A stretch of 64,000 nt of DNA. Source: Planctomicrobium piriforme (GTDB lineage: Bacteria > Planctomycetota > Planctomycetia > Planctomycetales > Planctomycetaceae). Position 1 is the stretch's first letter; every line of letters starts with the position of its first letter. Below the pieces are notes generated by a model that saw only the letters and a program-made list of their open reading frames with translations, did not search any database and was not told the origin of the DNA. The DNA is taken from contig CAMATH010000015.1 of assembly GCA_945860955.1 (NCBI GenBank), positions 1 to 64,000 of the forward strand, written 5' to 3'. This document shows, piece by piece, positions 1 to 64,000 of this stretch. A program made the translations under genes and the position numbers.

Positions 1-2
1 TC

Positions 3-140
3 TTGACGCCAATCCCGGAAGATTTTGCCGGCGTCGCTCAACTGTCGATTCAAGCAGGGCGACTCGAACTTCGCGAACGTCGCGATCAACAACCGAGAAC
101 GATCGGGATCCCGACGTCTCTGTCGGTTTCGCCACAGTAG
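3..140 (+). CDS. possible C-terminal end of a gene entering from upstream
   Basis: Frame 3 is open from the window edge to a TAG at 138-140, giving 45 residues that contain LSIQAGRLELRERRDQ and look like a natural charged amphipathic stretch. No domain can be named from so short a piece. The neighbouring frame is also open here, so this could be a chance reading frame. If real, the gene begins outside the window and converges on the hydroxylase gene. No gene is seen between 141 and 345. Confidence 0.3.
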   Translation: MTPIPEDFAGVAQLSIQAGRLELRERRDQQPRTIGIPTSLSVSPQ

Positions 141-345
141 ACTTCACGACGCACTCGCGGCTGTCGCAACCCTCCGGGCGAGCCGTCCGTCGCGAAATGA
201 AATGGACGCCGCACGGTCCCAGCGAGGGATTGAACCGTTGGTCGACGTCGAATGCGGGGGGCCTAGGTGTGAGTCTTGGGGCAGCCCCCAGTGCGTTATT
301 TGGCCGGCGGTGGCACAGAGGGGCCAGTGTTTCAGAGAAAGACGG

Positions 346-1206
346 TTACGGAGTTGGCTCTTGCTGCCTCGTTTCCTTCAGGGCGACTTCGGGGGCGAGG
401 GGGTAGAGCAACTGGTCGATCAGTTTGTCGGGGACGGGAGAGTCGATGCCGTAGTCTTGGGGGAGTTCTTTGGGAAGGTACAGCGTTCCAAAGAGAGCGT
501 CGAGCCAGGGGAGATTTGAGGAAAAATTGCGATTGATGGGGCCGCTTTTGGTGTGATGCCAGTGGTGAAAGGCGGGGGTCGAGAAGAGCCATTCGAGAGG
601 CCCGAAGCGCCATTTGAGGTTGGCGTGAATGAAGTAGCCCCAGACCGTAGGGATCAATGTGACCACGAGGGGAACCAGATTGTTTGAGACCGAGATTCTG
701 CCTTTGTTTCCGAACCCCAGTAAATACATGGGCGCGAGCGCCATGAAACGGGAGAAGACCATATCGACGGGATGGGCGCGGGTATTGACGAGGAAATCCA
801 ATTGCTCGGCACTGTGGTGAATCGCGTGGAACCGCCACAGAAAGGGGACATGATGGCTGAGCCGATGTCCCCAGTAGTACCCGGTCTCGCTGATGACAAA
901 GCCCACGACGATTTTGGTCCAGACATTCAAGTCGGCGGTCGCCTCCAGGAGCGCGTCGGGGATCCACCGTTGGACGGCGATCGCGACGAAGCTCATGGGG
1001 ATACTGAGCAGCGAGGCGAGAGCCAACCCGTTGAGGAAGAAATACCCCAGGTCGATCAGGAGTCCCTTGCGGAACACCTTTTTGGGGGTGGCCGCACAGA
1101 AGTATTCGAGCGGCACAAAGACCACCGCCAGCCCCACCAGCCAGACCGCCATGTTCCAGGTTTTGGCCAACAGGTCGGCGAGTGTTTCGTTGATGAGGGA
1201 ATCCAT
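346..1206 (-). CDS. sterol desaturase / fatty acid hydroxylase family membrane protein
   Basis: This 286-residue integral membrane di-iron enzyme has the histidine boxes of the fatty acid hydroxylase superfamily: HRLSHH at 114-119, HAIHHS at 127-132, H145, and FHHWHH at 213-218. Hydrophobic segments lie at about 18-35, 53-75, 98-112 and 150-190. Family members hydroxylate or desaturate lipid C-H bonds using O2 and electrons from a partner reductase. The substrate cannot be read from sequence; hopanoid, sterol or fatty acid are all possible. The gene stands alone, converging with whatever precedes it and with about 600 bp of empty upstream sequence. The ATG at 1206 gives the normal N-terminal membrane segment. 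Confidence 0.85.
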   Translation of the reverse strand: MDSLINETLADLLAKTWNMAVWLVGLAVVFVPLEYFCAATPKKVFRKGLLIDLGYFFLNGLALASLLSIPMSFVAIAVQRWIPDALLEATADLNVWTKIVVGFVISETGYYWGHRLSHHVPFLWRFHAIHHSAEQLDFLVNTRAHPVDMVFSRFMALAPMYLLGFGNKGRISVSNNLVPLVVTLIPTVWGYFIHANLKWRFGPLEWLFSTPAFHHWHHTKSGPINRNFSSNLPWLDALFGTLYLPKELPQDYGIDSPVPDKLIDQLLYPLAPEVALKETRQQEPTP

Positions 1207-1810
1207 GACGGCTGTAGTTTGGGGGTGGTGGAAGGCGAGACGTTGAGACCGAGCCGCGCCCGTGAGGAAGCGGTTGACTGCAACTGCTTCCTCACGGGAA
1301 ATGTGACACCGAAAAATCGGTTCGGGTCACGCTTTCATCCTTGCGGGAGAAAACGAGACGTTTGCTTGGTAGGACAGAAAAAAAATTGACAGGATGAAGA
1401 GGATGATAAGGGATGAACAGAATGGAGTCTCGCGCCATCTCTGTTCTCTGGATCAGTTGCTGAAATCGAAAAATTCCCAATCCAAACGATCGACAGCCGC
1501 CTCAACAATCCTGTCCATCCTCTTCATCCTGTCGAAAAATTCATCGGCTCGCTTGGTGGGTAAACTGGGTGCCATGGCCAGCGAGCGCAGCGAGTCGGCC
1601 GTGAGCGTGGCAACGTGCATTGCTGTTGGAGTTCGGGCGAGTCTCGCCCCGAAGCTGGCTGTTGAAAACAAAAAACGGGTCCGGGGGCAACTCAATTGAG
1701 TTATCCCCTTTCCCGTTGTATTGGCACCTGTACGCTGGTGAACCAGCGGTGTCGATGCAGAGTGTGCTAGCCACTCACAGTGAGAGCTGAGCGACCAATC
1801 GCAATGACGA
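1207..1810. other. gene-free interval with one inverted repeat
   Basis: No convincing gene lies in this 604-bp space between two minus-strand genes. The small open frames have no protein-like character. The only structure seen is the 18-bp inverted repeat at 1388-1405 and 1516-1533. The upstream region of the hydroxylase gene must lie within the low-coordinate part. Confidence 0.6.
1388..1533. repeat. perfect 18-bp inverted repeat with 110-bp spacer
   Basis: GACAGGATGAAGAGGATG at 1388-1405 is matched exactly, in reverse complement, at 1516-1533. The arm is a purine-rich string built on GGATGA. The sequence type resembles low-complexity intergenic repeats of planctomycete chromosomes, but copy number elsewhere cannot be seen here. 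The 110-bp spacer codes for nothing recognisable. Confidence 0.75.
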
Positions 1811-2644
1811 CTAGCGAGCCTTCAGACGACGATAGCGGGCGAAGACCACCATTCCACCCATCGCAGCGAGCAACAAGCTGCTCGGTTCGGGGACTGGGCC
1901 GCCACCGCCGCCACCACCGCCGCCGCCACCACCCTCGAGTTCAAGGACGACGCCGTCCAAGAGGGTGAATGGAGGCAGAGCGGCCGATCCGAAAGCACGG
2001 AACGAGAGCACCTGCGAGGCAGAACTGGCGGTGAACACAACCTGCTCATCAAACCAGCCTGTGAAGCCTTGGCTCGGATTGGAGACAAGTGATGTGCTGA
2101 AGGTGCTGCCGCCAAAGGTCACGTCAATCCTCTGATCGGTGGCTCCCGTCTCGTCGGTGAACTGGGAAGTCGCCCACTCGAACGACAGGCGGTACTGCAG
2201 ACCGACGGTCAGACCGTTGATCGTTTGTTGGACACTGTCGATGGCATAACCGCCATCCATGCCGAGGAACTGGCCGCCGTTGTCGCTGCCAGTGAATCCG
2301 TTGTTGACACCGTTGCCAGGACCCCAGATGAAAATGTTGGAATTGGCACCGGCCGAGAACTGTGACGCGAAGCCACCTCCGAAACCGAAGGTGGCATCGT
2401 CGGCAGTCGTGTCGAGAATGAAGTTGAATCCTTGTGCCGCACTCGGCGCACCGCCAAAGTCGACGGGGTTACCGGCCGAGGTCCATCCGGGGACAGTCAC
2501 AATGGCGTCAAGTTGTCCCAGACCTGAAGCTTCAAAATCACCATTGGTCACCAGATTGGCCCCCCAGGCCAACCCGACGCCGCCGGAGCAAACCGCTGCC
2601 AGCAGCAACACTTTCGCGGAACGCGAAATGGAAGAGAGCGTCAT
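1811..2644 (-). CDS. PEP-CTERM sorting domain protein, secreted
   Basis: The 277-residue product has an N-terminal signal peptide (hydrophobic core about 11-28, ending near WGA). Its body starts with NLVTNGDFE, the opening typical of secreted beta-sandwich proteins of the DUF642/carbohydrate-binding type. A run of 12 glycines precedes the C-terminal sorting signal at 250-277: a Pro-Glu-Pro at 252-254, a hydrophobic helix, and a basic tail RYRRLKAR. By family knowledge such proteins are exported by Sec, then recognised and processed by an exosortase. No exosortase gene lies in this window. The GC-rich glycine run is prone to slippage. Confidence 0.85.
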   Translation of the reverse strand: MTLSSISRSAKVLLLAAVCSGGVGLAWGANLVTNGDFEASGLGQLDAIVTVPGWTSAGNPVDFGGAPSAAQGFNFILDTTADDATFGFGGGFASQFSAGANSNIFIWGPGNGVNNGFTGSDNGGQFLGMDGGYAIDSVQQTINGLTVGLQYRLSFEWATSQFTDETGATDQRIDVTFGGSTFSTSLVSNPSQGFTGWFDEQVVFTASSASQVLSFRAFGSAALPPFTLLDGVVLELEGGGGGGGGGGGGPVPEPSSLLLAAMGGMVVFARYRRLKAR

Positions 2645-3843
2645 TAAACAGAGACCTTTCGGAAATGAAGTCGATCAAGATGACTGTCGCATGGAGCCAC
2701 TACACATCAAAATACGAGCGGAAATGACGAGACCAAGGCAAACCCACCCGTATCGCGCTTCTCCACCCTGGCGGTCATTTCACAGACGCTCCATGCGCCA
2801 TTTGAGTCCGGTGATCGGCAACTATTACCGACATCCGCCAACTCCCCGTGAAACGTCCGCCAACAATGTAAGGAACGACCCTGGTCCGACTCATTCGAAC
2901 CCCAAGTAGGAGCTTCGGCCGATAGCTCCCCTTCCACCAAATTCACCACCAAAACCAACACGCCAACAGCATTGGAACCCCTTGCCGTCAAGTCGGATTG
3001 TGGTAGTGATTTCGAAGGTCATTTCACCCAACAAAATGACCTCTGTCAAACAGATATTGAACGAAGAATTCAAGAATATTCACATTCCCAAAAATGGGAA
3101 CAGAGAATTTACATATTTGGTTTTTTAGAGTATTGGCGAGCGTGGAGCGTCGGTTCGCTGTGCCCGCAAAAACCTCCAAATCGACCCAAAATAAATTTGG
3201 TTTGTTAGATGTTAGGGTCGATCCAATTGTCTCTGAAACCGAGGGCGCATCACGCAATTGTTGCGCTTCATCCCCTGGAACCCGTCCAAGATCAATTCCG
3301 TGTTCCGGTTGTTTCAACCGCCGGTGATTTGGTTTGTCCAAAGAATTTCGCAAACGACGAAATGGATCTTGGAAGGGCGCTGAGTGGCAGCCCAATTTTT
3401 TGGCCGTGCGAAGTCGGCCACCCGCCCCTCACCGGCTGCCTGTACTTCTCAATCACGCGTCGCGGTGCGGGACTCCAGGTAACTCCTGTCAATTGCCACC
3501 CGGAGTACGCACTTTCCGCAAAATTTCGTCGTAGCGGCCTCCCGGAACTCAGTTCCCCGCAGAATTCTTCAGAAATTCACCGAACCAAATCGTGTCTACG
3601 AGCATCTTTGCTATATCAGTTCTGGCCAAGTGGCCCGTCTCAGACATTTCGTCTTGCACGAAAGACGGAATGTCTTAAAATAAATCGGCCTGGCGGGCGA
3701 ATGACGTGTGATTGGATTCACTCAGCACTCGCCTCCTGGCGACTCTGTCGCTCAGCAATTCGATGCTAACTCATTCGCCTGCCCGCTGGTCACCTGCGGT
3801 TCGGCGAACTCGCATCGCACAACCCATCACTCAGGTTCCTGCC
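2645..3843. other. 1.2-kb gene-poor, relatively AT-rich interval with hairpins
   Basis: No reading frame here looks like protein. Base composition drops below the local GC level between about 2960 and 3240. Visible structures are a 9-bp perfect hairpin at 3016-3042 (AGGTCATTT / AAATGACCT), a 6-bp hairpin with an A4 loop at 3085-3100, and a 14-bp hairpin at 3642-3675. The interval separates the divergently transcribed PEP-CTERM gene and the hypothetical gene at 3844, so promoters for both should lie here. None could be picked out confidently. Confidence 0.5.
3642..3675. repeat. 14-bp hairpin, probable dispersed palindrome
   Basis: AGACATTTCGTCTT at 3642-3655 pairs with AAGACGGAATGTCT at 3662-3675 across a 6-nt loop, with one G-T pair. 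No T-run follows on either strand, so it is not a standard terminator. It ends 168 bp before the proposed start of the next gene. Confidence 0.7.
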
Positions 3844-4461
3844 ATGTCGATCGGACTGAATCGAACGGAATTCGAACAACTGCGTCGTTCGGGTGTTTCC
3901 GACGCCTATCCCAAACCGACTCTTGCGGTCGTTCAAGAATTGAACGACCGGGGATACGCGGTCGACGTGACGGTGTTGAACTATCTGGTCAAAACCGCTC
4001 GGGTCCAGCCGAGCCGAGTCGGGCAACGCAATTTTTCGTGGCAGGAAGATCAGATTGACACGGTCGCGGGTATTCTGGAGGAACAGAAGAGTTTTCTCCC
4101 CGCAGTGATCGCTTCGGAGGTCTTTGGATTTCCCTATGCAACCTACTTGAGGGCGCTCAGGCAGGCGGTCGAGCAGTTGCGAATCGAATCGGCCGACCCG
4201 ACGGTCGCCGAGGATCCCAGCCTGTTCATAATGCACGTGGCCCCGCCCCGCTTCGGTCGCCCGGCCCGGGTTTCGTTCACCGTTTGCGACGACGTTCGCG
4301 CTCATCTCTGTGCGCAGGAGTCTGGCAACGTCCCTTTTGGGGTCGGGACGCGAACGACGACAATGCCCCGTGTCGATGAAAACGCAATCCCACCGGCACA
4401 TGGTCCGCCAGTCTCCCCCGCAGTCCATCATCGGAATGGCATGGCGTTCTCGGCGAAATAG
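3844..4461 (+). CDS. hypothetical protein
   Basis: This 205-residue product begins MSIGLNRTEFEQLRRSG and is not recognised. The first 110 residues read like a compact helical domain (LAVVQELNDRGYAVDVTVLNYL; then IASEVFGFPYATYLRALRQ). The last 80 residues are proline- and arginine-rich and look disordered. There is no signal peptide or membrane segment. An upstream ATG at 3712 in the same frame adds 44 low-complexity residues; the ATG at 3844 is preferred because protein-like sequence begins there. The gene is followed 56 bp later by the epimerase gene on the same strand. Confidence 0.6.
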   Translation: MSIGLNRTEFEQLRRSGVSDAYPKPTLAVVQELNDRGYAVDVTVLNYLVKTARVQPSRVGQRNFSWQEDQIDTVAGILEEQKSFLPAVIASEVFGFPYATYLRALRQAVEQLRIESADPTVAEDPSLFIMHVAPPRFGRPARVSFTVCDDVRAHLCAQESGNVPFGVGTRTTTMPRVDENAIPPAHGPPVSPAVHHRNGMAFSAK

Positions 4462-4517
4462 TCTTCGGCACCGCGACAAGCTGATTTTTTCCCGAACAGT
4501 CTCTAGACTTCGGGACC

Positions 4518-5477
4518 ATGCCTATCAAGCCCGCCAAAACACATCTCATCATCGGCTGTGGCTACCTGGGTCGCCGCGTGGCCGATGTCTGGTTGACTCA
4601 AGGCGATCGGGTCTTGGTCGTGACTCGCTCGCTCGCCCGTGCCGAGGAATTTCGGAGTGCAGGCTTGATTCCAGTCGTCGGAGACGTCACCAGCCCCAGT
4701 TCGCTCCCGCAAATCGCCGGTATCGACACACTGCTGTACGCAGTCGGCCTCGACCGATCTGCTGGCCATTCTCAGCGGGCCGTGTATGTTGAGGGACTCC
4801 GCAATGTCCTCTCCGCGATCACCCCGTCAGCAGGTGCGGTACCGGTCGAATCGCCCTCGAATTCGCGAATCGGGGAATCCCACGAAAGACCGAACGAGTT
4901 ACCTCTCGGTGTGGGCAGGTTTCTCTACATTTCCAGTACGAGTGTCTACGGTCAAGCCGCTGGTGAATGGGTTGACGAGGAGTCGGTGACAGAGCCGACT
5001 GCCGAGAATGGTCAGGTCTGTCTCGATGCCGAACGATTGTTGCGAGCGTCGATTCCGAACGCGATCATACTCCGATCTGCCGGGATTTATGGCCCGGGGC
5101 GAATGGTTGCGCGGCTTGAGTCTCTGCGGGCCGGCACCCCCATGACCGGAAATCCCGACGCGTGGTTGAATCTGATTCATGTCGATGATTTGGTGAAATC
5201 GGTGCTGCGTTGCCAGACTTGCGGAGTTCCTGGCGCGACGTATCTGGTGTCCGACGACGCGCCATTACGGCGACGAGAGTTCTATCAGCGTGTCGCCGAC
5301 TTCTCCGGCATCCCCGCACCATCGTTCGCTCCCCTTCCAGCCAACGCGTTGGAACAAACGGTTTTCAACAAACGCTGTTCGAATCGCCGAATCCGCCACG
5401 AATTGAAAGTCGAACTGGAATTTCCCACGGTGGTGGAGGGAATTCCGGATGCTCTCGGCAGGTCCGCGCAGGCGTGA
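4518..5477 (+). CDS. NAD(P)-dependent epimerase/dehydratase (YeeZ-like atypical SDR)
   Basis: The 319-residue Rossmann protein opens with LIIGCGYLGRRVA, the GxGYLG nucleotide-binding motif at about 11-17. It continues with an SSTSVYG segment containing the catalytic-type tyrosine and with RSAGIYGPGR, seen in nucleotide-sugar epimerases. The usual lysine four residues after the tyrosine is absent, as in the YeeZ-like atypical short-chain dehydrogenases, so the chemistry is uncertain. It is a soluble protein. A candidate intrinsic terminator lies at 5696-5737. Confidence 0.8.
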   Translation: MPIKPAKTHLIIGCGYLGRRVADVWLTQGDRVLVVTRSLARAEEFRSAGLIPVVGDVTSPSSLPQIAGIDTLLYAVGLDRSAGHSQRAVYVEGLRNVLSAITPSAGAVPVESPSNSRIGESHERPNELPLGVGRFLYISSTSVYGQAAGEWVDEESVTEPTAENGQVCLDAERLLRASIPNAIILRSAGIYGPGRMVARLESLRAGTPMTGNPDAWLNLIHVDDLVKSVLRCQTCGVPGATYLVSDDAPLRRREFYQRVADFSGIPAPSFAPLPANALEQTVFNKRCSNRRIRHELKVELEFPTVVEGIPDALGRSAQA

Positions 5478-5695
5478 ACGGGCCGTGATTCTCGATACTG
5501 CCGAAACGATGTGATTACGCGGAGCCGAGCTCGTCAGGAAAAACAGGCCCAGCCAGCAATTGAATGCATCAACTTCAATCCGCCAGAGGGTTCCATATTG
5601 CCGGACTTACGCGACTTCGTCGAAGACCGCCCCCCACCGATGAATCGCTGGTACAAGCCGTTTCAACGGTTCGCAGTTCCGCGCGACAGAACAGA

Positions 5696-5737
5696 CGATC
5701 GTCCGGCGGGCAGTTGCCACGGACGATCGCCTTTTTT
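5696..5737 (+). terminator. Rho-independent terminator after the epimerase gene
   Basis: A 10-bp perfect stem (5696-5705 with 5720-5729; CGATCGTCCG / CGGACGATCG) has a 14-nt loop and is followed by CC and six T at 5732-5737 on the plus strand. It lies about 220 bp downstream of the epimerase stop, in front of the convergent sucD gene. The polarity of the T-run fits plus-strand transcripts only. Confidence 0.7.
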
Positions 5738-5764
5738 CGCTACGGGTGATTAGGATCGACAGCG

Positions 5765-6646
5765 TTACCGGCGTTTCGCCGCGATCGCGCGCTGCATCGC
5801 CGTTCCCATGTCGGCTGGGCTTTCCGCCACGACGACGCCCGCCGCTTCCAGAGCAGCGACTTTTTCGGTGGCGGTTCCGGCTCCGCCCGAGATGATCGCG
5901 CCGGCGTGTCCCATCCGCTTTCCTGGCGGGGCCGTCCGGCCGGCGATGAACGCCGCGACTGGCTTGGTGACGTGTTCCTTGATGTAGGCCGCCGCCCGTT
6001 CCTCGGCGTTACCGCCGATTTCACCCATCATCAGAATCGCTTCGGTCTTCGGATCTTCCTGAAACATCCGCAGGCAGTCGATGAAGCTGGTTCCGACAAT
6101 TGGGTCGCCTCCCAGGCCGACACAGGTCGACTGGCCGAGTCCCAGGCTGCTGAGCTGCCAGACGGCTTCATACGTCAGCGTGCCGCTGCGGCTCATCAGG
6201 CCAATGCTGCCGGGCTTGTGAATGTAACCGGGCATAATGCCGATCTTGCATTCGCCGGGGGTGATGACGCCAGGGCAATTGGGGCCGATGAGTCGGGACT
6301 TGCTGTGGGCCATCCGGCGGTAGACCCGAACCATGTCGAGAACGGGGGTTCCTTCCGTGATGGCGATGATCACGGGGATGCCGGCCGCCTCGGCTTCGAG
6401 AATCGCGTCGCCCGCTCCTGGAGGGGGGACGAAGATCATCGTGGCGTTGGCACCGGTCTTCGCGACCGCTTCTTCAACGGTGTTGAACACGGGGAAACCG
6501 TCGATTGACGTTCCCCCTTTGCCGGGGGTCACGCCGCCGACCATTTGTGTGCCGTACTCTCGGCACTTCTGACTGTGGAACAAGCCGGTCTTGCCAGTAA
6601 TGCCCTGACAGATCACGCGCGTGTCGCGATTGACGAGAATGCTCAT
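5765..6646 (-). CDS. sucD: succinyl-CoA ligase (ADP/GDP-forming), alpha subunit
   Basis: This 293-residue subunit pairs with SucC to interconvert succinyl-CoA and succinate with nucleotide triphosphate formation in the TCA cycle. The CoA-binding Rossmann domain starts [18 protein letters not shown]. The phosphorylated histidine is H247 in the conserved [10 protein letters not shown] loop. The frame stays open upstream to a TTG at 6682, but family members start at the MSILV methionine (ATG at 6644-6646), so that start is used. The gene lies 126 bp downstream of sucC and is very likely co-transcribed with it. Confidence 0.95.
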
Positions 6647-6772
6647 GGTGGTGGTCTGGGGTTCCGCGAGAGCGGATTTCAACGGGGAAAGCGGAGGGCG
6701 CGCGATGGAGTGCGCGGGAAATTCAATGATCCGCCGCGCCCCCTTGTGAGACGCGGCGGCGAAGTCAATAAA

Positions 6773-7960
<1,188 letters not shown>

Positions 7961-8167
7961 GTTGGCTGAGGATCGGGTCGCTGGAATCCACCCGCCAGAT
8001 CGGGGAACACCACGCTCTTGAGAGACGGATTGGCGGCGGGCGTCGGCGAGAATGATAGCGGGGGGGCTTTCGGGTTGCCATGACGGGAGGTGGACTGGCC
8101 CGGAATCCGACCGTGATTCGTGGTATCATCCACGCCAGCATGGATTCATCCGCGGGGAATCGCACAC

Positions 8168-9010
8168 ATGTCCAATCCTCCCACATTTCGAAGTTTCTCC
8201 CGACAGGCGATGGGGCGCGTCGCGGGCTGGAGTTGCGAGACCGGTCGATGGGCACGAGCGGCGGTCGCTCGATTGGGTCGGTCGGCGCTCGAATTCCTGT
8301 ATCCCCCGACTTGCCGACTGTGTGGGGTTGAAATTCCCTCTCAAGTCGCCAACAGCGTGCCGCTGGTGTTTTGCGACAAGTGTCTGGAAGGCCTCTGCTC
8401 CAGGGCGGGTCCGGCATGCGTGCGTTGCGGGATGGGAATTGGCCCGTACATTGATCCGAACCACGGGTGTTTGATTTGCCGGGGCGAGTCGTTCGCCTTT
8501 GAATCCGTGTTTCGATTGGGGGGATATGAGAACGAACTGAAACAAGCGGTGTTGCAAGGGAAACGGCGGGGGGGAGATGCGGTCCTTGCCGGGCTGGCGA
8601 ATCTGGCTCTGGGGGTGAACGAGGCCGCATTGAGACATGTCCAGTTCGACGTCATCATTCCGATTCCGTTTCACCGCTGGCAGGCTCTGTTTCGTCCGCA
8701 CAATCCTGCGGAAGAGCTGGCCCGGGCGTGGGGGAGGCGATTGAACATCCCCGTGGCCACCCATATACTGCGAAAGACGCGATGGACCGAGAAGCAGTCC
8801 ATGCTGCCTCCCGCACAACGGCGGGTCAACGTGAAAGACGCGTTCGCCGTCGTCGAGGGAGCGTTGCCTGAAGGAGCGACCGTACTGTTGGCCGACGACG
8901 TCCTCACAACGGGAACCACCGCCCACGAAGCGGCACGCGCGCTCAAGATGTCGGGGGCGTCGCGGGTGATTGTGGGTGTGGTGGCTCGCGGGCTGGGGCG
9001 GCATTCGTAG
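8168..9010 (+). CDS. comF: ComF family phosphoribosyltransferase-like protein
   Basis: The 280-residue product has an N-terminal double zinc ribbon with four CxxC knuckles (CRLC, CDKC, CVRC, CLIC). It ends in a type I phosphoribosyltransferase fold with the PRPP loop VLLADDVLTTGTT. In competent bacteria ComF takes part in DNA uptake or processing; in most lineages the biochemical role is unproven. The ATG at 8168 (MSNPPTF) is chosen over an in-frame start 48 bp upstream, which would add residues with no family character. The gene is divergent from sucC. Confidence 0.85.
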   Translation: MSNPPTFRSFSRQAMGRVAGWSCETGRWARAAVARLGRSALEFLYPPTCRLCGVEIPSQVANSVPLVFCDKCLEGLCSRAGPACVRCGMGIGPYIDPNHGCLICRGESFAFESVFRLGGYENELKQAVLQGKRRGGDAVLAGLANLALGVNEAALRHVQFDVIIPIPFHRWQALFRPHNPAEELARAWGRRLNIPVATHILRKTRWTEKQSMLPPAQRRVNVKDAFAVVEGALPEGATVLLADDVLTTGTTAHEAARALKMSGASRVIVGVVARGLGRHS

Positions 9011-9131
9011 CCGGTCAATTGGGTTTGCCCACCCGGTCTGAATCGCGTTTGAGTCTGGAGTTTGTTCTGTCCGCCAAGTCGGCACACTACACGCCAGGGA
9101 TTTCCCGGGCGTTTTTCATACGAAGCCCACA

Positions 9132-10211
9132 ATGTCCGCTGCGAGTTCTCCCAAAAAACGCCCTCGAAGCCGGGCGTCACCCAAGTACTTCTTCATCCGC
9201 GGGCTGGCGATCATCCTTCCCCCGGTACTCACGTTGCTGATCCTGATCTGGATTGGCAATACCCTGTACAACTACGTGATCGCCCCCGTGAATACGGTGG
9301 TCCGGTTCGCGGTCGCCCATCTGAAGTACGGCGACGAGATCCGGACGGCAGGCAGTCTGGTGGAGCCGGTCCCGGGACTTCCCGCGCTCCCCGAATGGGG
9401 ACGCAACTATCGCGTCAGTCACGAACTCGATCAGCAGCTCAAAAGCGTGTATGGCGTCAATCCGCTGCACACGCGGGGGACCGTTCCCGAAGAACAATTG
9501 CTGAACGATCGGTTTCTGCACTCGGTGTATGTGCCGATCGGGAAGGAACTGGAACCGCAAAACTACGTCCCGCTCGACGACTACAACCTCGTCTTCAAGC
9601 ACCTGCGACCGCAGCCTCCCCCGACGACAGCGATCGGGCTGTATATGGAGGTGGCCGCCGTCCGGGAGTTTCCCACGCAGTGGCACCTCAGTCTGCTGGC
9701 GCTCTCGATCACAATACTGGCGCTCTATTTTCTGGGACGGTTTCTCACGGCCCGGCTGGGGGGGTGGCTTTTCCGTTGGTTTGAGTGGATGCTCAACCGC
9801 GTTCCGGTGGTGCGGAATGTGTACGCCACGGTCAAACAGCTCACCGACTTCATCTTTACCGAGCGCGAAGTGGAGTTCAATCGCGTGGTCGCGGTGGAGT
9901 ATCCCCGGTTGGGAGCCTGGAGTCTCGGCTTTTTGACGGGAGACGGACTGCGGGAATGCGTCAACTCGGCGGGAGAGCCGCTGGTGTCGGTGCTGGTGCC
10001 AGCATCCCCCATGCCAATGAGCGGTTTCACCGTGATGGTGCCGCGCGGGAGTGTGATTGACCTGGAACTCACCGTGGACCAGGCGTTGCAATACATTGTG
10101 TCGTGCGGAGTGTTGATTCCCCCCGGCCAGGCGATTCCCGGTACGGATATCGGGGACAATCCGCCACCACTGGTTGAGCCGCTGACTGGAGCGGCGCGAC
10201 TTCCCAAATAA
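9132..10211 (+). CDS. DUF502 family inner-membrane protein
   Basis: This 359-residue protein has a basic N-terminus and a first membrane helix at about 22-42 (GLAIILPPVLTLLILIWIG). A long soluble insert covers 43-180, a second helix 184-204, and a C-terminal domain contains PVVRNVYATVKQL and the GFTVMVPRGSV segment typical of DUF502. The long insert between the helices makes it larger than the usual 200-220 residue members. Function is unknown. It precedes hemC by 36 bp on the same strand. Confidence 0.85.
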   Translation: MSAASSPKKRPRSRASPKYFFIRGLAIILPPVLTLLILIWIGNTLYNYVIAPVNTVVRFAVAHLKYGDEIRTAGSLVEPVPGLPALPEWGRNYRVSHELDQQLKSVYGVNPLHTRGTVPEEQLLNDRFLHSVYVPIGKELEPQNYVPLDDYNLVFKHLRPQPPPTTAIGLYMEVAAVREFPTQWHLSLLALSITILALYFLGRFLTARLGGWLFRWFEWMLNRVPVVRNVYATVKQLTDFIFTEREVEFNRVVAVEYPRLGAWSLGFLTGDGLRECVNSAGEPLVSVLVPASPMPMSGFTVMVPRGSVIDLELTVDQALQYIVSCGVLIPPGQAIPGTDIGDNPPPLVEPLTGAARLPK

Positions 10212-10247
10212 TTCTTCGCAACATCCTCTGAATTCATTCCAACACCC

Positions 10248-11186
10248 GTGACAGACACCGCGACTCCGCGAATTCTCCGCATTGCCACTCGTTCCAGCCG
10301 GCTCGCGCTCTGGCAGGCGGAACATGTCGCCGGCCTTTTGTCGGCCGCCGCCCCCGATTGCTCGGTCGAGCTGGTGCATGTCACCACAACGGGGGACAGT
10401 GACCAGACCGGAGCGTTGCGATCGTTTGGAGGACAGGGGGTCTTCACGCGCGAAGTTCAGCGGGCGTTGCTCGACGGCCGCGCCGACCTGGCGGTGCATA
10501 GTCTGAAGGATCTTCCGACATTGCCAACAGAGGGGCTGCATCTGGCCGGCGTCCCCGAGCGAGCCGAGACCTCAGATGCTCTGGTGATGCCCTTGCGATC
10601 CGAGGGAATCTCAGACTTTATGGCGTTGCCACAAGGAGCCCGGGTCGGAACGGGGAGCCTGCGTCGGCAGGCGCAACTGTTGCATCACCGCCCGGACCTG
10701 ATCCTGAGCGAAGTGCGGGGTAACGTGGAAACCCGGCTGAAAAAACTGGACGCTGGGGAATACGACGCGCTGGTGCTGGCGGCGGCGGGTTTGGGGCGAT
10801 TGGGTCTGGAACCACGCATCACGGCCCGTATCGTTCCACCAATGATGTACGCGGCGGTCGGCCAGGGAGCCTTGGGTATCGAATGTCGCGTGGACGATGA
10901 ACTCGTCACCAATCTGTTAAGGCGGATCAGTGATCCGCAGGCGCACGCGAGCGTTCTGGCGGAACGGTCATTGCTGGCGCATTTGAGAGCGGGTTGTCAC
11001 GCGCCGGTTGGGGCGGCGACGCACCGCCAGATGGGCGAATTGGTTCTGGAAGGGGTCGTGTTGAGCGCGGATGGTCGCGAGCGGCTGCATGCGGAATTGC
11101 GCGGACCAGAAAGCGCCGCCGAGTCGATTGGCCGGGAATTGGCGGAAGATTTGCTGGAACGGGGTGCCGAGCGGCTGATTCGCTAG
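10248..11186 (+). CDS. hemC: hydroxymethylbilane synthase (porphobilinogen deaminase)
   Basis: HemC polymerises four porphobilinogens into hydroxymethylbilane in tetrapyrrole synthesis. The 312-residue sequence carries IATRSSRLALWQA at the N-terminus, the conserved HSLKDLP at 84-90, RRQAQLL at 139-145, and the dipyrromethane-cofactor cysteine C250 in LRAGCHAPVG. Length matches the family. The start is a GTG at 10248, 36 bp after the DUF502 gene, suggesting one transcript. No other hem gene is nearby. Confidence 0.95.
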   Translation: MTDTATPRILRIATRSSRLALWQAEHVAGLLSAAAPDCSVELVHVTTTGDSDQTGALRSFGGQGVFTREVQRALLDGRADLAVHSLKDLPTLPTEGLHLAGVPERAETSDALVMPLRSEGISDFMALPQGARVGTGSLRRQAQLLHHRPDLILSEVRGNVETRLKKLDAGEYDALVLAAAGLGRLGLEPRITARIVPPMMYAAVGQGALGIECRVDDELVTNLLRRISDPQAHASVLAERSLLAHLRAGCHAPVGAATHRQMGELVLEGVVLSADGRERLHAELRGPESAAESIGRELAEDLLERGAERLIR

Positions 11187-11274
11187 TTGCGTCGGAATAA
11201 AGTCGCCTTCCGTCGAACGGATCGGCTATAATTCCCAGAGTGTCCGGCGCTCATCCGAAATTCCCCAGGGCTTC

Positions 11275-12375
11275 ATGAAATCCACTGTCGCGTACAAAGG
11301 ACCGATTCCGCTCGGCGGCCTCACCGATCCCGACAAGCAGGCTCTGTTCGCCCGCTACGAAGAGATCACCTGGGTCGAAGAACTGAATTGGGACCGTCGG
11401 TACAAAAAGCAGAAGTTGTTGGGGGCAGGGGGTCAGGGGGCGGTGTACCTCGCGTCGCGCGAGGGGGCCGACGGTTTCGCCCGTCCCGTGGCGCTCAAAG
11501 TGTTTTCGCCGGAACCGTACCCGAGCCGCAAGGCGTATGAAGAGGATATGGCCCTTGTCGGCAAGGCGTGTGGTCGGGTCGCGCTGTTGCAGTCGGACAA
11601 TATCGTCGACATCCACGACTTTGTCGTTCACGACGGCTTGCGGCTGATGGAGATGGAGTGGCTGGACGGTTATGACCTGAAGGAACTGTTGAAGTCGCAG
11701 ATGCTCGATCTGACCCGCGAGCGTCTCGATGCGGAGCGACTGGAGTATGTGCAGCGTGTGATTCTGACAAGCGGTGTAACACAGTCGCGGCTCAAACCGG
11801 GGGTGGCGATTTCGATTCTGCGCGACTGTCTCGCCGGCCTGGCAACGATGCACCGCGCGGGGCTGGTACACGGCGACATCAAGCCAGCGAACATCATGCT
11901 CACTCGGATGGGAAACGCCAAACTGATTGACATCGGGTCGGCGGTCGATTTGAGGCAAACCACGGTTCGGCACGTCTGGTCCCCTGCATACGCCGCTCCA
12001 GAAGTGCTTCAGGGGGGAAGCAGCACACCCCGTTCTGATCTGGCAAGTCTGGGCTACGTGCTGATCGAGATGCTGTCGGGACAATTTCCGTTTGGAACGA
12101 TGTCGTCGTATCCGGAACTTGTGAAGTCGAAGCACGAATTGGAGCATCATCTGCCCGATCTGCTCCCCGTCGAGGTGACCAATAGCGAACTGCTGATGAC
12201 GCTGTGCCAGCGGATGATCGCAACCGATCCGTCGCAACGATTCGCGAGCGCACAAGCCGCCGACGTGGGGCACGACGGTGCCGCCGAGTTCCATCGCGAG
12301 CTGGTGTCGGTCAATCTGGCGAGCGAATACAGCCACGATTTGCGGGGTTGGCTGGAACCCCTGGCGGCGAGTTGA
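11275..12375 (+). CDS. cytosolic Ser/Thr protein kinase, Hanks type, with altered motifs
   Basis: The 366-residue protein is essentially one kinase domain. It has a glycine loop GAGGQGAVY at 50-58, ATP lysine K75 (VALKVF), a catalytic loop HGDIKPAN at 199-206 with Gly replacing the Arg of HRD, a metal motif DIG at 219-221 in place of DFG, and APE at 241-243. The catalytic Asp, Lys and Asn are intact, so activity is likely. HGD is also found in other kinases lacking activation-loop control. There is no membrane segment or extra sensor domain, unusual among the long membrane kinases of this lineage. The stop lies 7 bp from the end of the convergent HAD gene. Confidence 0.88.
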   Translation: MKSTVAYKGPIPLGGLTDPDKQALFARYEEITWVEELNWDRRYKKQKLLGAGGQGAVYLASREGADGFARPVALKVFSPEPYPSRKAYEEDMALVGKACGRVALLQSDNIVDIHDFVVHDGLRLMEMEWLDGYDLKELLKSQMLDLTRERLDAERLEYVQRVILTSGVTQSRLKPGVAISILRDCLAGLATMHRAGLVHGDIKPANIMLTRMGNAKLIDIGSAVDLRQTTVRHVWSPAYAAPEVLQGGSSTPRSDLASLGYVLIEMLSGQFPFGTMSSYPELVKSKHELEHHLPDLLPVEVTNSELLMTLCQRMIATDPSQRFASAQAADVGHDGAAEFHRELVSVNLASEYSHDLRGWLEPLAAS

Positions 12376-12382
12376 GTCGTCG

Positions 12383-13018
12383 TCAAGTGCGGGTTGGCGG
12401 AGTGAGAAGCGGAATCTGGTCGGCGCGATCGACCCGGTGCGTCGGGGAGTGCTGATTGAGAAACGCGGGTTCGTGCAGGCCCCAAGAAACGGCGGCGCAG
12501 TCGACTCCCGCCTTCGCCGCAGCCTCTACGTCGCGGACCTCGTCTCCCACATACAGCACTGCGGATTCTTTAAGGGATACCCGCTTGACGATTTTGCGAA
12601 TCGCCCGGCCCTTGCCAAAGAGTCTCGGCGACGATTCGACGAATTGAAACAGATCCTGCGCCTGGTGATGGCGGAGGCAGATCTGGATGTTTTCGACGGA
12701 ATTGGACGAGAGAATTCCGACGACACGTTGTTGATCGCGCAGGGTTCGCAGCACCTCGACAATTCCCGGGTAGAAGTTGACGTTTTCCATTTGCGATTTC
12801 ATGCCGGCATGCCATTCACGGATGATCATGGGAAGCTGGAACCACGAGATTCCCTGCTTGCTGAGGAACTCGCGAGTGGACAGCCGCCGCGCCTCTTCGA
12901 CCTCGGTGACCTGCGGCAGGTTGTGCCGGAGGGCGATTTCGTTGAGTACACGGAGTCCACAGTCCCAGGTGTCGGCGAGCGTGCCGTCAAAGTCCCAAAG
13001 AACCATTTGGTAGCTCAT
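12383..13018 (-). CDS. HAD-superfamily hydrolase, phosphoglycolate phosphatase-like
   Basis: This 211-residue haloacid dehalogenase-like phosphatase has DFDGT at 9-13 (nucleophile D9, acid D11), motif II ILSSNS at about 110-115, and motif IV VLYVGDEVRDVEAA near 155-168. The helical cap lies between the first two motifs, as in subfamily IA (Gph-like) enzymes. The substrate is not determinable; phosphoglycolate or another small phosphate ester is likely. It is convergent with the preceding kinase gene. Confidence 0.85.
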   Translation of the reverse strand: MSYQMVLWDFDGTLADTWDCGLRVLNEIALRHNLPQVTEVEEARRLSTREFLSKQGISWFQLPMIIREWHAGMKSQMENVNFYPGIVEVLRTLRDQQRVVGILSSNSVENIQICLRHHQAQDLFQFVESSPRLFGKGRAIRKIVKRVSLKESAVLYVGDEVRDVEAAAKAGVDCAAVSWGLHEPAFLNQHSPTHRVDRADQIPLLTPPTRT

Positions 13019-13184
13019 GACGGGGAGCGGCTTTCGAAAAATGCATCGTGATCAGCCCGCATCACCGTTGGTGGGGCGCGGTCTGGCATCTTAGTGGGGC
13101 GTGGGTCTTGGGAGAAGCCGTTTCAGCCCGGTCCGGGATCCGGATCCGTCGCAAAATCAACTCCCACGTGGAGTCATTTCCCCA

Positions 13185-13535
13185 TTACGCAAGTGGTTCG
13201 ACGTAGACCCCCAGGGGAAACGTGACCGGCTTCTTCGGGAAATGGTCGGGGCCAAATTCGCGGATCTGGTCGCGCTTCAGCTCGGCGACCTCCAGCGCGC
13301 CGCTCCAGACAATCGCTCGACCGCTGGTATGAATCTCCTGCGCCAGCAGAAACGCTTTTTCCAAACTGTGCCCGCAGATCTTGCACAGCGCTTCGATCAC
13401 ATACTCAAACGTGTGAAAGTCGTCGTTTTCAACAATCACGGCGTAGGGGGGCTGTTTTTTCGGGCGGGTCGCCCGCTCGGGAGCGGGGCGACGGGTTTCC
13501 ACGATCACATCGTCGGCGGTTTGCTGTTCGACCAT
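13185..13535 (-). CDS. clpS: ATP-dependent Clp protease adaptor
   Basis: This 116-residue protein contains the ClpS core: YAVIVENDDFHTFEYVI at about 31-47, where the NDD and hydrophobic pocket residues recognise N-degron substrates, followed by CGHSLEKAFLLAQEIH. ClpS hands N-end-rule substrates to ClpA/ClpC for degradation. An extra basic, disordered N-terminal tail of about 25 residues precedes the core. The gene is the last in a minus-strand run and follows the Gfo/Idh gene by 18 bp. Confidence 0.9.
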   Translation of the reverse strand: MVEQQTADDVIVETRRPAPERATRPKKQPPYAVIVENDDFHTFEYVIEALCKICGHSLEKAFLLAQEIHTSGRAIVWSGALEVAELKRDQIREFGPDHFPKKPVTFPLGVYVEPLA

Positions 13536-13553
13536 GGCGGTTTCATTTCCTCG

Positions 13554-14840
13554 TCACACGGACGGTGCGTAGAGAATCTCTGGCTCGTTGGACCCGGGAT
13601 GATACAAAACCAGTCCGCCACGCGAATCGTTGACCCGTACGACCCCGTCGGGGCGACCGTGGGCCGCGTGATCCAGAATCGCCTCCAGCGCCTGGACAGC
13701 GGCGACCGTCTGGCGGTCGGCCGACAGATCGTCGTAGTGAAGATCCCGCGCCGCCGCCAACCGGGCACCTCGCTCCCCGGCCGGTCCGCCAAACTCGACC
13801 AGCGCCACCTCGCGGGCGAATCGTTCGATCACCTCGACCCCATACCCTCTCTGGCAACGCTCGCCCCACGGTTCGAGGAACGGCGCGCTATAGTGGTTGT
13901 TGATGGTGATTTTCGTCTTGTGCGGAGTCTCCCCTTCGATCGTGCATTCGACCCCCCGTTTTCGCGAATGGCCGTTCCACACGCCGTTGTCGAAACGAAA
14001 CTGCACTTCTTGTTCGACGTAGCCCGGGAAGTTGTCGGGGGTCACCCAACTGGTGTGAATGTCAAACGCAGCCTCGCGGCCGGAGTCGTATTCGTAGATC
14101 AGCCGCAACTGGCAACTGTCCCACGTGGTGCCATCCGACGGACCCACCTGTCCCCGCTGTCCCGACGCGGTGACAGTTTTCAGCCTCCCGCCGAACGTGA
14201 AGTCAATCAACTTGATGTAGTGGACCGCGACGTACGTTCCTGGATTGCGGCCGTTGATCCACTCGGCAAATTGACCGCCGGAAATCGACTTCGGCTCGAG
14301 CAGCGAACAGTACCCGTTATTCACATGCCGCAGACGTCCGTCGGCGTAAAAAGTTCGCAACCGTTTGTGGTCGGGATCGAGGAGTTTGTGATAGACCACT
14401 TTGGCGAGAACATTGTTCTGTTTCGCCAGTGCGACCAGTTCATCGAGTTCCGCCAGCGAGAGGACGGACGGTTTTTCGAGCAGCAGGTGCCCACCGGCGG
14501 CGAGTACGGTTTTCGCCGCCTCGAAGTGCCGGTCGTCGGGCGTGGCGACACAGGCGAAGTCGACTCCCGATGTCATCAGTTGGGCGACGGCGTCCTGGCC
14601 GGCGTAACTTTCAAACGGGCTGACGACCCCCCGCAGAGATTCCCGATACCGCTCGGCACGCGACCCGGTACGCGACGCGACAGCCGTGAGTGGCACCTCG
14701 ACCGCCCCGTAACGGCGGTCGAAAATCGGTTGCCGATGCACTTGTTCGAAGAACGGCCGGTAGGTGTCGTCGAAAATCATCCCCAGGCCGACCATGCCGG
14801 CTCGCAGGGTGTGGTTTGTGGTGGAATTCGGAGTTGTCAT
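13554..14840 (-). CDS. Gfo/Idh/MocA family oxidoreductase
   Basis: The 428-residue protein has an N-terminal NAD(P)-binding Rossmann fold (AGMVGLGMIFDD at about 14-25), the conserved EKP motif (LLEKPSVLS) and a C-terminal alpha/beta dehydrogenase domain. Family enzymes oxidise or reduce sugars and inositols with bound NAD(P). The frame extends 40 codons further upstream, but that extension is arginine-rich noise; the ATG at 14840 (MTTPNSTTNH) is preferred. It sits between folK (10 bp away) and clpS. The substrate is unknown. Confidence 0.85.
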   Translation of the reverse strand: MTTPNSTTNHTLRAGMVGLGMIFDDTYRPFFEQVHRQPIFDRRYGAVEVPLTAVASRTGSRAERYRESLRGVVSPFESYAGQDAVAQLMTSGVDFACVATPDDRHFEAAKTVLAAGGHLLLEKPSVLSLAELDELVALAKQNNVLAKVVYHKLLDPDHKRLRTFYADGRLRHVNNGYCSLLEPKSISGGQFAEWINGRNPGTYVAVHYIKLIDFTFGGRLKTVTASGQRGQVGPSDGTTWDSCQLRLIYEYDSGREAAFDIHTSWVTPDNFPGYVEQEVQFRFDNGVWNGHSRKRGVECTIEGETPHKTKITINNHYSAPFLEPWGERCQRGYGVEVIERFAREVALVEFGGPAGERGARLAAARDLHYDDLSADRQTVAAVQALEAILDHAAHGRPDGVVRVNDSRGGLVLYHPGSNEPEILYAPSV

Positions 14841-14850
14841 GTAGGAGATT

Positions 14851-15771
14851 TTAGCTTTGGGACGCGTGTTTCTGGTAGCATTGTGCCCATTCGGTGCCGC
14901 CGATTCGCCGGGGCGCGTCCGAAATGGACTGCACCAAATGGAGTAACCAGTGGTCATCACACAGCGCCAGGCGCGAAACGTCCAGCCGACGGTCCATTGG
15001 CAACGCCAGGAATTCCGGATCCGTGGATTCCGATTGCGGGCGAGCGGCGGGCGATTTTGTTGGCGTTTCGTCCAATGGTCCCACAGACGGTCCCAGCCAT
15101 GCGATCACCGCCGGGACGTCTGCGCCAAGGTGACGAAACGATATTTCCGCGTGGACGTCGGGTACTACGTACCGCACCGCGTCGGTGAACGATGTTTGGT
15201 AATCGTCGTGAACATCCAAGATGTCGACACGACTCGTGGGCGAATGTCTGTGGATTTCGACCAGTCGCCGACGGTGTCGCTCTGTCCCCCCAGCCAACCC
15301 AACGCCCAAGGGACGCCGCTCAAAGCGTGTCAGAAGGGACTCAATCGAAACCCCCTTCAGCGGATGGGTCCAGGCAGGACAGATGTCGCACAGCGGGTCC
15401 AACACAAATCGCCGGTACCAGCAGGCCGGGTGCGGCAGTGTCAACCGCGCCGTCTCGCACACGACCTCCCCGTACCAGATCAAATCGAGATCGAGGGGGC
15501 GGGGTCCCCACAATTCCGTTCGCTCACGCCCCAGCGCGGTTTCGGTCTCCAAGAGTGTTCGCAGCAGCTCGGCGGGAGCCAGCGGGGTGGAAACGACCGC
15601 CGCCGCGTTGACGTAGCGGCCGGTCGCCACGCTCCCGACCGGTCCCGTCTCATACAGGGCACTGGCGAGTTCGACGACAACCCCCGCCGCCGCCAGTCGC
15701 GCGATCGCGGCGCGAAACTGGTCGATGACCGGACCGAGATTTCCCCCGAACGCGATGGCGGCTTGCGGCAT
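14851..15771 (-). CDS. folK: HPPK (dihydropteridine pyrophosphokinase) with unusual C-terminal extension
   Basis: Residues 1-150 form a clear 6-hydroxymethyl-7,8-dihydropterin pyrophosphokinase: AIAFGGNLG at the start, ALYETGPVG at 38-46, and the signature RERTELWGPRPLDLDLIWYG at 82-101, with the Mg-binding DLDLD-type aspartates. It transfers pyrophosphate from ATP in folate synthesis. The usual enzyme is about 160 residues; this one has 306. The extra 150 residues contain a predicted alpha/beta stretch (RVDILDVHDDYQTSFTDAV, then AVIAWLGPSVGP) and are not recognised. The start is the ATG at 15771; upstream codons lack family character. It follows the DUF1501 gene by 16 bp. Confidence 0.88.
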   Translation of the reverse strand: MPQAAIAFGGNLGPVIDQFRAAIARLAAAGVVVELASALYETGPVGSVATGRYVNAAAVVSTPLAPAELLRTLLETETALGRERTELWGPRPLDLDLIWYGEVVCETARLTLPHPACWYRRFVLDPLCDICPAWTHPLKGVSIESLLTRFERRPLGVGLAGGTERHRRRLVEIHRHSPTSRVDILDVHDDYQTSFTDAVRYVVPDVHAEISFRHLGADVPAVIAWLGPSVGPLDETPTKSPAARPQSESTDPEFLALPMDRRLDVSRLALCDDHWLLHLVQSISDAPRRIGGTEWAQCYQKHASQS

Positions 15772-15787
15772 GGAGTGCGAGTCGACG

Positions 15788-17185
15788 TCAGGCCAGCACG
15801 GCGTCGACCACTTCACCCGCCACATCGGTCAGGCGGAAATCCCGGCCGGCGTAGCGGTATGTCAATTGCAAATGGTCGAATCCCAACAGGTGCAGCAGTG
15901 TCGCGTGCAGATCGTGAATATGCACCGGATTCTCCACCGCCTTGTAGCCAAAGTCGTCCGTCGCGCCATAGACCTGTCCCCCCTTCACCCCGGCTCCCGC
16001 CAGCCACACAGTGAATCCCCAATGGTTGTGGTCGCGTCCCATCGCTGGCTTGCCATTCGACAGTTCAACCGCGGGCGTTCGGCCAAACTCACCGCCGCAC
16101 AGCACGATTGTTTCGTCAAACAATCCCCGCTGCTTCAAATCGGTCAACAGAGCGGCGATCGGCTGATCCGCTTCCTGGCCCAGTCGACGGTGGTTTTCGT
16201 CGAGCTTGTCGTGGCTGTCCCACGGCTGCACATCGCCGTGAAAGATCTGCACAAACCGCACTCCCCGTTCGACCAGCCGCCGCGCGATCAATAGTTGCCG
16301 CCCATGGAGCGTGTCGCCGTAAAGGTCACGGATATGTTTCGGCTCCTGGGCGATATCGAACGCGTCGCCCGCGGAATCCTGCATCCGGTACGCGAGTTCA
16401 AATGACTCGATGCGGGCTTCGAGCGCCGCGTCGTCGGTCCGTGGTTGCTGATGCTTGCGATTCAGCCGCGACAGCAAATCCAACTGTTTCCGTTGATCTT
16501 CGCGCGACGAACCACCACTGCGGATGTTGTCGAGGAGTTCTTCCACCTTGGTTTTGCGGGTATCGACATACGTTCCCTGAAAGATCCCGGGGAGAAACGA
16601 CGAACGCCAGTTGGAAACATCGGCGACCGGCAACCCCGGACACATCGCGACGTAGCCAGGGAGGTTTTCGTTTTCGGTTCCCATGCCATAGGTCACCCAC
16701 GATCCCATGCTCGGCCGACTGAGTCGCTCGTCACCGCAGTTCATCAACCGCATCGATTGCTCGTGGTTGGGTGTGTTGGCGTGCATCGAGCGAATGAAGC
16801 AGATGTCGTCGGCGTGCTGGGCGGTCTTGGCGAAGATCTCGCTGATCTCGACCCCCGACTGGCCGTACTTGTCGAACTTGAATGGCGAGGGGAGCGCTCC
16901 GCCTGTATGGCGTTCCGTGGTGAGGTTACCGGTCGGGAGCGGTTGTCCTTCGTACTTCTTCAACATCGGCTTCGGGTCGAACGTGTCGACCTGCGAAGGA
17001 CCGCCGTTGAGATAGACGTGGATCACATGCTTCGCCTTGGCCGGAAAATGGGTGGCCCGGGGTGCGAGCGGCGTGGCGGCTGTCGCCGATCCCAGCAGTC
17101 CTTCGTCCGCCAGCAGGCCGGCGAGGCCCAGCAGACCGAGCCCGGTCCCCATGTGAGAGAGGTATTCGCGACGGGAAAGTTGCAT
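15788..17185 (-). CDS. DUF1501 family protein (Tat-exported, sulfatase-like)
   Basis: The 465-residue protein starts MQLSRREYLSHMGTGLG, a twin-arginine-like signal (SRREYL) followed by a hydrophobic stretch. The body contains the DUF1501 features HVYLNGGPSQVDTFDPKP, FIRSMHANTPNHEQ, CGGEFGRTP and DHNHWGF, resembling the alkaline phosphatase/sulfatase fold. Export to the periplasm or paryphoplasm is inferred. DUF1501 genes are nearly always paired with DUF1549/DUF1553 cytochrome genes in this phylum, as here: that gene ends 13 bp upstream. A possible start 24 bp earlier would overlap it. Function is unknown. Confidence 0.88.
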   Translation of the reverse strand: MQLSRREYLSHMGTGLGLLGLAGLLADEGLLGSATAATPLAPRATHFPAKAKHVIHVYLNGGPSQVDTFDPKPMLKKYEGQPLPTGNLTTERHTGGALPSPFKFDKYGQSGVEISEIFAKTAQHADDICFIRSMHANTPNHEQSMRLMNCGDERLSRPSMGSWVTYGMGTENENLPGYVAMCPGLPVADVSNWRSSFLPGIFQGTYVDTRKTKVEELLDNIRSGGSSREDQRKQLDLLSRLNRKHQQPRTDDAALEARIESFELAYRMQDSAGDAFDIAQEPKHIRDLYGDTLHGRQLLIARRLVERGVRFVQIFHGDVQPWDSHDKLDENHRRLGQEADQPIAALLTDLKQRGLFDETIVLCGGEFGRTPAVELSNGKPAMGRDHNHWGFTVWLAGAGVKGGQVYGATDDFGYKAVENPVHIHDLHATLLHLLGFDHLQLTYRYAGRDFRLTDVAGEVVDAVLA

Positions 17186-17198
17186 GATGGCGCTCCGC

Positions 17199-20057
17199 TC
17201 AATCGACAAACATCAGTTCGTTGGACAACAGCAGGACCTGTGCGAGTTGCTCCCACCGCGAGAGTGGCGTCTCCAGCGGGCCGGCGACCGCCACGGGAGA
17301 GGTCGCGAACTCGACCGCCTCGCGCGCCTCCTCCGGTGTGGGGAGCCGCTGCAGCACAAGTTGAAACAGCCGGTTGACGCGAGATTCCGGGGAGTCGCCC
17401 GCCGACTCAATTCGTTTCGCCAGCGACCGGCACTGCTCGAACACAAACGGCGAATTCAGGCCGAAGAGGGCCTGTTGCGGAACCGTCGTCTGCGGCCGGC
17501 GCTCGGCCGACGCGTCGGGACTGGCGAAGTCAAACGCGCGATAGACCCCGGGGACGTTCTGTCGATCGACCAGACCGTAAACGGTCCGTCGGGTCTCGGT
17601 CGGGTTGCCCGCCGCGTCGACCGCCCGGCCACCCAGTTGACTGTTCAGCCGACCCGAAATCATCAGCAATGTGTCGCGCATCGATTCCAAGTCGAGCCGA
17701 CGACGATTCATCCGCCACAGCAGGTGATTTTCGGGATCGACCTGTCGACACTCGGCTCGATTGGCGCTCGATTGCCGATAAGTGTGCGACAATACGATTT
17801 GCCGGTGCAGCGTCTTCAGTGACCAGTCGCTCCGAATCAATTCGCTCGCCAGATAGTCCAGCAGATTGGCGTGCAGCGGGGCGGCGGTCCGGGTGCCGAA
17901 ATCACTCGGACTCGCCACCAGCGGCTCACCAAAGTGATGCATCCACAGGCGATTCACAATCACCCGGGCGGTGAGTGGATTTTCGGGAGAGGAGATCGCC
18001 TCCGCCAGGTTAAGCCGACCACTCCCCTTTGTGAACGGTTCCGGTTCCGCCTTCGAAAGGACTTGCAGGAACCGACGGGAAACCGCGGGGCCGGGGCGGG
18101 AGGGATTGCCTCGCAGAAAGATGCGGGGATCGTTCAACTCCGGACTGTCGACCAGCACCATCGCGCGCGCGGGGGCGGCGGGAGACTTCACCGCGACAAC
18201 ATCCAGCTCGTTCACCTTGCCACCGAATGCGTCGGTCTCTGTCCGCGACATATAACGGCGGGTCTGACTGCGTGGGAACCAGCCGGGACTCTCTCGGGCC
18301 ACCAGAACTTCCAGCAGTTGGTTCCGCGCCGGTTCGAACGGGGACGCGGCGGCACCGTCGGCGGGGGCCTTGGACTTTTCGTAGCTCTCGCGTAGCAGGT
18401 TACCGTAGCACGTCGCGAGTTCCGCGCGCGAACGGGGCGGTGCCGAGGTCAAAGCGGCGAGAACGAGCGGATTGATCTCACCGGGCGCACAGCCCGCAAT
18501 TTGTGAACGGCACTTGTCGAGAACGCTTTCCGTCACCCCCGGCTTTGCCAGATCCTCTTCCGCGAGTGCCATCAACGCGACCCAGGGTCCAAATACCGGG
18601 TCGTCAGGGCGCGAGCGAATGTCGACGTACCGGCGCCAGCGGGCGGTGATCGGCGGTCGCAGATCTTCCGGCGCGAGCGAGAGAAAGAAAATCGCCGTCT
18701 CCAGCGGGTCGGGTTTTGTGGTCGCGACCTTCAGTAGATAGTCGGCAACCCTCAGCCGCGCCGCGTCGAGCAGCAACGCGTGCTGCGCATCCAGGAAGTC
18801 CTGAACTCCCTTCTGCTTGGCGGCCAAGTCCGCTTCGAATTCAGGTCCGCCGGGGATCCGTTGGGGATCGTCGATCAATGGTAAATCGAGAGGCACTTCG
18901 CTGCTGGCGAAGACTCCGTAGAGTCCGTAGTAGTCTCCCATCGCGATGGCGTCGTATTTGTGGTCGTGGCAACGGGCGCAACTGACCGTCAATCCCAGAA
19001 GACCGCGCGAGACCGTGTCGATGCGGTCGTCGATCACGTCGTGAATGTTGTTATCAAACATCCGTCCCAATGTCAGAAAACCCAACGCGCCGAGTCGCCA
19101 GCGGTCGACGGCGGGCTCGATCTGATCGGCGGCGATTTGCTCGGTGACGAACCGGTCGTAAGGGAGATCTTCGTTGAGCGCTCGGATGACGTAGTCGCGA
19201 TAGGTGTACGCGTAGGGACGTATGCGGTTGTCGCCGTACATCAGCACGCCGTCTTTGGTGTCGGCATAACGGGCGACATCGAGCCAGTGTCGGCCCCAGC
19301 GTTCACCGAATCCGGGTGAAGCGAGCAGCCGGTCGACCGCGGCCTCGTAGGCTTCGGGGGTTTCGTCGGCCACGAAAGCGGCCGTCTCTTCAGGGGTCGG
19401 AGGGAGTCCGGTGAGATCCCAGGTGACGCGTCGTAAAAGACTGCGGCGGTCCGCCTCAACGCCGGGAGTCAGGCCGGCCCGTTCGAGTTTCGCGATGACC
19501 AAGGCATCGATCGCATTGCGGACGGACCCAGAGTTTTTCACCTCTGGAACCGCGGGCCGGACGACTGGTTTGAGTGACCAGTATTGGCGGGCGGCGGCAA
19601 AATCGGGACCGGTGGGAGCGGGTGCCGGCGCAGTCACGGCCGGCACTGGCGCGCCCCGTTCCACCCAAGGCACGAAGTCGGCGACTTGCGCCGCGGTGAG
19701 TGCCGGCCCCTTGGGAGGCATCACGCGGTCCTGATGACGAATCGCGGCGATCAACAGACTGTTGGCCGGTTTGTGCGGGACAACCGCAGGACCGGAATCC
19801 CCCCCCTTAAGGAATCCGGAAGGACTGTCGAGACGGAGCCCCGCCTTGGGTTCTTTGGCCTGGCTCGAATGGCAGGCGTGACACCGTTCGACAAGGACCG
19901 GTCGGATCTTCTGTTCGAAGAAGGCGATTCCGTCCGGATCGTCTGCCTGCGGTTCTTGAGCGACACCCCGCGCACCCGCAAGTAACAGCAAACCAAAGAT
20001 TGCAATCGCGAAGCATATGCTTCGTAACAGTTCGAACTGGGAACTTCGGGAGGGCAT
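17199..20057 (-). CDS. secreted PSCyt1 / DUF1549 / DUF1553 protein (cytochrome c-like)
   Basis: The 952-residue product has a signal peptide (hydrophobic 12-30). A planctomycete cytochrome c-like domain follows, with a CHACH haem site at 59-63 in FFEQKIRPVLVERCHACHSS. Next come DUF1549 (GERWGRHWLDVARYADT) and a C-terminal DUF1553 (ARVIVNRLWMHHFGEPLV; HRQIVLSHTYRQS). An alternative ATG at 20099 adds 14 residues; the 20057 start best places the signal peptide. It is the upstream partner of the DUF1501 gene. The pair is typical of Planctomycetes and may act in polysaccharide or sulfated-polymer catabolism, but no reaction has been established here. Confidence 0.88.
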   Translation of the reverse strand: MPSRSSQFELLRSICFAIAIFGLLLLAGARGVAQEPQADDPDGIAFFEQKIRPVLVERCHACHSSQAKEPKAGLRLDSPSGFLKGGDSGPAVVPHKPANSLLIAAIRHQDRVMPPKGPALTAAQVADFVPWVERGAPVPAVTAPAPAPTGPDFAAARQYWSLKPVVRPAVPEVKNSGSVRNAIDALVIAKLERAGLTPGVEADRRSLLRRVTWDLTGLPPTPEETAAFVADETPEAYEAAVDRLLASPGFGERWGRHWLDVARYADTKDGVLMYGDNRIRPYAYTYRDYVIRALNEDLPYDRFVTEQIAADQIEPAVDRWRLGALGFLTLGRMFDNNIHDVIDDRIDTVSRGLLGLTVSCARCHDHKYDAIAMGDYYGLYGVFASSEVPLDLPLIDDPQRIPGGPEFEADLAAKQKGVQDFLDAQHALLLDAARLRVADYLLKVATTKPDPLETAIFFLSLAPEDLRPPITARWRRYVDIRSRPDDPVFGPWVALMALAEEDLAKPGVTESVLDKCRSQIAGCAPGEINPLVLAALTSAPPRSRAELATCYGNLLRESYEKSKAPADGAAASPFEPARNQLLEVLVARESPGWFPRSQTRRYMSRTETDAFGGKVNELDVVAVKSPAAPARAMVLVDSPELNDPRIFLRGNPSRPGPAVSRRFLQVLSKAEPEPFTKGSGRLNLAEAISSPENPLTARVIVNRLWMHHFGEPLVASPSDFGTRTAAPLHANLLDYLASELIRSDWSLKTLHRQIVLSHTYRQSSANRAECRQVDPENHLLWRMNRRRLDLESMRDTLLMISGRLNSQLGGRAVDAAGNPTETRRTVYGLVDRQNVPGVYRAFDFASPDASAERRPQTTVPQQALFGLNSPFVFEQCRSLAKRIESAGDSPESRVNRLFQLVLQRLPTPEEAREAVEFATSPVAVAGPLETPLSRWEQLAQVLLLSNELMFVD

Positions 20058-20239
20058 GGAGCAGCCAACCAGGGAGGGAATACGCGGAGAGGAGTTCATT
20101 GTAACGCATCGGGAGCCTGCCGCGGTATTCCATACGCGGTGGATCTGGAAATTTGCTTGCGTCCCGTGTGAACGGGCGATAGTCTGGACATGGTGGGGAA
20201 TAAAACAATGACCCGACCGGCCAGCCAAAGGGGGGGACA

Positions 20240-22204
20240 ATGCAACTGAGATGCGCGACGTGTAGTGTGGATTGCACGGTCGACGACGACTCGGTGCAAA
20301 CGGTCAGTTGTCCGAGTTGCGGCAAGTTGTTGTACTCCGCGTCGACAATCGCGGGGGATTCTCTCATCGTGGTCGAGCAGCCGATTGGCGTCGATTCGTT
20401 GACGGCGATAGGGCAGTTTATTCCCACCGATACAACGCGCCACTGGGGGCAGACTCAGGCTGCCGAGCTGCTGTCGGTGTCGCGGCTCCCCTGTCAGTTG
20501 GGGCGGTACAATGTCTTGAAGCTGCTGGCGAACGGCGGTTTCGCCCAAGTATTTTTGGCGCGTGACACCGAAATCGAGCGGGAAGTCGCGTTAAAGCTGC
20601 CAAGAGGCGACCGGGTCGCGAGCGAGGAACGGATGTCGGCGATGGTGGCCGAAGCGCGGCTGGCGGCTCGGGTGCGCCACGCGAATATCGCCACGGTTTA
20701 CGACGTTGGGTACCTCACGACCGGCGTCCCGTTCATCTCGATGGAATTCGTGACTGGGGGGACATTTCAGAATCTGCTGGAGTTGGAGAATCCACCGGTT
20801 CGGCGGTCGCTGGAGTTGCTTGCGTCGGTCGCCGACGCGTTGCAGCACGCCCATCAAAACGGGCTCGTCCATCGCGATTTGAAGCCGGGCAATATCCTGA
20901 TTGATGAATTCGGGCAACCCAAAATCGTCGACTTCGGTTTGGCGCTCGATGAAAACCTGAATGTCGGGCAGGGAGGAGACATCTCGGGAACCCCGGCGTA
21001 TATGGCACCCGAACAGATTCGGGGAGAAGTGCATCGACTGGATGGCCGGACCGACATTTGGGCGCTGGGAGTGATGCTGTACGAAGTGCTGTGCGGTCGA
21101 CGGCCTTTTAACGGATCGCGGGAACGGGTCTTTGATGAAGTCCTTCACCGGGAACCCAAGCCACCACGCCAGCACGACGATACGGTTCCCAAAGAACTCG
21201 AGGCGATCTGCCTCAAATGTCTCGGCAAGTCGCCGGCGGCGCGGTACAGCACGTGCAGTGATGTCGCCAGCGCTCTGCGAGACTGGCTCAGTCAATCGTG
21301 GACCGAAACGGCGCCAGAGACCCTATCGCGGTCGGGTTCGGGAACGCGGAAATTCAACACACTGCTGGCGGCTGACAGCTCCAGCACGAGCCGCCAGATC
21401 ACGCCGTTGGTCTCTCCACAGGTCTCGCCACGACGCCGTTCCGGAAAGTTCCGGCTGGGACTCACGCTGGCGTCGTTTCTGGTGGTGGCCGGCGCGCTGT
21501 GGCCTCCGGTTCTGGGTTTACTGAGTTCCACAACCTCGGTCAAACAGACGCGGGTTCCCGGGCGCTGGTACGAAACCCTGGACCACAAGCCGGTGCCGGT
21601 CATATGGACCGCGATCGCCAAAGATTCGAACTGGCAATGGAATCCGGAAACCCACCAGACGACGGTCACCAGCAATTACCCGGCGGCGTTTCAGACGGGA
21701 ACGACCTCTTCCGAGAGCTTTCGGCTGGAAGTGCGGTTCTCGACCGGCTCGGCGACCGGGGATTCCGGGTTGTTCTGGGGAGCGCATGACGCACCGGCGG
21801 AACATGACGTGACCGGGACCGATTTTCAGGTCGTGACGTTTAACCGTCTGCAAAACGAGACTCCCGCCAACAGTTTTCGACTGTCTCGAACACAGAACAC
21901 CACCTGGACACCTCGGGGAGGCCCCTCCCCCTTGATGAACCGGGAGATGCTGACGGGGGCGCGTGTTGGTTCCCCAACTGAACCGCAGCACGTCTTGCAG
22001 GTTCTGGTGCTGCAGGGGCAACTTCGCGAAGTCCGCTGGAACGGTCAGATCTATGACAAGATGGCGGACACTGATTTATTTTGTCCCCCCCTGCGACCGC
22101 TGATTTCTTCGGGCGGTTTCGGAATTTACAACGAAGGGGGGACGACGATTTTTCACGAAGTGCGCATTGAGTTGATCAACGCCCCCGGTTCGGGCACTCC
22201 CTGA
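20240..22204 (+). CDS. membrane Ser/Thr kinase with N-terminal zinc ribbon and C-terminal beta-sandwich sensor
   Basis: The domain order in this 654-residue protein is as follows. A zinc-ribbon-like CxxC pair occupies 5-27 (C5, C8, C24, C27). A Hanks kinase domain spans about 88-350 with ATP lysine K119 (VALKLP), HRDLKPGN at 211-218, DFG at 231-233 and APE at 256-258. A basic linker and one membrane helix (about 405-427) follow. The last 225 residues are extracytoplasmic and beta-rich, resembling a concanavalin/DUF1080-type fold (SGLFWGAHDAP; GGFGIYNEGG). It is likely a receptor kinase sensing an external ligand. A strong ribosome site (GGGGGGA) precedes the ATG. It is divergent from the DUF1553 gene. 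Confidence 0.9.
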   Translation: MQLRCATCSVDCTVDDDSVQTVSCPSCGKLLYSASTIAGDSLIVVEQPIGVDSLTAIGQFIPTDTTRHWGQTQAAELLSVSRLPCQLGRYNVLKLLANGGFAQVFLARDTEIEREVALKLPRGDRVASEERMSAMVAEARLAARVRHANIATVYDVGYLTTGVPFISMEFVTGGTFQNLLELENPPVRRSLELLASVADALQHAHQNGLVHRDLKPGNILIDEFGQPKIVDFGLALDENLNVGQGGDISGTPAYMAPEQIRGEVHRLDGRTDIWALGVMLYEVLCGRRPFNGSRERVFDEVLHREPKPPRQHDDTVPKELEAICLKCLGKSPAARYSTCSDVASALRDWLSQSWTETAPETLSRSGSGTRKFNTLLAADSSSTSRQITPLVSPQVSPRRRSGKFRLGLTLASFLVVAGALWPPVLGLLSSTTSVKQTRVPGRWYETLDHKPVPVIWTAIAKDSNWQWNPETHQTTVTSNYPAAFQTGTTSSESFRLEVRFSTGSATGDSGLFWGAHDAPAEHDVTGTDFQVVTFNRLQNETPANSFRLSRTQNTTWTPRGGPSPLMNREMLTGARVGSPTEPQHVLQVLVLQGQLREVRWNGQIYDKMADTDLFCPPLRPLISSGGFGIYNEGGTTIFHEVRIELINAPGSGTP

Positions 22205-22320
22205 GATTTGGAGACCGCTCGGGCGGCGGCCCTTCGAACAGCGTCGCGACTTGCCACCCGTCCCCCGCCCCCATCCATCGCCACTCCCTCACCCCACCCC
22301 GACTCTAGTTTCGAGAATCC

Positions 22321-23478
22321 ATGTCCATCTCCATTTCGAATCCCTCTTCCACCGAGCCGATCAGCACAGTCGACGTCACTCCATCCGCAATGCCGAGCAC
22401 TCCCCAAACGGGCACCGTGAATGTTTGCAAAGGGGATGTCTTACCCCCGGCCGGCTTCATTTTTGATGGGGTGTTCCTGCGGATGGCGCGCGGCACAACG
22501 AGCTTCACCGCCGCCCAGGTGGTCGCCACTCCCGACATTTATCTGTCGAAGCAGGCGCTGTACGGAAACAACCCGACAACTGTGAAGGCGAATTGGGACA
22601 TGAGTGGCGACACCCGGATGCAGGCGGAGTGCGATTCCTCTCCCAATGAACGCATCAATCGTTTGTACGCCGTTTCACGTAGTTACCTGTACAACCCCTC
22701 GAATCCGACGAATCCGTACCAGGAAAGCCTGGAACAGGTTTCGGTGCAGTTCAAAGGGCGCAAAGTGGCTTCGGGCGGTGGTTCTTCCATGAATGTCGCG
22801 ATTCTGAACGCCCCCAGCCCGGTCCAGGCCAAACCGGTCCCCGAGAAGGCCGGTTCAGGAAAGACCGCCGGTGTGAAGGGGGCGGCAAAGGGCGCGCTGG
22901 AAATGGTCGCCTCTCTCGAGGCTGCCCCAGCGGCCGGTCTACCGGCGATTCTGGAACCGGCACCCATCCCGACGAATATCGTCCATCCCGCACGTCCCGG
23001 TCGACGCCCCGGGGTCGACGTCGGACCGGACAATTGCGTCGACGGTTGGCTGCTGTATGGCGGTCTGTCGGTGACGAATCCCGATCTGGGGAATCGTCTG
23101 TTCCGTCAGGGGGAGCCGTTGCGGGCGCGGATCCTGGCGATCGCCGTCGCACGGGTCGACTGGTCGATCTGTCTGCCGGTGGCGCAAGCGGGACATCGCG
23201 TCGTCCGCCGCGCCATCCGCCGGCCAGCGGGCGATTTCACGGTGGAACACTGTCAGCCGAGTCCCTGGCTGTTTCCAAACTCCCCGACGCACTCGATCGT
23301 GGCGTACCAGAACCTGCTCGGAGTCCCCGAGCAGGTGTTGCTCTCGACCAGTCGAGAAACCCCCGACATTTTGCAGTTTGAGAACGATCACGACATTCTC
23401 ATTCAGGTGAACTGCCTGTCGTTCATGCAGTCGACAGCCGCCGGCTCGTTCGATTTGTGGGTCAAGGTGATCGACTGA
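22321..23478 (+). CDS. hypothetical protein, not recognised
   Basis: The 385-residue protein has no signal peptide or membrane helix. It starts with a Ser/Thr/Pro-rich tail. A first compact region (about 45-150) includes VCKGDVLPPAGFIFDGVFLR. A central Ala/Pro linker (about 165-225) follows, then a second compact region (about 235-385) with two CLxV-type cysteine patches (WSICLPVAQAG; QVNCLSFMQS). The C-terminal part resembles a beta-sandwich that ends in LWVKVID. It follows the receptor kinase by 116 bp and converges with the Crp/Fnr gene, 9 bp away. Its reading frame and codon use look genuine. Confidence 0.7.
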   Translation: MSISISNPSSTEPISTVDVTPSAMPSTPQTGTVNVCKGDVLPPAGFIFDGVFLRMARGTTSFTAAQVVATPDIYLSKQALYGNNPTTVKANWDMSGDTRMQAECDSSPNERINRLYAVSRSYLYNPSNPTNPYQESLEQVSVQFKGRKVASGGGSSMNVAILNAPSPVQAKPVPEKAGSGKTAGVKGAAKGALEMVASLEAAPAAGLPAILEPAPIPTNIVHPARPGRRPGVDVGPDNCVDGWLLYGGLSVTNPDLGNRLFRQGEPLRARILAIAVARVDWSICLPVAQAGHRVVRRAIRRPAGDFTVEHCQPSPWLFPNSPTHSIVAYQNLLGVPEQVLLSTSRETPDILQFENDHDILIQVNCLSFMQSTAAGSFDLWVKVID

Positions 23479-23487
23479 TGTGACGAT

Positions 23488-24108
23488 TCACCCGTCGGTG
23501 TCCCGCCACCGGGAGAGGATCCGCGACACGGTCTCGCGCGAGAGTCCGCAATCGACGGCGATCTGCTCATGGGTCAGACCCAATGCTCGCATCGAATCCG
23601 TATTGCCCCGCGCGGACTCTCGCGCCGCCAGATCCAGATACGCCAGAACCCGATCTTCTCCTCTGGGTATCAGAGTTACTTCCAGTCGCTGGCGCAGTGC
23701 CGACTCGCGATCGGCCAGCGAGCGCGCCAGTCCCGCCGCCAGACGTGGTGAGGTCGGCAGCAGCTCCTGAAACGCCGACACGCCAATCAACAGAATCTCG
23801 GATCCTTGCAGACAGCGGACTTCGACGGCGCTCGGTTCATCGACCACCAGCGCTCGTTCGCCAAACAGCGCCCCGCCGCGCATGCGACGTGTCACATACA
23901 GTCGACCATCACCCGACGGAATCGATTCCATTCCCCGCCCTGATAGCAGGAAACCCAAAAATCCGGTTGGCTCGCCAGAGAGTTGCACGACGGTGTCCTG
24001 GCGAAGCATCCGCCGGGCCGCGAACTTTGAGACATGTTCGACCTCCGCTTCGTTCAGATCGCGGAGCAACGGCAGGTCGTTAAGGAACTGAGGTACGACG
24101 ACCGCCAT
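23488..24108 (-). CDS. Crp/Fnr-family transcriptional regulator
   Basis: The 206-residue protein has an N-terminal cyclic-nucleotide-binding-like jelly roll (about 5-120, GALFGERALVVDEPSAVEV). The C-terminal winged helix reads LTHEQIAVDCGLSRETVSRIL. The arginine/serine pair of the cAMP phosphate pocket appears changed (GERALVVDEPSAV), and there is no Fnr iron-sulfur cysteine cluster. The effector is therefore unclear. The start is the ATG at 24108, preceded by a good GGGAGGGG site, rather than an ATG 27 bp upstream. It lies 23 bp downstream of the parvulin gene and is probably co-transcribed with it. Confidence 0.85.
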   Translation of the reverse strand: MAVVVPQFLNDLPLLRDLNEAEVEHVSKFAARRMLRQDTVVQLSGEPTGFLGFLLSGRGMESIPSGDGRLYVTRRMRGGALFGERALVVDEPSAVEVRCLQGSEILLIGVSAFQELLPTSPRLAAGLARSLADRESALRQRLEVTLIPRGEDRVLAYLDLAARESARGNTDSMRALGLTHEQIAVDCGLSRETVSRILSRWRDTDG

Positions 24109-24131
24109 GTTGACCCCTCCCGGTATTGAAT

Positions 24132-24980
24132 TCACTCAGACGCTGGCAACATGATCGCGAAACCAATGGTTTGAAGCTGCTGCGTAAGCCAGTTTTCGAA
24201 CAACCGCCCACGAATGGCGCTGGCGATCTCGGGAGTAAGTTCCGCGACCAGAAGTTGCCGCACGCACAGCAGATGAAACAGACCATCGGCCGAGAGTGGG
24301 CCGATGAGTTCCCCCTCTTTCGCGGAAAACACCGCCGACTCGATTGTCGGCCCGAGACTGGTCCGTCTCACAAGCCCCAGTTCGCCTCCCAAATTCTTCG
24401 TTTCCACATCAAGCGAATACCGCAGGGCGAGATGCGCAAAGTCCGCTCCTTCGTCGAGTTGCAAGCGGATCTCGTCGGCGACCCCCTGTTCACTCACGAC
24501 GATTCGTGAGAGCCGCGCTCGATCGTACTCCCGGCGATTCTCGGCGAATTCCCGCAGCACCTCGTCGTCGCCACAGACCGCTTCCTGAAGTCGACCGCGG
24601 AAGTTCTGCAATTCGAGCTGTTTTTCCAGATCCTCGAGTGAGATCCCGCGACTTCCCAGCCAGGCGACCATCTCGGCCGATCGATACAGCTTGTGCGTTC
24701 GCCGCAGGATATCGACCGCCGACTGGAGTTCTTCGTCAGCGACCTTCCAGCCGCGATCGAGGGCGGCCTTTCGGATTACCAAGTCGACCAGCATCTCGCG
24801 AACAACCGCTCGGCGTTCCGTATACCTGAGCCAGTCAATGAAGTCACTGGCCGACACGGATGTCGATCCGAGTCGCGCCACCGGGACATTGTTCAATTCA
24901 GACACCAATGCACCACGCAGATTCGAGTGATTTGTCGCCACCGCAGCCGTCAAGGTATGCGCCAACGGTTGGGGTTGCAA
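24132..24980 (-). CDS. cytosolic parvulin-type peptidyl-prolyl isomerase (PpiC/SurA-like)
   Basis: The 282-residue protein has a SurA-like helical N-terminal region (about 40-135). A parvulin rotamase domain follows at about 150-245 (ARLSRIVV; FAHLALRYSLD; LGGELGLVRR; GELIGPLSADGLFHLLCVRQ). There is no signal peptide, unlike the periplasmic SurA/PrsA foldases, so it probably acts in the cytosol. Parvulins of this kind also occur in peptide-maturation/export clusters, but no precursor peptide or transporter adjoins it here. It forms a two-gene unit with the Crp/Fnr gene. Confidence 0.75.
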   Translation of the reverse strand: MQPQPLAHTLTAAVATNHSNLRGALVSELNNVPVARLGSTSVSASDFIDWLRYTERRAVVREMLVDLVIRKAALDRGWKVADEELQSAVDILRRTHKLYRSAEMVAWLGSRGISLEDLEKQLELQNFRGRLQEAVCGDDEVLREFAENRREYDRARLSRIVVSEQGVADEIRLQLDEGADFAHLALRYSLDVETKNLGGELGLVRRTSLGPTIESAVFSAKEGELIGPLSADGLFHLLCVRQLLVAELTPEIASAIRGRLFENWLTQQLQTIGFAIMLPASE

Positions 24981-25157
24981 TGTCGAACGGTGGACTGCGC
25001 TTTCAGCGGTCTCGCCGGATTTACGCCGGCAGACACAATTTCATGTTGCCGGGAATGGCATGGCGTGCTGGGGGGAGACAAGGGGGAAGGATGAAAGCGG
25101 AGTGATGAGGGATGAAGTACCGAATATTGCCGGAGGGTGGATTTTCGTTATGGGGGG

Positions 25158-25799
25158 TTAGTCGTTGACTTTGACCCCGACTGTGATCTTTTCGCGGGAT
25201 TTTCCGAAGTGATCGCGGATGAGGGATCGCAAGCGATCTAGGTCATCCTGCGTGGCGACATGACCGCGGAGCCCGACGAAGCCGAGTCGATGTTCTTCGA
25301 CTTCGATTTCGCGGAATGCGTCATCACTTCTCAGGTGTTCGGCCAGAATTTCTCGCTCCAACTGGAAACGCGCGTGGTGTGCGGATTGCGTTCCCAATTG
25401 CTTGCCCTGCTGTAATCCCAGGATGATTCCGGCTGCCAGACAGCAGGTCAGCGCAAAGAGCCAGCCCGCCACCCAGGGGAATCGACGAGAATCGGTGCGG
25501 GGCGGCGGCACGTCCACCTGGGATTTCGGCGGGTCCGAGAGTTCCTGGATGCGAATGTTCTGCCAGACAAACACCGCCACCAGCGCGATTCCAAGCGTCG
25601 CACCAGCCACGCCCCCCTGAGTGCAGCCTTGTATCAGTCCGACAACGATTGGATCGAAGTCGGGATGGTCACCCCCGGCGAAGACACTGCGATAGTACCC
25701 GGGAACAAACCAGCCTAGTGTGTAACCGACCCCCCCTCCGATCAGGGCCAGCACGCCTGCAAACCTGACAATGACCCAGATCGCGGTACGAATTGTCAC
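25158..25799 (-). CDS. three-helix membrane protein with BON-like tail
   Basis: This 213-residue protein has three hydrophobic segments: about 8-30, 52-78 and 107-127. A cytosolic or periplasmic C-terminal part follows. Its last 60 residues (EVEEHRLGFVGLRGHVATQDDLDRLRSLI) resemble a BON domain, a small lipid- or protein-binding fold. Function is unknown. A 177-bp gap separates it from the parvulin gene downstream on the same strand; a possible small gene lies 61 bp upstream. Confidence 0.7.
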   Translation of the reverse strand: MTIRTAIWVIVRFAGVLALIGGGVGYTLGWFVPGYYRSVFAGGDHPDFDPIVVGLIQGCTQGGVAGATLGIALVAVFVWQNIRIQELSDPPKSQVDVPPPRTDSRRFPWVAGWLFALTCCLAAGIILGLQQGKQLGTQSAHHARFQLEREILAEHLRSDDAFREIEVEEHRLGFVGLRGHVATQDDLDRLRSLIRDHFGKSREKITVGVKVND

Positions 25800-25860
25800 G
25801 GGAATCCCCGGAGACGTGGCAAGGGCTTCAAGTCGTCGCGGTCTGCGTCAGGGTGATGTT

Positions 25861-26124
25861 TCAATCATGATGAATGAGCGAAAGCTGAGGACGCATTTCG
25901 GGTGGAGTTTCGCTGGAGGTCGCGCCGGCCCGTCGAACGGTTTGATTCTGTGCGACCATCGCGACCCGTCCGCGCAGCGCCTTCCACTCGCCAAACCTCT
26001 GATCGATTGTCATCCGAACTGTTTGAATTTCGACAAGATTCTCCGCGATCCGCCGCCGAAGCGCCGCAATCCTCTCGGGGATATCGCATGGTGCAGAATG
26101 GTCCGGTTCGCGGGACAACATCAC
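25861..26124 (-). CDS. possible small helical protein
   Basis: The 87-residue frame contains a good amphipathic helix (RIAALRRRIAENLVEIQTVRMTIDQ) and then a polar tail. No known family is recognised. It lies 61 bp upstream of the membrane-protein gene on the same strand, which supports reality, but an overlapping open frame on the plus strand also exists. From 26125 to 26451, ahead of proC, no gene or clear regulatory element is visible. Confidence 0.4.
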   Translation of the reverse strand: MMLSREPDHSAPCDIPERIAALRRRIAENLVEIQTVRMTIDQRFGEWKALRGRVAMVAQNQTVRRAGATSSETPPEMRPQLSLIHHD

Positions 26125-26451
26125 ATCTCCGGAGAGTGTGGATGGCTGAATGGGAAGACTGGGAAATGGACGCGAGCGCTATCACTCGAATCGACTGGCT
26201 AGACACAGGAACTTGAATCGCCTGGTGAATCGCTCCGGCTCGGGGAGTTGATAGGGGTTGTATCAATGAAATCGATTCGTACTCGGCCCGCGAGCATTGT
26301 CGCATTTTCCACGGTGGGGAGTATAACATCTCGGTTCCTGCCCTAAGGCGTTCGAGATCCCCTTCCATTCCATCCTGCGTGGCTGCAGATTGCCTTTCGA
26401 CACTCCGCCCTGTTGCCCCGTCCACTCTCACTTCGACACGAGACTTTGGAA

Positions 26452-27273
26452 ATGAGTTCAGTTTCTCCCCTCCGCATCGGCTTCATTGGTGCCGGCAAAA
26501 TGGCGACGGCGCTGGCGCGCGGCTGGACTCGCGCGGGGATCTGCACACCCGATACGATTCTGGCGAGCGACGTCTACCCCGCCGCCCGCGAACACTTCAC
26601 CCTCGAGACCGGTGCGCTGACGGCTGACTCCAATGTTTCCATCGCCCGCTTCGCGGACGTGCTGGTTCTGGCGGTCAAACCCCAACAATTTCGCCCGGTT
26701 TTGCAGGAACTCGCGAGCGTTGATTTGGACAAGTGTCTGATCGTATCGATCGCAGCGGGAATCCCACTCGCGACGATGGTCTCGGTGCTGGGGGAAAATC
26801 GCCGGTTGGTCCGGGTGATGCCCAACACTCCGTGCCTGGTCGGAGAGTCGGCGTCAGCCTTTTGCCTGGGAGGAAGCGCGACCGACGCCGATGCCGGGTT
26901 GATCCAGAAACTCCTGACCGCGGTAGGACTGGCTGTCCGCCTGGCGGAGCCGTTACTCGACGCAGTCACCGGTCTCTCGGGCAGCGGACCGGCGTTCGTC
27001 TGTCTGATGATCGAGGCACTTGCCGACGGGGGCGTGAAAGCGGGTTTGCCGCGAGACGTGGCGCAGAAACTGGCGGCACAAACACTGCTGGGAACAGCAA
27101 GGATGGTGCTTGAGACAGGTTTGCATCCTGGGGCGCTCAAGGACGCGGTCGCCAGCCCTGCCGGGACGACCATCGCAGGTCTTCATGAACTTGAACGGGC
27201 CGGCGTCCGGGGAGCGCTGATTAACGCCGTCGAGGCGGCCGCCCGACGATCGAAGGAATTGGGCCAGGCGTGA
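26452..27273 (+). CDS. proC: pyrroline-5-carboxylate reductase
   Basis: ProC performs the last step of proline synthesis, reducing 1-pyrroline-5-carboxylate with NAD(P)H. The 273-residue protein shows the Rossmann start IGFIGAGKMATALARG, the VKPQQ motif, RVMPNTPCLVG, and the family signature ending AVASPAGTTIAGLHELE. Length fits. An in-frame TTG 39 bp upstream is less likely than the ATG at 26452. No other proline gene is adjacent. Confidence 0.95.
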   Translation: MSSVSPLRIGFIGAGKMATALARGWTRAGICTPDTILASDVYPAAREHFTLETGALTADSNVSIARFADVLVLAVKPQQFRPVLQELASVDLDKCLIVSIAAGIPLATMVSVLGENRRLVRVMPNTPCLVGESASAFCLGGSATDADAGLIQKLLTAVGLAVRLAEPLLDAVTGLSGSGPAFVCLMIEALADGGVKAGLPRDVAQKLAAQTLLGTARMVLETGLHPGALKDAVASPAGTTIAGLHELERAGVRGALINAVEAAARRSKELGQA

Positions 27274-27405
27274 GCGGGCCGGACTCGCTGGCAGGTGCAC
27301 ACTCCACAGTGACTTGCCTTACGGAAATCTCGGTCGGGGTTGAGCCGGGCGCGGTTCGGCGCGGCGAATGTCATTGTGCTACGGAGGTGCCGACGGACGG
27401 TTGGA

Positions 27406-28137
27406 TCAACCCCGTCCCAGATACGCCTGCGCCGTTGGCAGCACAATCGCCTCCAGAAAGTTCACGTCGGCGGGCAATGTGACCATGGTGTGGGCCACCT
27501 CGGCGATTGACTCGACACTCATCATCGGTTCGGCGTCGGACTGCTGCCCCGAATCCTGCCGGCGCTCAACCAGAGTGTTTCCAGGATGCAGGCAACTGCA
27601 GACGATTCCAAACGGCCGGCCATCCAGCGCCGTCGCCTGGGTCAGTCCCCACACGCCAAACTTGGCCGCCGAGTACGCCGCGCTGTTTTCCCGCGGGCGT
27701 TGAGCCGAGATCGACCCGATATTCAGAATCCGCCCACCCCCCTGGTCCTTCATCATCGCGAAAGCGCGGCGACTGCACAAAAACGCCCCGGTGAGGCATG
27801 AGCCGATCACGTTGTCCCACGCCGCCAGCGGAAGCAGGTCGACCCGGCCGCCATCAAACGCCCCCGCGTTGTTCACCAGCACATCGACCCGCCCGTATTT
27901 CTCTTGGACCGCGTCAAAGAACCGGTCCACCTGGTTCTCCACGGCGACATCGACAGCCTGCGCCAACACCTCGACTCCACCGGCACGGAATTCTTCCGCG
28001 ACCCGCTGCAATTTTTCGTCATTCCGGGCACAGAGCGCCAGTTTTGCGCCTGCGGCGGCGAACCGCCTGGCGATCCCTTTGCCAATCCCCTGATTGGCTC
28101 CTGTAATGACACAAACGCGGTTTTCCAGACTTGCCAT
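27406..28137 (-). CDS. classical short-chain dehydrogenase/reductase
   Basis: The 243-residue SDR has the cofactor motif TGANQGIG at 13-20, NNAG at about 90-93, the catalytic serine in NIGSIS, and YSAAK with catalytic Tyr and Lys near 155-159. It resembles 3-oxoacyl-ACP reductase-like enzymes, but there is no fatty acid gene nearby and the substrate is unknown. It converges with proC and precedes no obvious partner. Confidence 0.88.
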   Translation of the reverse strand: MASLENRVCVITGANQGIGKGIARRFAAAGAKLALCARNDEKLQRVAEEFRAGGVEVLAQAVDVAVENQVDRFFDAVQEKYGRVDVLVNNAGAFDGGRVDLLPLAAWDNVIGSCLTGAFLCSRRAFAMMKDQGGGRILNIGSISAQRPRENSAAYSAAKFGVWGLTQATALDGRPFGIVCSCLHPGNTLVERRQDSGQQSDAEPMMSVESIAEVAHTMVTLPADVNFLEAIVLPTAQAYLGRG

Positions 28138-28218
28138 CGTGGGCTCTCAAAGGATGCAAAAACAGTGGAACTATCGACCGGCCCGCGCCTCGCGGTCACC
28201 GGCGACTTTTCACGCAGT

Positions 28219-29364
28219 TCAGTTTTCAATTTCCAGCGAATGTTCGCTGATCCGTTCGCTTCCCGTCTCGGTGATCACAAAGTTGTGTTCGTAGCGCATT
28301 CCCCCGACGCCGGGAATGTACAGACCGGGTTCCAAGGTCACCACATCCCCCACCTCGACCACTTCGTCACTCTCGGGAACCAGATACGGCGGCTCAGGAT
28401 GCCCCAGTCCGACACCGTGCCCGGCGTGATGGGGGAAATAGGCGGCCAGCCCCGCTTCCACCAGCGGCTGTCGGCAGGCGGCGTACACTTCACGACCGGT
28501 CACTCCGGGGCGCAATGACTCGGCTCCCGCCTTCAGGGCGGCGAGGCAGGCGTTGTACATTTCCAATTGCTTCGGCGTCGCTTTGCCCGCACAGACGAAA
28601 GTCACGCAGAAATCCCCGCGATAACCGTGCGACACCACTGAGTAGTCCAACAACACCAGCTCGCCTTCCCCGATGACCCGGTCGCTCGCCGGCCCGCCCC
28701 CCTCCTCACAACGGGGGCCACTCACGAAATCGCCATACACCAGCACCGGCTCCCCCGCCGCCTCGGAAGCGACACGCAGCACCAGCCGATAGACATCGAG
28801 TTCTGTCATCCCCGGGCGGATTTCCTTCCGCGCTGTGGCGAGCGCCCGCTCAGCGGACCGCAACGAGCCAATGATGAGGTTCAACTCGTCGGGCTCTTTT
28901 TTCCGCCGCAAAGCGCGAATGTCGGCGTCGACATCCCGAAACTCGGTCTTGAGACCGGCGACCCGCATCCAGTCACAGATCGCGAACGGAACGCGCGACG
29001 CCTCAATTCCCAGTACGCCGGGAGCGCGGGATTTGAGCAGTTCCACGACGGCGTCGGCGAGCAGCCGGCCACGGTGCGGTGCCGCTTCGACACAGCGGTA
29101 CCACAACGGCTCGACCCGCGTGGAAACGAAAGCCTTTTGTGAAAATGGTCCCTGGGGATTGTCGGCGATCAAAATCGCCTCCCCGTCGCGGGTCAACAGC
29201 AGCGCCGCCGACGCTTCCTGCGAATTGAAGACGTACGGTGACGCGTCAAAATTCGCGAAGTACATCAACTGTTGCGGCGCGGTGATCAGGACGGAATTCA
29301 CCCCGGCGGGAAGCCGTTGCCAGAGTCGGGCGCGGCGTGTGAGACAACCTGGTTCTGTCAGCAT
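28219..29364 (-). CDS. M24 family aminopeptidase P-like metallopeptidase (Xaa-Pro type)
   Basis: This 381-residue protein has an N-terminal creatinase-like domain (about 1-135) and a C-terminal pita-bread domain. Metal ligands are visible in order: D in LLDYSVVSHGYRGDFCVTF (two Asp), H in HHAGHGVGLGHPEPPY, E in LEPGLYIPG and E in MRYEHNF. It probably cleaves Xaa-Pro bonds in the cytosol. The ATG at 29364 (MLTEPGC) is used; an upstream frame start adds 8 residues. It follows the class IV aminotransferase by about 110 bp on the same strand. Confidence 0.88.
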   Translation of the reverse strand: MLTEPGCLTRRARLWQRLPAGVNSVLITAPQQLMYFANFDASPYVFNSQEASAALLLTRDGEAILIADNPQGPFSQKAFVSTRVEPLWYRCVEAAPHRGRLLADAVVELLKSRAPGVLGIEASRVPFAICDWMRVAGLKTEFRDVDADIRALRRKKEPDELNLIIGSLRSAERALATARKEIRPGMTELDVYRLVLRVASEAAGEPVLVYGDFVSGPRCEEGGGPASDRVIGEGELVLLDYSVVSHGYRGDFCVTFVCAGKATPKQLEMYNACLAALKAGAESLRPGVTGREVYAACRQPLVEAGLAAYFPHHAGHGVGLGHPEPPYLVPESDEVVEVGDVVTLEPGLYIPGVGGMRYEHNFVITETGSERISEHSLEIEN

Positions 29365-29475
29365 GTGTTCGAAAAAACGCGGTGCCACTCGACTGGCGAC
29401 CGCCGAGGAAGGGGAGAAAATTGTCGTGGGACTTTCGCGAGTGTAGCGAGACCGGAAACGCGGGCCAACGTCCCT

Positions 29476-30414
29476 CTAAATGCTCGCCGTCCGTCGGCGG
29501 GCCGAATCAAACACCTGCTGGTCAATCGCCAGCCCGACCTCAGCGCTCCACGCGTCGAGAATCCGTCGATAGATCGGACCAATCTGGCCATCGCCAATCG
29601 CGACCCCATTGATTTTCGTCGCGGGACACAGGCAAAACGGCGTGCTGGCCAGAAACGCCTCGTCCGCGTTCATCACCGAATGGACTTGAATGTCCTTCTC
29701 CATGAACGGAATCCCCAGCTTCGCCGCGATCGACATCACGACCGAGCGACTGACCCCGGGGAGCGTGTTGACCGTGGTCGGCGAAACAATGGTCCCGCGT
29801 TCGACAATCAAAAAGTTCGCACCGCTGGTTTCGGTCACATTCCCTTGAAGGTCGAGCAGCAACGAGACACCGTCGGGGTCGACAAGCTGGGTTTCCTTGT
29901 CGGCGAGGTAATAGTGCATGCGGCTGCGGTACTTCATCTTCGGATCGTAACACTGCGGGGGGACGTGGCGAATCGCGGGAGTCACCACATGCGCCCCTTT
30001 CGCCATTTTCTCCGACCAGAATTCGAATGGCATGGGAAACGTGTGGGCGCAGACGGTCGGTTTCATGCGGGCGGCTCTGCCAGCCGATCCCGCGTAGGCA
30101 GCGAACTCACCGGCGGTCACGAAATGCACCAGTCCCAGTTCGTCCAGGGGATCGACCAGTTTCGCGTTGTGCGCCACGAGGTCGGCGGAAATCCGCACCA
30201 ACTCCTCCTGTGACATGCCAATGTCCATTCGCGTGTATTTCAGCGAGCGGAACAACCGGGCGACGTGTTCCCCGAGCCGATACGGCTGTTGGCGAAACGT
30301 GCGGGTCATGTCGGTGACCGTGGCCCCAAGGACAATTCCCGCGTCAAAAATCGCGATGTGCGCCTGCGAAGCGGGAACGAGTTGACCGTTGAGAAAGACA
30401 AGCGATTCGGACAT
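29476..30414 (-). CDS. class IV PLP-dependent aminotransferase (BCAT/D-amino acid type)
   Basis: The 312-residue protein has the fold-type IV layout. FLNGQLVPASQAHIAIFDAG is near the N-terminus, the PLP lysine probably lies in KYRSRMHYYLADKE, and the cofactor-binding GNVTETSGANFLIV loop is followed by TLPGVSRSVV. It may act on branched-chain amino acids, D-amino acids or aminodeoxychorismate; sequence alone does not decide. The start is the ATG at 30414; a 15-codon upstream extension is arginine- and proline-rich and unlikely. It probably shares a transcript with the M24 gene. Confidence 0.87.
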   Translation of the reverse strand: MSESLVFLNGQLVPASQAHIAIFDAGIVLGATVTDMTRTFRQQPYRLGEHVARLFRSLKYTRMDIGMSQEELVRISADLVAHNAKLVDPLDELGLVHFVTAGEFAAYAGSAGRAARMKPTVCAHTFPMPFEFWSEKMAKGAHVVTPAIRHVPPQCYDPKMKYRSRMHYYLADKETQLVDPDGVSLLLDLQGNVTETSGANFLIVERGTIVSPTTVNTLPGVSRSVVMSIAAKLGIPFMEKDIQVHSVMNADEAFLASTPFCLCPATKINGVAIGDGQIGPIYRRILDAWSAEVGLAIDQQVFDSARRRTASI

Positions 30415-30566
30415 GGAGGCGGGTCCACAAGGGGGACGGGGACGCATGCGGAACAGCATAGGCGACTGGCCGCCATACTGGGAGGATCATCGTTCGAGAG
30501 TCATATTTTCACTTGTGTGTGGTTATACTCGCGGTTCATTTTCCCCCGTGTCTCGAGGATTGAAGC

Positions 30567-31283
30567 GTGGATGTTTCGCTGATGGCGACCTGCCTGGGAG
30601 ATGTGATGCGTCCCGACGCCGCCATCGCGACGGTCAGGCTGCTCCGCCGATTGGGGCATACAGTCCATTTCCCCGAAAAACAGACCTGCTGCGGTCAACC
30701 GTTCTACAACAGTGGGTTCGTCTCGGGGGCTCGTGACCTGGCGATTCATACGATCGAGGCGTTTGAGACCGATCGGCTGGTTGTCGTCCCGTCGGGTTCC
30801 TGCGCGGCGATGGTGAAAGTCGAGTTCCCGCACCTGTTTCACGACGACCCGCAATGGCTTCCGCGAGCCCAGGCACTCGCCGCCCGCACGTTTGAATTGA
30901 GTGATTTCCTGGTGAATCAATTGAAGGTCGTCGACGTCGGGGCGCGGTTTGAAGGCAAGGTCGCGTACCACTACGCCTGCCATTTGCGTGGTTTGGGGCT
31001 GAAAAACGAGGGGGAGGTTCTGATTCGGCATGTCCGGGGAGCCGAGTACATCGCTCCGGAAAAACAGGAGACCTGCTGTGGATTCGGTGGCTCGTTCGCC
31101 GTCCGGTATCCCGAGATCTCCGGGGCCATGGTGAATGAAAAGACCGCGTGCGTTGACGCGACGAAAGCCGACGCGCTGGTCAGCACGGACGCCGGCTGCC
31201 TGATGAACATCGGCGGAGCACTGCATCGGCAGAGTAAGACCATCCGGGTGATGCATCTGTCGGAATTGCTGGAGTGCCGTTGA
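30567..31283 (+). CDS. LutA/YkgE-like Fe-S oxidoreductase subunit
   Basis: The 238-residue protein carries two cysteine-rich CCG-type domains: TCCGQP with PSGSCAAMVK in the first half, and ACHLR with ETCCGFGGSFAVRYPEIS and DAGCLMNIGG in the second. This matches LutA (lactate utilisation) and glycolate oxidase/heterodisulfide reductase subunits, which bind special 4Fe-4S clusters. LutB and LutC partners are not in the window, so the redox partner is unknown. The start is probably the GTG at 30567. Confidence 0.85.
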   Translation: MDVSLMATCLGDVMRPDAAIATVRLLRRLGHTVHFPEKQTCCGQPFYNSGFVSGARDLAIHTIEAFETDRLVVVPSGSCAAMVKVEFPHLFHDDPQWLPRAQALAARTFELSDFLVNQLKVVDVGARFEGKVAYHYACHLRGLGLKNEGEVLIRHVRGAEYIAPEKQETCCGFGGSFAVRYPEISGAMVNEKTACVDATKADALVSTDAGCLMNIGGALHRQSKTIRVMHLSELLECR

Positions 31284-31293
31284 GCAGGCCACC

Positions 31294-32274
31294 TCATTCG
31301 ACATTTGCGAGAGCCTCAGCCTCCGCTTCAAAGTGTTTCGCCTCCTCGTCCAATCCGTATTGCCCGGCGAGCTTTGCCAGCTTGCGGCAACGCTCCATGG
31401 GATTGGTCTGGCAATACCACCAGATTTTCGGCTGACATTCCCGACAAAACTCAATCGGCCGGCGATCGTTTTCCTCGCGGTTGTTCGTACCATTCATCCC
31501 GCAGTCGGCGGCGATGCAATGCGGGATTCCCAGCATATGCCCGGTCTCGTGCATTGCGGTCTTGAGTGTTCGCCGCAGGCACAGGCGATACTCTTCGGGA
31601 CTCTCCGACGGGTCGCCGTTCCGGGCGAGCGACCAGACACCCACCCGTTCACTGAGCGACGCCTGACCAAACACGAAATTCCAACCTTTGCCCGGCCACA
31701 AGTCGTCCGTCGCCATTCCCAAGACTGCGATGGCGTCCTTCGGGCGTCTCTTTAAGAGAACGTCATTCAGCAGCCACGTGGACAACAACTGACGAGTCTT
31801 GCCGTCGCTGCGGAGGCGCTGCGCCTCGGGCGGAACAGCGTCGAGGACCACGCGCTCCAGGGTCTTGACCGGCTTCCCGAAGAAGACTTCCAGAAACTCG
31901 GCCGTTCGTGAGACAATCTCGGTTTGTTCCTTCGATCCCTCCCCCAACGGCACGATGTACAACGTCGTCCGGGACGGGTCGACCGGGGCAGGGCGATCGG
32001 CGACATACTGCCGAAACGTCTGCCCCAGTTCCGTATAAGATTCCAGCCAATCACCCGGCTGAACGGGTCCCATGGGGCGGTCGAGCGGCCGCAGTCGCTC
32101 GGCGAGATCCGCCAGCTTCTTGGCCTGTTCGGGCAGCGGTTTTCCATTGGGCTGACGTCCGTTGGCGGCGGCAACCACCAGCCAGCCAACGGGAATCGTG
32201 ACCGCGATCAATAGCGCGATCAGCAATCCACAGTGGATTCGGCTGTTCGCGAGCGGAGTCGCTGGGGACGTCAT
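31294..32274 (-). CDS. membrane-anchored archaemetzincin-family metalloprotease (M54)
   Basis: The 326-residue protein has an N-terminal membrane helix at about 16-36, then a soluble domain. It carries the full archaemetzincin signature: H242, E243, H246, H252 (HETGHMLGIPH), followed by C253, C258, M260 and the CxxC pair C277/C280, which in this family binds a second zinc. The catalytic glutamate is intact. Archaemetzincins are usually short, soluble proteins of unknown substrate, so the membrane anchor and roughly 240-residue N-terminal part stand out. It converges with the LutA-like gene, 10 bp away. Confidence 0.85.
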   Translation of the reverse strand: MTSPATPLANSRIHCGLLIALLIAVTIPVGWLVVAAANGRQPNGKPLPEQAKKLADLAERLRPLDRPMGPVQPGDWLESYTELGQTFRQYVADRPAPVDPSRTTLYIVPLGEGSKEQTEIVSRTAEFLEVFFGKPVKTLERVVLDAVPPEAQRLRSDGKTRQLLSTWLLNDVLLKRRPKDAIAVLGMATDDLWPGKGWNFVFGQASLSERVGVWSLARNGDPSESPEEYRLCLRRTLKTAMHETGHMLGIPHCIAADCGMNGTNNREENDRRPIEFCRECQPKIWWYCQTNPMERCRKLAKLAGQYGLDEEAKHFEAEAEALANVE

Positions 32275-32665
32275 GCTTGGGCCTCAGGAAGTGCTGAGTT
32301 TCGTACTTAAAGAAGATCAACAATTCACGGTCTCACATCCAGTGCGGCGCAGCCGCCGGTCGCATCCTGTTAAGGATGCAATAAAGTAGCCGGGGGTCGC
32401 AGCGCAGCGGAGACCCCCGGATAGCCGTGTAACGGCGAGTGCATCCTGGAAGGATGCCAGAAGTGTGGTTCCCACGGCAGACTCTCGCAAGAGTGTCGGC
32501 GTTTGACAGCAAAGAAAGGAATCGCTCTCGCGCCGGGCTGACGGTGGAAATCTGATAATCGCGAGCCCGGCTACTACCGTGCATCCCATTCGGGGTGCGA
32601 CGGCGGCTTCGCCGCGATGAGCCCTACAAAACCACGGATTTGATATCGAACAGATTCTTTTTGAA
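32275..32665. other. gene-free 391-bp interval made of short palindromes
   Basis: No gene is visible. Most of this interval is occupied by consecutive short hairpins, described separately for 32361-32615. The start of the archaemetzincin gene at 32274 and the end of the TIGR03067 gene at 32666 bound it. Confidence 0.6.
32361..32615. repeat. array of five short palindromes (REP-like)
   Basis: Five hairpins occur in 255 bp. GCATCCT/AGGATGC is at 32361-32378 (4-nt loop). A 9-bp CCGGGGGTC/GACCCCCGG is at 32389-32419. GCATCCT/AGGATGC recurs at 32440-32456 (3-nt loop). GCATCCC/GGGGTGC is at 32581-32598, and GCGGC/GCCGC at 32603-32615. The first and third share the same arm. Such mixed palindrome clusters between genes are typical of repetitive extragenic elements; copies elsewhere cannot be checked here. 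Confidence 0.7.
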
Positions 32666-33541
32666 CTACTTCACCTTCGACGCCTGGCCGAGCTTCCCCA
32701 TGTAGTCGATGAAGATCATGTCTTTCGACGAAATGGAGCGGATGTCAAACGTCATGGTTTGACCGACCCGGTCGGGATGGACCGATTCGGTGCAGCGGAA
32801 TCGCAGGCTGCCGTTCTTCACCTGCCAGGTTCCGCTCGATATGGGCGTCTGCACGAACATCTTCTGAAAACGGCGGAATTCCTTGACCTCCCGCACGACC
32901 CGAAACGTTCCGTCCTCTTCCATCACGCTGTACAACGCGCCGACCGAATCGGTGTACTTCCAGGTTCCCTTGAGCATTTCCGTCACCTCGGCGTCGGTGA
33001 GGATGCGGGCGGCGGCACCGTCCTCTGAACTCTTGGGAGGATTGGCGCGTTCCGTGCGGGCCGGCTTCGGGTTCTTGTCCCCCAGGCGCTCCAGCACCAT
33101 CAGCATCCGCTCGGTCCCCTCTTTGGCCGAGAATTCGGTCGGACGCTTCCCTTCCTCAGGATCCACCAGGCAGATCACCAGTTTTCCGTCATCGAACTTG
33201 TAGATCCCCGTGCCGACCTTCCGCTTTTGCACACTGATGTCAATCTGATGCGGATACTCGGTCGCGTCGATCGAGAACACCTTGACGTGCTTTTTGTCGT
33301 CTTCCGTCGATTTGTAGACGATCGCGTTGTCGGCGACTTCGAAATAGCCTCCCGAAGGGAGCCACTCCTCGATCGCCGACTTCGGAATCACCTTGCCATC
33401 TTCCACCAGCTCAACGACATGCCAGCGGCCAGCGAATCGTTCCAGTTCCGACTTGCGATCCTGTGCGAACAGACCGACCGCATTCGCCAGCAAAACCGAA
33501 CCCAGAACAAACACCGCAACCAGGGAACAATGAGACTTCAC
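32666..33541 (-). CDS. secreted TIGR03067 domain protein
   Basis: The 291-residue protein has an N-terminal signal peptide (hydrophobic 8-24). A TIGR03067 domain lies at about 33-150: ERFAGRWHVVELVEDGK, then IDATEYPHQIDI, and GIYKFDDGKLVICLVDPEEGKRPTEF. This domain is found mainly in Planctomycetes and has no known activity. A linker and a second lipocalin-like segment (about 185-285, LKGTWKYTDSVG; GTWQVKNGSLRFR) follow, giving a two-module structure. It lies 184 bp downstream of the 33726-35168 gene on the same strand, so it could belong to that transcript. Confidence 0.8.
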   Translation of the reverse strand: MKSHCSLVAVFVLGSVLLANAVGLFAQDRKSELERFAGRWHVVELVEDGKVIPKSAIEEWLPSGGYFEVADNAIVYKSTEDDKKHVKVFSIDATEYPHQIDISVQKRKVGTGIYKFDDGKLVICLVDPEEGKRPTEFSAKEGTERMLMVLERLGDKNPKPARTERANPPKSSEDGAAARILTDAEVTEMLKGTWKYTDSVGALYSVMEEDGTFRVVREVKEFRRFQKMFVQTPISSGTWQVKNGSLRFRCTESVHPDRVGQTMTFDIRSISSKDMIFIDYMGKLGQASKVK

Positions 33542-33725
33542 AGTCCGGACTCCATTCCAAAAAGGTCGTTTTCAGCGGGGTCGCACAACCCCTCGGTTGT
33601 GCGAGTCCCCCGCATTGTCATTCCACACACCGTCAGCAAATCGCCGGGAAATCGCAACTGGAAAATCGACGAGTCGTAATCGCCGCTTCATCCAACGCAA
33701 CCCCCCCCGACGGAACTCGACCGCT

Positions 33726-35168
33726 CTAAAACTCCACGTTGAATTTCTTGACCATCTTTTTCCGAATGTCTGCGGTCGACTGCTCGATGATCTGCTTCAT
33801 CGACGCCAAATCTGTCGCTCCCTGGGCCTCTTCCCCCCCTCGGATCGCGCGACGTTCCTGGTCCCCCGCGTTGTACGTTCCGTAAGTCCGATTGCCATAG
33901 TAGTCGTAGTTGACGTAGTTGCTGTTCCAGACCTGCGACTGCCGGCCAGCGGTCCGGATGCCCACTCCCTTCATCGCGACCGCCCCCTGTCGCAACGTGT
34001 CGGCCACCCGGGCGCTGTACTGCTGCATTTCTTCGTCGACGTTGAGCAGTGGCAACCGGTCGATCTTCTTGGCGTATTGTTCGGCCCATTGCGCGTACTG
34101 GCCAAAAGTCTGCCACTTCTTGCCTAGCAGGTCATCGGTCAGCTTCTGCACCGCCTTGAAGTGCGCCTGGGTCGCGTACAGTTTCGGGTTGTCCGCTTCG
34201 GTACTTTTTTCGGGGTCGTCGATCAGGTCGGCGGGGAGTTCCAGCAGACTCGACAGCCGCATGAGACCACTGTCTCCCAACTCACCCGACAGAGACACCG
34301 TCTTTCCCGTGACCGCGGGTTTCCACGAATCCATTTCATCAATGGACAAACCTTTGGATGCCAGGACTTCCAGCACGAGTCCCTTGGCCACCGACTGCAA
34401 CGGAGAGGTGTCGAGATCGAAATCGACCGTCAACGTACCCACCGCGTTCTTTTCGAATTGCACCGCGAACTTCACGCCACGCAGCGTCGCGATCACTTTG
34501 GAAATCGCCGCCACGTCGACTTCCGACTTCGAAATCGCTTCCAGTTCCTTGAGCTTCGCCGGCAGTGTCTCCAACGACACCGCGTCTTCCAAGTCCAGGG
34601 CGAGGACGATCTGTGGTCCCTTGGATTTCATGGCGGTCGACGCCTGCAACAGGTAGGTCGATACCTTGCCACTGCGATTCCGCAACCAGTTGGACAAATC
34701 CTGCCGATTCGCGGGGAATAGAAACCCATACAGATCCGCTCCCAGCTTCACTCCGTAGGCCCCCTGGGGCAACCACGCCGTCTCGGTATTAGTTACCTTC
34801 TCAACATAGCCTTGGTGCTTCTCGGCGATTCGCTTGAGCGTCGGCCCCTTGGGAATGTCGAGCAGCGTGATTTCTGAACTTTGGTGCCGGGATTCCAGAT
34901 CGATCCGTATCGCTCGAACCAGTTTTTTCGCCGAAACGGGGAGCAGAAGCGGCCGGATCTCCGTCTGCTCGGCCAGTTTCTTCCGCCAGCCCGCCGACAC
35001 CGACATCTCGCTCGCGAACAACCGTTCGGCGTCCACCATCACCAGCACGTTCGTCTCACCGGGAACCCGGTTCAACATCGCCGAGAATTCGGCGGACTCA
35101 GCAATAGTGGTCGTCAGCAAGACGAGTGCGCAACCAGCGAGGGACCAACGCAGCAGCGAGTTCATCAT
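33726..35168 (-). CDS. secreted hypothetical protein
   Basis: The 480-residue protein carries a signal peptide (hydrophobic 8-25, ending ESAEF). No domain is recognised. An N-terminal alpha/beta part (VPGETNVLVMVDAERLFAS) is followed by a charged helical middle and a C-terminal Tyr/Asn-rich patch (YVNYDYYGNRTYGTYN) before a final helix. There is no lipobox. It lies 28 bp after the big kinase on the same strand, so it is probably the last gene of the S41-propeller-kinase operon and may be an extracytoplasmic partner. Confidence 0.75.
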   Translation of the reverse strand: MMNSLLRWSLAGCALVLLTTTIAESAEFSAMLNRVPGETNVLVMVDAERLFASEMSVSAGWRKKLAEQTEIRPLLLPVSAKKLVRAIRIDLESRHQSSEITLLDIPKGPTLKRIAEKHQGYVEKVTNTETAWLPQGAYGVKLGADLYGFLFPANRQDLSNWLRNRSGKVSTYLLQASTAMKSKGPQIVLALDLEDAVSLETLPAKLKELEAISKSEVDVAAISKVIATLRGVKFAVQFEKNAVGTLTVDFDLDTSPLQSVAKGLVLEVLASKGLSIDEMDSWKPAVTGKTVSLSGELGDSGLMRLSSLLELPADLIDDPEKSTEADNPKLYATQAHFKAVQKLTDDLLGKKWQTFGQYAQWAEQYAKKIDRLPLLNVDEEMQQYSARVADTLRQGAVAMKGVGIRTAGRQSQVWNSNYVNYDYYGNRTYGTYNAGDQERRAIRGGEEAQGATDLASMKQIIEQSTADIRKKMVKKFNVEF

Positions 35169-35196
35169 TCAATCCTGGGAGAAACGGCAACCGAGC

Positions 35197-38100
35197 CTAA
35201 AACCCTTCGACAGTCTGCTTGGGTTTGTTCGGTTTGGTTTTTTTGCTTCCACTCGGCGTGAAAGCGACTTGGGGAGACGGGACGTGCAACTGGTCCACGC
35301 GCGCGCCAATCGGGCTGGCCCCTCCGTCCCACGAAGCGGCGCGACAATTCGAATGGAGTGCGAAGCGCGAGGTTTCCAGATCCGACAATTCCCCCGGCTT
35401 GGCGGGCAATTCGTCGCGAAGTACGATTTCCTGTGAGCCCACTAAGGGTGAGAGGCAATTGTCCGCTCCCCACTGCTGTACCCACATTTCTTTGAAGTCC
35501 TGAACGACCGGTGCCTCGGTATCGTCCCGCAACAGACAACCGACATCGGGAGCGTATCCGCACGAGATTTCCCACCAGCGGATCTGTCCGCCAGCGAGCG
35601 CGCTCCCCGCGACCGACATCAAGGTCGAGGGCTGAGCCCGGCCGGTCCGTTTGAGTGCTGGTCCGAACACGCAGCGGTCGGCATAAAACTGCAGCGGACT
35701 CGCCGCGCCGCGCGCCGTCGTCGGAGAATCGACTTTCAGATACGTGTCGAGTGCCGACAGTGTCGACTGTTCCAAATCCACCACTCCTTCCATCGCGCCG
35801 TCCGATTCTCGCATTCGGAACGAAAACAGATCATTCCGCGAGAGCGCCACCGAGCGGTGAAACAGCAGCACCCGCTGTCCGACGTCGGCGTCGACCAGCG
35901 TGCCGCTGCCCAATAAGAAACTCTCCCCCACGACCAGATACGCCAGGCGGTCGGAGGCGAACGGTCGAGCGGGAGCGACGGGATTGTCAGAACGCCGCCA
36001 TTCGATCAGCCCCTTCGAGCGCCCCGCCGCCCCTCCCAAAACCCCCTGGAGCCGACATTGATTGAGCGCCACGTCCGAATCGATCGCCGAGATCAGGTAC
36101 TTCGGAGCGCTCACCTTGCTCCCCAGCCCGGCGGCCAGCAGAACCCCTCCCTGAATTTCGATTCCCCCATGAATGACGCTGATCAGGGCGTCGGGGGAAT
36201 TCTCGGGGGCGCTGTTTTGTTTGGGCATCAGAACCAACGGCTTTCCAGGAGTCTGAGCGAACCGCAATCGAACCCAGGCGTCCCGAATCACCACGGGAGA
36301 CGACAGGCAAGCCCCGGCCCCCGAGGCGATGACCGTCGTTCCATTGGTCAGCTTCTTGGACGCGAGAACCTTCCCCAGATCCTCCCGTGTCAGGTCGACC
36401 CGCAATTCCTCGACAACCCCCCGGCCACCAAAAATGCCGTCCGGAACCAGCGGTCGGCGACCCATCGTGAGCATCGAATCCATCCCTGCGAGACCGGTCG
36501 ATTGCAAGTCCTTCACCGAGCAACCCGGATTGCCCCCTCCCGCCACTTCGACGCCGGCGCTCCCCAGCGTCTCGCGATCGAACACCGCGAGCGACGTTTC
36601 ACAAACGTCTGCGGGGAAATCGGCGGGCCAGCCCTTGCGAGGGAAGCTCTTATCACTCGACCCTGGATCCTGCCACAACAGTTGCCATTGCGTGGAGCTG
36701 GTGGCCAGTGGTGTTGCATCGTCATCCCGTTTGATGAGCGCTTTCCAACCGGGAAACAGGCTGGCTGTCGTTTTCCAACGCAGCTTTTTCCCGAGAATCG
36801 AAGACGCCTTGTCTGCTTCCAGTGAAAACACCTTCAGCAAACTGCCGGCCGCACCGGCGTCTGACGACGACACCAGCGAATTCGTCGCGATCACCGCGAT
36901 CTGCCAGTCGGAATTCAAAGACGAGGGGAGAGTGCATTCGAGGGCATTTTGAGCCGCGACCACTGTGGCCGCCGACAGGATCAGGCGATTGCGAAATCCC
37001 GACCCATCCCCCTCCGCGCCGCCGAGTCGCAGCGCGGGGGAATCGCCCGATAGCAGCAGCGAATCGTGAATGACCACTTCACCCTGCGGCACTTCCGCCA
37101 GCACCGACGTGAGCTTGCGACCGCGCACAACGCACTTGGAAACGAGGATATTCCGCCGGCCGTTGTCTTCGGTCGCTTTGGTTGCCGACGACTTGATGCC
37201 GGCGGCGGGACTGGTCACGCGCAGCGCGGTCATTCCCGTATTCGGAACTCCTCGAGCCGAGAACGAACAGCCCCGAGCCAAGAGATCCCCCCCATGGACA
37301 TGAATGAGGGCATCGCTGGCGGACGTGGAAAACCCGGTGACGTTGGTCGCGATGTGGACGTTATTCAATTCCAGCGAGGTGTTCTCAAACGTCAGAAAGG
37401 CGTGAACACTGGCATTGTCCGGTTCCAGCAACACGATCAGGGGATGATCCGCTTCGTCCGCCGCCTCGATCACCACCCGCCCGCAATCGCGGATATGGTC
37501 GACACGTACCGGGAACGGTCCGGGACCGGTCAGGATAATCCGCCCCCCTTCACGCGGCAAATCACGCAGCGCGAGGTTCAGCGTGCTGTAATCCTGCTTG
37601 CCGGTCGCGCGGGGATCCACCACAAACGACTTCGACGGCATCGTCCGGGTTTCTCGCACCCAGGTCGGCAGCTTCCCCAGTTCGTCACGCTCCCGTGTTA
37701 CCTTTTTGCCTCCCGGCTTTTTCGCACTGCTCGCAGCCGGCTTGTCGACATCGAAAAAGTCGTCTTCGGCCGCCCCCAACCGCAGGTTGGTTTCGCCCGC
37801 TTCGCTCTCTTTGGCCGTCCCTCCCAGGACCGTATTCTCATTCCCGTCGGATTCGCCAATCTTGCGACCGTTCGGATCGACCTGGCCCGACTTGCCCCCT
37901 TCAATGATCTGCTTGCCATCCCCCCCCAACCGTTTTTGGTTGGAGTTCCTTTTGTCATTCTCCGCGACCTTGCCGAGATCGCCTTCCTCGGTATCGACGG
38001 CGCGGTTCATCTGACCCACCAGCCAGATCACTCCTGCGATCAAGCCAATCGTCACCAGCCCGCAAACGCCGTAGAACGTCGCCTGGTGGAACCATTCCGA

Positions 38101-39210
38101 AATCCCCTGCGGACGTTCCTTGTCGGACGGCTTGAGGTTCGAAACTGGCATTTCGGCCACCGAGATTTTCCGCCTTCGCCGCGCGCTGGCGGCCGCCCCT
38201 TTTGCGCTCGGTTCCTCGTCGTCTTCCGCGATGTTCGATCTGGTACGACTCGTCCCCTCCGTTTCGGTCTCCTCCGACATGATCGCGTCGCTGACCCGAT
38301 TTCCCCCCTCCAGCACTTCGGTCAGGTCGGCGATCAGATCTTCCGCCGTCTGGTAGCGTTTCGACGGATCCTTTTCAGTCATCCGCCGAATCACCGCGGT
38401 CACCGGTTCCGAAACACTCGGATTCTTGACCCGCGGGTCCGGGAACGGCGTCTTGAAATGCGCTTGCAACTTGTTGGTCACTCCCCCTTCAGGAAACGGC
38501 GGCCCACCCGTCAGCATGAAGTACCAGGCGCAACCCAGCGAATAGATATCACTGCGAACGTCCGCCGCCTTGCTGTCGCGCCCCTGCTCGGGCGACATGT
38601 AATCGACTGTTCCCACCGTCGTGCCGGTCCGGGTGATCGACGTGTCGGCGGTCTCGTCGACAATCCGTGCCAGCCCCATATCCGCCAGTTTCACCACCCC
38701 ATCCCGCCGGATCATCAGATTGCCCGGCTTGATGTCGCGATGCACGATCTTGTGTTCGGCGGCATGCTGCAACGCCATCGCCACCTGCCGGATGATCTCG
38801 ATCGACCGTTTGACCGGCAACACCCCGCGCTTCGCCACCAGATTGGCCGCGTCGGTTCCGTCGACATACTCCAGGGCAATGAACAGATATCCATCCGCCT
38901 CCCCGGCGTCGAAAATCGCGATGATGTTGTCGTGCCGCAGATGGGCGGCCGCTTGGGCCTCGGCCTTAAACCGCCGCACGAGTGTCGGATTTTCCGCTTT
39001 GTCCTGCGGCAGAACTTTGAGCGCGATGTTCCGTTTCAGCACCGTGTCGACTGCCAGGTAAACCGCCCCCATCCCCCCCTGGCCCAGCTTCTTTTGGATG
39101 GTGTACCGCCCGATTTTCGGCGGGTAATTGCCCGCTTTCTTCGGCGACGCGATCGCGCGCGTGGGATCCTCGGCCGATGGCTCCCGGTCTGGTTCTGGTT
39201 GCTGTGTCAT
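35197..39210 (-). CDS. giant membrane Ser/Thr kinase with extracellular beta-helix-like domain
   Basis: The 1337-residue protein has a cytosolic kinase domain at about 36-300: glycine loop GQGGMGAVY at 43-51, K65, HRDIKPGN at 157-164, DMG at 177-179 replacing DFG, and SPEQ at 206-209. A low-complexity linker with RRRR follows, then one membrane helix at about 379-400. From about 530 on lies a long extracytoplasmic region rich in repeated Ile/Val strands and Asn/Ser turns (IILTGPGPFP; LIHVHGGDLLARGCS), suggestive of a right-handed parallel beta-helix. The ATG at 39210 is used; 112 upstream codons in frame are arginine-rich noise. It is co-oriented with and downstream of the S41 protease and propeller genes. 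Confidence 0.85.
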   Translation of the reverse strand: MTQQPEPDREPSAEDPTRAIASPKKAGNYPPKIGRYTIQKKLGQGGMGAVYLAVDTVLKRNIALKVLPQDKAENPTLVRRFKAEAQAAAHLRHDNIIAIFDAGEADGYLFIALEYVDGTDAANLVAKRGVLPVKRSIEIIRQVAMALQHAAEHKIVHRDIKPGNLMIRRDGVVKLADMGLARIVDETADTSITRTGTTVGTVDYMSPEQGRDSKAADVRSDIYSLGCAWYFMLTGGPPFPEGGVTNKLQAHFKTPFPDPRVKNPSVSEPVTAVIRRMTEKDPSKRYQTAEDLIADLTEVLEGGNRVSDAIMSEETETEGTSRTRSNIAEDDEEPSAKGAAASARRRRKISVAEMPVSNLKPSDKERPQGISEWFHQATFYGVCGLVTIGLIAGVIWLVGQMNRAVDTEEGDLGKVAENDKRNSNQKRLGGDGKQIIEGGKSGQVDPNGRKIGESDGNENTVLGGTAKESEAGETNLRLGAAEDDFFDVDKPAASSAKKPGGKKVTRERDELGKLPTWVRETRTMPSKSFVVDPRATGKQDYSTLNLALRDLPREGGRIILTGPGPFPVRVDHIRDCGRVVIEAADEADHPLIVLLEPDNASVHAFLTFENTSLELNNVHIATNVTGFSTSASDALIHVHGGDLLARGCSFSARGVPNTGMTALRVTSPAAGIKSSATKATEDNGRRNILVSKCVVRGRKLTSVLAEVPQGEVVIHDSLLLSGDSPALRLGGAEGDGSGFRNRLILSAATVVAAQNALECTLPSSLNSDWQIAVIATNSLVSSSDAGAAGSLLKVFSLEADKASSILGKKLRWKTTASLFPGWKALIKRDDDATPLATSSTQWQLLWQDPGSSDKSFPRKGWPADFPADVCETSLAVFDRETLGSAGVEVAGGGNPGCSVKDLQSTGLAGMDSMLTMGRRPLVPDGIFGGRGVVEELRVDLTREDLGKVLASKKLTNGTTVIASGAGACLSSPVVIRDAWVRLRFAQTPGKPLVLMPKQNSAPENSPDALISVIHGGIEIQGGVLLAAGLGSKVSAPKYLISAIDSDVALNQCRLQGVLGGAAGRSKGLIEWRRSDNPVAPARPFASDRLAYLVVGESFLLGSGTLVDADVGQRVLLFHRSVALSRNDLFSFRMRESDGAMEGVVDLEQSTLSALDTYLKVDSPTTARGAASPLQFYADRCVFGPALKRTGRAQPSTLMSVAGSALAGGQIRWWEISCGYAPDVGCLLRDDTEAPVVQDFKEMWVQQWGADNCLSPLVGSQEIVLRDELPAKPGELSDLETSRFALHSNCRAASWDGGASPIGARVDQLHVPSPQVAFTPSGSKKTKPNKPKQTVEGF

Positions 39211-39292
39211 CGTCACCCTCGGCCCATTGGAAAATGGCGGTGACAAAATATACCGCGCCATCGGACCAGAGTATATCGACCGCCCCGGACAC

Positions 39293-40195
39293 CTACTCCG
39301 TCTTCTTCCAATCCAGCCGCACGACCCGGCCCGACTGGAACCCGATGACCACACTTTGCCCCAACGGGTCGCAGGCGATCCGGCAGACATCATCCGGCAG
39401 GATTGCCTGCCATTCGACCGGCCCGTCCGAATCGATGAAGTAAAAGTGCCTTTCCATCGTCGCACAGGCAAGTTTCCTGCCGGAAAAACTCGCTGAGGTT
39501 CGGCAGGCGGTCCCCCCCACCTGAAACGACCCAATCTGCTCTCCATGCGAGTCGTGCAGTTGGACCCCGTGAGCGTAACAGGCCAGCAAAACCGTCTCTC
39601 CCCCGCGGGCGACCGCCAAGTCTCCCACGTTCGACCACAATTGCTTGTGGTGAATCGTTTCCCCGGTGAACTTCAGCCGACAGAGCATGCCATATTCCGC
39701 CACCCCCACCAGTTCGGCGGCCGTTGGAACAAACTCCAGCGCGACCAGCGGATGCGGCGTCTGGGCAGACCGAACGCGCTTGCGATACCAATCGTAGATG
39801 ATGAGCTGCCCATCGGCCAAGCTGACCGCGGCGTACTGGCCAAAGGGCTCCAATGCGATGGAAGCGACCTGGTCGGCGTGTTCCAGACATCCTTGAAAGG
39901 TCAACTGTCGATTGAACCAATAGAGCTTGTCGTCCCCAACCAGGGCCACCCCCCCGGCTCCCGTGTCTGAAAAACCCAAGGCTCGAATCGGAGACGGGCC
40001 ACGTGTCAGATTCAACAACTTGCCGGCCCGGTCCAGGAGATACATCCCGCCGACCGCGTCGGCCAGGAGCAGATCCCCCGTTTCGCGGGCCCACTTCATC
40101 GCGACCAACGGAGCCTCGGTGGCGAACGACCAGGCAAGGTCGGGCGTTCGGCCCTGACCTTGCCGCAGCCAATCACCACCGCCGCGGTCTTTCAT
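39293..40195 (-). CDS. beta-propeller (WD40/YVTN-like) protein
   Basis: The 300-residue protein is built from repeated short beta-blades with recurring patterns such as VASIALEPFGQYAAVSLADGQ, LVALEFVPTAAELVGVAEYG and VCRIACDPLGQSVVIGFQSG. These fit about six blades. No signal peptide or catalytic motif is seen, so it is likely a cytosolic scaffold. Its start codon overlaps the stop of the S41 protease (ATGA at 40192-40195), implying translational coupling. The kinase gene follows 82 bp later. It could scaffold or regulate that kinase. Confidence 0.8.
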   Translation of the reverse strand: MKDRGGGDWLRQGQGRTPDLAWSFATEAPLVAMKWARETGDLLLADAVGGMYLLDRAGKLLNLTRGPSPIRALGFSDTGAGGVALVGDDKLYWFNRQLTFQGCLEHADQVASIALEPFGQYAAVSLADGQLIIYDWYRKRVRSAQTPHPLVALEFVPTAAELVGVAEYGMLCRLKFTGETIHHKQLWSNVGDLAVARGGETVLLACYAHGVQLHDSHGEQIGSFQVGGTACRTSASFSGRKLACATMERHFYFIDSDGPVEWQAILPDDVCRIACDPLGQSVVIGFQSGRVVRLDWKKTE

Positions 40196-41835
40196 TTCGT
40201 CGCCACTTCGTTACGCAGCAGCCTCAAGGCCTGTTGAATGTCGTCATCCCCTTCGACATCGATCTCGTCTGCCGCCCGGAACTGGTTTCGCGGTGACGAG
40301 GGGGCGGGAACTTCGATGTCGGGACGCAAGCCGATCTTAGCCAGGTTCTGCCCCTTGGGCGAGTAAAATTTCGCGGTCGTCAGCCGAAATCCACATTTTT
40401 CCCTCGCGGGGAGAATGCTCTGCACCGACCATTTCCCAAACGATCGCCGGCCGACAATGGTCGCCCGTCGATGGTCTTTGAACGCCCCCGCGACGATTTC
40501 GCTGGCACTGGCGCTGTCGCCATCAATCAGCAGCACGATCGGCATTCGCCACGCGCCCGGCTGTTTGGGACGGAACACTTCGTTCTGAATGCGCCCCTTG
40601 ATACTGACGAGAACCCCGTCTTCAATGAATCGGTCGAGAACGTCGACCGCCGCATTCAGCAGTCCGCCGGGGTTTCCCCGAACATCCAGGACCAGCGACT
40701 TCATCCCCTGGCGATCGAGCTTCATCAGGGCGGCGTCGAGTTCCTGAACCGTCGAATCCTGAAAACTCGCGAGTTGAACGAACCCGACTCCGTTCGCCCG
40801 ATCAATCACCCGGGCCACGGGGATGCTTTGAATCACCACCTGCCGGCGGGTCAGTGTCATGCTCCGCACTTCGTTCTCCGCTCCACGCACAACTTCCAGC
40901 CGGACCCGCGATCCTTTTTCTCCCTGAAGCAGCGTGGCGGCCTCTTCCGTCGTCAAGTTGCGGACATCCTGGCCGTCGATTGACACAATGTGCTCGCCGG
41001 GGAGCAATCCCCCAGCGGCGGCGGGGCTTCCTGGAATTACGTTCACCAGCAGCAGCCCCGTCCCCGGTTCGGCGTTGATCTCGACCCCCAGTCCGACGAA
41101 TTCCCCATGGATATTGCTCCACAGATCGCGGTACTTGCCGGGGGTGAGCATTCCACTGTAATCGTCGAGTGAATTGCATCCCCCGAAGACATATTCCAGA
41201 ACGACCGCGGTCGCCGACATGCCGAGTTCCCGTTTGCACAGATTGCACACCTGGTCGATAAACCTCCGGGCGTCTTCTCGATCCTGAATGCGGCGGTTCC
41301 AGTACTCCTCGGGACGGCGCAGCACGTTTCGCACCGAGTCGGCCCGCTCATGACGATCGCTCGCGACGTTGTTTTCAAGGAACCGCGGTTCGTCGAGCGC
41401 CTGATACAGGCTCTCGGTGCCATGCGCGATAAAGCTCGTCAACGAGATCGGTTCGACGTACTTCTCCTGAGCCTGATTGATCACATCATCAAACAGGGCG
41501 ATCGCCGAAGTTCGCGGCTTCGCGAGCAGGGATTTTTGGAAGCTGGAGTCGCAGTACCGGCGGTCGACATTGAAATGCACCTTCGAGCGGCGCATGCCGT
41601 ATTCGAGTTCGCCACAGTCGGGCCATTGCTTGGTCGACTTTTCGTAGTGCATGATCGCGTCGCCCCAGCGACGCGACTGCTCGAGCTCGACCCCCCGATT
41701 GACCGCCTGGCGGGTTTCGAGCGCGAGATTCCGCGAACCCGGGGTGCCGGCGTTCCCCGGGGAGAGCGCCATGAAGGCGGTCAGGCCGATCAGGAAGAAG
41801 GCAATTCCACTTCGCAGGTTATTCGACAGCGACAT
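40192..41835 (-). CDS. C-terminal processing peptidase, S41 family, with PDZ domain
   Basis: The 547-residue exported protease has a signal/anchor segment (about 8-25), a helical region, a PDZ domain (about 243-325, GLGVEINAEPGTGLLLVNVIPGSPA) and an S41 catalytic domain. The probable nucleophile is S443 in SASASEI and the general base K468 in FGKWSVQ. The ATG at 41835 gives the signal sequence; a 106-codon upstream extension is not protein-like. CtpA/Tsp enzymes trim secreted or membrane proteins. It is the first gene of the minus-strand operon that includes the propeller and giant kinase. Confidence 0.88.
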   Translation of the reverse strand: MSLSNNLRSGIAFFLIGLTAFMALSPGNAGTPGSRNLALETRQAVNRGVELEQSRRWGDAIMHYEKSTKQWPDCGELEYGMRRSKVHFNVDRRYCDSSFQKSLLAKPRTSAIALFDDVINQAQEKYVEPISLTSFIAHGTESLYQALDEPRFLENNVASDRHERADSVRNVLRRPEEYWNRRIQDREDARRFIDQVCNLCKRELGMSATAVVLEYVFGGCNSLDDYSGMLTPGKYRDLWSNIHGEFVGLGVEINAEPGTGLLLVNVIPGSPAAAGGLLPGEHIVSIDGQDVRNLTTEEAATLLQGEKGSRVRLEVVRGAENEVRSMTLTRRQVVIQSIPVARVIDRANGVGFVQLASFQDSTVQELDAALMKLDRQGMKSLVLDVRGNPGGLLNAAVDVLDRFIEDGVLVSIKGRIQNEVFRPKQPGAWRMPIVLLIDGDSASASEIVAGAFKDHRRATIVGRRSFGKWSVQSILPAREKCGFRLTTAKFYSPKGQNLAKIGLRPDIEVPAPSSPRNQFRAADEIDVEGDDDIQQALRLLRNEVATK

Positions 41836-42092
41836 GACGGAACTCGCAGTCTCGGACGCGGGGCGGGAACGTCGGTTGGTGAAGGACTCAAAAGTTGCAC
41901 ATCGCGCATCCTGCCGTTCCACCTCCATCCCTCGCCCGGGATCTGGAAGCCACCCCCTCCTGGGTGGTCGCGTGGCGAAAACGCCACACGAAGATTCATT
42001 GAAGTTGAGTATATGCCACGAAATCACGTGTGCAAAAAGAATTCGACCGCCGTCCGACCGCAAATTCGCTACAATTAGTACAAGGAATGAAC

Positions 42093-42464
42093 ATGAAGAC
42101 AATTCAAGTGTACGATAAACCGATGTGCTGTTCGACCGGCGTCTGTGGACCACGGGTCGACCCCGTGCTGCCCCGATTTGCAGCCGATCTTGACTGGCTG
42201 CGTTCGCAGGGTCACCAGGTGGAGCGTTTCAATCTCGCCCAGCAGCCGGGCGAGTTCGCGAAGAACCGCGAGATCCACCAGTTATTGACGACACAGGGAA
42301 CCGAGTGCCTGCCCGTGGTTGTCGTGGATGGTCGTGTTGTCAGCCAGCGCGGGTATCCATCCCGCGAGATCCTCGCGCTCTGGACAGGCGTCAGCGAACT
42401 CCCCGCGACACGACCGGTCCTTGGGCCGGCCGGTGGATGCTGCGGCGGAAGTCAAAGCTGCTGA
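42093..42464 (+). CDS. arsD: arsenical metallochaperone/regulator ArsD
   Basis: The 123-residue protein begins MKTIQVYDKPMCCSTGVCG with Cys12, Cys13 and Cys18, the metalloid-binding triad of ArsD. It also has a C-terminal CC...C cluster (CCGGSQSC). ArsD delivers arsenite to ArsA and weakly represses ars operons. The ATG at 42093 is preferred over one at 42087 because AAGGA lies about 7 nt before it. It sits 34 bp ahead of a shortened arsA. No arsR, arsB or acr3 is seen. Confidence 0.9.
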   Translation: MKTIQVYDKPMCCSTGVCGPRVDPVLPRFAADLDWLRSQGHQVERFNLAQQPGEFAKNREIHQLLTTQGTECLPVVVVDGRVVSQRGYPSREILALWTGVSELPATRPVLGPAGGCCGGSQSC

Positions 42465-42498
42465 TTCGTCCGGTCGGAGTTCCTTTGGGAGTGGTCAC

Positions 42499-42882
42499 AT
42501 GCTGACGTTTCTTGATTCGCCGACTCGCAATCTCTTTTTCACGGGCAAGGGAGGGGTCGGCAAGACGTCGGTCGCCTGTGCCACCGCAGTTTGGCTGGCG
42601 GACGCCGGCAAACGCGTGCTGCTGGTCTCGACCGACCCCGCCTCCAATCTGGATGAAGTTTTGCAAACCAAGTTGGGCAATCACCCCACTCCCGTGGCGC
42701 TGGTGCCCAATCTATTCGCCATGAACCTTGATCCGGAGGCGGCTGCCGCCGAGTATCGAGAGGTCACCGAGGAATTCGCTCAAAGAACAGCGGTCATTGC
42801 CTGGCAGCATGAACTACCGGTCGGCCGCGCGGGTTTGCAGCGGGTTCTGGGGACTTTTCAAGCGGAGCCCCGGACCCCATAA
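42499..42882 (+). pseudogene. arsA: arsA with large in-frame internal deletion
   Basis: The 127-residue frame starts as a normal ArsA pump ATPase: FFTGKGGVGKTSVACATA (P-loop at 16-24) and LLVSTDPASNLDEVLQT. At about residue 87 (EYRE) it switches directly to EVTEEFAQRTAVIAWQHELPVG, which resembles the C-terminal end of ArsA (for example the ASRVALVPVLASEPTG region of the E. coli protein). About 450 residues, including the second P-loop half, are missing, yet the frame is kept to the stop. Full ArsA is about 580 residues. It is unlikely to drive arsenite export, though it could still bind nucleotide. Between its stop and 43005 no other gene is visible. Confidence 0.8.
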
Positions 42883-43004
42883 AGGTGAGGTCGTTGGGGG
42901 ACATCCAGAGTCTCGATACCGATCGCGGAATCGTGTACCAATCGTCGCGCGGCGTGTAGGTGCTTGAGCTCGACTCCAGTCTGCTGGGCGACGCTCAGCG
43001 TCTC

Positions 43005-43433
43005 TCAGTCTTGTCGGTCGGGCCGGTCCAGCGTCGGCATATCGAATCCGCAACAGGCGAAGTATCCGATCGTGTACGCCACGACCGTGGAATCGAGCGC
43101 GAAAGGGATCCAGAAACCAGCGGCGTACGGTTGTCGGGCGTTGGACAGTACCAGCCAGACCATGAATGCCTTCTCGAATCCACTGTACAGGGCGATGGGG
43201 ACGCGCCACTGGGGAACCATTCCCGCGGCCATCATGGCCAGGCCCATCAGCCCGACCATGATGCCCCAGTGCTGAATGATGATGGTGTATTCTTCCAGAT
43301 AGTTGAGCTTCGCCGCATTCGGCATGGCCCAGGAGGGGAGAAACGCATAGATTCCCACCAGCGACGTTCCTGCCCCGGTCAGCAGGAAAAATGGCCGAAA
43401 CGTTTGGGTGAAAAAACGCTTGAGAGGCTGCAT
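43005..43433 (-). CDS. four-helix membrane protein of unknown function
   Basis: The 142-residue protein has four hydrophobic segments: about 12-30, 42-66, 70-90 and 100-122. Recognisable stretches are IYAFLPSWAMPNAAKL and IIIQHWGIMVGLMGL. No catalytic residues stand out. An ATG two codons further upstream (43439) is equally possible; more distant upstream codons are not used. Two cysteines sit near the C-terminus (ACCG). Its place beside the decayed ars locus is probably incidental. No related gene is adjacent. Confidence 0.65.
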   Translation of the reverse strand: MQPLKRFFTQTFRPFFLLTGAGTSLVGIYAFLPSWAMPNAAKLNYLEEYTIIIQHWGIMVGLMGLAMMAAGMVPQWRVPIALYSGFEKAFMVWLVLSNARQPYAAGFWIPFALDSTVVAYTIGYFACCGFDMPTLDRPDRQD

Positions 43434-43439
43434 GTTCAT

Positions 43440-43763
43440 GGGACTCCAGGGAGAAAGCGACGCACCGATTCTATCAACGGTTCGATTCGGGGACAGCATC
43501 TTCTGAATTTGGACGATTGAATCTGGATCAAAACCGGCGACTCAATCGGGACTGAATTCCTTGGGCTTCAACGTCCTGCGAGCCGTTGTTTCCGATACGG
43601 CGTTTCAATCTGTCTCCACTCGACTCTGTCGTCGGGCGTCGAGACCGCGGCGTCTTAGGAACGCCGTCCGCCACATGCCGCGACGACGCCGCAGGCGGCG
43701 GTCGGGTCGGAACGCGGGGCGAATTGTTTGGCATGAGTGTCGCATTCCATCATCCCCGCTTCT
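43440..43763. other. gene-free interval with a small hairpin
   Basis: About 325 bp without a convincing gene. A 6-bp hairpin (CGGCGT/ACGCCG) lies at 43648-43666, followed by GC-rich repeated GCCGC motifs up to about 43700. No promoter or terminator could be assigned with confidence. Confidence 0.45.
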
Positions 43764-44144
43764 CTATCGTCTCTTCAATTCGCGGGTCCCCGGGGTCTCA
43801 GCCAGTGTGAACACGACAAGTTCTTCCCCCGTCGTGGTGCTGATATCGTGGTGCAGGCTGACGACCGCGACTTCAGTGACTTCCAGGATCATCGCCTCCA
43901 TCAGCGGTCGCGCCGTTTCCAGCAGGTGGGTGCGGACCTGCTTGAGGAGGTCGCGCCCTTTGTCGGCCGACTGCGATCGAACCAACTGCTGTTCGGCCGC
44001 CGTGAGAACCCCCTGCAAGCGGACGACGAGCAGATCCCCCAGAAGATGGGCGTGGACATCTTTCGGGCCACGCCCCATATACTCCAGTTCGAACCGTCGA
44101 ACGCCCTGGCAGACGGCTGCCTCCATTTCACCACGCGTTTTCAT
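43764..44144 (-). CDS. DUF2294 / MpsC family protein
   Basis: The 126-residue protein matches the DUF2294 family (Na+-translocating membrane potential-generating system component MpsC): MKTRGEMEAAVCQGVRRFELEYMGRGPKDV, then DLLVVRLQGVLTAAEQQL and SLHHDISTTTGEELVVFTL. It is soluble. The ATG at 44144 has a CAGGAG site 8 nt upstream. A longer frame start at 44240 adds residues without family similarity. It is divergent from the promoter of the RNA candidate at 44290-44487. Confidence 0.75.
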   Translation of the reverse strand: MKTRGEMEAAVCQGVRRFELEYMGRGPKDVHAHLLGDLLVVRLQGVLTAAEQQLVRSQSADKGRDLLKQVRTHLLETARPLMEAMILEVTEVAVVSLHHDISTTTGEELVVFTLAETPGTRELKRR

Positions 44145-44289
44145 TGCGATCACTCCTGCGCCGGCGCGCTGCGGGAGGGGAGCGCGGCGGCAAGCTCCGT
44201 AGTTCAGGAAGACGGAGCGAAAGCAGAGCCTCCCGGCCAACCAAGTTGAGTATACCTGATATCGCGCCCTATTGGAAACACAGAGCGAC

Positions 44290-44318
44290 TTGCCTTATTG
44301 ACCCACTCATGTTATAGT
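44290..44318 (+). promoter_or_regulatory. sigma70-type promoter for the 44325 RNA
   Basis: TTGCCT at 44290-44295 and TATAGT at 44313-44318 are separated by exactly 17 bp. The expected start is near G44325. The next gene upstream is the divergent DUF2294 gene, so this promoter serves the plus-strand transcript only. It drives a region with no protein-like frame and ends at a strong intrinsic terminator. Confidence 0.65.
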
Positions 44319-44324
44319 AAATGT

Positions 44325-44487
44325 GCGTCCTAAGTGGTTCCAATCCTAATGGAACGGATGGACGCAGTGATCGGACGACTCAATCTAGCGCAATCCAGTT
44401 GGTTCATTCCTGGCTGGTGGGCGCGATTTCAAGTAAGCCGACGTGGTCGAATCCCTGACGGGGTTCGACCACGTCGGCTTTTTTTTT
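44325..44487 (+). ncRNA. candidate structured small RNA, about 163 nt
   Basis: A transcript from the promoter at 44290-44318 to the terminator at 44436-44487 would be about 163 nt. It folds into a first hairpin (7-bp TGCGTCC/GGACGCA at 44324-44330/44360-44366, enclosing 6-bp GTTCCA/TGGAAC at 44337-44342/44350-44355). A second region (about 44388-44422) is closed by CCAG/CTGG within GCGC/GCGC arms. The terminator hairpin ends it. No known RNA family is recognised: 6S-like bulge symmetry, tmRNA and RNase P features are not evident. The frame spanning it runs straight through the terminator and is not protein-like. Confidence 0.6.
44436..44487 (+). terminator. strong Rho-independent terminator
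   Basis: A perfect 16-bp stem (44436-44451, AGCCGACGTGGTCGAA, with 44464-44479) can be extended by CCC/GGG inside the loop. It is followed by nine T at 44479-44487 on the plus strand. The next plus-strand gene starts 167 bp later. It is the strongest terminator in the window, and no protein gene precedes it on this strand within 1 kb. Confidence 0.9.
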
Positions 44488-44653
44488 CGCCTTGTCGGGG
44501 ATTTGGGAATTCGTCGACCAGGAGGCGATCTCTGGGGTTTGAAGCGCTCTTGTCGCTTCACGCACGCGTCTGGAGTCTGTCTCACGGAGGATCAGGCCAG
44601 GTTTCAATGGCTGCTCGTGGGGACTCACATTTCGGCCTTCACCAGGAGTTCAG

Positions 44654-45391
44654 ATGATTCGTTTTTCATTCCGTCATGCCGCCTGCGTCGTTGCGGTGGG
44701 TGCGACCTTGGTCTATTCGCAGACGTTCGCTAAAGGCCCTCTCCAGGCTGATGCTAAGCCTGCGAATCAGGCCAAGCCCACCGTCGCGCAGGCGGCGGAG
44801 CCCGAGACGGCGATTCCGGCCTGCCTCGAAAACCTGAAGTTGTCGGCCACCCAGCAAACCCAGGCCCGAGAGATCGTTAACAAGTTCGACGCCAGCATTG
44901 ACGCGACCTGGAAGCAATTTGGCGAGAAGTACATGGAAACTGTCCGCACCGAAGTCGTGTTGTTGGCGACCATTGAGGACACGCTGACCGACAAACAGCG
45001 GACGCAAGTCCGTGAGGAACGTCGACGGGTGGCCCACGCCGAGAAGTCGCTGGAAGGGACCAGCACCCGGCCCAACAAGGCGACGGCTGAGCCCGCCGAC
45101 GCGACGGACCAAGTGGTCGCCGGCGTGGGAATCGCGCTGACCGATGAACAGGAAGCCGCCGCCGACAAGATCCACGAGAAATATGTTGGCCACCTCCGTT
45201 CACTGAATCGCGACATTCAGGGTCTGCACAACCGCCTGATCTCGCTCGAAGCGGACCGCATGGTCGAACTCGAAAAGATGCTCACAAAAGAACAGCTTGC
45301 TGAGTTGCGTCATGACCGCCAGGAGATGACCGCGCACGCGAAGTTGACCTCTACTACAGCGCCGGCGACGAAGCCCAAGTCGACCCGCTGA
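44654..45391 (+). CDS. secreted Spy/CpxP-like LTxxQ helical protein
   Basis: The 245-residue protein has a signal peptide (hydrophobic 9-26). Three helical segments carry LTxxQ-type motifs: LKLSATQQTQAREI, TLTDKQRTQVREE and ALTDEQEAAADKIHEKY / LTKEQLAELRHDRQ. Proteins of this kind (Spy, CpxP, ZraP) are periplasmic chaperones or metal-stress sensors. No metal ligands are obvious. A GGAG site precedes the ATG. A 6-bp hairpin (GAAGCG/CGCTTC, 44541-44559) lies in the probable leader. It is the first coding gene after the RNA candidate. Confidence 0.7.
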   Translation: MIRFSFRHAACVVAVGATLVYSQTFAKGPLQADAKPANQAKPTVAQAAEPETAIPACLENLKLSATQQTQAREIVNKFDASIDATWKQFGEKYMETVRTEVVLLATIEDTLTDKQRTQVREERRRVAHAEKSLEGTSTRPNKATAEPADATDQVVAGVGIALTDEQEAAADKIHEKYVGHLRSLNRDIQGLHNRLISLEADRMVELEKMLTKEQLAELRHDRQEMTAHAKLTSTTAPATKPKSTR

Positions 45392-45497
45392 CCGAACCAC
45401 GCGTTTGGGGTGAGGGCGGCTGCCTGTCGCCCTCCCCTGGACGTCGTGGGACGTTCTCCAATCCACCTCTCGCCCTCTCGGGCCGAAACAGCAGAAC

Positions 45498-45887
45498 ATG
45501 AAACGCTTACTCAAATGGACCGCGTTGTGCAGCCTGATGGCTGCTGCGGTGTGCCTCAGTCCCCTCTCGCTCAGTGAAGCGCACGGTCGTCCCCCCCACC
45601 GGTTGTTTGGCGGGGGATACTACCGCGGCGGTTATGGTGCCCCAGTTTACAACGGGTACACGACCTACGGTTATGGTCCGTATGGCGTTCAGGAGTACCG
45701 TTACAACCAGCAGACCAGGTACCCCGCCAATGTTGTTGTCGGCCGCTATCGGTATGTTCAACCCAACGTTTTTCAACGTCGGCCGATTTATGGCGGTCTC
45801 TTCAACCGCGGTTACGGGGTCTCCGTCAATTTGGGAAACAACTATAGCCCGTATGGATACGGGTATGACGACGATTACGGCTACTAA
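45498..45887 (+). CDS. secreted Gly/Tyr-rich small protein
   Basis: The 129-residue protein has a signal peptide (hydrophobic 9-26) and a body dominated by Gly, Tyr, Arg and Asn (GGGYYRGGYGAPVYNGY; YSPYGYGYDDDYGY). No conserved domain is seen. Such low-complexity secreted proteins are common in planctomycetes and may coat or stiffen the envelope. It lies 106 bp downstream of the Spy-like gene on the same strand. Confidence 0.7.
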   Translation: MKRLLKWTALCSLMAAAVCLSPLSLSEAHGRPPHRLFGGGYYRGGYGAPVYNGYTTYGYGPYGVQEYRYNQQTRYPANVVVGRYRYVQPNVFQRRPIYGGLFNRGYGVSVNLGNNYSPYGYGYDDDYGY

Positions 45888-45930
45888 CGCGTTGGAAGCG
45901 TTGTAACCACCGAGACAAAGGAGAACCCAC

Positions 45931-46086
45931 ATGCTGGGAACAATTCTGTTGGTGTTGCTGATCTTGATGCTGCTGGGGGCGATCCCCGCCTGGCCGCATA
46001 GTCGAAGCTGGGGATACGGTCCCAGTGGTGGGTTGGGACTCGTGGTGCTGATTCTGTTGATTCTGGTGCTGACCCACCGCATTTGA
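45931..46086 (+). CDS. DUF3309 family small membrane protein
   Basis: This 51-residue protein begins MLGTILLVLLILMLLGAIPAW and has a second hydrophobic stretch (LGLVVLILLILVL). The IPAWPHSRSWGYGPSGGLG centre matches the DUF3309 family of tiny two-helix proteins. AAAGGAG lies 9 nt before the ATG. Function is unknown; members sit in stress-related gene groups. It is flanked by the Gly/Tyr-rich and CsbD genes. Confidence 0.85.
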   Translation: MLGTILLVLLILMLLGAIPAWPHSRSWGYGPSGGLGLVVLILLILVLTHRI

Positions 46087-46150
46087 GGAACCACGCCGCC
46101 CAATGCGGCGAGGCCATTTTCACAATTCCTTTCGAAGAAACGAGACCACG

Positions 46151-46354
46151 ATGAGCGGTAAGACAGATGAAGTCAAAGGTCGGATCAAGGAAGCGGCCGG
46201 AGTTCTCACCGGCGACGAGAAACTGAAGCGCGAAGGCCGGACCGACCAAGCCGTTGGCGAGGTGAAACAGGCGGTTCAAGAAGTCGCCGACAAGGTGAAG
46301 GAAGCGGCGGCGGCCACGGTCGCCGCCGCCAAGAACGCCCTTCCAAAACACTAA
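46151..46354 (+). CDS. CsbD-like stress protein
   Basis: The 67-residue protein starts MSGKTDEVKGRIKEAAGVLTG, the CsbD signature, and has a charged Ala-rich helix (EVADKVKEAAAATVAAAKN). CsbD proteins are strongly induced by general stress in many bacteria but their role is unknown. The ATG at 46151 is used rather than an upstream frame start. The hairpin-like sequence near 46412-46442 lacks a T-run and is not called a terminator. Confidence 0.88.
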   Translation: MSGKTDEVKGRIKEAAGVLTGDEKLKREGRTDQAVGEVKQAVQEVADKVKEAAAATVAAAKNALPKH

Positions 46355-46533
46355 ACGAGCCAGGACTGCTGGCCCGTGTCCGAACCAGATCGACTGCCCG
46401 CCCGGATCCAATATTCGAGCCTTTTTGGCTTGGATATTGTGCCGGGTGTTTGCACGCGCCTCGGGTGAGAACGCGTTCCCCGCGAGTCCCCCGTATCGCC
46501 CGCCGCCCTACACCGTTACCGAGTTGCCACACA

Positions 46534-47073
46534 ATGTCACGATTCGCCTCAGGCCGGGAACGAGAACATCTTCAACAGCAGGCTGAGCAGGCCATCGCGG
46601 GAATGCGGGGAGCGCTTCGCGAAATTCAGGAAATCGCGATTCAGGCCGCGGACCCGCGTGCGTCGATTCGCCTGCATCCCTGGATCGCGACGGCGTCCTC
46701 GGTCATCGCCGGGTTTGTGGTGGGCGCGCTGCTGAAACCCGCATCGCGCGCGTCGCCGCGATCCAATGGCAATTCAACAAACCTTCAAGGTGGTGGCGAT
46801 TCGCACAATGGAACTCCTCCCACCAAATCGGCCGCGACCGGCTGGGCAGCCATCGTGAACGCACTGGCGACAAGTGGAATCCGTGTGTTGCAGGAGACGC
46901 TGCTGGCCGCGGCCAATTCTCATTTCGCAAGTCACGCCCCGGGCGCCACAAAGCCGGTCGACGAAGAGTCGCGGCACACTGAACCCCCCGCCGGTCCGTC
47001 GAATGATCTGGCGGAACGCGGCGTCACAATTCCGGTCCATTCCGATGGGACGTCGACCTATCCCTCGCGTTAG
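46534..47073 (+). CDS. small membrane protein, hypothetical
   Basis: The 179-residue protein has an N-terminal helical segment (REHLQQQAEQAIAGMRGAL), a membrane helix at about 47-66 (HPWIATASSVIAGFVVGALL), a Ser/Asn/Gly linker and a second amphipathic region. The pattern of helix plus single TM resembles DUF883/YqjD-like stress proteins, but this is only a resemblance. It lies 10 bp upstream of the ABC transporter gene and is probably co-transcribed with it. Confidence 0.65.
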   Translation: MSRFASGREREHLQQQAEQAIAGMRGALREIQEIAIQAADPRASIRLHPWIATASSVIAGFVVGALLKPASRASPRSNGNSTNLQGGGDSHNGTPPTKSAATGWAAIVNALATSGIRVLQETLLAAANSHFASHAPGATKPVDEESRHTEPPAGPSNDLAERGVTIPVHSDGTSTYPSR

Positions 47074-47082
47074 ACATTGACC

Positions 47083-48798
47083 ATGTTCCGAATGAAACGC
47101 CGCGTTGTCCCTCGATTCGCCATTCTGGCGCGACCCTACTGGTTCTCGGATGAGAAGTGGATCGCCCGCGGGTTGTTGGCGGCGCTGATTTTGCTGTTGC
47201 TGGGGAGTACCGCGTTCAGTGTACTTCTGAATGAGCAGGCGGGAGAATTGACTTCGGGACTGGCTGCTCAGGATCCCGACCGGTACTGGAAATCGATTTA
47301 CAAGTCGATCGGAATCATCGCCGCTGCCGCCCCGTTTTACGTCTTTTACTATTGGGTTCGCGACCGACTTGTCAATTCGTGGCGACGCTGGCTGACGCAT
47401 ACGTTTGTCGACAGCTACTTCCGGGGCCACGCGTTCTACAAACTCGCATTCAACTCCGACATCGATAACCCCGATCAGCGAATCGCCGAGGACATCAACA
47501 CCTTTACAACCCGCTCGATCTTTTATCTCTTGCTCGCGATCGAGACGGTTCTGCAACTCGTCGCGTTCAGCGGGGTTCTGTGGAGTATCTCGCGGACGCT
47601 GGTTCTGTTTCTGCTGATTTACGCGACGGTTGGCACCCTGATCACCATATTTGTCTTTGGAAGGTCCCTGGTCGGACTCAATCTGTTTCAGTTACGGCGC
47701 GAAGCCGACTTTCGATTCAGCCTGGTGCGTATTCGTGAAAATGCCGAATCGATTGCGTTTTACCGCGGCGAAGATCCGGAATCACAGAATGTGAAGAGCC
47801 GCTTCAAGGAAGTCTTCGAAAACTACGGCAAGATCATCAACTGGCAGTGGTTTCTCAATCTGTTCCAGTACTCCTACAGTTCAATCACTTTGATCATGCC
47901 TGGGCTCATCCTGGCACCTCAGGTACTGCGGGGTGAACTCGAAGTGGGGCGGGTTGTGCAGGCGGCCGGGGCTTTCGCTGCGATCTTTACGGCGCTGACC
48001 GTGATCGTGAACAACTTCGACACCCTCAGCCGATTCGCGGCGGGGATCAATCGACTCGATAAGTTCGGGAAGTCACTCGAAGCGTCGTCCGATGTGCCGG
48101 CCGTACCGGCGGTGGAAAGCGAAGGGACCATTCGCACCGTCGAGGAGGACCGCCTGGCGATTGAGGGAGTCACGTTGCAAACGCCCGACCACAAACGGAC
48201 TTTGGTCGTCGATCTCTCGTTGTCCGTGAAAAACAGCGAGGGATTGATGATCGTCGGTGCCAGCGGGGGAGGGAAAAGCTCACTCTTGCGGGCGATTGCC
48301 GGGCTGTGGGATTCGGGCAGCGGAACAATCGTGCGCCCGCCGCTCGAACAGTTGTTCTTTCTGCCACAGCGCCCCTATATGATCATCGGAACGCTGCGCG
48401 ACCAGTTGCTTTATCCGAATCAACACCGGGAAGTGACGGAGGCGGAACTGAATGACATTTTGAAAAAGGTCAACCTGGCGGATTTGGCCGAGCGCTTCGG
48501 TGGGCTGGATCGCGAAGCGGACTGGGGGAAGATTCTCTCGCTCGGTGAGCAACAACGAGTCGCGTTCGCCCGTGTTCTGTTTTCCAAGCCCAAGTACGTG
48601 ATCCTGGACGAGGCGACCAGCGCCCTCGATTCCAAGAATGAGGGGTCACTGTACCAGCAGTTGCTGGATGCCGGCACCACTCTGGTCAGCGTGAGTCATC
48701 ACCTGAGTATTCTCAAGTATCACTGCCACGTTTTGGACCTGGTGGGAGACGGCACTTGGCGGTTGATTCCGGCGGACGAATGGCGCGAATCCGAATAA
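47083..48798 (+). CDS. SbmA/BacA-like ABC transporter (TMD-NBD fusion)
   Basis: The 571-residue protein has an N-terminal transmembrane half (helices about 30-50, 78-93, 150-168, 175-195 and 265-283) with the EKW...WRRWLTHTFVDSYF pattern of the SbmA/BacA/ABCD family. A C-terminal ATPase follows, with Walker A GASGGGKSS (about 392-400), signature LSLGEQQR and Walker B YVILDEATSALD. SbmA/BacA transport peptides and antibiotics; related eukaryotic ABCD proteins carry acyl-CoA. The substrate is unknown. The ATG at 47083 is chosen over a TTG at 47077. Confidence 0.88.
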   Translation: MFRMKRRVVPRFAILARPYWFSDEKWIARGLLAALILLLLGSTAFSVLLNEQAGELTSGLAAQDPDRYWKSIYKSIGIIAAAAPFYVFYYWVRDRLVNSWRRWLTHTFVDSYFRGHAFYKLAFNSDIDNPDQRIAEDINTFTTRSIFYLLLAIETVLQLVAFSGVLWSISRTLVLFLLIYATVGTLITIFVFGRSLVGLNLFQLRREADFRFSLVRIRENAESIAFYRGEDPESQNVKSRFKEVFENYGKIINWQWFLNLFQYSYSSITLIMPGLILAPQVLRGELEVGRVVQAAGAFAAIFTALTVIVNNFDTLSRFAAGINRLDKFGKSLEASSDVPAVPAVESEGTIRTVEEDRLAIEGVTLQTPDHKRTLVVDLSLSVKNSEGLMIVGASGGGKSSLLRAIAGLWDSGSGTIVRPPLEQLFFLPQRPYMIIGTLRDQLLYPNQHREVTEAELNDILKKVNLADLAERFGGLDREADWGKILSLGEQQRVAFARVLFSKPKYVILDEATSALDSKNEGSLYQQLLDAGTTLVSVSHHLSILKYHCHVLDLVGDGTWRLIPADEWRESE

Positions 48799-49326
48799 GA
48801 CCGGTGCCACAAACGCGGACTGCGCGGAGAATATCGTCGGCCATTCGCCAAACACTTCGATCAACGTCGTGGGCCGCCCCCAGTACGTCTCTCGACCGCC
48901 GCGCGCACAGCGGGCCGCGCATTTGGAAAATGCGGGCTACGTTGCGGGAATTCTCCATTTTTCAGCATTCCGAATCAACGTAGGCGGCACTCTCTGAGTG
49001 CCGGCCCCGGTGTGCGTCCGCTGCGAAAAAACGCGTCCCTGGGCCATGCGAACGACCCGAGGCCCTGCCGCTTTGGCAGCCCGTTTATACCTTGTCCTTC
49101 CGGAAACGAGACGAATTCGGGGCGCCGCGACCGTCAGACAGTGACTACCGATTACCGTTTCCTGACAGGCGCGGCACGGCCAGTTGGCACCGATGGCGGT
49201 AGCATTGCCGCATTGCGCGTGGCTCCGCAATAATCCCCGCAGCGATGTTTTCGTCCCTGCACCCGCCCAGCCCTGTCGCCTGCCGCGCGGGTGGCCACCA
49301 CTTTCCGTGGAAAACCCACGCCTTCC
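48799..49326. other. gene-free interval with two short hairpins
   Basis: No gene is convincing in this 528-bp space. Two perfect 7-bp hairpins are seen: CGCATTT/AAATGCG at 48918-48934 and GGCACTC/GAGTGCC at 48986-49002. A further pyrimidine-rich tract lies near 49065. The region leads into holB, whose promoter must lie here but cannot be identified. Confidence 0.5.
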
Positions 49327-50394
49327 ATGCCCTGGTCCGACGTCATTGGTCAAGCCGAGCCGATCATACGCCTGAGGTCGAGTGCCGCTGGCGGTCGGTT
49401 GGGGCAGGCGTACGCGTTTGTCGGCCCTCCCGGGGTCGGAAAGAAACGCTGCGCGCTGGCGTTCGCCCAGGCGTTGTTGTGCGAACGGGCGCACGATGAC
49501 GATCTTGACGCGTGTGGCCATTGCCCGTCCTGTCAACAGGTGGCCGCCCGGATCCATCCCGATCTGCTCACAGTCGAACTTCCCAAAGACCGGGCCGAGA
49601 TTCCGGTCGCGCTCATCATTGGTGATGGCGAAGAGCGGGGCCGGGCCGGGTTGTGTTACGAACTCTCGTTGCACCCGATGCTCGGCCGCCGCAAGGTCGC
49701 GATCATTGATGACGCCGAGTGTCTCAATGAAGCGGGAGCCAACGCCCTGCTCAAGACCCTGGAAGAACCCCCGCCCGGCGTGGTGATCATTCTGGTGGTG
49801 TCGGCACTGGAGCAGTTGCTCCCCACCATCCGATCCCGCTGTCAGCTTCTGACGTTCCAGCCCCTCCTGCCAACCGATTTGCGGGCGATTCTCAAGAGCG
49901 ATCCGGAACTGGAACTGCCCGAAGACCTGGGAACGGTTGTGGCGCTGTCGGAAGGGAGTCTGATGACCGCCCGACAGTTGCTGGATCCCGACCTGAGGCA
50001 GCAGCGGAAGAAACTCTATGAACACCTGTCGAACCCGAAGTTCGATGGCGTGCAACTGGCGGACTATGCGAAGTCGTTGATGGAAGGCTCGTCGACCGTC
50101 AAAGCGGGGCAGCGATCGCACGCCGGCTGGATGATTCGGTTTTGCATCGAATTCTTCCGCCAGGCCCTGCTCGCCGTCTCGCAGGGGGGGCAGGCCCCTC
50201 GGGAATTCAGTGAAGTGGCGCGGTTCATCGCCCGGTATCCCGAGAGTTCGGTCGAACAGATCGACCGGCTCGTGGAATTGCTCGACCGTTGCTTGCTCGC
50301 CGACCGGCAGATTGAGGCCAACGCCAGTCTGGCCCTCTGCCTCGAAGCGTTGTTCGACGACCTTGGCAAACTGTTGCGAGCGCCCCTGGCGTAA
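49327..50394 (+). CDS. holB: DNA polymerase III subunit delta' (clamp loader)
   Basis: The 355-residue AAA+ protein has Walker A GPPGVGKK at 33-40, a zinc cluster C52, C63, C66, C69, DDAECLNEAGANALLKTLEEPP (sensor/Walker B region) and the SRC motif (RSRCQ). It assembles with DnaX and delta to load the sliding clamp. The start is the ATG at 49327 (MPWSDVIGQ); 12 upstream codons in frame are not family-like. It is 2 bp upstream of the M50/HlyD gene. Confidence 0.9.
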   Translation: MPWSDVIGQAEPIIRLRSSAAGGRLGQAYAFVGPPGVGKKRCALAFAQALLCERAHDDDLDACGHCPSCQQVAARIHPDLLTVELPKDRAEIPVALIIGDGEERGRAGLCYELSLHPMLGRRKVAIIDDAECLNEAGANALLKTLEEPPPGVVIILVVSALEQLLPTIRSRCQLLTFQPLLPTDLRAILKSDPELELPEDLGTVVALSEGSLMTARQLLDPDLRQQRKKLYEHLSNPKFDGVQLADYAKSLMEGSSTVKAGQRSHAGWMIRFCIEFFRQALLAVSQGGQAPREFSEVARFIARYPESSVEQIDRLVELLDRCLLADRQIEANASLALCLEALFDDLGKLLRAPLA

Positions 50395-50396
50395 TC

Positions 50397-52607
50397 ATGC
50401 ACGACGGAATCGCCGACCGCCCCGTTCCGTTGCGCCGACGGCCCGATCTGGTGGTCTGTGCCGTGGAGTCGGCGAGCGGACGACGCTGGCGCGTGAAAGA
50501 TCCCGTCGCTGGCAGCTACTTTGAACTCAACGACCACGAACAGGCGATTTTGTCGATGCTCGATGGTCGAGCGTCATTGTCGGAGATCGCCACCCGGTTC
50601 GCTTTGCAATTTCCCCCAATGCGACTCGGCGCGTCGCTCTTGCAGGAGTTTCTCGCCCGCCTGAGGGAAGCGGGACTGGTCGTCGGGGATTTGGCGGTCG
50701 ATGAGAGTTCGACTACGGGCGCTTCGGGAACTGGTTTAGCCGCCCTGCCACAACGCGTTCTTGGCCTCACTGCGATACGCCTGCCGGGAGTCAATCCACA
50801 GCGTTTTCTCGACGCGTGCTACCCACACGTCCGCTTCCTGTTCCGGCCGACAGTACTCATGGCACTGGGGCTGTTTGTAGTTGGGGTCTTCGGTCTGCTG
50901 GCAGCCGAGTTTGATTCCATTCGACTGCGGTTGCCGGCGCTGGCATCGTTTCTCACGCCCGATCGATTGATCTGGTTGTGGGGTGCGGTCGCCGCGGCGC
51001 GGGTCGTTCACGAGTTGGCCCACGCGTTCTGTTGCCGACATTTTGGTGGACGATGTCCCGAATTGGGAGTGATGTTGCTGTGCGGCGCACCGTGTCTGTA
51101 TTGCGACGTCTCGGACGCTTGGATGCTGCCGCGACGCGGAGCGCGGATCGCCATCTCGGCCGCCGGGATCATCGCCGAGCTGGTGATCGCCGCCTGCGCG
51201 GCGCTGGTCTGGTGGCGAAGCGAACCGGGGGTGGCGCATTCGGTCGCGTTGGCGCTGACGGCAACCTGTTCGGTCAACACCCTGCTCCTGAACGGAAATC
51301 CGTTGCTGCGTTACGACGGGTATTACATTCTGATGGACCTGCTGGAAGAGCCGCATCTCGCCGAGGACGCCCTCGGGTTTTGGCGCGATGCCTGGCGAGA
51401 GTGGGGACTGGGAATGGACGTCGGACCTCCCTCTCGATCCAGTCGCCCACGACTGTTTCTGCTGGCGATTTACGGAACCGCTGCGGCGATTTACCGCTGT
51501 CTGGTGCTGATCGCGATTCTGTGGTTCGCACGGGAGGCGATCGCGGCAGCCGGCTTTCCCGATGCCGGTCAATTGGTCATGACGACCGGCGGTGCCGCTT
51601 GGCTGGCGATTCCAGCGGTTAGTGGTGTTCGCGTCGTGCGCGACGCGGGCTGGCGGCGTCGCCTGAATTCCAACGTCGCGATTCGCAATCTGCTCATCCT
51701 CGGTGCGCTACTGGCCGCGGTTTGTTTCGTGCCGCTCCCCCGCCGGATTGCCGCCGACCTGATCGTCGAATCTCCCGGCGCGCCCCGCGTGTACGTCGCT
51801 GTTCCCGGTCGATTGGACCAGACGGTCCCCGCGGATTCCAACGTCGAGCAGGGAGATCTCATCGCGCGGCTGTCGAATGCGGAGCTTGAGCGGGAGGTCT
51901 TGCGACTGGCGGCGGAGCATCGCCAGGCCGAATTGAAACTCCGGCGTCTGGAGATCGCGCGGGGTCATGATCCGACGGCTGCCGCCCAGATTCCGGCCGC
52001 CCGCGAAGCCGAGCAGAGCCTGGCCCGACGAACCGAAAAAAAACTGCGTGACGTGGAACAACTCTCCATTCGGGCCACCGTCGAAGGAAGGCTGCTGCCT
52101 CCCGTCCCCCGAACACCGCCGCCGCGCCCGACACTGGAACTGGCGGAATGGAGCGGCGAGCCATTGTCGGACCACAATCTCGGTTGCTGGCTCGAAGCGG
52201 GGACGCTGCTGGGCCAAATCGCCAAGGAGTATTCTCTCAGCCCGACACTCCTGGTCGGGCAGCATGACGTCGATCTGGTACGGATCGGACAGACGGTCCG
52301 AATGCGATTCGACGCCCGCCCGTCCGAAGTTTTCCTGGGCGAGGTCGTTGAAATCGCTGCGGAACCGGTGGCGGACCACCCATTCGCCGTTTCAGGCAGT
52401 TCCAACGGCCAATGGGAACAAGGTCAAGGAGGGAGTTCGCCGAGGGCAAAGAATTCCGGCGTGCGATTCGCCTGCCGAGTGCGACTTGCTGGACGCGAAC
52501 ATGCCTTGACGTTGCGAGACAGTGGAGTTGCGCGCATCTCGATTGAACCGGCGACTGCGGTGGAACAGACGGGGCGGTGGTTGCGTCAGACGTTTCGATT
52601 TCGATAG
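50397..52607 (+). CDS. PqqD-like / M50 peptidase / HlyD-type fusion membrane protein
   Basis: The 736-residue protein combines three parts. The first 100 residues contain a PqqD-like helical domain (WRVKDPVAGSYFELNDHEQAIL). Then comes a multi-helix M50 metalloprotease-type membrane domain with HELAH at 205-209 and the second-site NPLLRYDGYY at 301-310. About 440-736 is an HlyD/biotin-lipoyl-like adaptor (PGRLDQTVPADSNVEQGDLIARLS, then a coiled coil). Family relatives accompany peptide export and RiPP maturation in planctomycetes. It starts 2 bp after holB but has no functional link to it. Confidence 0.85.
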   Translation: MHDGIADRPVPLRRRPDLVVCAVESASGRRWRVKDPVAGSYFELNDHEQAILSMLDGRASLSEIATRFALQFPPMRLGASLLQEFLARLREAGLVVGDLAVDESSTTGASGTGLAALPQRVLGLTAIRLPGVNPQRFLDACYPHVRFLFRPTVLMALGLFVVGVFGLLAAEFDSIRLRLPALASFLTPDRLIWLWGAVAAARVVHELAHAFCCRHFGGRCPELGVMLLCGAPCLYCDVSDAWMLPRRGARIAISAAGIIAELVIAACAALVWWRSEPGVAHSVALALTATCSVNTLLLNGNPLLRYDGYYILMDLLEEPHLAEDALGFWRDAWREWGLGMDVGPPSRSSRPRLFLLAIYGTAAAIYRCLVLIAILWFAREAIAAAGFPDAGQLVMTTGGAAWLAIPAVSGVRVVRDAGWRRRLNSNVAIRNLLILGALLAAVCFVPLPRRIAADLIVESPGAPRVYVAVPGRLDQTVPADSNVEQGDLIARLSNAELEREVLRLAAEHRQAELKLRRLEIARGHDPTAAAQIPAAREAEQSLARRTEKKLRDVEQLSIRATVEGRLLPPVPRTPPPRPTLELAEWSGEPLSDHNLGCWLEAGTLLGQIAKEYSLSPTLLVGQHDVDLVRIGQTVRMRFDARPSEVFLGEVVEIAAEPVADHPFAVSGSSNGQWEQGQGGSSPRAKNSGVRFACRVRLAGREHALTLRDSGVARISIEPATAVEQTGRWLRQTFRFR

Positions 52608-52678
52608 CAGCGGAGACCACTCCGGGCGACTCGACACACATCGTCCCAATTTCCCCGATTCGCGGGTATAAATGAGGC

Positions 52679-54010
52679 ATGAACCTCGTCGACGACTATT
52701 CCACCGACACATTCCACGACGAACCGGCCCGAGATCAGGCGGTCGCGGTCGTCAGGCGATTGCAACAAGCCGGCTTCAAGGCACTCTGGGCTGGGGGCTG
52801 CGTCCGGGATTTTTTGTTGGGTCTGAGACCTTCGGACTACGATGTCGCGACCGATGCTGTTCCGGACCAGGTGCGCCAGTTGTTTGGCGAGCGGCACACA
52901 TTGGCGATTGGTGCCGCTTTTGGGGTGATTCTGGTTCGGGGGCCGGGGGGAGTCGGGGACGTCGAAGTCGCGACGTTCCGTACGGAAGGGCCGTATAACG
53001 ATGGACGCCGCCCTGAAAGGGTGGTGTTTTCGACTCCGGAAGAAGACGCCCAACGACGGGACTTCACCATCAACGGGCTGTTCTACGATCCTCTGTCGGA
53101 ACAGTTATTCGACTATGTGGGGGGACGCGACGACCTGCGGCGAAAAGTGTTGCGCGCGATCGGAGATCCGCTCGAACGGTTTACCGAAGACAAGCTACGG
53201 ATCCTCCGCGCCGTCCGAATTTCTTCGCGGTTCGGACTGGAACTTGATGTCGGAACGGCAGAGGCCATTCGTCAGATGGCCAACCAGATCACCGTCGTCA
53301 GTCAGGAACGAATCGCCCAGGAGCTGAAAAAGATTCTGACACACCCCACCCGGCGGCAAGCGATTGAACGGGGGGCGACGCTGGGGATTCTGGAGGTGGT
53401 CATCCCCGAATTGCGCGAAGCGATGATCGGTCGAAGCACTTCGGCGGTCAGTCACGAAACGCCGTTCGTCGATTGGCTGGCCACGCTGGACGCACTGGGG
53501 CATTTGAATTCTCCGGATTTCGAACTCGGTCTGGCGACGTTGCTGTTGCCGATTGGAGGCGCGGGGAATCGTCCGGCGGCGGCGAAGATCGCGGCACAGA
53601 TCTGCCGACGGTTGAAACTGTCGACGGTCGAAGGGGAGCAGACAAGCTGGCTGGTCGAGCGTGTGTCCGCTTTGGAGGAGATGCCCGGAGCGACACTGGC
53701 CATGCAAAAGAAGTTACTGGGGCACCGGTGGGGGAGGAATCTGATCGCGTTGAGTCGGGCGGTGGCGATTGCCCGTGGGGGACCGCCGACAAGCGCGGAG
53801 TACTGCGAGCGGTTTCTGGATGGGTTGTCGGAGCGGGAATTGCGTCCCGAGCCGGTGGTCACGGGGGACGACCTGATCCGAATGCAACTCTCACCCGGAA
53901 AACGATTTAAGGAGATTCTTGGAACGCTGTACGACCTTCAGTTGGAGGGAGAGATTGAGAATCGCGAGGAGGGGCTGAAATGGATCAGTGACCATCTGAA
54001 AGACGGGTAA
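52679..54010 (+). CDS. cca: CCA tRNA nucleotidyltransferase / poly(A) polymerase family
   Basis: The 443-residue class II nucleotidyltransferase has GGCVRDFLLG at 39-48, catalytic aspartates D53 and D55 in PSDYDVATDA, RRDFTINGLFYD at about 126-137, and LRILRAVRISSRF in the tRNA-binding neck. The neck/body/tail continues to the C-terminus. It adds or repairs the CCA end of tRNAs; a poly(A) polymerase role cannot be excluded. No C-terminal HD phosphohydrolase domain is seen. The ATG at 52679 follows the fusion gene by 71 bp. Confidence 0.9.
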   Translation: MNLVDDYSTDTFHDEPARDQAVAVVRRLQQAGFKALWAGGCVRDFLLGLRPSDYDVATDAVPDQVRQLFGERHTLAIGAAFGVILVRGPGGVGDVEVATFRTEGPYNDGRRPERVVFSTPEEDAQRRDFTINGLFYDPLSEQLFDYVGGRDDLRRKVLRAIGDPLERFTEDKLRILRAVRISSRFGLELDVGTAEAIRQMANQITVVSQERIAQELKKILTHPTRRQAIERGATLGILEVVIPELREAMIGRSTSAVSHETPFVDWLATLDALGHLNSPDFELGLATLLLPIGGAGNRPAAAKIAAQICRRLKLSTVEGEQTSWLVERVSALEEMPGATLAMQKKLLGHRWGRNLIALSRAVAIARGGPPTSAEYCERFLDGLSERELRPEPVVTGDDLIRMQLSPGKRFKEILGTLYDLQLEGEIENREEGLKWISDHLKDG

Positions 54011-54137
54011 CCGGTTCGCGAGTTGGAAAATCCAAAGAAATTCCGTACATCGGGAAGAATCTTCTAGGCGTCCCCCCAGGCATGAGATAGAATGTCGGGA
54101 AGTGTGTGTGCTTTGAGAACTGTTCCTGGAGCCATTT

Positions 54138-54620
54138 ATGGCCGCCTTGCTGGTACCCATGGATGGTGGAGTCGCATTTCGGATTGAAAAGCCGATTGTG
54201 CTGATCGGCCGCCATCAGGAGTGCGATCTGCCGTTGCCTGCGTACGTGAAAGTGTCACGTCGGCACTGTTGCATCGTGCAGGCGGGGGAGCGGTACTTGG
54301 TGCGTGATTTGGGGAGCATGAACGGGCTGCGGGTGAATGGCAAGCGGGTGAACGAGTCCGAATTAATGTCAGGAGATGAAGTTTCGGTGGCCGACGCGGT
54401 GTTCGTGTTTCAAAACGGCGCGGTGCGCTCGGGGGTTCGCGGCGTTCCGGAGGTTTCGGGTATGAGTGTGCGGACGGGAGTTTCCGCCAACCGAGCTGAG
54501 TCCCCAATGGATGCGGTCCGCAAGCAGGAAGTGACCGATCGGGAAGATCTCCCCGGGGACAACCTTTCCCTAGGCAAATCCAACGACAGCCATACCGGGT
54601 CGAAATTCGTCGAAGTCTGA
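54138..54620 (+). CDS. FHA domain protein
   Basis: The 160-residue protein is an N-terminal forkhead-associated domain (about 18-85): LIGRHQECDLPL, VSRRHCCIV, and DLGSMNGLRVNGKRV. FHA domains bind phosphothreonine, so it is a plausible partner of the many Ser/Thr kinases. The C-terminal 70 residues are polar and probably disordered. No kinase gene adjoins it. Confidence 0.9.
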   Translation: MAALLVPMDGGVAFRIEKPIVLIGRHQECDLPLPAYVKVSRRHCCIVQAGERYLVRDLGSMNGLRVNGKRVNESELMSGDEVSVADAVFVFQNGAVRSGVRGVPEVSGMSVRTGVSANRAESPMDAVRKQEVTDREDLPGDNLSLGKSNDSHTGSKFVEV

Positions 54621-54776
54621 CCGTGGCGTGATGGGGCGCGGGCAGTTTTCGGGCGGCGATGAGCAAACAGGAATTGAGCCGTTGGGCGGTGGCTGGCGGT
54701 CCGGGCGAAATCGCTATAACCTGCCGGGATCTTGTAGAAGCTCTTTCTCCCGCGCTCCCTGATCTTGGTGCAGCCC

Positions 54777-55637
54777 ATGAAAATCGCTCAGACTGCGATT
54801 TTGTTGTTCCTCGCCACAACCTGTTCAACGGCTGAACCACTACGAGTTTCTCTATGGAAGGAGACTCCCGTAGCGGGAAAGGACGAAGCGGATTTCGCCA
54901 AAGCGGTGATCACCGTCCACACAGCCGAGTCGGGGAATGGAGCGGCCGTCGTGATTTGTCCCGGGGGCGGGTACGGCGGCCTGGTCACGGGGCCGGAGGG
55001 ACACGAGATCGCCAAGTGGCTGAATGGCCGGGGGATCTCGGGCATTGTGCTGGAATACCGGTTGCCGGCCGGCCGTCACACAGTTCCGCTCAAAGACGCG
55101 CAGCGGGCGATTCGAACCGCTCGCGTGAATGCGAAGGAATGGGGATTGAATCCCGCGCGCATCGGCATCATGGGATTTTCGGCTGGCGGACACTTGGCCT
55201 CCACGGCGGCGACGCACTTCGACGACGGAGACGAGAAAGCGAGCGACCCGGTCAATCGCGTGAGTTGTCGACCCGATTTTGCGATTCTGGTTTATCCCGT
55301 GGTGACGATGGGCGAGAAAACCCACCAGGGATCAAAACAGAACCTGCTGGGAACGGATCCGACGCCGGAACTCGTGGATCTCTTTTCCAATGAAAAGCAG
55401 GTGACCAAACAGACTCCCCCGATGTTCCTGGCTCACGCCCTGGATGACAAACCGGTCCCCCCGGAAAACAGCAAAATGCTGTTCGATGCCCTGCGAGCGG
55501 AGAAGATTCCTTCGAAGTACCTCGAATTGCCTTCGGGGGGCCACGGACTCAATGGGTACAAAGGACCGATGTGGGATGCCTGGCAGAAACAGTCGCTGGA
55601 ATGGCTGGTGGAGTTAAAACTGATTCCGGAAGGGTGA
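54777..55637 (+). CDS. secreted alpha/beta hydrolase, esterase/BD-FAE-like
   Basis: The 286-residue protein has a short signal peptide (about 1-20). VVICPGGGYGGL supplies the oxyanion hole and GFSAGGHL the nucleophile elbow (Ser in GxSxG). A later HALDDKPVPPENS aspartate and GGHGLNGY histidine complete the triad. This fits acetylxylan esterase/BD-FAE-type enzymes that deacetylate plant or algal polysaccharides. The ATG at 54777 follows CAGCCC; weaker upstream starts are not used. Confidence 0.88.
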   Translation: MKIAQTAILLFLATTCSTAEPLRVSLWKETPVAGKDEADFAKAVITVHTAESGNGAAVVICPGGGYGGLVTGPEGHEIAKWLNGRGISGIVLEYRLPAGRHTVPLKDAQRAIRTARVNAKEWGLNPARIGIMGFSAGGHLASTAATHFDDGDEKASDPVNRVSCRPDFAILVYPVVTMGEKTHQGSKQNLLGTDPTPELVDLFSNEKQVTKQTPPMFLAHALDDKPVPPENSKMLFDALRAEKIPSKYLELPSGGHGLNGYKGPMWDAWQKQSLEWLVELKLIPEG

Positions 55638-55815
55638 TTTTTCGGTTGGTTATTCCCGGCGCTTTACGAAAATCCGGGTAGAGCGCCCCCTGGCGCTGTC
55701 GGATTCGGAAAGGGCTCGTTCCGGTGTGCTTTTGTTTGCCGGGTGGATCGACATCACGCGTTGTGGACTCGCGATGATGACAAATCGTTGAAAAAAACGC
55801 GGGCAATTCAAAGGA

Positions 55816-55886
55816 CTCTGACCCGTCAGACCAAGTCAGGGCGGTTAGTTGCCCCGTTAGCCGACAAGGTCAGTGACCCGTCCTAC
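55816..55886. repeat. diverged member of a GACCCGTC repeat family
   Basis: This intergenic stretch contains CTCTGACCCGTC (55816-55827) and GGTCAGTGACCCGTCCTAC (55868-55886). The second is matched at 62024-62042 with one difference (T to A). The first corresponds to part of the left arm of the large inverted repeat at 61965. The rest of 55638-55915 holds no gene. Confidence 0.65.
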
Positions 55887-55915
55887 GTTCCTTCACACAT
55901 TCTACAACTCTGCAT

Positions 55916-56434
55916 TCACTCTTTCGGGGCCTTCCACTGGAAGAAGTGAATCCGCTTGAGCGGCAAGGGAGCCGTGGGGCGCGCGTTGCCATCCTGCCAC
56001 GGGAAAGTGTACGCCAGACATTTGCCGGTCGTCGCTTCCGCAATATAGATCACTCCCGAGGCGAGGTTGACCCCTCCCTGGTTGTTCAACTGACCGTTAC
56101 CGGTCGCGACCGCAAACTTCGGCTTTCCGCCCCCGGTGATTCCGAACTCCTTGGTGAGGTCGATCAAGTAAAACGACGTGAACTGACCGGTCGCGCGATT
56201 GAGGACCGCACCCCGCAACTGCCCGGTGAGGAAGTCAAGGATGAAGACACCATCGATCGGGTCAGCGATACCAGCAGCCTGGTTGCCAACCGTCACCGTG
56301 AAGATGGCGAAATCCTGGTCACGGTCCGAGTTGGTAGCGAAGGCGGGTTCGTGCGGCCACATCCAGGCCATCGCCACACCGACAAACAGTCCGAAACAGA
56401 TCCACAGCAGTCGGCTTTCGTTCGACTTTCGCAT
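55916..56434 (-). CDS. secreted hypothetical protein
   Basis: The 172-residue protein has a signal/anchor (hydrophobic about 9-26). A single beta-rich domain follows: FAIFTVTVGNQAAGIADPIDG, then DFLTGQLRGAVLNRATGQF. Its repeated strand-turn pattern may form a small propeller-like or beta-sandwich fold. An AGAGGAG site lies 8 nt before the ATG at 56434; a TTG one codon upstream is less likely. No family is recognised. Confidence 0.7.
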   Translation of the reverse strand: MRKSNESRLLWICFGLFVGVAMAWMWPHEPAFATNSDRDQDFAIFTVTVGNQAAGIADPIDGVFILDFLTGQLRGAVLNRATGQFTSFYLIDLTKEFGITGGGKPKFAVATGNGQLNNQGGVNLASGVIYIAEATTGKCLAYTFPWQDGNARPTAPLPLKRIHFFQWKAPKE

Positions 56435-56690
56435 CAAAACGCTCCTCTGATCTCAATCGACGGCGAAGGGAAACGCGAATTCTGACGGTTCGCGGCGCGG
56501 GGAGAACCGTGAAACTCCGTGCAAGGGAGCGTCGGCCGCATCCCGCCACCAGTGTAATCATGCCGGTTTAATTGGACTAGATACGTTTTTCTGGTGAAAT
56601 CGCCGGGATTTATGACAGTTGAGAATGTTTCGGATGGGGATTATTCTGCTCTGAGATTACGCAAATCCCCAACTCGAGAGGCTCACCAAG

Positions 56691-57887
56691 ATGGCGACGA
56701 ACGGAACACTCAACCGAAAACTGCGGATGGCTCTGGTCGGTGGGGGGCTGGGGGCTTTCATCGGTCGCGTCCATGTGACAGCCGCCGTCCTCGATAACCG
56801 CGCGGCACTGGTCGCGGGGGCGTTTTCGTCCGACCCGCAAAAATCCAAGGACTCGGCCCCCGATTACGACGTCCCTTTCAATCGGGCGTACGGTTCGGTC
56901 ACCGAGATGATCGAAAAAGAAAAAGCCCTGCCGGCCGACCAGCGGATCGATTTTGTCACCGTGGCGACGCCGAACCACACGCACTTCCCCATCGCCAAGG
57001 CGGCACTCGAAGCCGGATTCAACGTCGTTTGCGACAAGCCGATGACGTTTGATCTCGCGCAGGCCGAAGAACTGCTGGAGCTGGTCAAGAAGACGGGAGC
57101 GGTCTTCGCGGTCAGCCACAACTACACCGGCTACCCCCTGGTTCGCCAGGCCCGCCAAATGATCCAGTCGGGGGAACTGGGCGAGATTCAGGCTGTCCGG
57201 TCGAACTACATTCAGGGCTGGCTCCGCAGTCGCCTGGAGTCGTCAGGACAGAAACAGGCCGCTTGGCGGACCGATCCCACAAAGTCGGGGGCCGCCGGCT
57301 GTTTTGGTGACATTGGCACCCACGCTTACAATCTGGCCCGCTACATGACTGGATTGCTCCCGGAAAAGGTGTCGGCGAACCTCAAGGTTTTCGAACCGGG
57401 GCGGGCGCTCGACGATTACGGTCACGCCGTCATCCGCTTCACCAACGGTGCTTTGGGAACGGTTACCGCGAGTCAGATTTCCCATGGTCGCGAGAACGAT
57501 TTGTTCATTGAGATCGATGGAACAAAGGGCGCGTTGGCATGGCGGCAGGAGGAACCAAACGTCATGACGTTCCGTCGGAACGGACAACCGCACGCGCTGT
57601 ATACCCGCGACCCCAACGCTCCCTGGATGAACGACCTGGGCAAGGGGGCGTGCCGACTCCCGTCGGGCCACCCGGAGGCGTTTTTCGAGGCGTTCGCGAA
57701 CGTCTACCGGTTCGCGTATGACGACATGGCGAAACGGGCCGCGGGACAATCGGTGTCTTCCTTCGATACGATTTACCCGAACGTCGCGGATGGCGTGGAT
57801 GGGATGAACTTCATTCAGCAATGTGTCGCCAGCAGTCAGCAGGATGGTGCGTGGTTGTCGCTGGCGCATCCCGCGCAACGCAGCTAG
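56691..57887 (+). CDS. Gfo/Idh/MocA family oxidoreductase
   Basis: The 398-residue enzyme has the Rossmann start RMALVGGGLGAFIGRVH at 12-28, VTVATPNHTHFPIAKAALEAG, and the DKP motif (VVCDKPMTFDL). The C-terminal catalytic domain has CFGDIGTHAYNLARYMTG with the histidine in the usual place. It is likely cytosolic and oxidises or reduces a sugar or inositol; the substrate is unknown. It is divergent from the 56434 gene, with 256 bp between them. Confidence 0.9.
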   Translation: MATNGTLNRKLRMALVGGGLGAFIGRVHVTAAVLDNRAALVAGAFSSDPQKSKDSAPDYDVPFNRAYGSVTEMIEKEKALPADQRIDFVTVATPNHTHFPIAKAALEAGFNVVCDKPMTFDLAQAEELLELVKKTGAVFAVSHNYTGYPLVRQARQMIQSGELGEIQAVRSNYIQGWLRSRLESSGQKQAAWRTDPTKSGAAGCFGDIGTHAYNLARYMTGLLPEKVSANLKVFEPGRALDDYGHAVIRFTNGALGTVTASQISHGRENDLFIEIDGTKGALAWRQEEPNVMTFRRNGQPHALYTRDPNAPWMNDLGKGACRLPSGHPEAFFEAFANVYRFAYDDMAKRAAGQSVSSFDTIYPNVADGVDGMNFIQQCVASSQQDGAWLSLAHPAQRS

Positions 57888-58072
57888 TATTGACCGAGCG
57901 GATTTTTCCCCTCCCGGCTTTAAGACGCGAATTTTCGCGGAACCGTGCCCGTGAGTTAGCGAGAACCGTCGACCGCTTCCTGACGGGCGCGGCTCTGTCT
58001 CGACGTCGCATTTTCCACCGAGCTGGGTAGAGTTTCCACCAGCGGTGACAAGACACCACTCAGGATCGCGCG

Positions 58073-59593
58073 ATGTACTCCCCCGCCCGTTGGATTGCCT
58101 GCTGTTCGGTTGCCGTTCTGTTACTGACGGCGACGAGCGCCAGCTCTCAGGCTGGCCGTGGCGGCGGCGGGTTCCGTGGAGGTGCAGGTGGTGGTGGGAT
58201 TCGAGGAGGAGGGGACTTTGGTGGAGGAGCGGGGCTGCGCTCCTCGGGAGCTGGGTTGAGCCCATCTGGTAACGGATTTCGACCTGCGGGGGGACTGGCT
58301 CCTTCCCCATCCCGATCACCAAACTTCCAACGCTCGACCATGGGCAACTCGTTCAGCGGGGGGGTTCGCTTCGATGGAACCGCGCCGCGCGCAGGAGTCG
58401 GACAGGGAACCGCATTGGGCGGCAATCGATTCCAGGGAACGGACGCGAATGCCCGCCTGAATGCCAGCGGAATTCGCGTCAATCCACACGGTGACTGGTA
58501 CCACGGCACCTGGCATGGCAACTGGAACGTGGCGGCGAATCACGTCTGGAGTGACCACCCGGGCGCACTGATCGCGGGAACCGCGCTGTGGGGCCGATAC
58601 CGAATCGCCAATCGATTCGGCTACTACGGCGGTTACCTGAATCCATTCGTGACGGTTGGCGACGACGGAGACGGCATTGTGTCGTACGCCGATCCTTTGG
58701 GGGACGTTTCATCGGATCGCGATTCGTCCGACGCGTTAGGACAGCCGGTTGGTGACGAAACACCAGACGACGCGGCACTCCTGCCAGGCCCCCCTGCACC
58801 GGGCGAAGCGGAGTTTGAAGCGGCTCGGAACGCGTTTTTTTCAGGCGACCTTGATGCCGCTCTCACACAGGTCAATGAATCGCTGAAATCTCTGCCAAAC
58901 GACGCGGCGGTTCACGAATTCCGGTCCCTGGTGCTGTTCGCGCAGGGAAAGTACCGCGACGCCTCGGCAGGAGTCTACGCCGTCTTGGCGGTCGGGCCGG
59001 GTTGGGATTGGACGACGCTCGTCGGGCTGTATCCCTCGGTCAGCGTCTATACCGACCAATTGCGCGCGCTCGAAACCTGGATGAAACAGAACGTCCAACT
59101 GCCCGAGGGGCACTTCCTGCTGGCGTACCATTACCTGACACAGGGACACAACGACGCGGCGTTGCGGCAATTCAAACAGACTCTCGAACTGACACCGAAT
59201 GATGCCGTCGTCAAGCAGTACATCGCGATGCTCGCAGGGACCGCCACTCCCGCCGGCGTGACTCCTTCTACCACCGTAACCGCCGACGCCAAGACCCCTG
59301 CGGTCGTCATCGCTCCGGAACAGATTCTTGGGGAGTGGAAGGCGGACGGAAGCCGGGGGGAGGAATACCACCTGACCCTCACCGCCGACAGCCTCTTTCA
59401 GTGGACCTATGCACGGGGCGGGAAGACCGAAACGGTGAATGGGAGCTATTCGCTGGACGGAGACTCGCTGGCGCTGCAACCCGCCGGGGGTGGCGTGATG
59501 GTCGCCCGGCTCACGTCTCCTTCCGATGATGCGTTCCACTTCACGATGCTGGGTGGAGACGACAACGATCCGGGGTTGGAATTCCGGAAGTAG
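58073..59593 (+). CDS. secreted Gly-rich / TPR protein with C-terminal beta domain
   Basis: The 506-residue protein has a signal peptide (about 8-26), a Gly/Ser/Arg-rich region (about 27-150) with HGDWYHGTWHGNW, and a TPR-like helical domain (about 245-395, with FEAARNAFFSGDLDAALTQVNESLKSLP). The C-terminal domain of about 80 residues (GEWKADGSRGEEYHL; VNGSYSLDGDSLALQPAGGG) resembles a small lipocalin-like beta barrel. No catalytic motif is found. It probably works outside the cytoplasm as a protein-binding factor. Confidence 0.75.
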   Translation: MYSPARWIACCSVAVLLLTATSASSQAGRGGGGFRGGAGGGGIRGGGDFGGGAGLRSSGAGLSPSGNGFRPAGGLAPSPSRSPNFQRSTMGNSFSGGVRFDGTAPRAGVGQGTALGGNRFQGTDANARLNASGIRVNPHGDWYHGTWHGNWNVAANHVWSDHPGALIAGTALWGRYRIANRFGYYGGYLNPFVTVGDDGDGIVSYADPLGDVSSDRDSSDALGQPVGDETPDDAALLPGPPAPGEAEFEAARNAFFSGDLDAALTQVNESLKSLPNDAAVHEFRSLVLFAQGKYRDASAGVYAVLAVGPGWDWTTLVGLYPSVSVYTDQLRALETWMKQNVQLPEGHFLLAYHYLTQGHNDAALRQFKQTLELTPNDAVVKQYIAMLAGTATPAGVTPSTTVTADAKTPAVVIAPEQILGEWKADGSRGEEYHLTLTADSLFQWTYARGGKTETVNGSYSLDGDSLALQPAGGGVMVARLTSPSDDAFHFTMLGGDDNDPGLEFRK

Positions 59594-59834
59594 GCCACCG
59601 TCTTTATTTCTGGTTTCCACAAAAGAACCGGCGGTTCAACGTCGCGACGTGATGTCGCAAGCGACGTGGTGGTTTATGGACGGGGACTCACCCGTCGCGG
59701 TGCGTCGTTCTCGACAAACCGTCGGCGGTTTTGGAACGAGCGCTTCCCTCCCCGCGTCAAACAATTTCCCGCTGGCAGTGCGAGATGGGTTGATTGCCAC
59801 CGCGTGAATTCGGACCAGCCGCTGTCGTCGAAGT

Positions 59835-60638
59835 CTATTCTTCGTCTTCCACAACGACATCCGCTTCGCCCGGATATGTCAGCTCATTGCGAATCGACGT
59901 GATCGACGGATCGAGCGCCGCCATCCGGCCCAGCAGCCGTTTTGTCGCGGCGTCTTTCACTTCGCCCGTCAGGATCACGGTGTCTCCTTCGGTCGACATC
60001 GCGATTCCCTGAAACTCCTTGCGTGTCGACAATTTATCGATGCGTAACGAGAGCTTCGATTGGGCGAGTTCGACGCGCGGCGCGGGATGGTCGAAACCGA
60101 CCTTCAACGACGGCTTGATTTGCCGCAGGTTTTGCTGCGTGTCGTTCGCGTTGAAATTCTGCCCTTGGCCGTTTTGGCCCTGGTTATTGCGATTGCGATT
60201 CTGCTGGTTGCGGTTCTGGCCGAACTGACCCTGCTGGCCAAATTGACCCTGTTGACCGAATTGCCCCTGCTGTCCGTTGCGGTTGTTGGCGCCGTTCCGT
60301 CCATTGGCACCTGTCCGGCCGTTGGCACCCTGACCCTGGCCTGCGTTGCGCATGCCGACGAAGCCGCTGGCTTGCGGGTTCAGTCCGTTGCCCAAGGCGG
60401 CCGCGGGATTCTGCAGCCCCGCCGCCGATAGCCCGCCATTTCCCATCTGACCCGCCGCTCCCCCGTTGCTCGGAGTCGAAGCGGTATTGCGGCCGTTGGC
60501 ACCGTTTGTGGGACTGTTCGCGCCGAACATGCTCGATGACTGACCCTGACCCTGCGCGTGTGCCGCCGACGCGAACAACGCGCCGCCGACCAGCGCCAAC
60601 ACACAGCACAATAAAAACCGAGGCTTGAACTTTGGCAT
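59835..60638 (-). CDS. secreted BON-domain protein with Gln/Gly tandem repeats
   Basis: The 267-residue protein has a signal peptide (about 8-28) and an Asn/Gly/Gln-rich low-complexity middle. Three tandem QQGQFG copies lie at about 123-140 (60219-60272). A C-terminal BON domain (about 195-262) reads KLSLRIDKLSTRKEF, TVILTGEVKDAATKRLLGR and ITSIRNELTYPGE. BON domains bind lipids or tether envelope proteins. It is the last gene of the minus-strand group with the lipoprotein and secretin. Confidence 0.8.
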   Translation of the reverse strand: MPKFKPRFLLCCVLALVGGALFASAAHAQGQGQSSSMFGANSPTNGANGRNTASTPSNGGAAGQMGNGGLSAAGLQNPAAALGNGLNPQASGFVGMRNAGQGQGANGRTGANGRNGANNRNGQQGQFGQQGQFGQQGQFGQNRNQQNRNRNNQGQNGQGQNFNANDTQQNLRQIKPSLKVGFDHPAPRVELAQSKLSLRIDKLSTRKEFQGIAMSTEGDTVILTGEVKDAATKRLLGRMAALDPSITSIRNELTYPGEADVVVEDEE

Positions 60639-60736
60639 CGCGCACCCGTGGGAACTGCGGTTAGATTTCCGCGTTGAGGGTATTCTACTCCCCTCGGTAG
60701 TCACTGGTAAGTCTCTGAAGTGGTCAAAACACCACT

Positions 60737-61855
60737 CTACTCCTCATCGAAGCTGGAGTCGGCTTCCTCTTCCACTGGTTCCAAAGAACTTGCCAATACC
60801 GCCGCGGGAACATGGCGACCCTGGCGACGTTGAGCGCTCGCGTCCCGGACTGAAGGTCGTCGCCGGTAGCTGCTTTCGACTTCATCGTCGTCTGCCCCGT
60901 CATTCGCCTCGTCCGTCTCTTCTTCATAATTTGCCTGTACGACGCGTCGGCCGCGACTGGTCCGGGCCATTTTCGGCGGTTCTGACTCCTCTTCGCCGGG
61001 AATCGAAAACGCCTCGCCCCGGGCACGCATCTCACGCACAATGCGTTCGCGCTCGGTGTCGTCCAGCGGAGAGCCGGTCGGGCGACGCTTCGGATTTTGC
61101 ATTGCCGTCAAGTCAATTGACTCCAGCCGCTTCGCGAGCGTGGCCGAGGCGTCTCCTTTTGACCCCTTGCGTGTGATCGACTTTCCGAAAGGACGAACGC
61201 AGGCTCCATCGAACTCGGCGGAGGAATCTTCGGTGGAGTCATCGAATTCACCGTCGGAATCGACCGCGTCAACCGCCGGGCCACGCAAGCCACCCCGGCC
61301 GGCCGCCGCCTCGGCTTTTGTCTTCCGTCCGGGCAGGCCCATGTAGGCCATTTCCGAATGGACCGGCAATCCCCGCTGTGGGATGTACTTCACACGCAAT
61401 CCACATTGCGCTTTGTGGAAGCCCGGGCGGGTGTAAGGAATAAACACGGAATAGACCTGTCCGAGCTTGCCTTGCTCACCCAGCAGCGTCCAGTGTTCTG
61501 CCTTGTATTGGAACTGGTGCAGCGGCTTGACCTGTTCTTCGTCGGTCCCCTGGTCGTCAAACAGGTAGAACCAGACCTCGCCGTTCACCTTTGAGGCGAC
61601 GGCGCTGTTCGCTGTGAAGAAGTAGATCTGACCGAGAAACCCGCGCGTGGTCTTGCCGTCGATTCCCGGCCCTTCGCCCGGTTGCCAGATCGGCAGAATC
61701 TGAACGACGGGATTCTTGTCACCGGAGACCGGAACGCTGTCCTTCCCCAGCTTGAGACTCTCCATCGAGACGCAACCGGCGTTTCCACCCAACATGCCGA
61801 CGAGTCCCGCCAGCAGCGCCAGGCGAATCATCGAGAGTTTCACAAGTGTTCTCAT
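60737..61855 (-). CDS. probable lipoprotein with acidic disordered tail
   Basis: The 372-residue protein has a signal peptide ending at a near-lipobox (GNAGC, Cys28), suggesting lipid anchoring. The folded part (about 45-185) is a beta-rich unknown domain (VNGEVWFYLFDDQG; YSVFIPYTRPGFHKAQCGLR). The remaining half is very acidic and Ser/Arg-rich and probably disordered. It lies between the BON gene (98 bp) and the secretin (245 bp), all on the minus strand, which makes it a candidate accessory (pilotin-like) factor. Confidence 0.7.
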   Translation of the reverse strand: MRTLVKLSMIRLALLAGLVGMLGGNAGCVSMESLKLGKDSVPVSGDKNPVVQILPIWQPGEGPGIDGKTTRGFLGQIYFFTANSAVASKVNGEVWFYLFDDQGTDEEQVKPLHQFQYKAEHWTLLGEQGKLGQVYSVFIPYTRPGFHKAQCGLRVKYIPQRGLPVHSEMAYMGLPGRKTKAEAAAGRGGLRGPAVDAVDSDGEFDDSTEDSSAEFDGACVRPFGKSITRKGSKGDASATLAKRLESIDLTAMQNPKRRPTGSPLDDTERERIVREMRARGEAFSIPGEEESEPPKMARTSRGRRVVQANYEEETDEANDGADDDEVESSYRRRPSVRDASAQRRQGRHVPAAVLASSLEPVEEEADSSFDEE

Positions 61856-61964
61856 CGCACGTCATCCTGACGGTGTTGGAGTGGAACGAACGAAACGCGG
61901 AGGCAACCAGAGTCGTCAATTGTCAACGACAAGCTTCGAAGCGATAGGCCACAGGCCGCTGTAC

Positions 61965-62038
61965 GACGGGTCTCTGACCCGTTGTGCGGCGGATCAACCA
62001 GCCGCCGTTTTTTTGGGCGGACGGGTCAGAGACCCGTC
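61965..62038. repeat. perfect 18-bp inverted repeat containing a hairpin and T-run
   Basis: GACGGGTCTCTGACCCGT at 61965-61982 is repeated as its reverse complement at 62021-62038. Each arm is itself a near-palindrome around CTCTG. The 38-bp spacer contains a further hairpin (CGGCGG at 61987-61992 with CCGCCG at 62002-62007) followed by seven T, which looks like a terminator for plus-strand transcripts. However, no plus-strand gene precedes it. It occupies the gap between the secretin and lipoprotein genes. A relative lies at 55816-55886. Confidence 0.8.
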
Positions 62039-62100
62039 CTACCTGGGCGACGTTGCGCCTTGTGGCGTTTCGTTGCTAATCATTCACCTGAACCGGACCG

Positions 62101-63999
62101 TTACCGGACCGACCGGCGGGCCTTCGATTTCGGAACGACCTCTTCCATCTCATCGTCCGACGCCACGACCTTCAACCTCTTGGGAGATTTCGCGACCGGC
62201 GTGATCTCGTAGTCGGCGAACTCTTCGACGTCTTCGAGCGAGACCTCGGGGGCTTCCGCCAGCGTGACCTTGGTTTCAAACTTTGGCTTCAGTTCGTTCC
62301 CGCTCCGTTTCGCGCCCGGCCGGGGACGGGGTGCCCTGATCTCGCCGTCGTTGATCAGATCGTCTGGTTCGGGCGGGGGAGGAATCATGGGTGCCCCCCG
62401 GCGGGTCGGCTGCGACGGATTCGACGGCTGGTACGAGCCGGCGGCCGGTGGCATCCCGTACGACGTTCCGCCCGTTGACAACCCCGTCGATGTGGGGAAT
62501 CCGGTGAATTCCTCGGGAACTCCGAACAACGGTCCGTGAACCGATTCCGCCTCACATTCGATGAAGTTGATCCGCTGCGTTTCGATCTCCTTGACCATCT
62601 CGGCCTCTTCTTCGTTCCGGATGATGCGGGGCGTCAGGAAGATCAGCAGTTCGGTCCGGCGGGTTGTCTTGGTGTCCTGCCGAAAGAGCTGACCCAGGAA
62701 CGGGATGTCTCCCAGCAAGGGAACCTTTCGTTCTTCACTGGTGTTCGTGCTGGTGATCATACCGCCCAAAACAATCGTCTGGCCGGTTCGCACGATGACC
62801 GATGTCTGGGCGTTTGTCGTGTCAATGATTGGCGAACTGACGGTACTGCCGTCGGGGTTCGTGAACAGCGGAATCCCCTTCGGATTCAACGCGTCTTTAC
62901 GGGCGGCGACTTCCATCACCACCATCCCCTCGGGGCTGATGCGGGGAATCACTTCCAGAATGATGCCGACGTTACGCGGCTGCACGAGCGGCGTCGCGTT
63001 ACCGGTCTGCTGGTTGATCGTGAAGCTGTTCACGCGGGGAACTTCCTGGCCCACTTGAATTGTGGCGAGCTGGTTGTCGAGCGCTTGAATTTGCGGTCGA
63101 CTGAGAACGTCGATCCGGCGTCGCACCGCCAGAGCCCGCAGCAGGACGTTGACGCTTTCCGAGCCGGCGGCCAATACCAAGCCACCATAGCCCAGATCAC
63201 TGTTGATTCGGCCCACACCCAGGCTTGTCAGCCCTTGACTGGCGAGTCGCGAGGCGTTGATTGTCGGTGAGGTGTTGTTCCCCAGCGGCTGGTTGTTGAA
63301 GTTGTAGCCGGGGGTCGAACTTTGCGACACAATCGTCTGCGTCGTCGTCGCGACACCGTTCGGCGAGGTGTTCGTGATCGGTACCTGCACGAGTTCCGTG
63401 ATCGCACTGCGGCTGAACAGGAGCTTATCCTGCAGGCCCAGTTCCACACCCCATTCGTCGTTGCTCGACAGTTCGACTTCCACGAGCAGGGCCTGGATGA
63501 CCACTTGCTTGGGTACCTGGTCCAGTTCCTGAACCATCTGAATGATGTCGTTGAAGTACCGCGGCGTGGCGCTGATTAGCAGCTTGTTGCCGACCGGTTC
63601 GGGAACCACCACCACTTCGCGGTCGAACTGGTCAAACGCGCTGGTGAGGGCGGGATCCTGCTGGTCGATCTGCCGACGCGAGTTCAGGAACTGCTGAATC
63701 GCGTTCGCGACGTCGGCCGCCGGGCTGTTTCGCAAGGCGTAAACGCGGTTCTGGCGCTGACGGACGTCGCTGGCATCGAGTGACAGCAGCACGGCATGCA
63801 CCACTTGCAGCGCCTCGGCACCACCGATCGCGATGATGCTGTTGGTGCGGGTGTCGACCGAGAACTTGAGAGGAATCAGCGTGCTGCTGGGGTCGTCGGT
63901 GCCGGCGAGCAGCAGCCCGCCACCCAACGCCTGGTTTCCCCCCTGGCGTTGACGCTGGTTCTGGTTCGAGAACAAGCCTTCGAGCAATGAGACCATGCC
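62101..63999 (-). CDS. type II/III secretion or pilus secretin, 5' end outside window
   Basis: At least 632 residues are visible, and the frame is open at the window edge, so the N-terminus is missing. N1/N2-type ring-building domains are seen early (NRVYALRNSPAADVANAIQQF; NKLLISATPRYFNDIIQMVQELD). The secretin pore domain follows (VEVELSSNDEWGVELGL; VLSRPQIQALDNQLATIQVGQEVP; VPLLGDIPFLGQLFR). The C-terminal tail of about 130 residues is Pro/Gly- and Lys-rich and probably disordered. Secretins form the outer-membrane gate of type II/III secretion and type IV pili. It lies upstream of the lipoprotein and BON genes on the minus strand. Confidence 0.9.
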   Translation of the reverse strand, partial: GMVSLLEGLFSNQNQRQRQGGNQALGGGLLLAGTDDPSSTLIPLKFSVDTRTNSIIAIGGAEALQVVHAVLLSLDASDVRQRQNRVYALRNSPAADVANAIQQFLNSRRQIDQQDPALTSAFDQFDREVVVVPEPVGNKLLISATPRYFNDIIQMVQELDQVPKQVVIQALLVEVELSSNDEWGVELGLQDKLLFSRSAITELVQVPITNTSPNGVATTTQTIVSQSSTPGYNFNNQPLGNNTSPTINASRLASQGLTSLGVGRINSDLGYGGLVLAAGSESVNVLLRALAVRRRIDVLSRPQIQALDNQLATIQVGQEVPRVNSFTINQQTGNATPLVQPRNVGIILEVIPRISPEGMVVMEVAARKDALNPKGIPLFTNPDGSTVSSPIIDTTNAQTSVIVRTGQTIVLGGMITSTNTSEERKVPLLGDIPFLGQLFRQDTKTTRRTELLIFLTPRIIRNEEEAEMVKEIETQRINFIECEAESVHGPLFGVPEEFTGFPTSTGLSTGGTSYGMPPAAGSYQPSNPSQPTRRGAPMIPPPPEPDDLINDGEIRAPRPRPGAKRSGNELKPKFETKVTLAEAPEVSLEDVEEFADYEITPVAKSPKRLKVVASDDEMEEVVPKSKARRSVR

Positions 64000-64000
64000 C

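Follow-up and report, generated by a model that had tools for sequence, protein, structure and literature searches.

A candidate new attenuator RNA class, supported by comparative evidence, in leaders of planctomycete stress and inorganic-carbon genes

Ahead of the gene that starts at position 44654 of a 64,000-nt stretch of DNA from Planctomicrobium piriforme (the window), the segment 44367-44487 very probably acts as an attenuator in the 5' leader of the codirectional gene or genes that follow, and belongs to a new class of cis-regulatory RNA. This putative cis-acting, riboswitch-like attenuator class is well supported by the comparative evidence, and its members hold a conserved aptamer-like core backed by covariation, a feature by which riboswitches are recognised. 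A wider scheme is also proposed, rather unlikely as a whole, in which a phylum-wide attenuator would be read by MpsC (DUF2294) proteins, themselves a new family of RNA-binding regulators coupling CO2/bicarbonate status to read-through, and would have been recruited in Planctomycetaceae-like bacteria for a general stress regulon of at least 10-20 operons.

A reading made from the sequence only had described this place as a non-coding unit running from a promoter to a terminator, and the unit was borne out: its promoter is kept in the sister species G002, its terminator is found at the expected end, and the 163-nt strand folds with z = -7.2, none of 200 shuffles folding equally well. The promoter, called canonical, is indeed present (Table 1), but by itself it does not stand out from chance, the region having 5 sigma-70-like sites versus 2.5 ± 1.8 in shuffles. 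G002 holds TTGTCT-17-TATAAT at the same position, which is nearer to the consensus (identity is 84% over the whole 261 nt), and sigma-70-like sites occur upstream of members of the RNA family in 23% of cases versus 5% in shuffles, their -10 sites lying mostly 45-65 nt 5' of the core. The terminator far exceeds in length the other terminator-like sites of the scanned 10 kb (12 in all); it has the nine T previously noted, but its stem is longer than the 16 pairs first counted. Of the further hairpins, the 5' one at 44325-44366 was rejected as a conserved part, its sequence not being kept across copies; the conserved unit is 44367-44487, a single long hairpin followed by the terminator. The lack of a plausible protein also stood, since the stems covary and length changes are not multiples of three, so that no coding potential is implied for the family. 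The setting in a stress gene group, adjoining a divergent MpsC gene, was confirmed as well. On the other side, the gene at 44654 is likely to be the regulated target of the RNA, and a homologue of it lies directly 3' of the RNA in 4 loci. The next codirectional genes possibly share its operon, and the DUF3309/CsbD group is probably among the targets. Further away, at 42093-42882, an ArsD gene is followed by a short ArsA ATPase frame (127 aa) which covers no more than the opening part of the Pfam profile and is possibly a broken gene.

Table 1. Mapped features of the window locus and of a second leader type (RNA2); plain coordinates are window positions.
Feature	Position	Strand	Basis
Sigma-70-like promoter TTGCCT-17-TATAGT, extended -10 TG	44290..44318	+	Motif scan; same place in G002; enrichment 5' of the RNA across the family
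5' leader hairpin, -19.5 kcal/mol, lineage-specific, outside conserved core	44325..44366	+	Folding; cross-copy comparison; diverged in G002
P1 5' strand UCGGACGACU, consensus UCGGANGACU	44371..44380	+	Alignments A1/A6
P2 and P3, apical loop variable	44382..44428	+	Double-sided changes in 13/13 A1 pairs; confirmed in A6
P1 3' strand AGUAAGCCGA; 44435-44441 common to terminator foot	44432..44441	+	Alignments, growing-chain folds
Intrinsic terminator (putative expression platform), 20-21 pairs, 4-nt loop, 9-T run	44435..44487	+	Terminator scan, folding, covariation
Gene next downstream: predicted secreted protein of 245 aa without Pfam match, AGGAG ribosome site	44654..45391	+	
Codirectional genes: small secreted protein, DUF3309 (45931-46086), CsbD (46103/46151-46354)	45498..46354	+	
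Divergent MpsC (PF10057/DUF2294) gene	43764..44144	-	Pfam 3.7e-36
RNA2	L359:1900-2069, L361:1271-1440, L362:1268-1437, L363:1278-1447, L367:1902-2071 and similar		Directly behind MpsC

Every copy of the RNA has a hairpin with an invariant core (GGANGACU ... AGUAAGCC), closed by the helix P1. The 3' strand of P1 overlaps the foot of the conserved terminator, whose 5' arm starts with AAGCC inside that strand. P1 is composed of UCGG/CCGA, a 3x3 internal loop (5'-ANG-3'/5'-AAG-3') and ACU/AGU. The loop is conserved, its N being almost never G, and it may resemble an internal loop of the UAA/GAN type. Invariant bases sit in the helices of P1 and the terminator foot, while the apical loop is variable.

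Covariation among related planctomycetes had been named as a check on the RNA, and compensatory changes are found in P2, P3, the terminator and P1 of distant copies. Alignment A1 holds double-sided changes in all 13 P2/P3 pairs and in 12 of the 20 terminator pairs, a signal which exceeds 500 of 500 shuffles and all slid controls; that of A6, built from 142 model-collected copies, also lies above shuffles and slid controls, except for one measure reached by 1 of 500 shuffles. The invariance of P1 in A1 is partly by construction, as the seed pattern fixed both of its strands, a selection relaxed in A6 and A7. In A6, P1 is paired in 98.5% of cells and two of its pairs show double-sided change. 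Distant members carry compensatory P1 changes (ACC/GGU in L122, ACA/UGU in L124 and L125, UUGG/CCAA in L130), and in families f98 and f102 the lower part of P1 is often just GG/CC, with an invariant overlap with the terminator foot.

According to the folding models, P1 and the terminator would be mutually exclusive through the shared strand AAGCC(GA), which gives the RNA the predicted logic of a riboswitch-like attenuator. During transcription, the first 75 nt would fold into the P1-P2-P3 hairpin, in which P1 sequesters AGUAAGCC(GA), a segment that doubles as the foot of the terminator stem. As long as P1 holds, the terminator would lack its bottom 7 pairs and be detached from the U tract, so that the polymerase would read through; once P1 is displaced, the full terminator would form and the transcript would end as an RNA of ~163 nt. 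A signal would presumably stabilise P1, making the leader an ON switch. Growing-chain folds of the window RNA pass through P1-P2-P3 from ~44440 to 44474 and then reach the terminator, the lower part of P1 being displaced when the whole 3' arm of the terminator is present. When P1 is held, the best fold contains a 14-pair hairpin seven nucleotides away from the U tract, a structure that, by established terminator rules, should not terminate. The predicted energies are -52.2 kcal/mol for the P1-P2-P3 state versus -61.3 kcal/mol for the terminator state, and since the terminator is thus predicted to be favoured over the antiterminator by 9 kcal/mol, any switch would have to be kinetic or ligand-driven.

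The RNA is widespread. A BLAST search of relatives with 44240-44500 as query found 44370-44485 repeated both inside single genomes and from one genome to another, and the pattern UCGGANGACU-N(32-62)-AGUAANCCGACG was matched in 29 of 170 genomes of the family; the reversed control pattern had no match in any of the 170. A covariance model built from 61 copies (R1) gave at least 382 matches in 54 of these 170 genomes and 23 of 58 genera; at most 22 candidates were scored per genome, which makes the highest counts lower bounds (13 copies in the genome of the window, at least 22 in others). Being palindromic, the terminator alone often matches in reverse orientation (40.9 bits with R1 on the minus strand at 44435-44480), and opposite-strand R1 matches below ~55 bits were discarded. 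Across a phylum-wide sample, with 9 candidates scored per genome, R1 matched at least 14 of 392 genomes, other families and classes included; in a collection of named genomes, the matches listed are planctomycetes (Planctomycetaceae, Pirellulaceae, Schlesneria, Phycisphaerales, Isosphaeraceae) and one genome titled only 'bacterium'. A divergent, AT-rich branch of the RNA is found in f98 and f102, both deep-branching families, for which a separate model (R2) gave matches in 13 of the 75 genomes of their class, restricted to these two families. Several of these carriers encode a hydrazine-synthase-alpha domain and may be relatives of anammox bacteria, a lead only, since a genome of another class also matches the domain. 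In this branch, 2-4 full units are arranged in tandem (L304:6425-6918, L303:1426-1662 and 4972-5210, L313:5958-6310).

The novelty expected by the sequence-only reading agrees with the Rfam searches, which gave no match above the gathering score to any known family, T-box, c-di-GMP, cobalamin and 6S included. The whole window gave 0 matches at that score; 44200-44660 gave chance hairpins only at E up to 5 (best 22.9 bits versus a cut-off of 67), and 17 related loci gave nothing beyond chance hairpin matches at E up to 0.1. The RNA was not described in the literature searched.

With gene positions taken from our own gene caller, 144 of the 152 RNA copies with a called downstream gene are upstream of that gene and codirectional with it (p = 2e-33), at a median gap of 106 nt. 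Among 128 first downstream genes tallied in f1 and the related set, the commonest encodes MpsC (PF10057; 26 cases), followed by CsbD, BON, PAS-histidine kinases, DUF3309, DUF1328, KaiC, P-type ATPases and Zn-dehydrogenases, with single cases of NorB, HSP70, catalase, ferritin and sigma factors. The targets of the RNA in family f1 are mostly a general-stress set. At L180 (~1124-2587), a KaiC-like gene 3' of the RNA is followed by a KaiB-like gene. The stress connection suggested by the sequence-only reading therefore holds for f1, but the RNA stands before inorganic-carbon genes elsewhere: in f98 and f102, the genes behind it encode SulP with beta-carbonic anhydrase, OadG-OadB (oxaloacetate decarboxylase), a formate-dehydrogenase-like protein, DUF3034-SulP and PurE, with a carbonic anhydrase behind PurE in L280. 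Searches by tblastn near f1 copies found none of OadB, PurE, carbonic anhydrase, formate dehydrogenase or DUF3034, and SulP once only; as inorganic-carbon genes are missing there, the carbon link stops short of the f1 targets.

MpsC is also a frequent neighbour of the RNA. It lies less than 700 nt from 56 of 159 RNA elements (26 downstream on the same strand, 24 divergent, 3 upstream on the same strand, 3 other), and the RNA is within 1.5 kb of 21 of the 42 MpsC loci examined in RNA-bearing genomes; in f98 and f102, MpsC is mostly found just upstream. RNA and MpsC occur together in 43 genomes, RNA only in 11, MpsC only in 18 and neither in 98, an association with an odds ratio of 21 (p = 6e-16) computed without correction for phylogeny. 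Several of the 11 genomes that lack an MpsC match, one of them with 14 copies of the RNA, are incomplete drafts. The 18 R1-negative genomes with MpsC showed weak similarity to R1 at best, and in most of them a different promoter-leader-terminator unit (RNA2) stands behind MpsC. RNA2 is only loosely conserved and has no Rfam match; it is followed by carbonic anhydrase and bestrophin (L362), an Sbt_1 bicarbonate transporter (L366) or NuoL-like genes (L363, L367). At L340, L341, L342 and L345, inspection by eye showed MpsC with a USP-like gene behind it and next either a SulP-like transporter gene or a bestrophin-like one, with no RNA of the window type. Proteins of ~280 aa encoded at L347, L350-L353, L355 and L356, next to kinase-like genes, have a response-regulator-like start (LRVLIVDDNRDGADAL...) with the MpsC match behind it, and are possibly a phospho-regulated MpsC.

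What moves the proposed attenuator has two serious candidate answers. Somewhat less than an even chance is given to a true riboswitch, in which a small molecule or ion (e.g. bicarbonate, Na+, pH or a stress second messenger) would bind the P1 loop and MpsC would be only a frequent target. This would account for a conserved non-canonical loop with flanking helices, a putative expression platform that overlaps it, the tandem copies, the many copies per genome before functionally diverse genes, the rank of MpsC as the commonest first gene, and the presence of the RNA in genomes without detected MpsC. Status as a target alone, however, fails to explain why divergent, unregulated MpsC genes are about as frequent as downstream ones, or why MpsC is mostly upstream in f98 and f102. 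That MpsC genes adjoin the RNA in various orientations and across two lineages, and co-occur with it in genomes, points instead to MpsC as an RNA-binding antiterminator (or anti-antiterminator) of the leader class that senses inorganic carbon or membrane potential, a reading which we hold tentatively. RNA-less genomes, where MpsC often adjoins another terminator-ended leader and inorganic-carbon genes, are consistent with it, as is the finding that MpsC is dispensable for MpsAB bicarbonate transport in Staphylococcus aureus (PMC6689103), which leaves its role free. Against it stand the 11 RNA-positive genomes without detected MpsC, a shared regulon that could account for the linkage, and the structure of the protein: the AlphaFold2 model of MpsC (pLDDT 90), compared with Foldseek and VIA-align, gave no clear RNA-binding fold or convincing relative (best Z 6.4). 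Weak similarities to ribosomal L23-like and TRAPP folds are within chance, and PDB sequences gave no match. In S. aureus, mpsA falls under 5% CO2 (PMC6689103). It is plausible that inorganic carbon provides the signal and that MpsC is a regulator; a tie of the signal to CO2/bicarbonate, sensed by MpsC or jointly with it, is a suggestion to be treated with caution.

The sequence-only reading had taken the unit for a small regulatory RNA, and it does remain a candidate structured transcript with its own promoter; a stand-alone or mainly trans-acting function is very unlikely. A family of trans-acting small RNAs would fit the strong terminator, the several copies per genome and the expected ~163-nt product, but 95% of the copies point into a close gene, conserved bases lie in helices and leave no open seed, tandem units precede one gene, and the conserved overlap of P1 and terminator has no role in such an RNA. 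The RNA is best read as a cis-acting leader attenuator because it is multi-copy, points into genes and has states that are predicted to be exclusive. Less probable still is a CsrA-responsive leader, whose invariant GGA would be a CsrA site exposed with P1 open: CsrA-like genes do recur in operons behind the RNA (15 in one cluster, of which 10 are second genes), but the GGA is in a helix, no CsrA-type loop is conserved, and CsrA is usually a later gene of MpsC-CsrA operons. A dispersed repeat or mobile element merely carrying a terminator can be set aside almost entirely, since the copies, although many and grouped in islands, diverge about as much within as between genomes (69% versus 64%) while three G000/G002 orthologous locus pairs are 88-90% identical, which argues against a recent mobile repeat, as do the orientation bias, the covariation and the promoter at a preferred distance.

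If the cis-acting leader attenuator is confirmed, its regulon would be among the larger RNA-controlled ones in one genome, and this in a phylum about whose regulation little is known; the stress regulon of uncultured planctomycetes could be predicted straight from sequence. MpsC, a domain of obscure role, would gain a testable function, and a route would be opened to an RNA-based inorganic-carbon sensor, none of which appears in the literature searched.

Among known systems, the Rhodopirellula-1 motif, listed in a table as a candidate cis-regulatory RNA of Planctomycetes and Proteobacteria with no Rfam accession given there (Weinberg et al. 2010, PMC2864571), may coincide with the new class, as far as that table entry allows a comparison. 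The MpsABC/DabAB systems for dissolved inorganic carbon share with it the MpsC domain and, in some lineages, NuoL-like, carbonic anhydrase, SulP and Sbt_1 neighbours; in the literature searched on them, MpsC is a dispensable transporter accessory and no RNA element is described. BglG/LicT RAT and ANTAR/NasT leaders are similar in that an RNA hairpin overlaps a terminator and a candidate regulator gene adjoins the RNA, but MpsC is neither a BglG nor an ANTAR protein, paired hexaloop hairpins are absent, and binding of MpsC to the RNA is putative. From known riboswitches the class differs in having no sequence or structure match in Rfam 15, in its single long hairpin with a 3x3 loop, and in a regulon of general stress or inorganic carbon. 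Nevertheless, it resembles the ON-type terminating riboswitches, in which P1 competes with the terminator, in its place in the 5' leader, its conserved core, its tandem copies and a P1 3' strand common to the terminator 5' arm.
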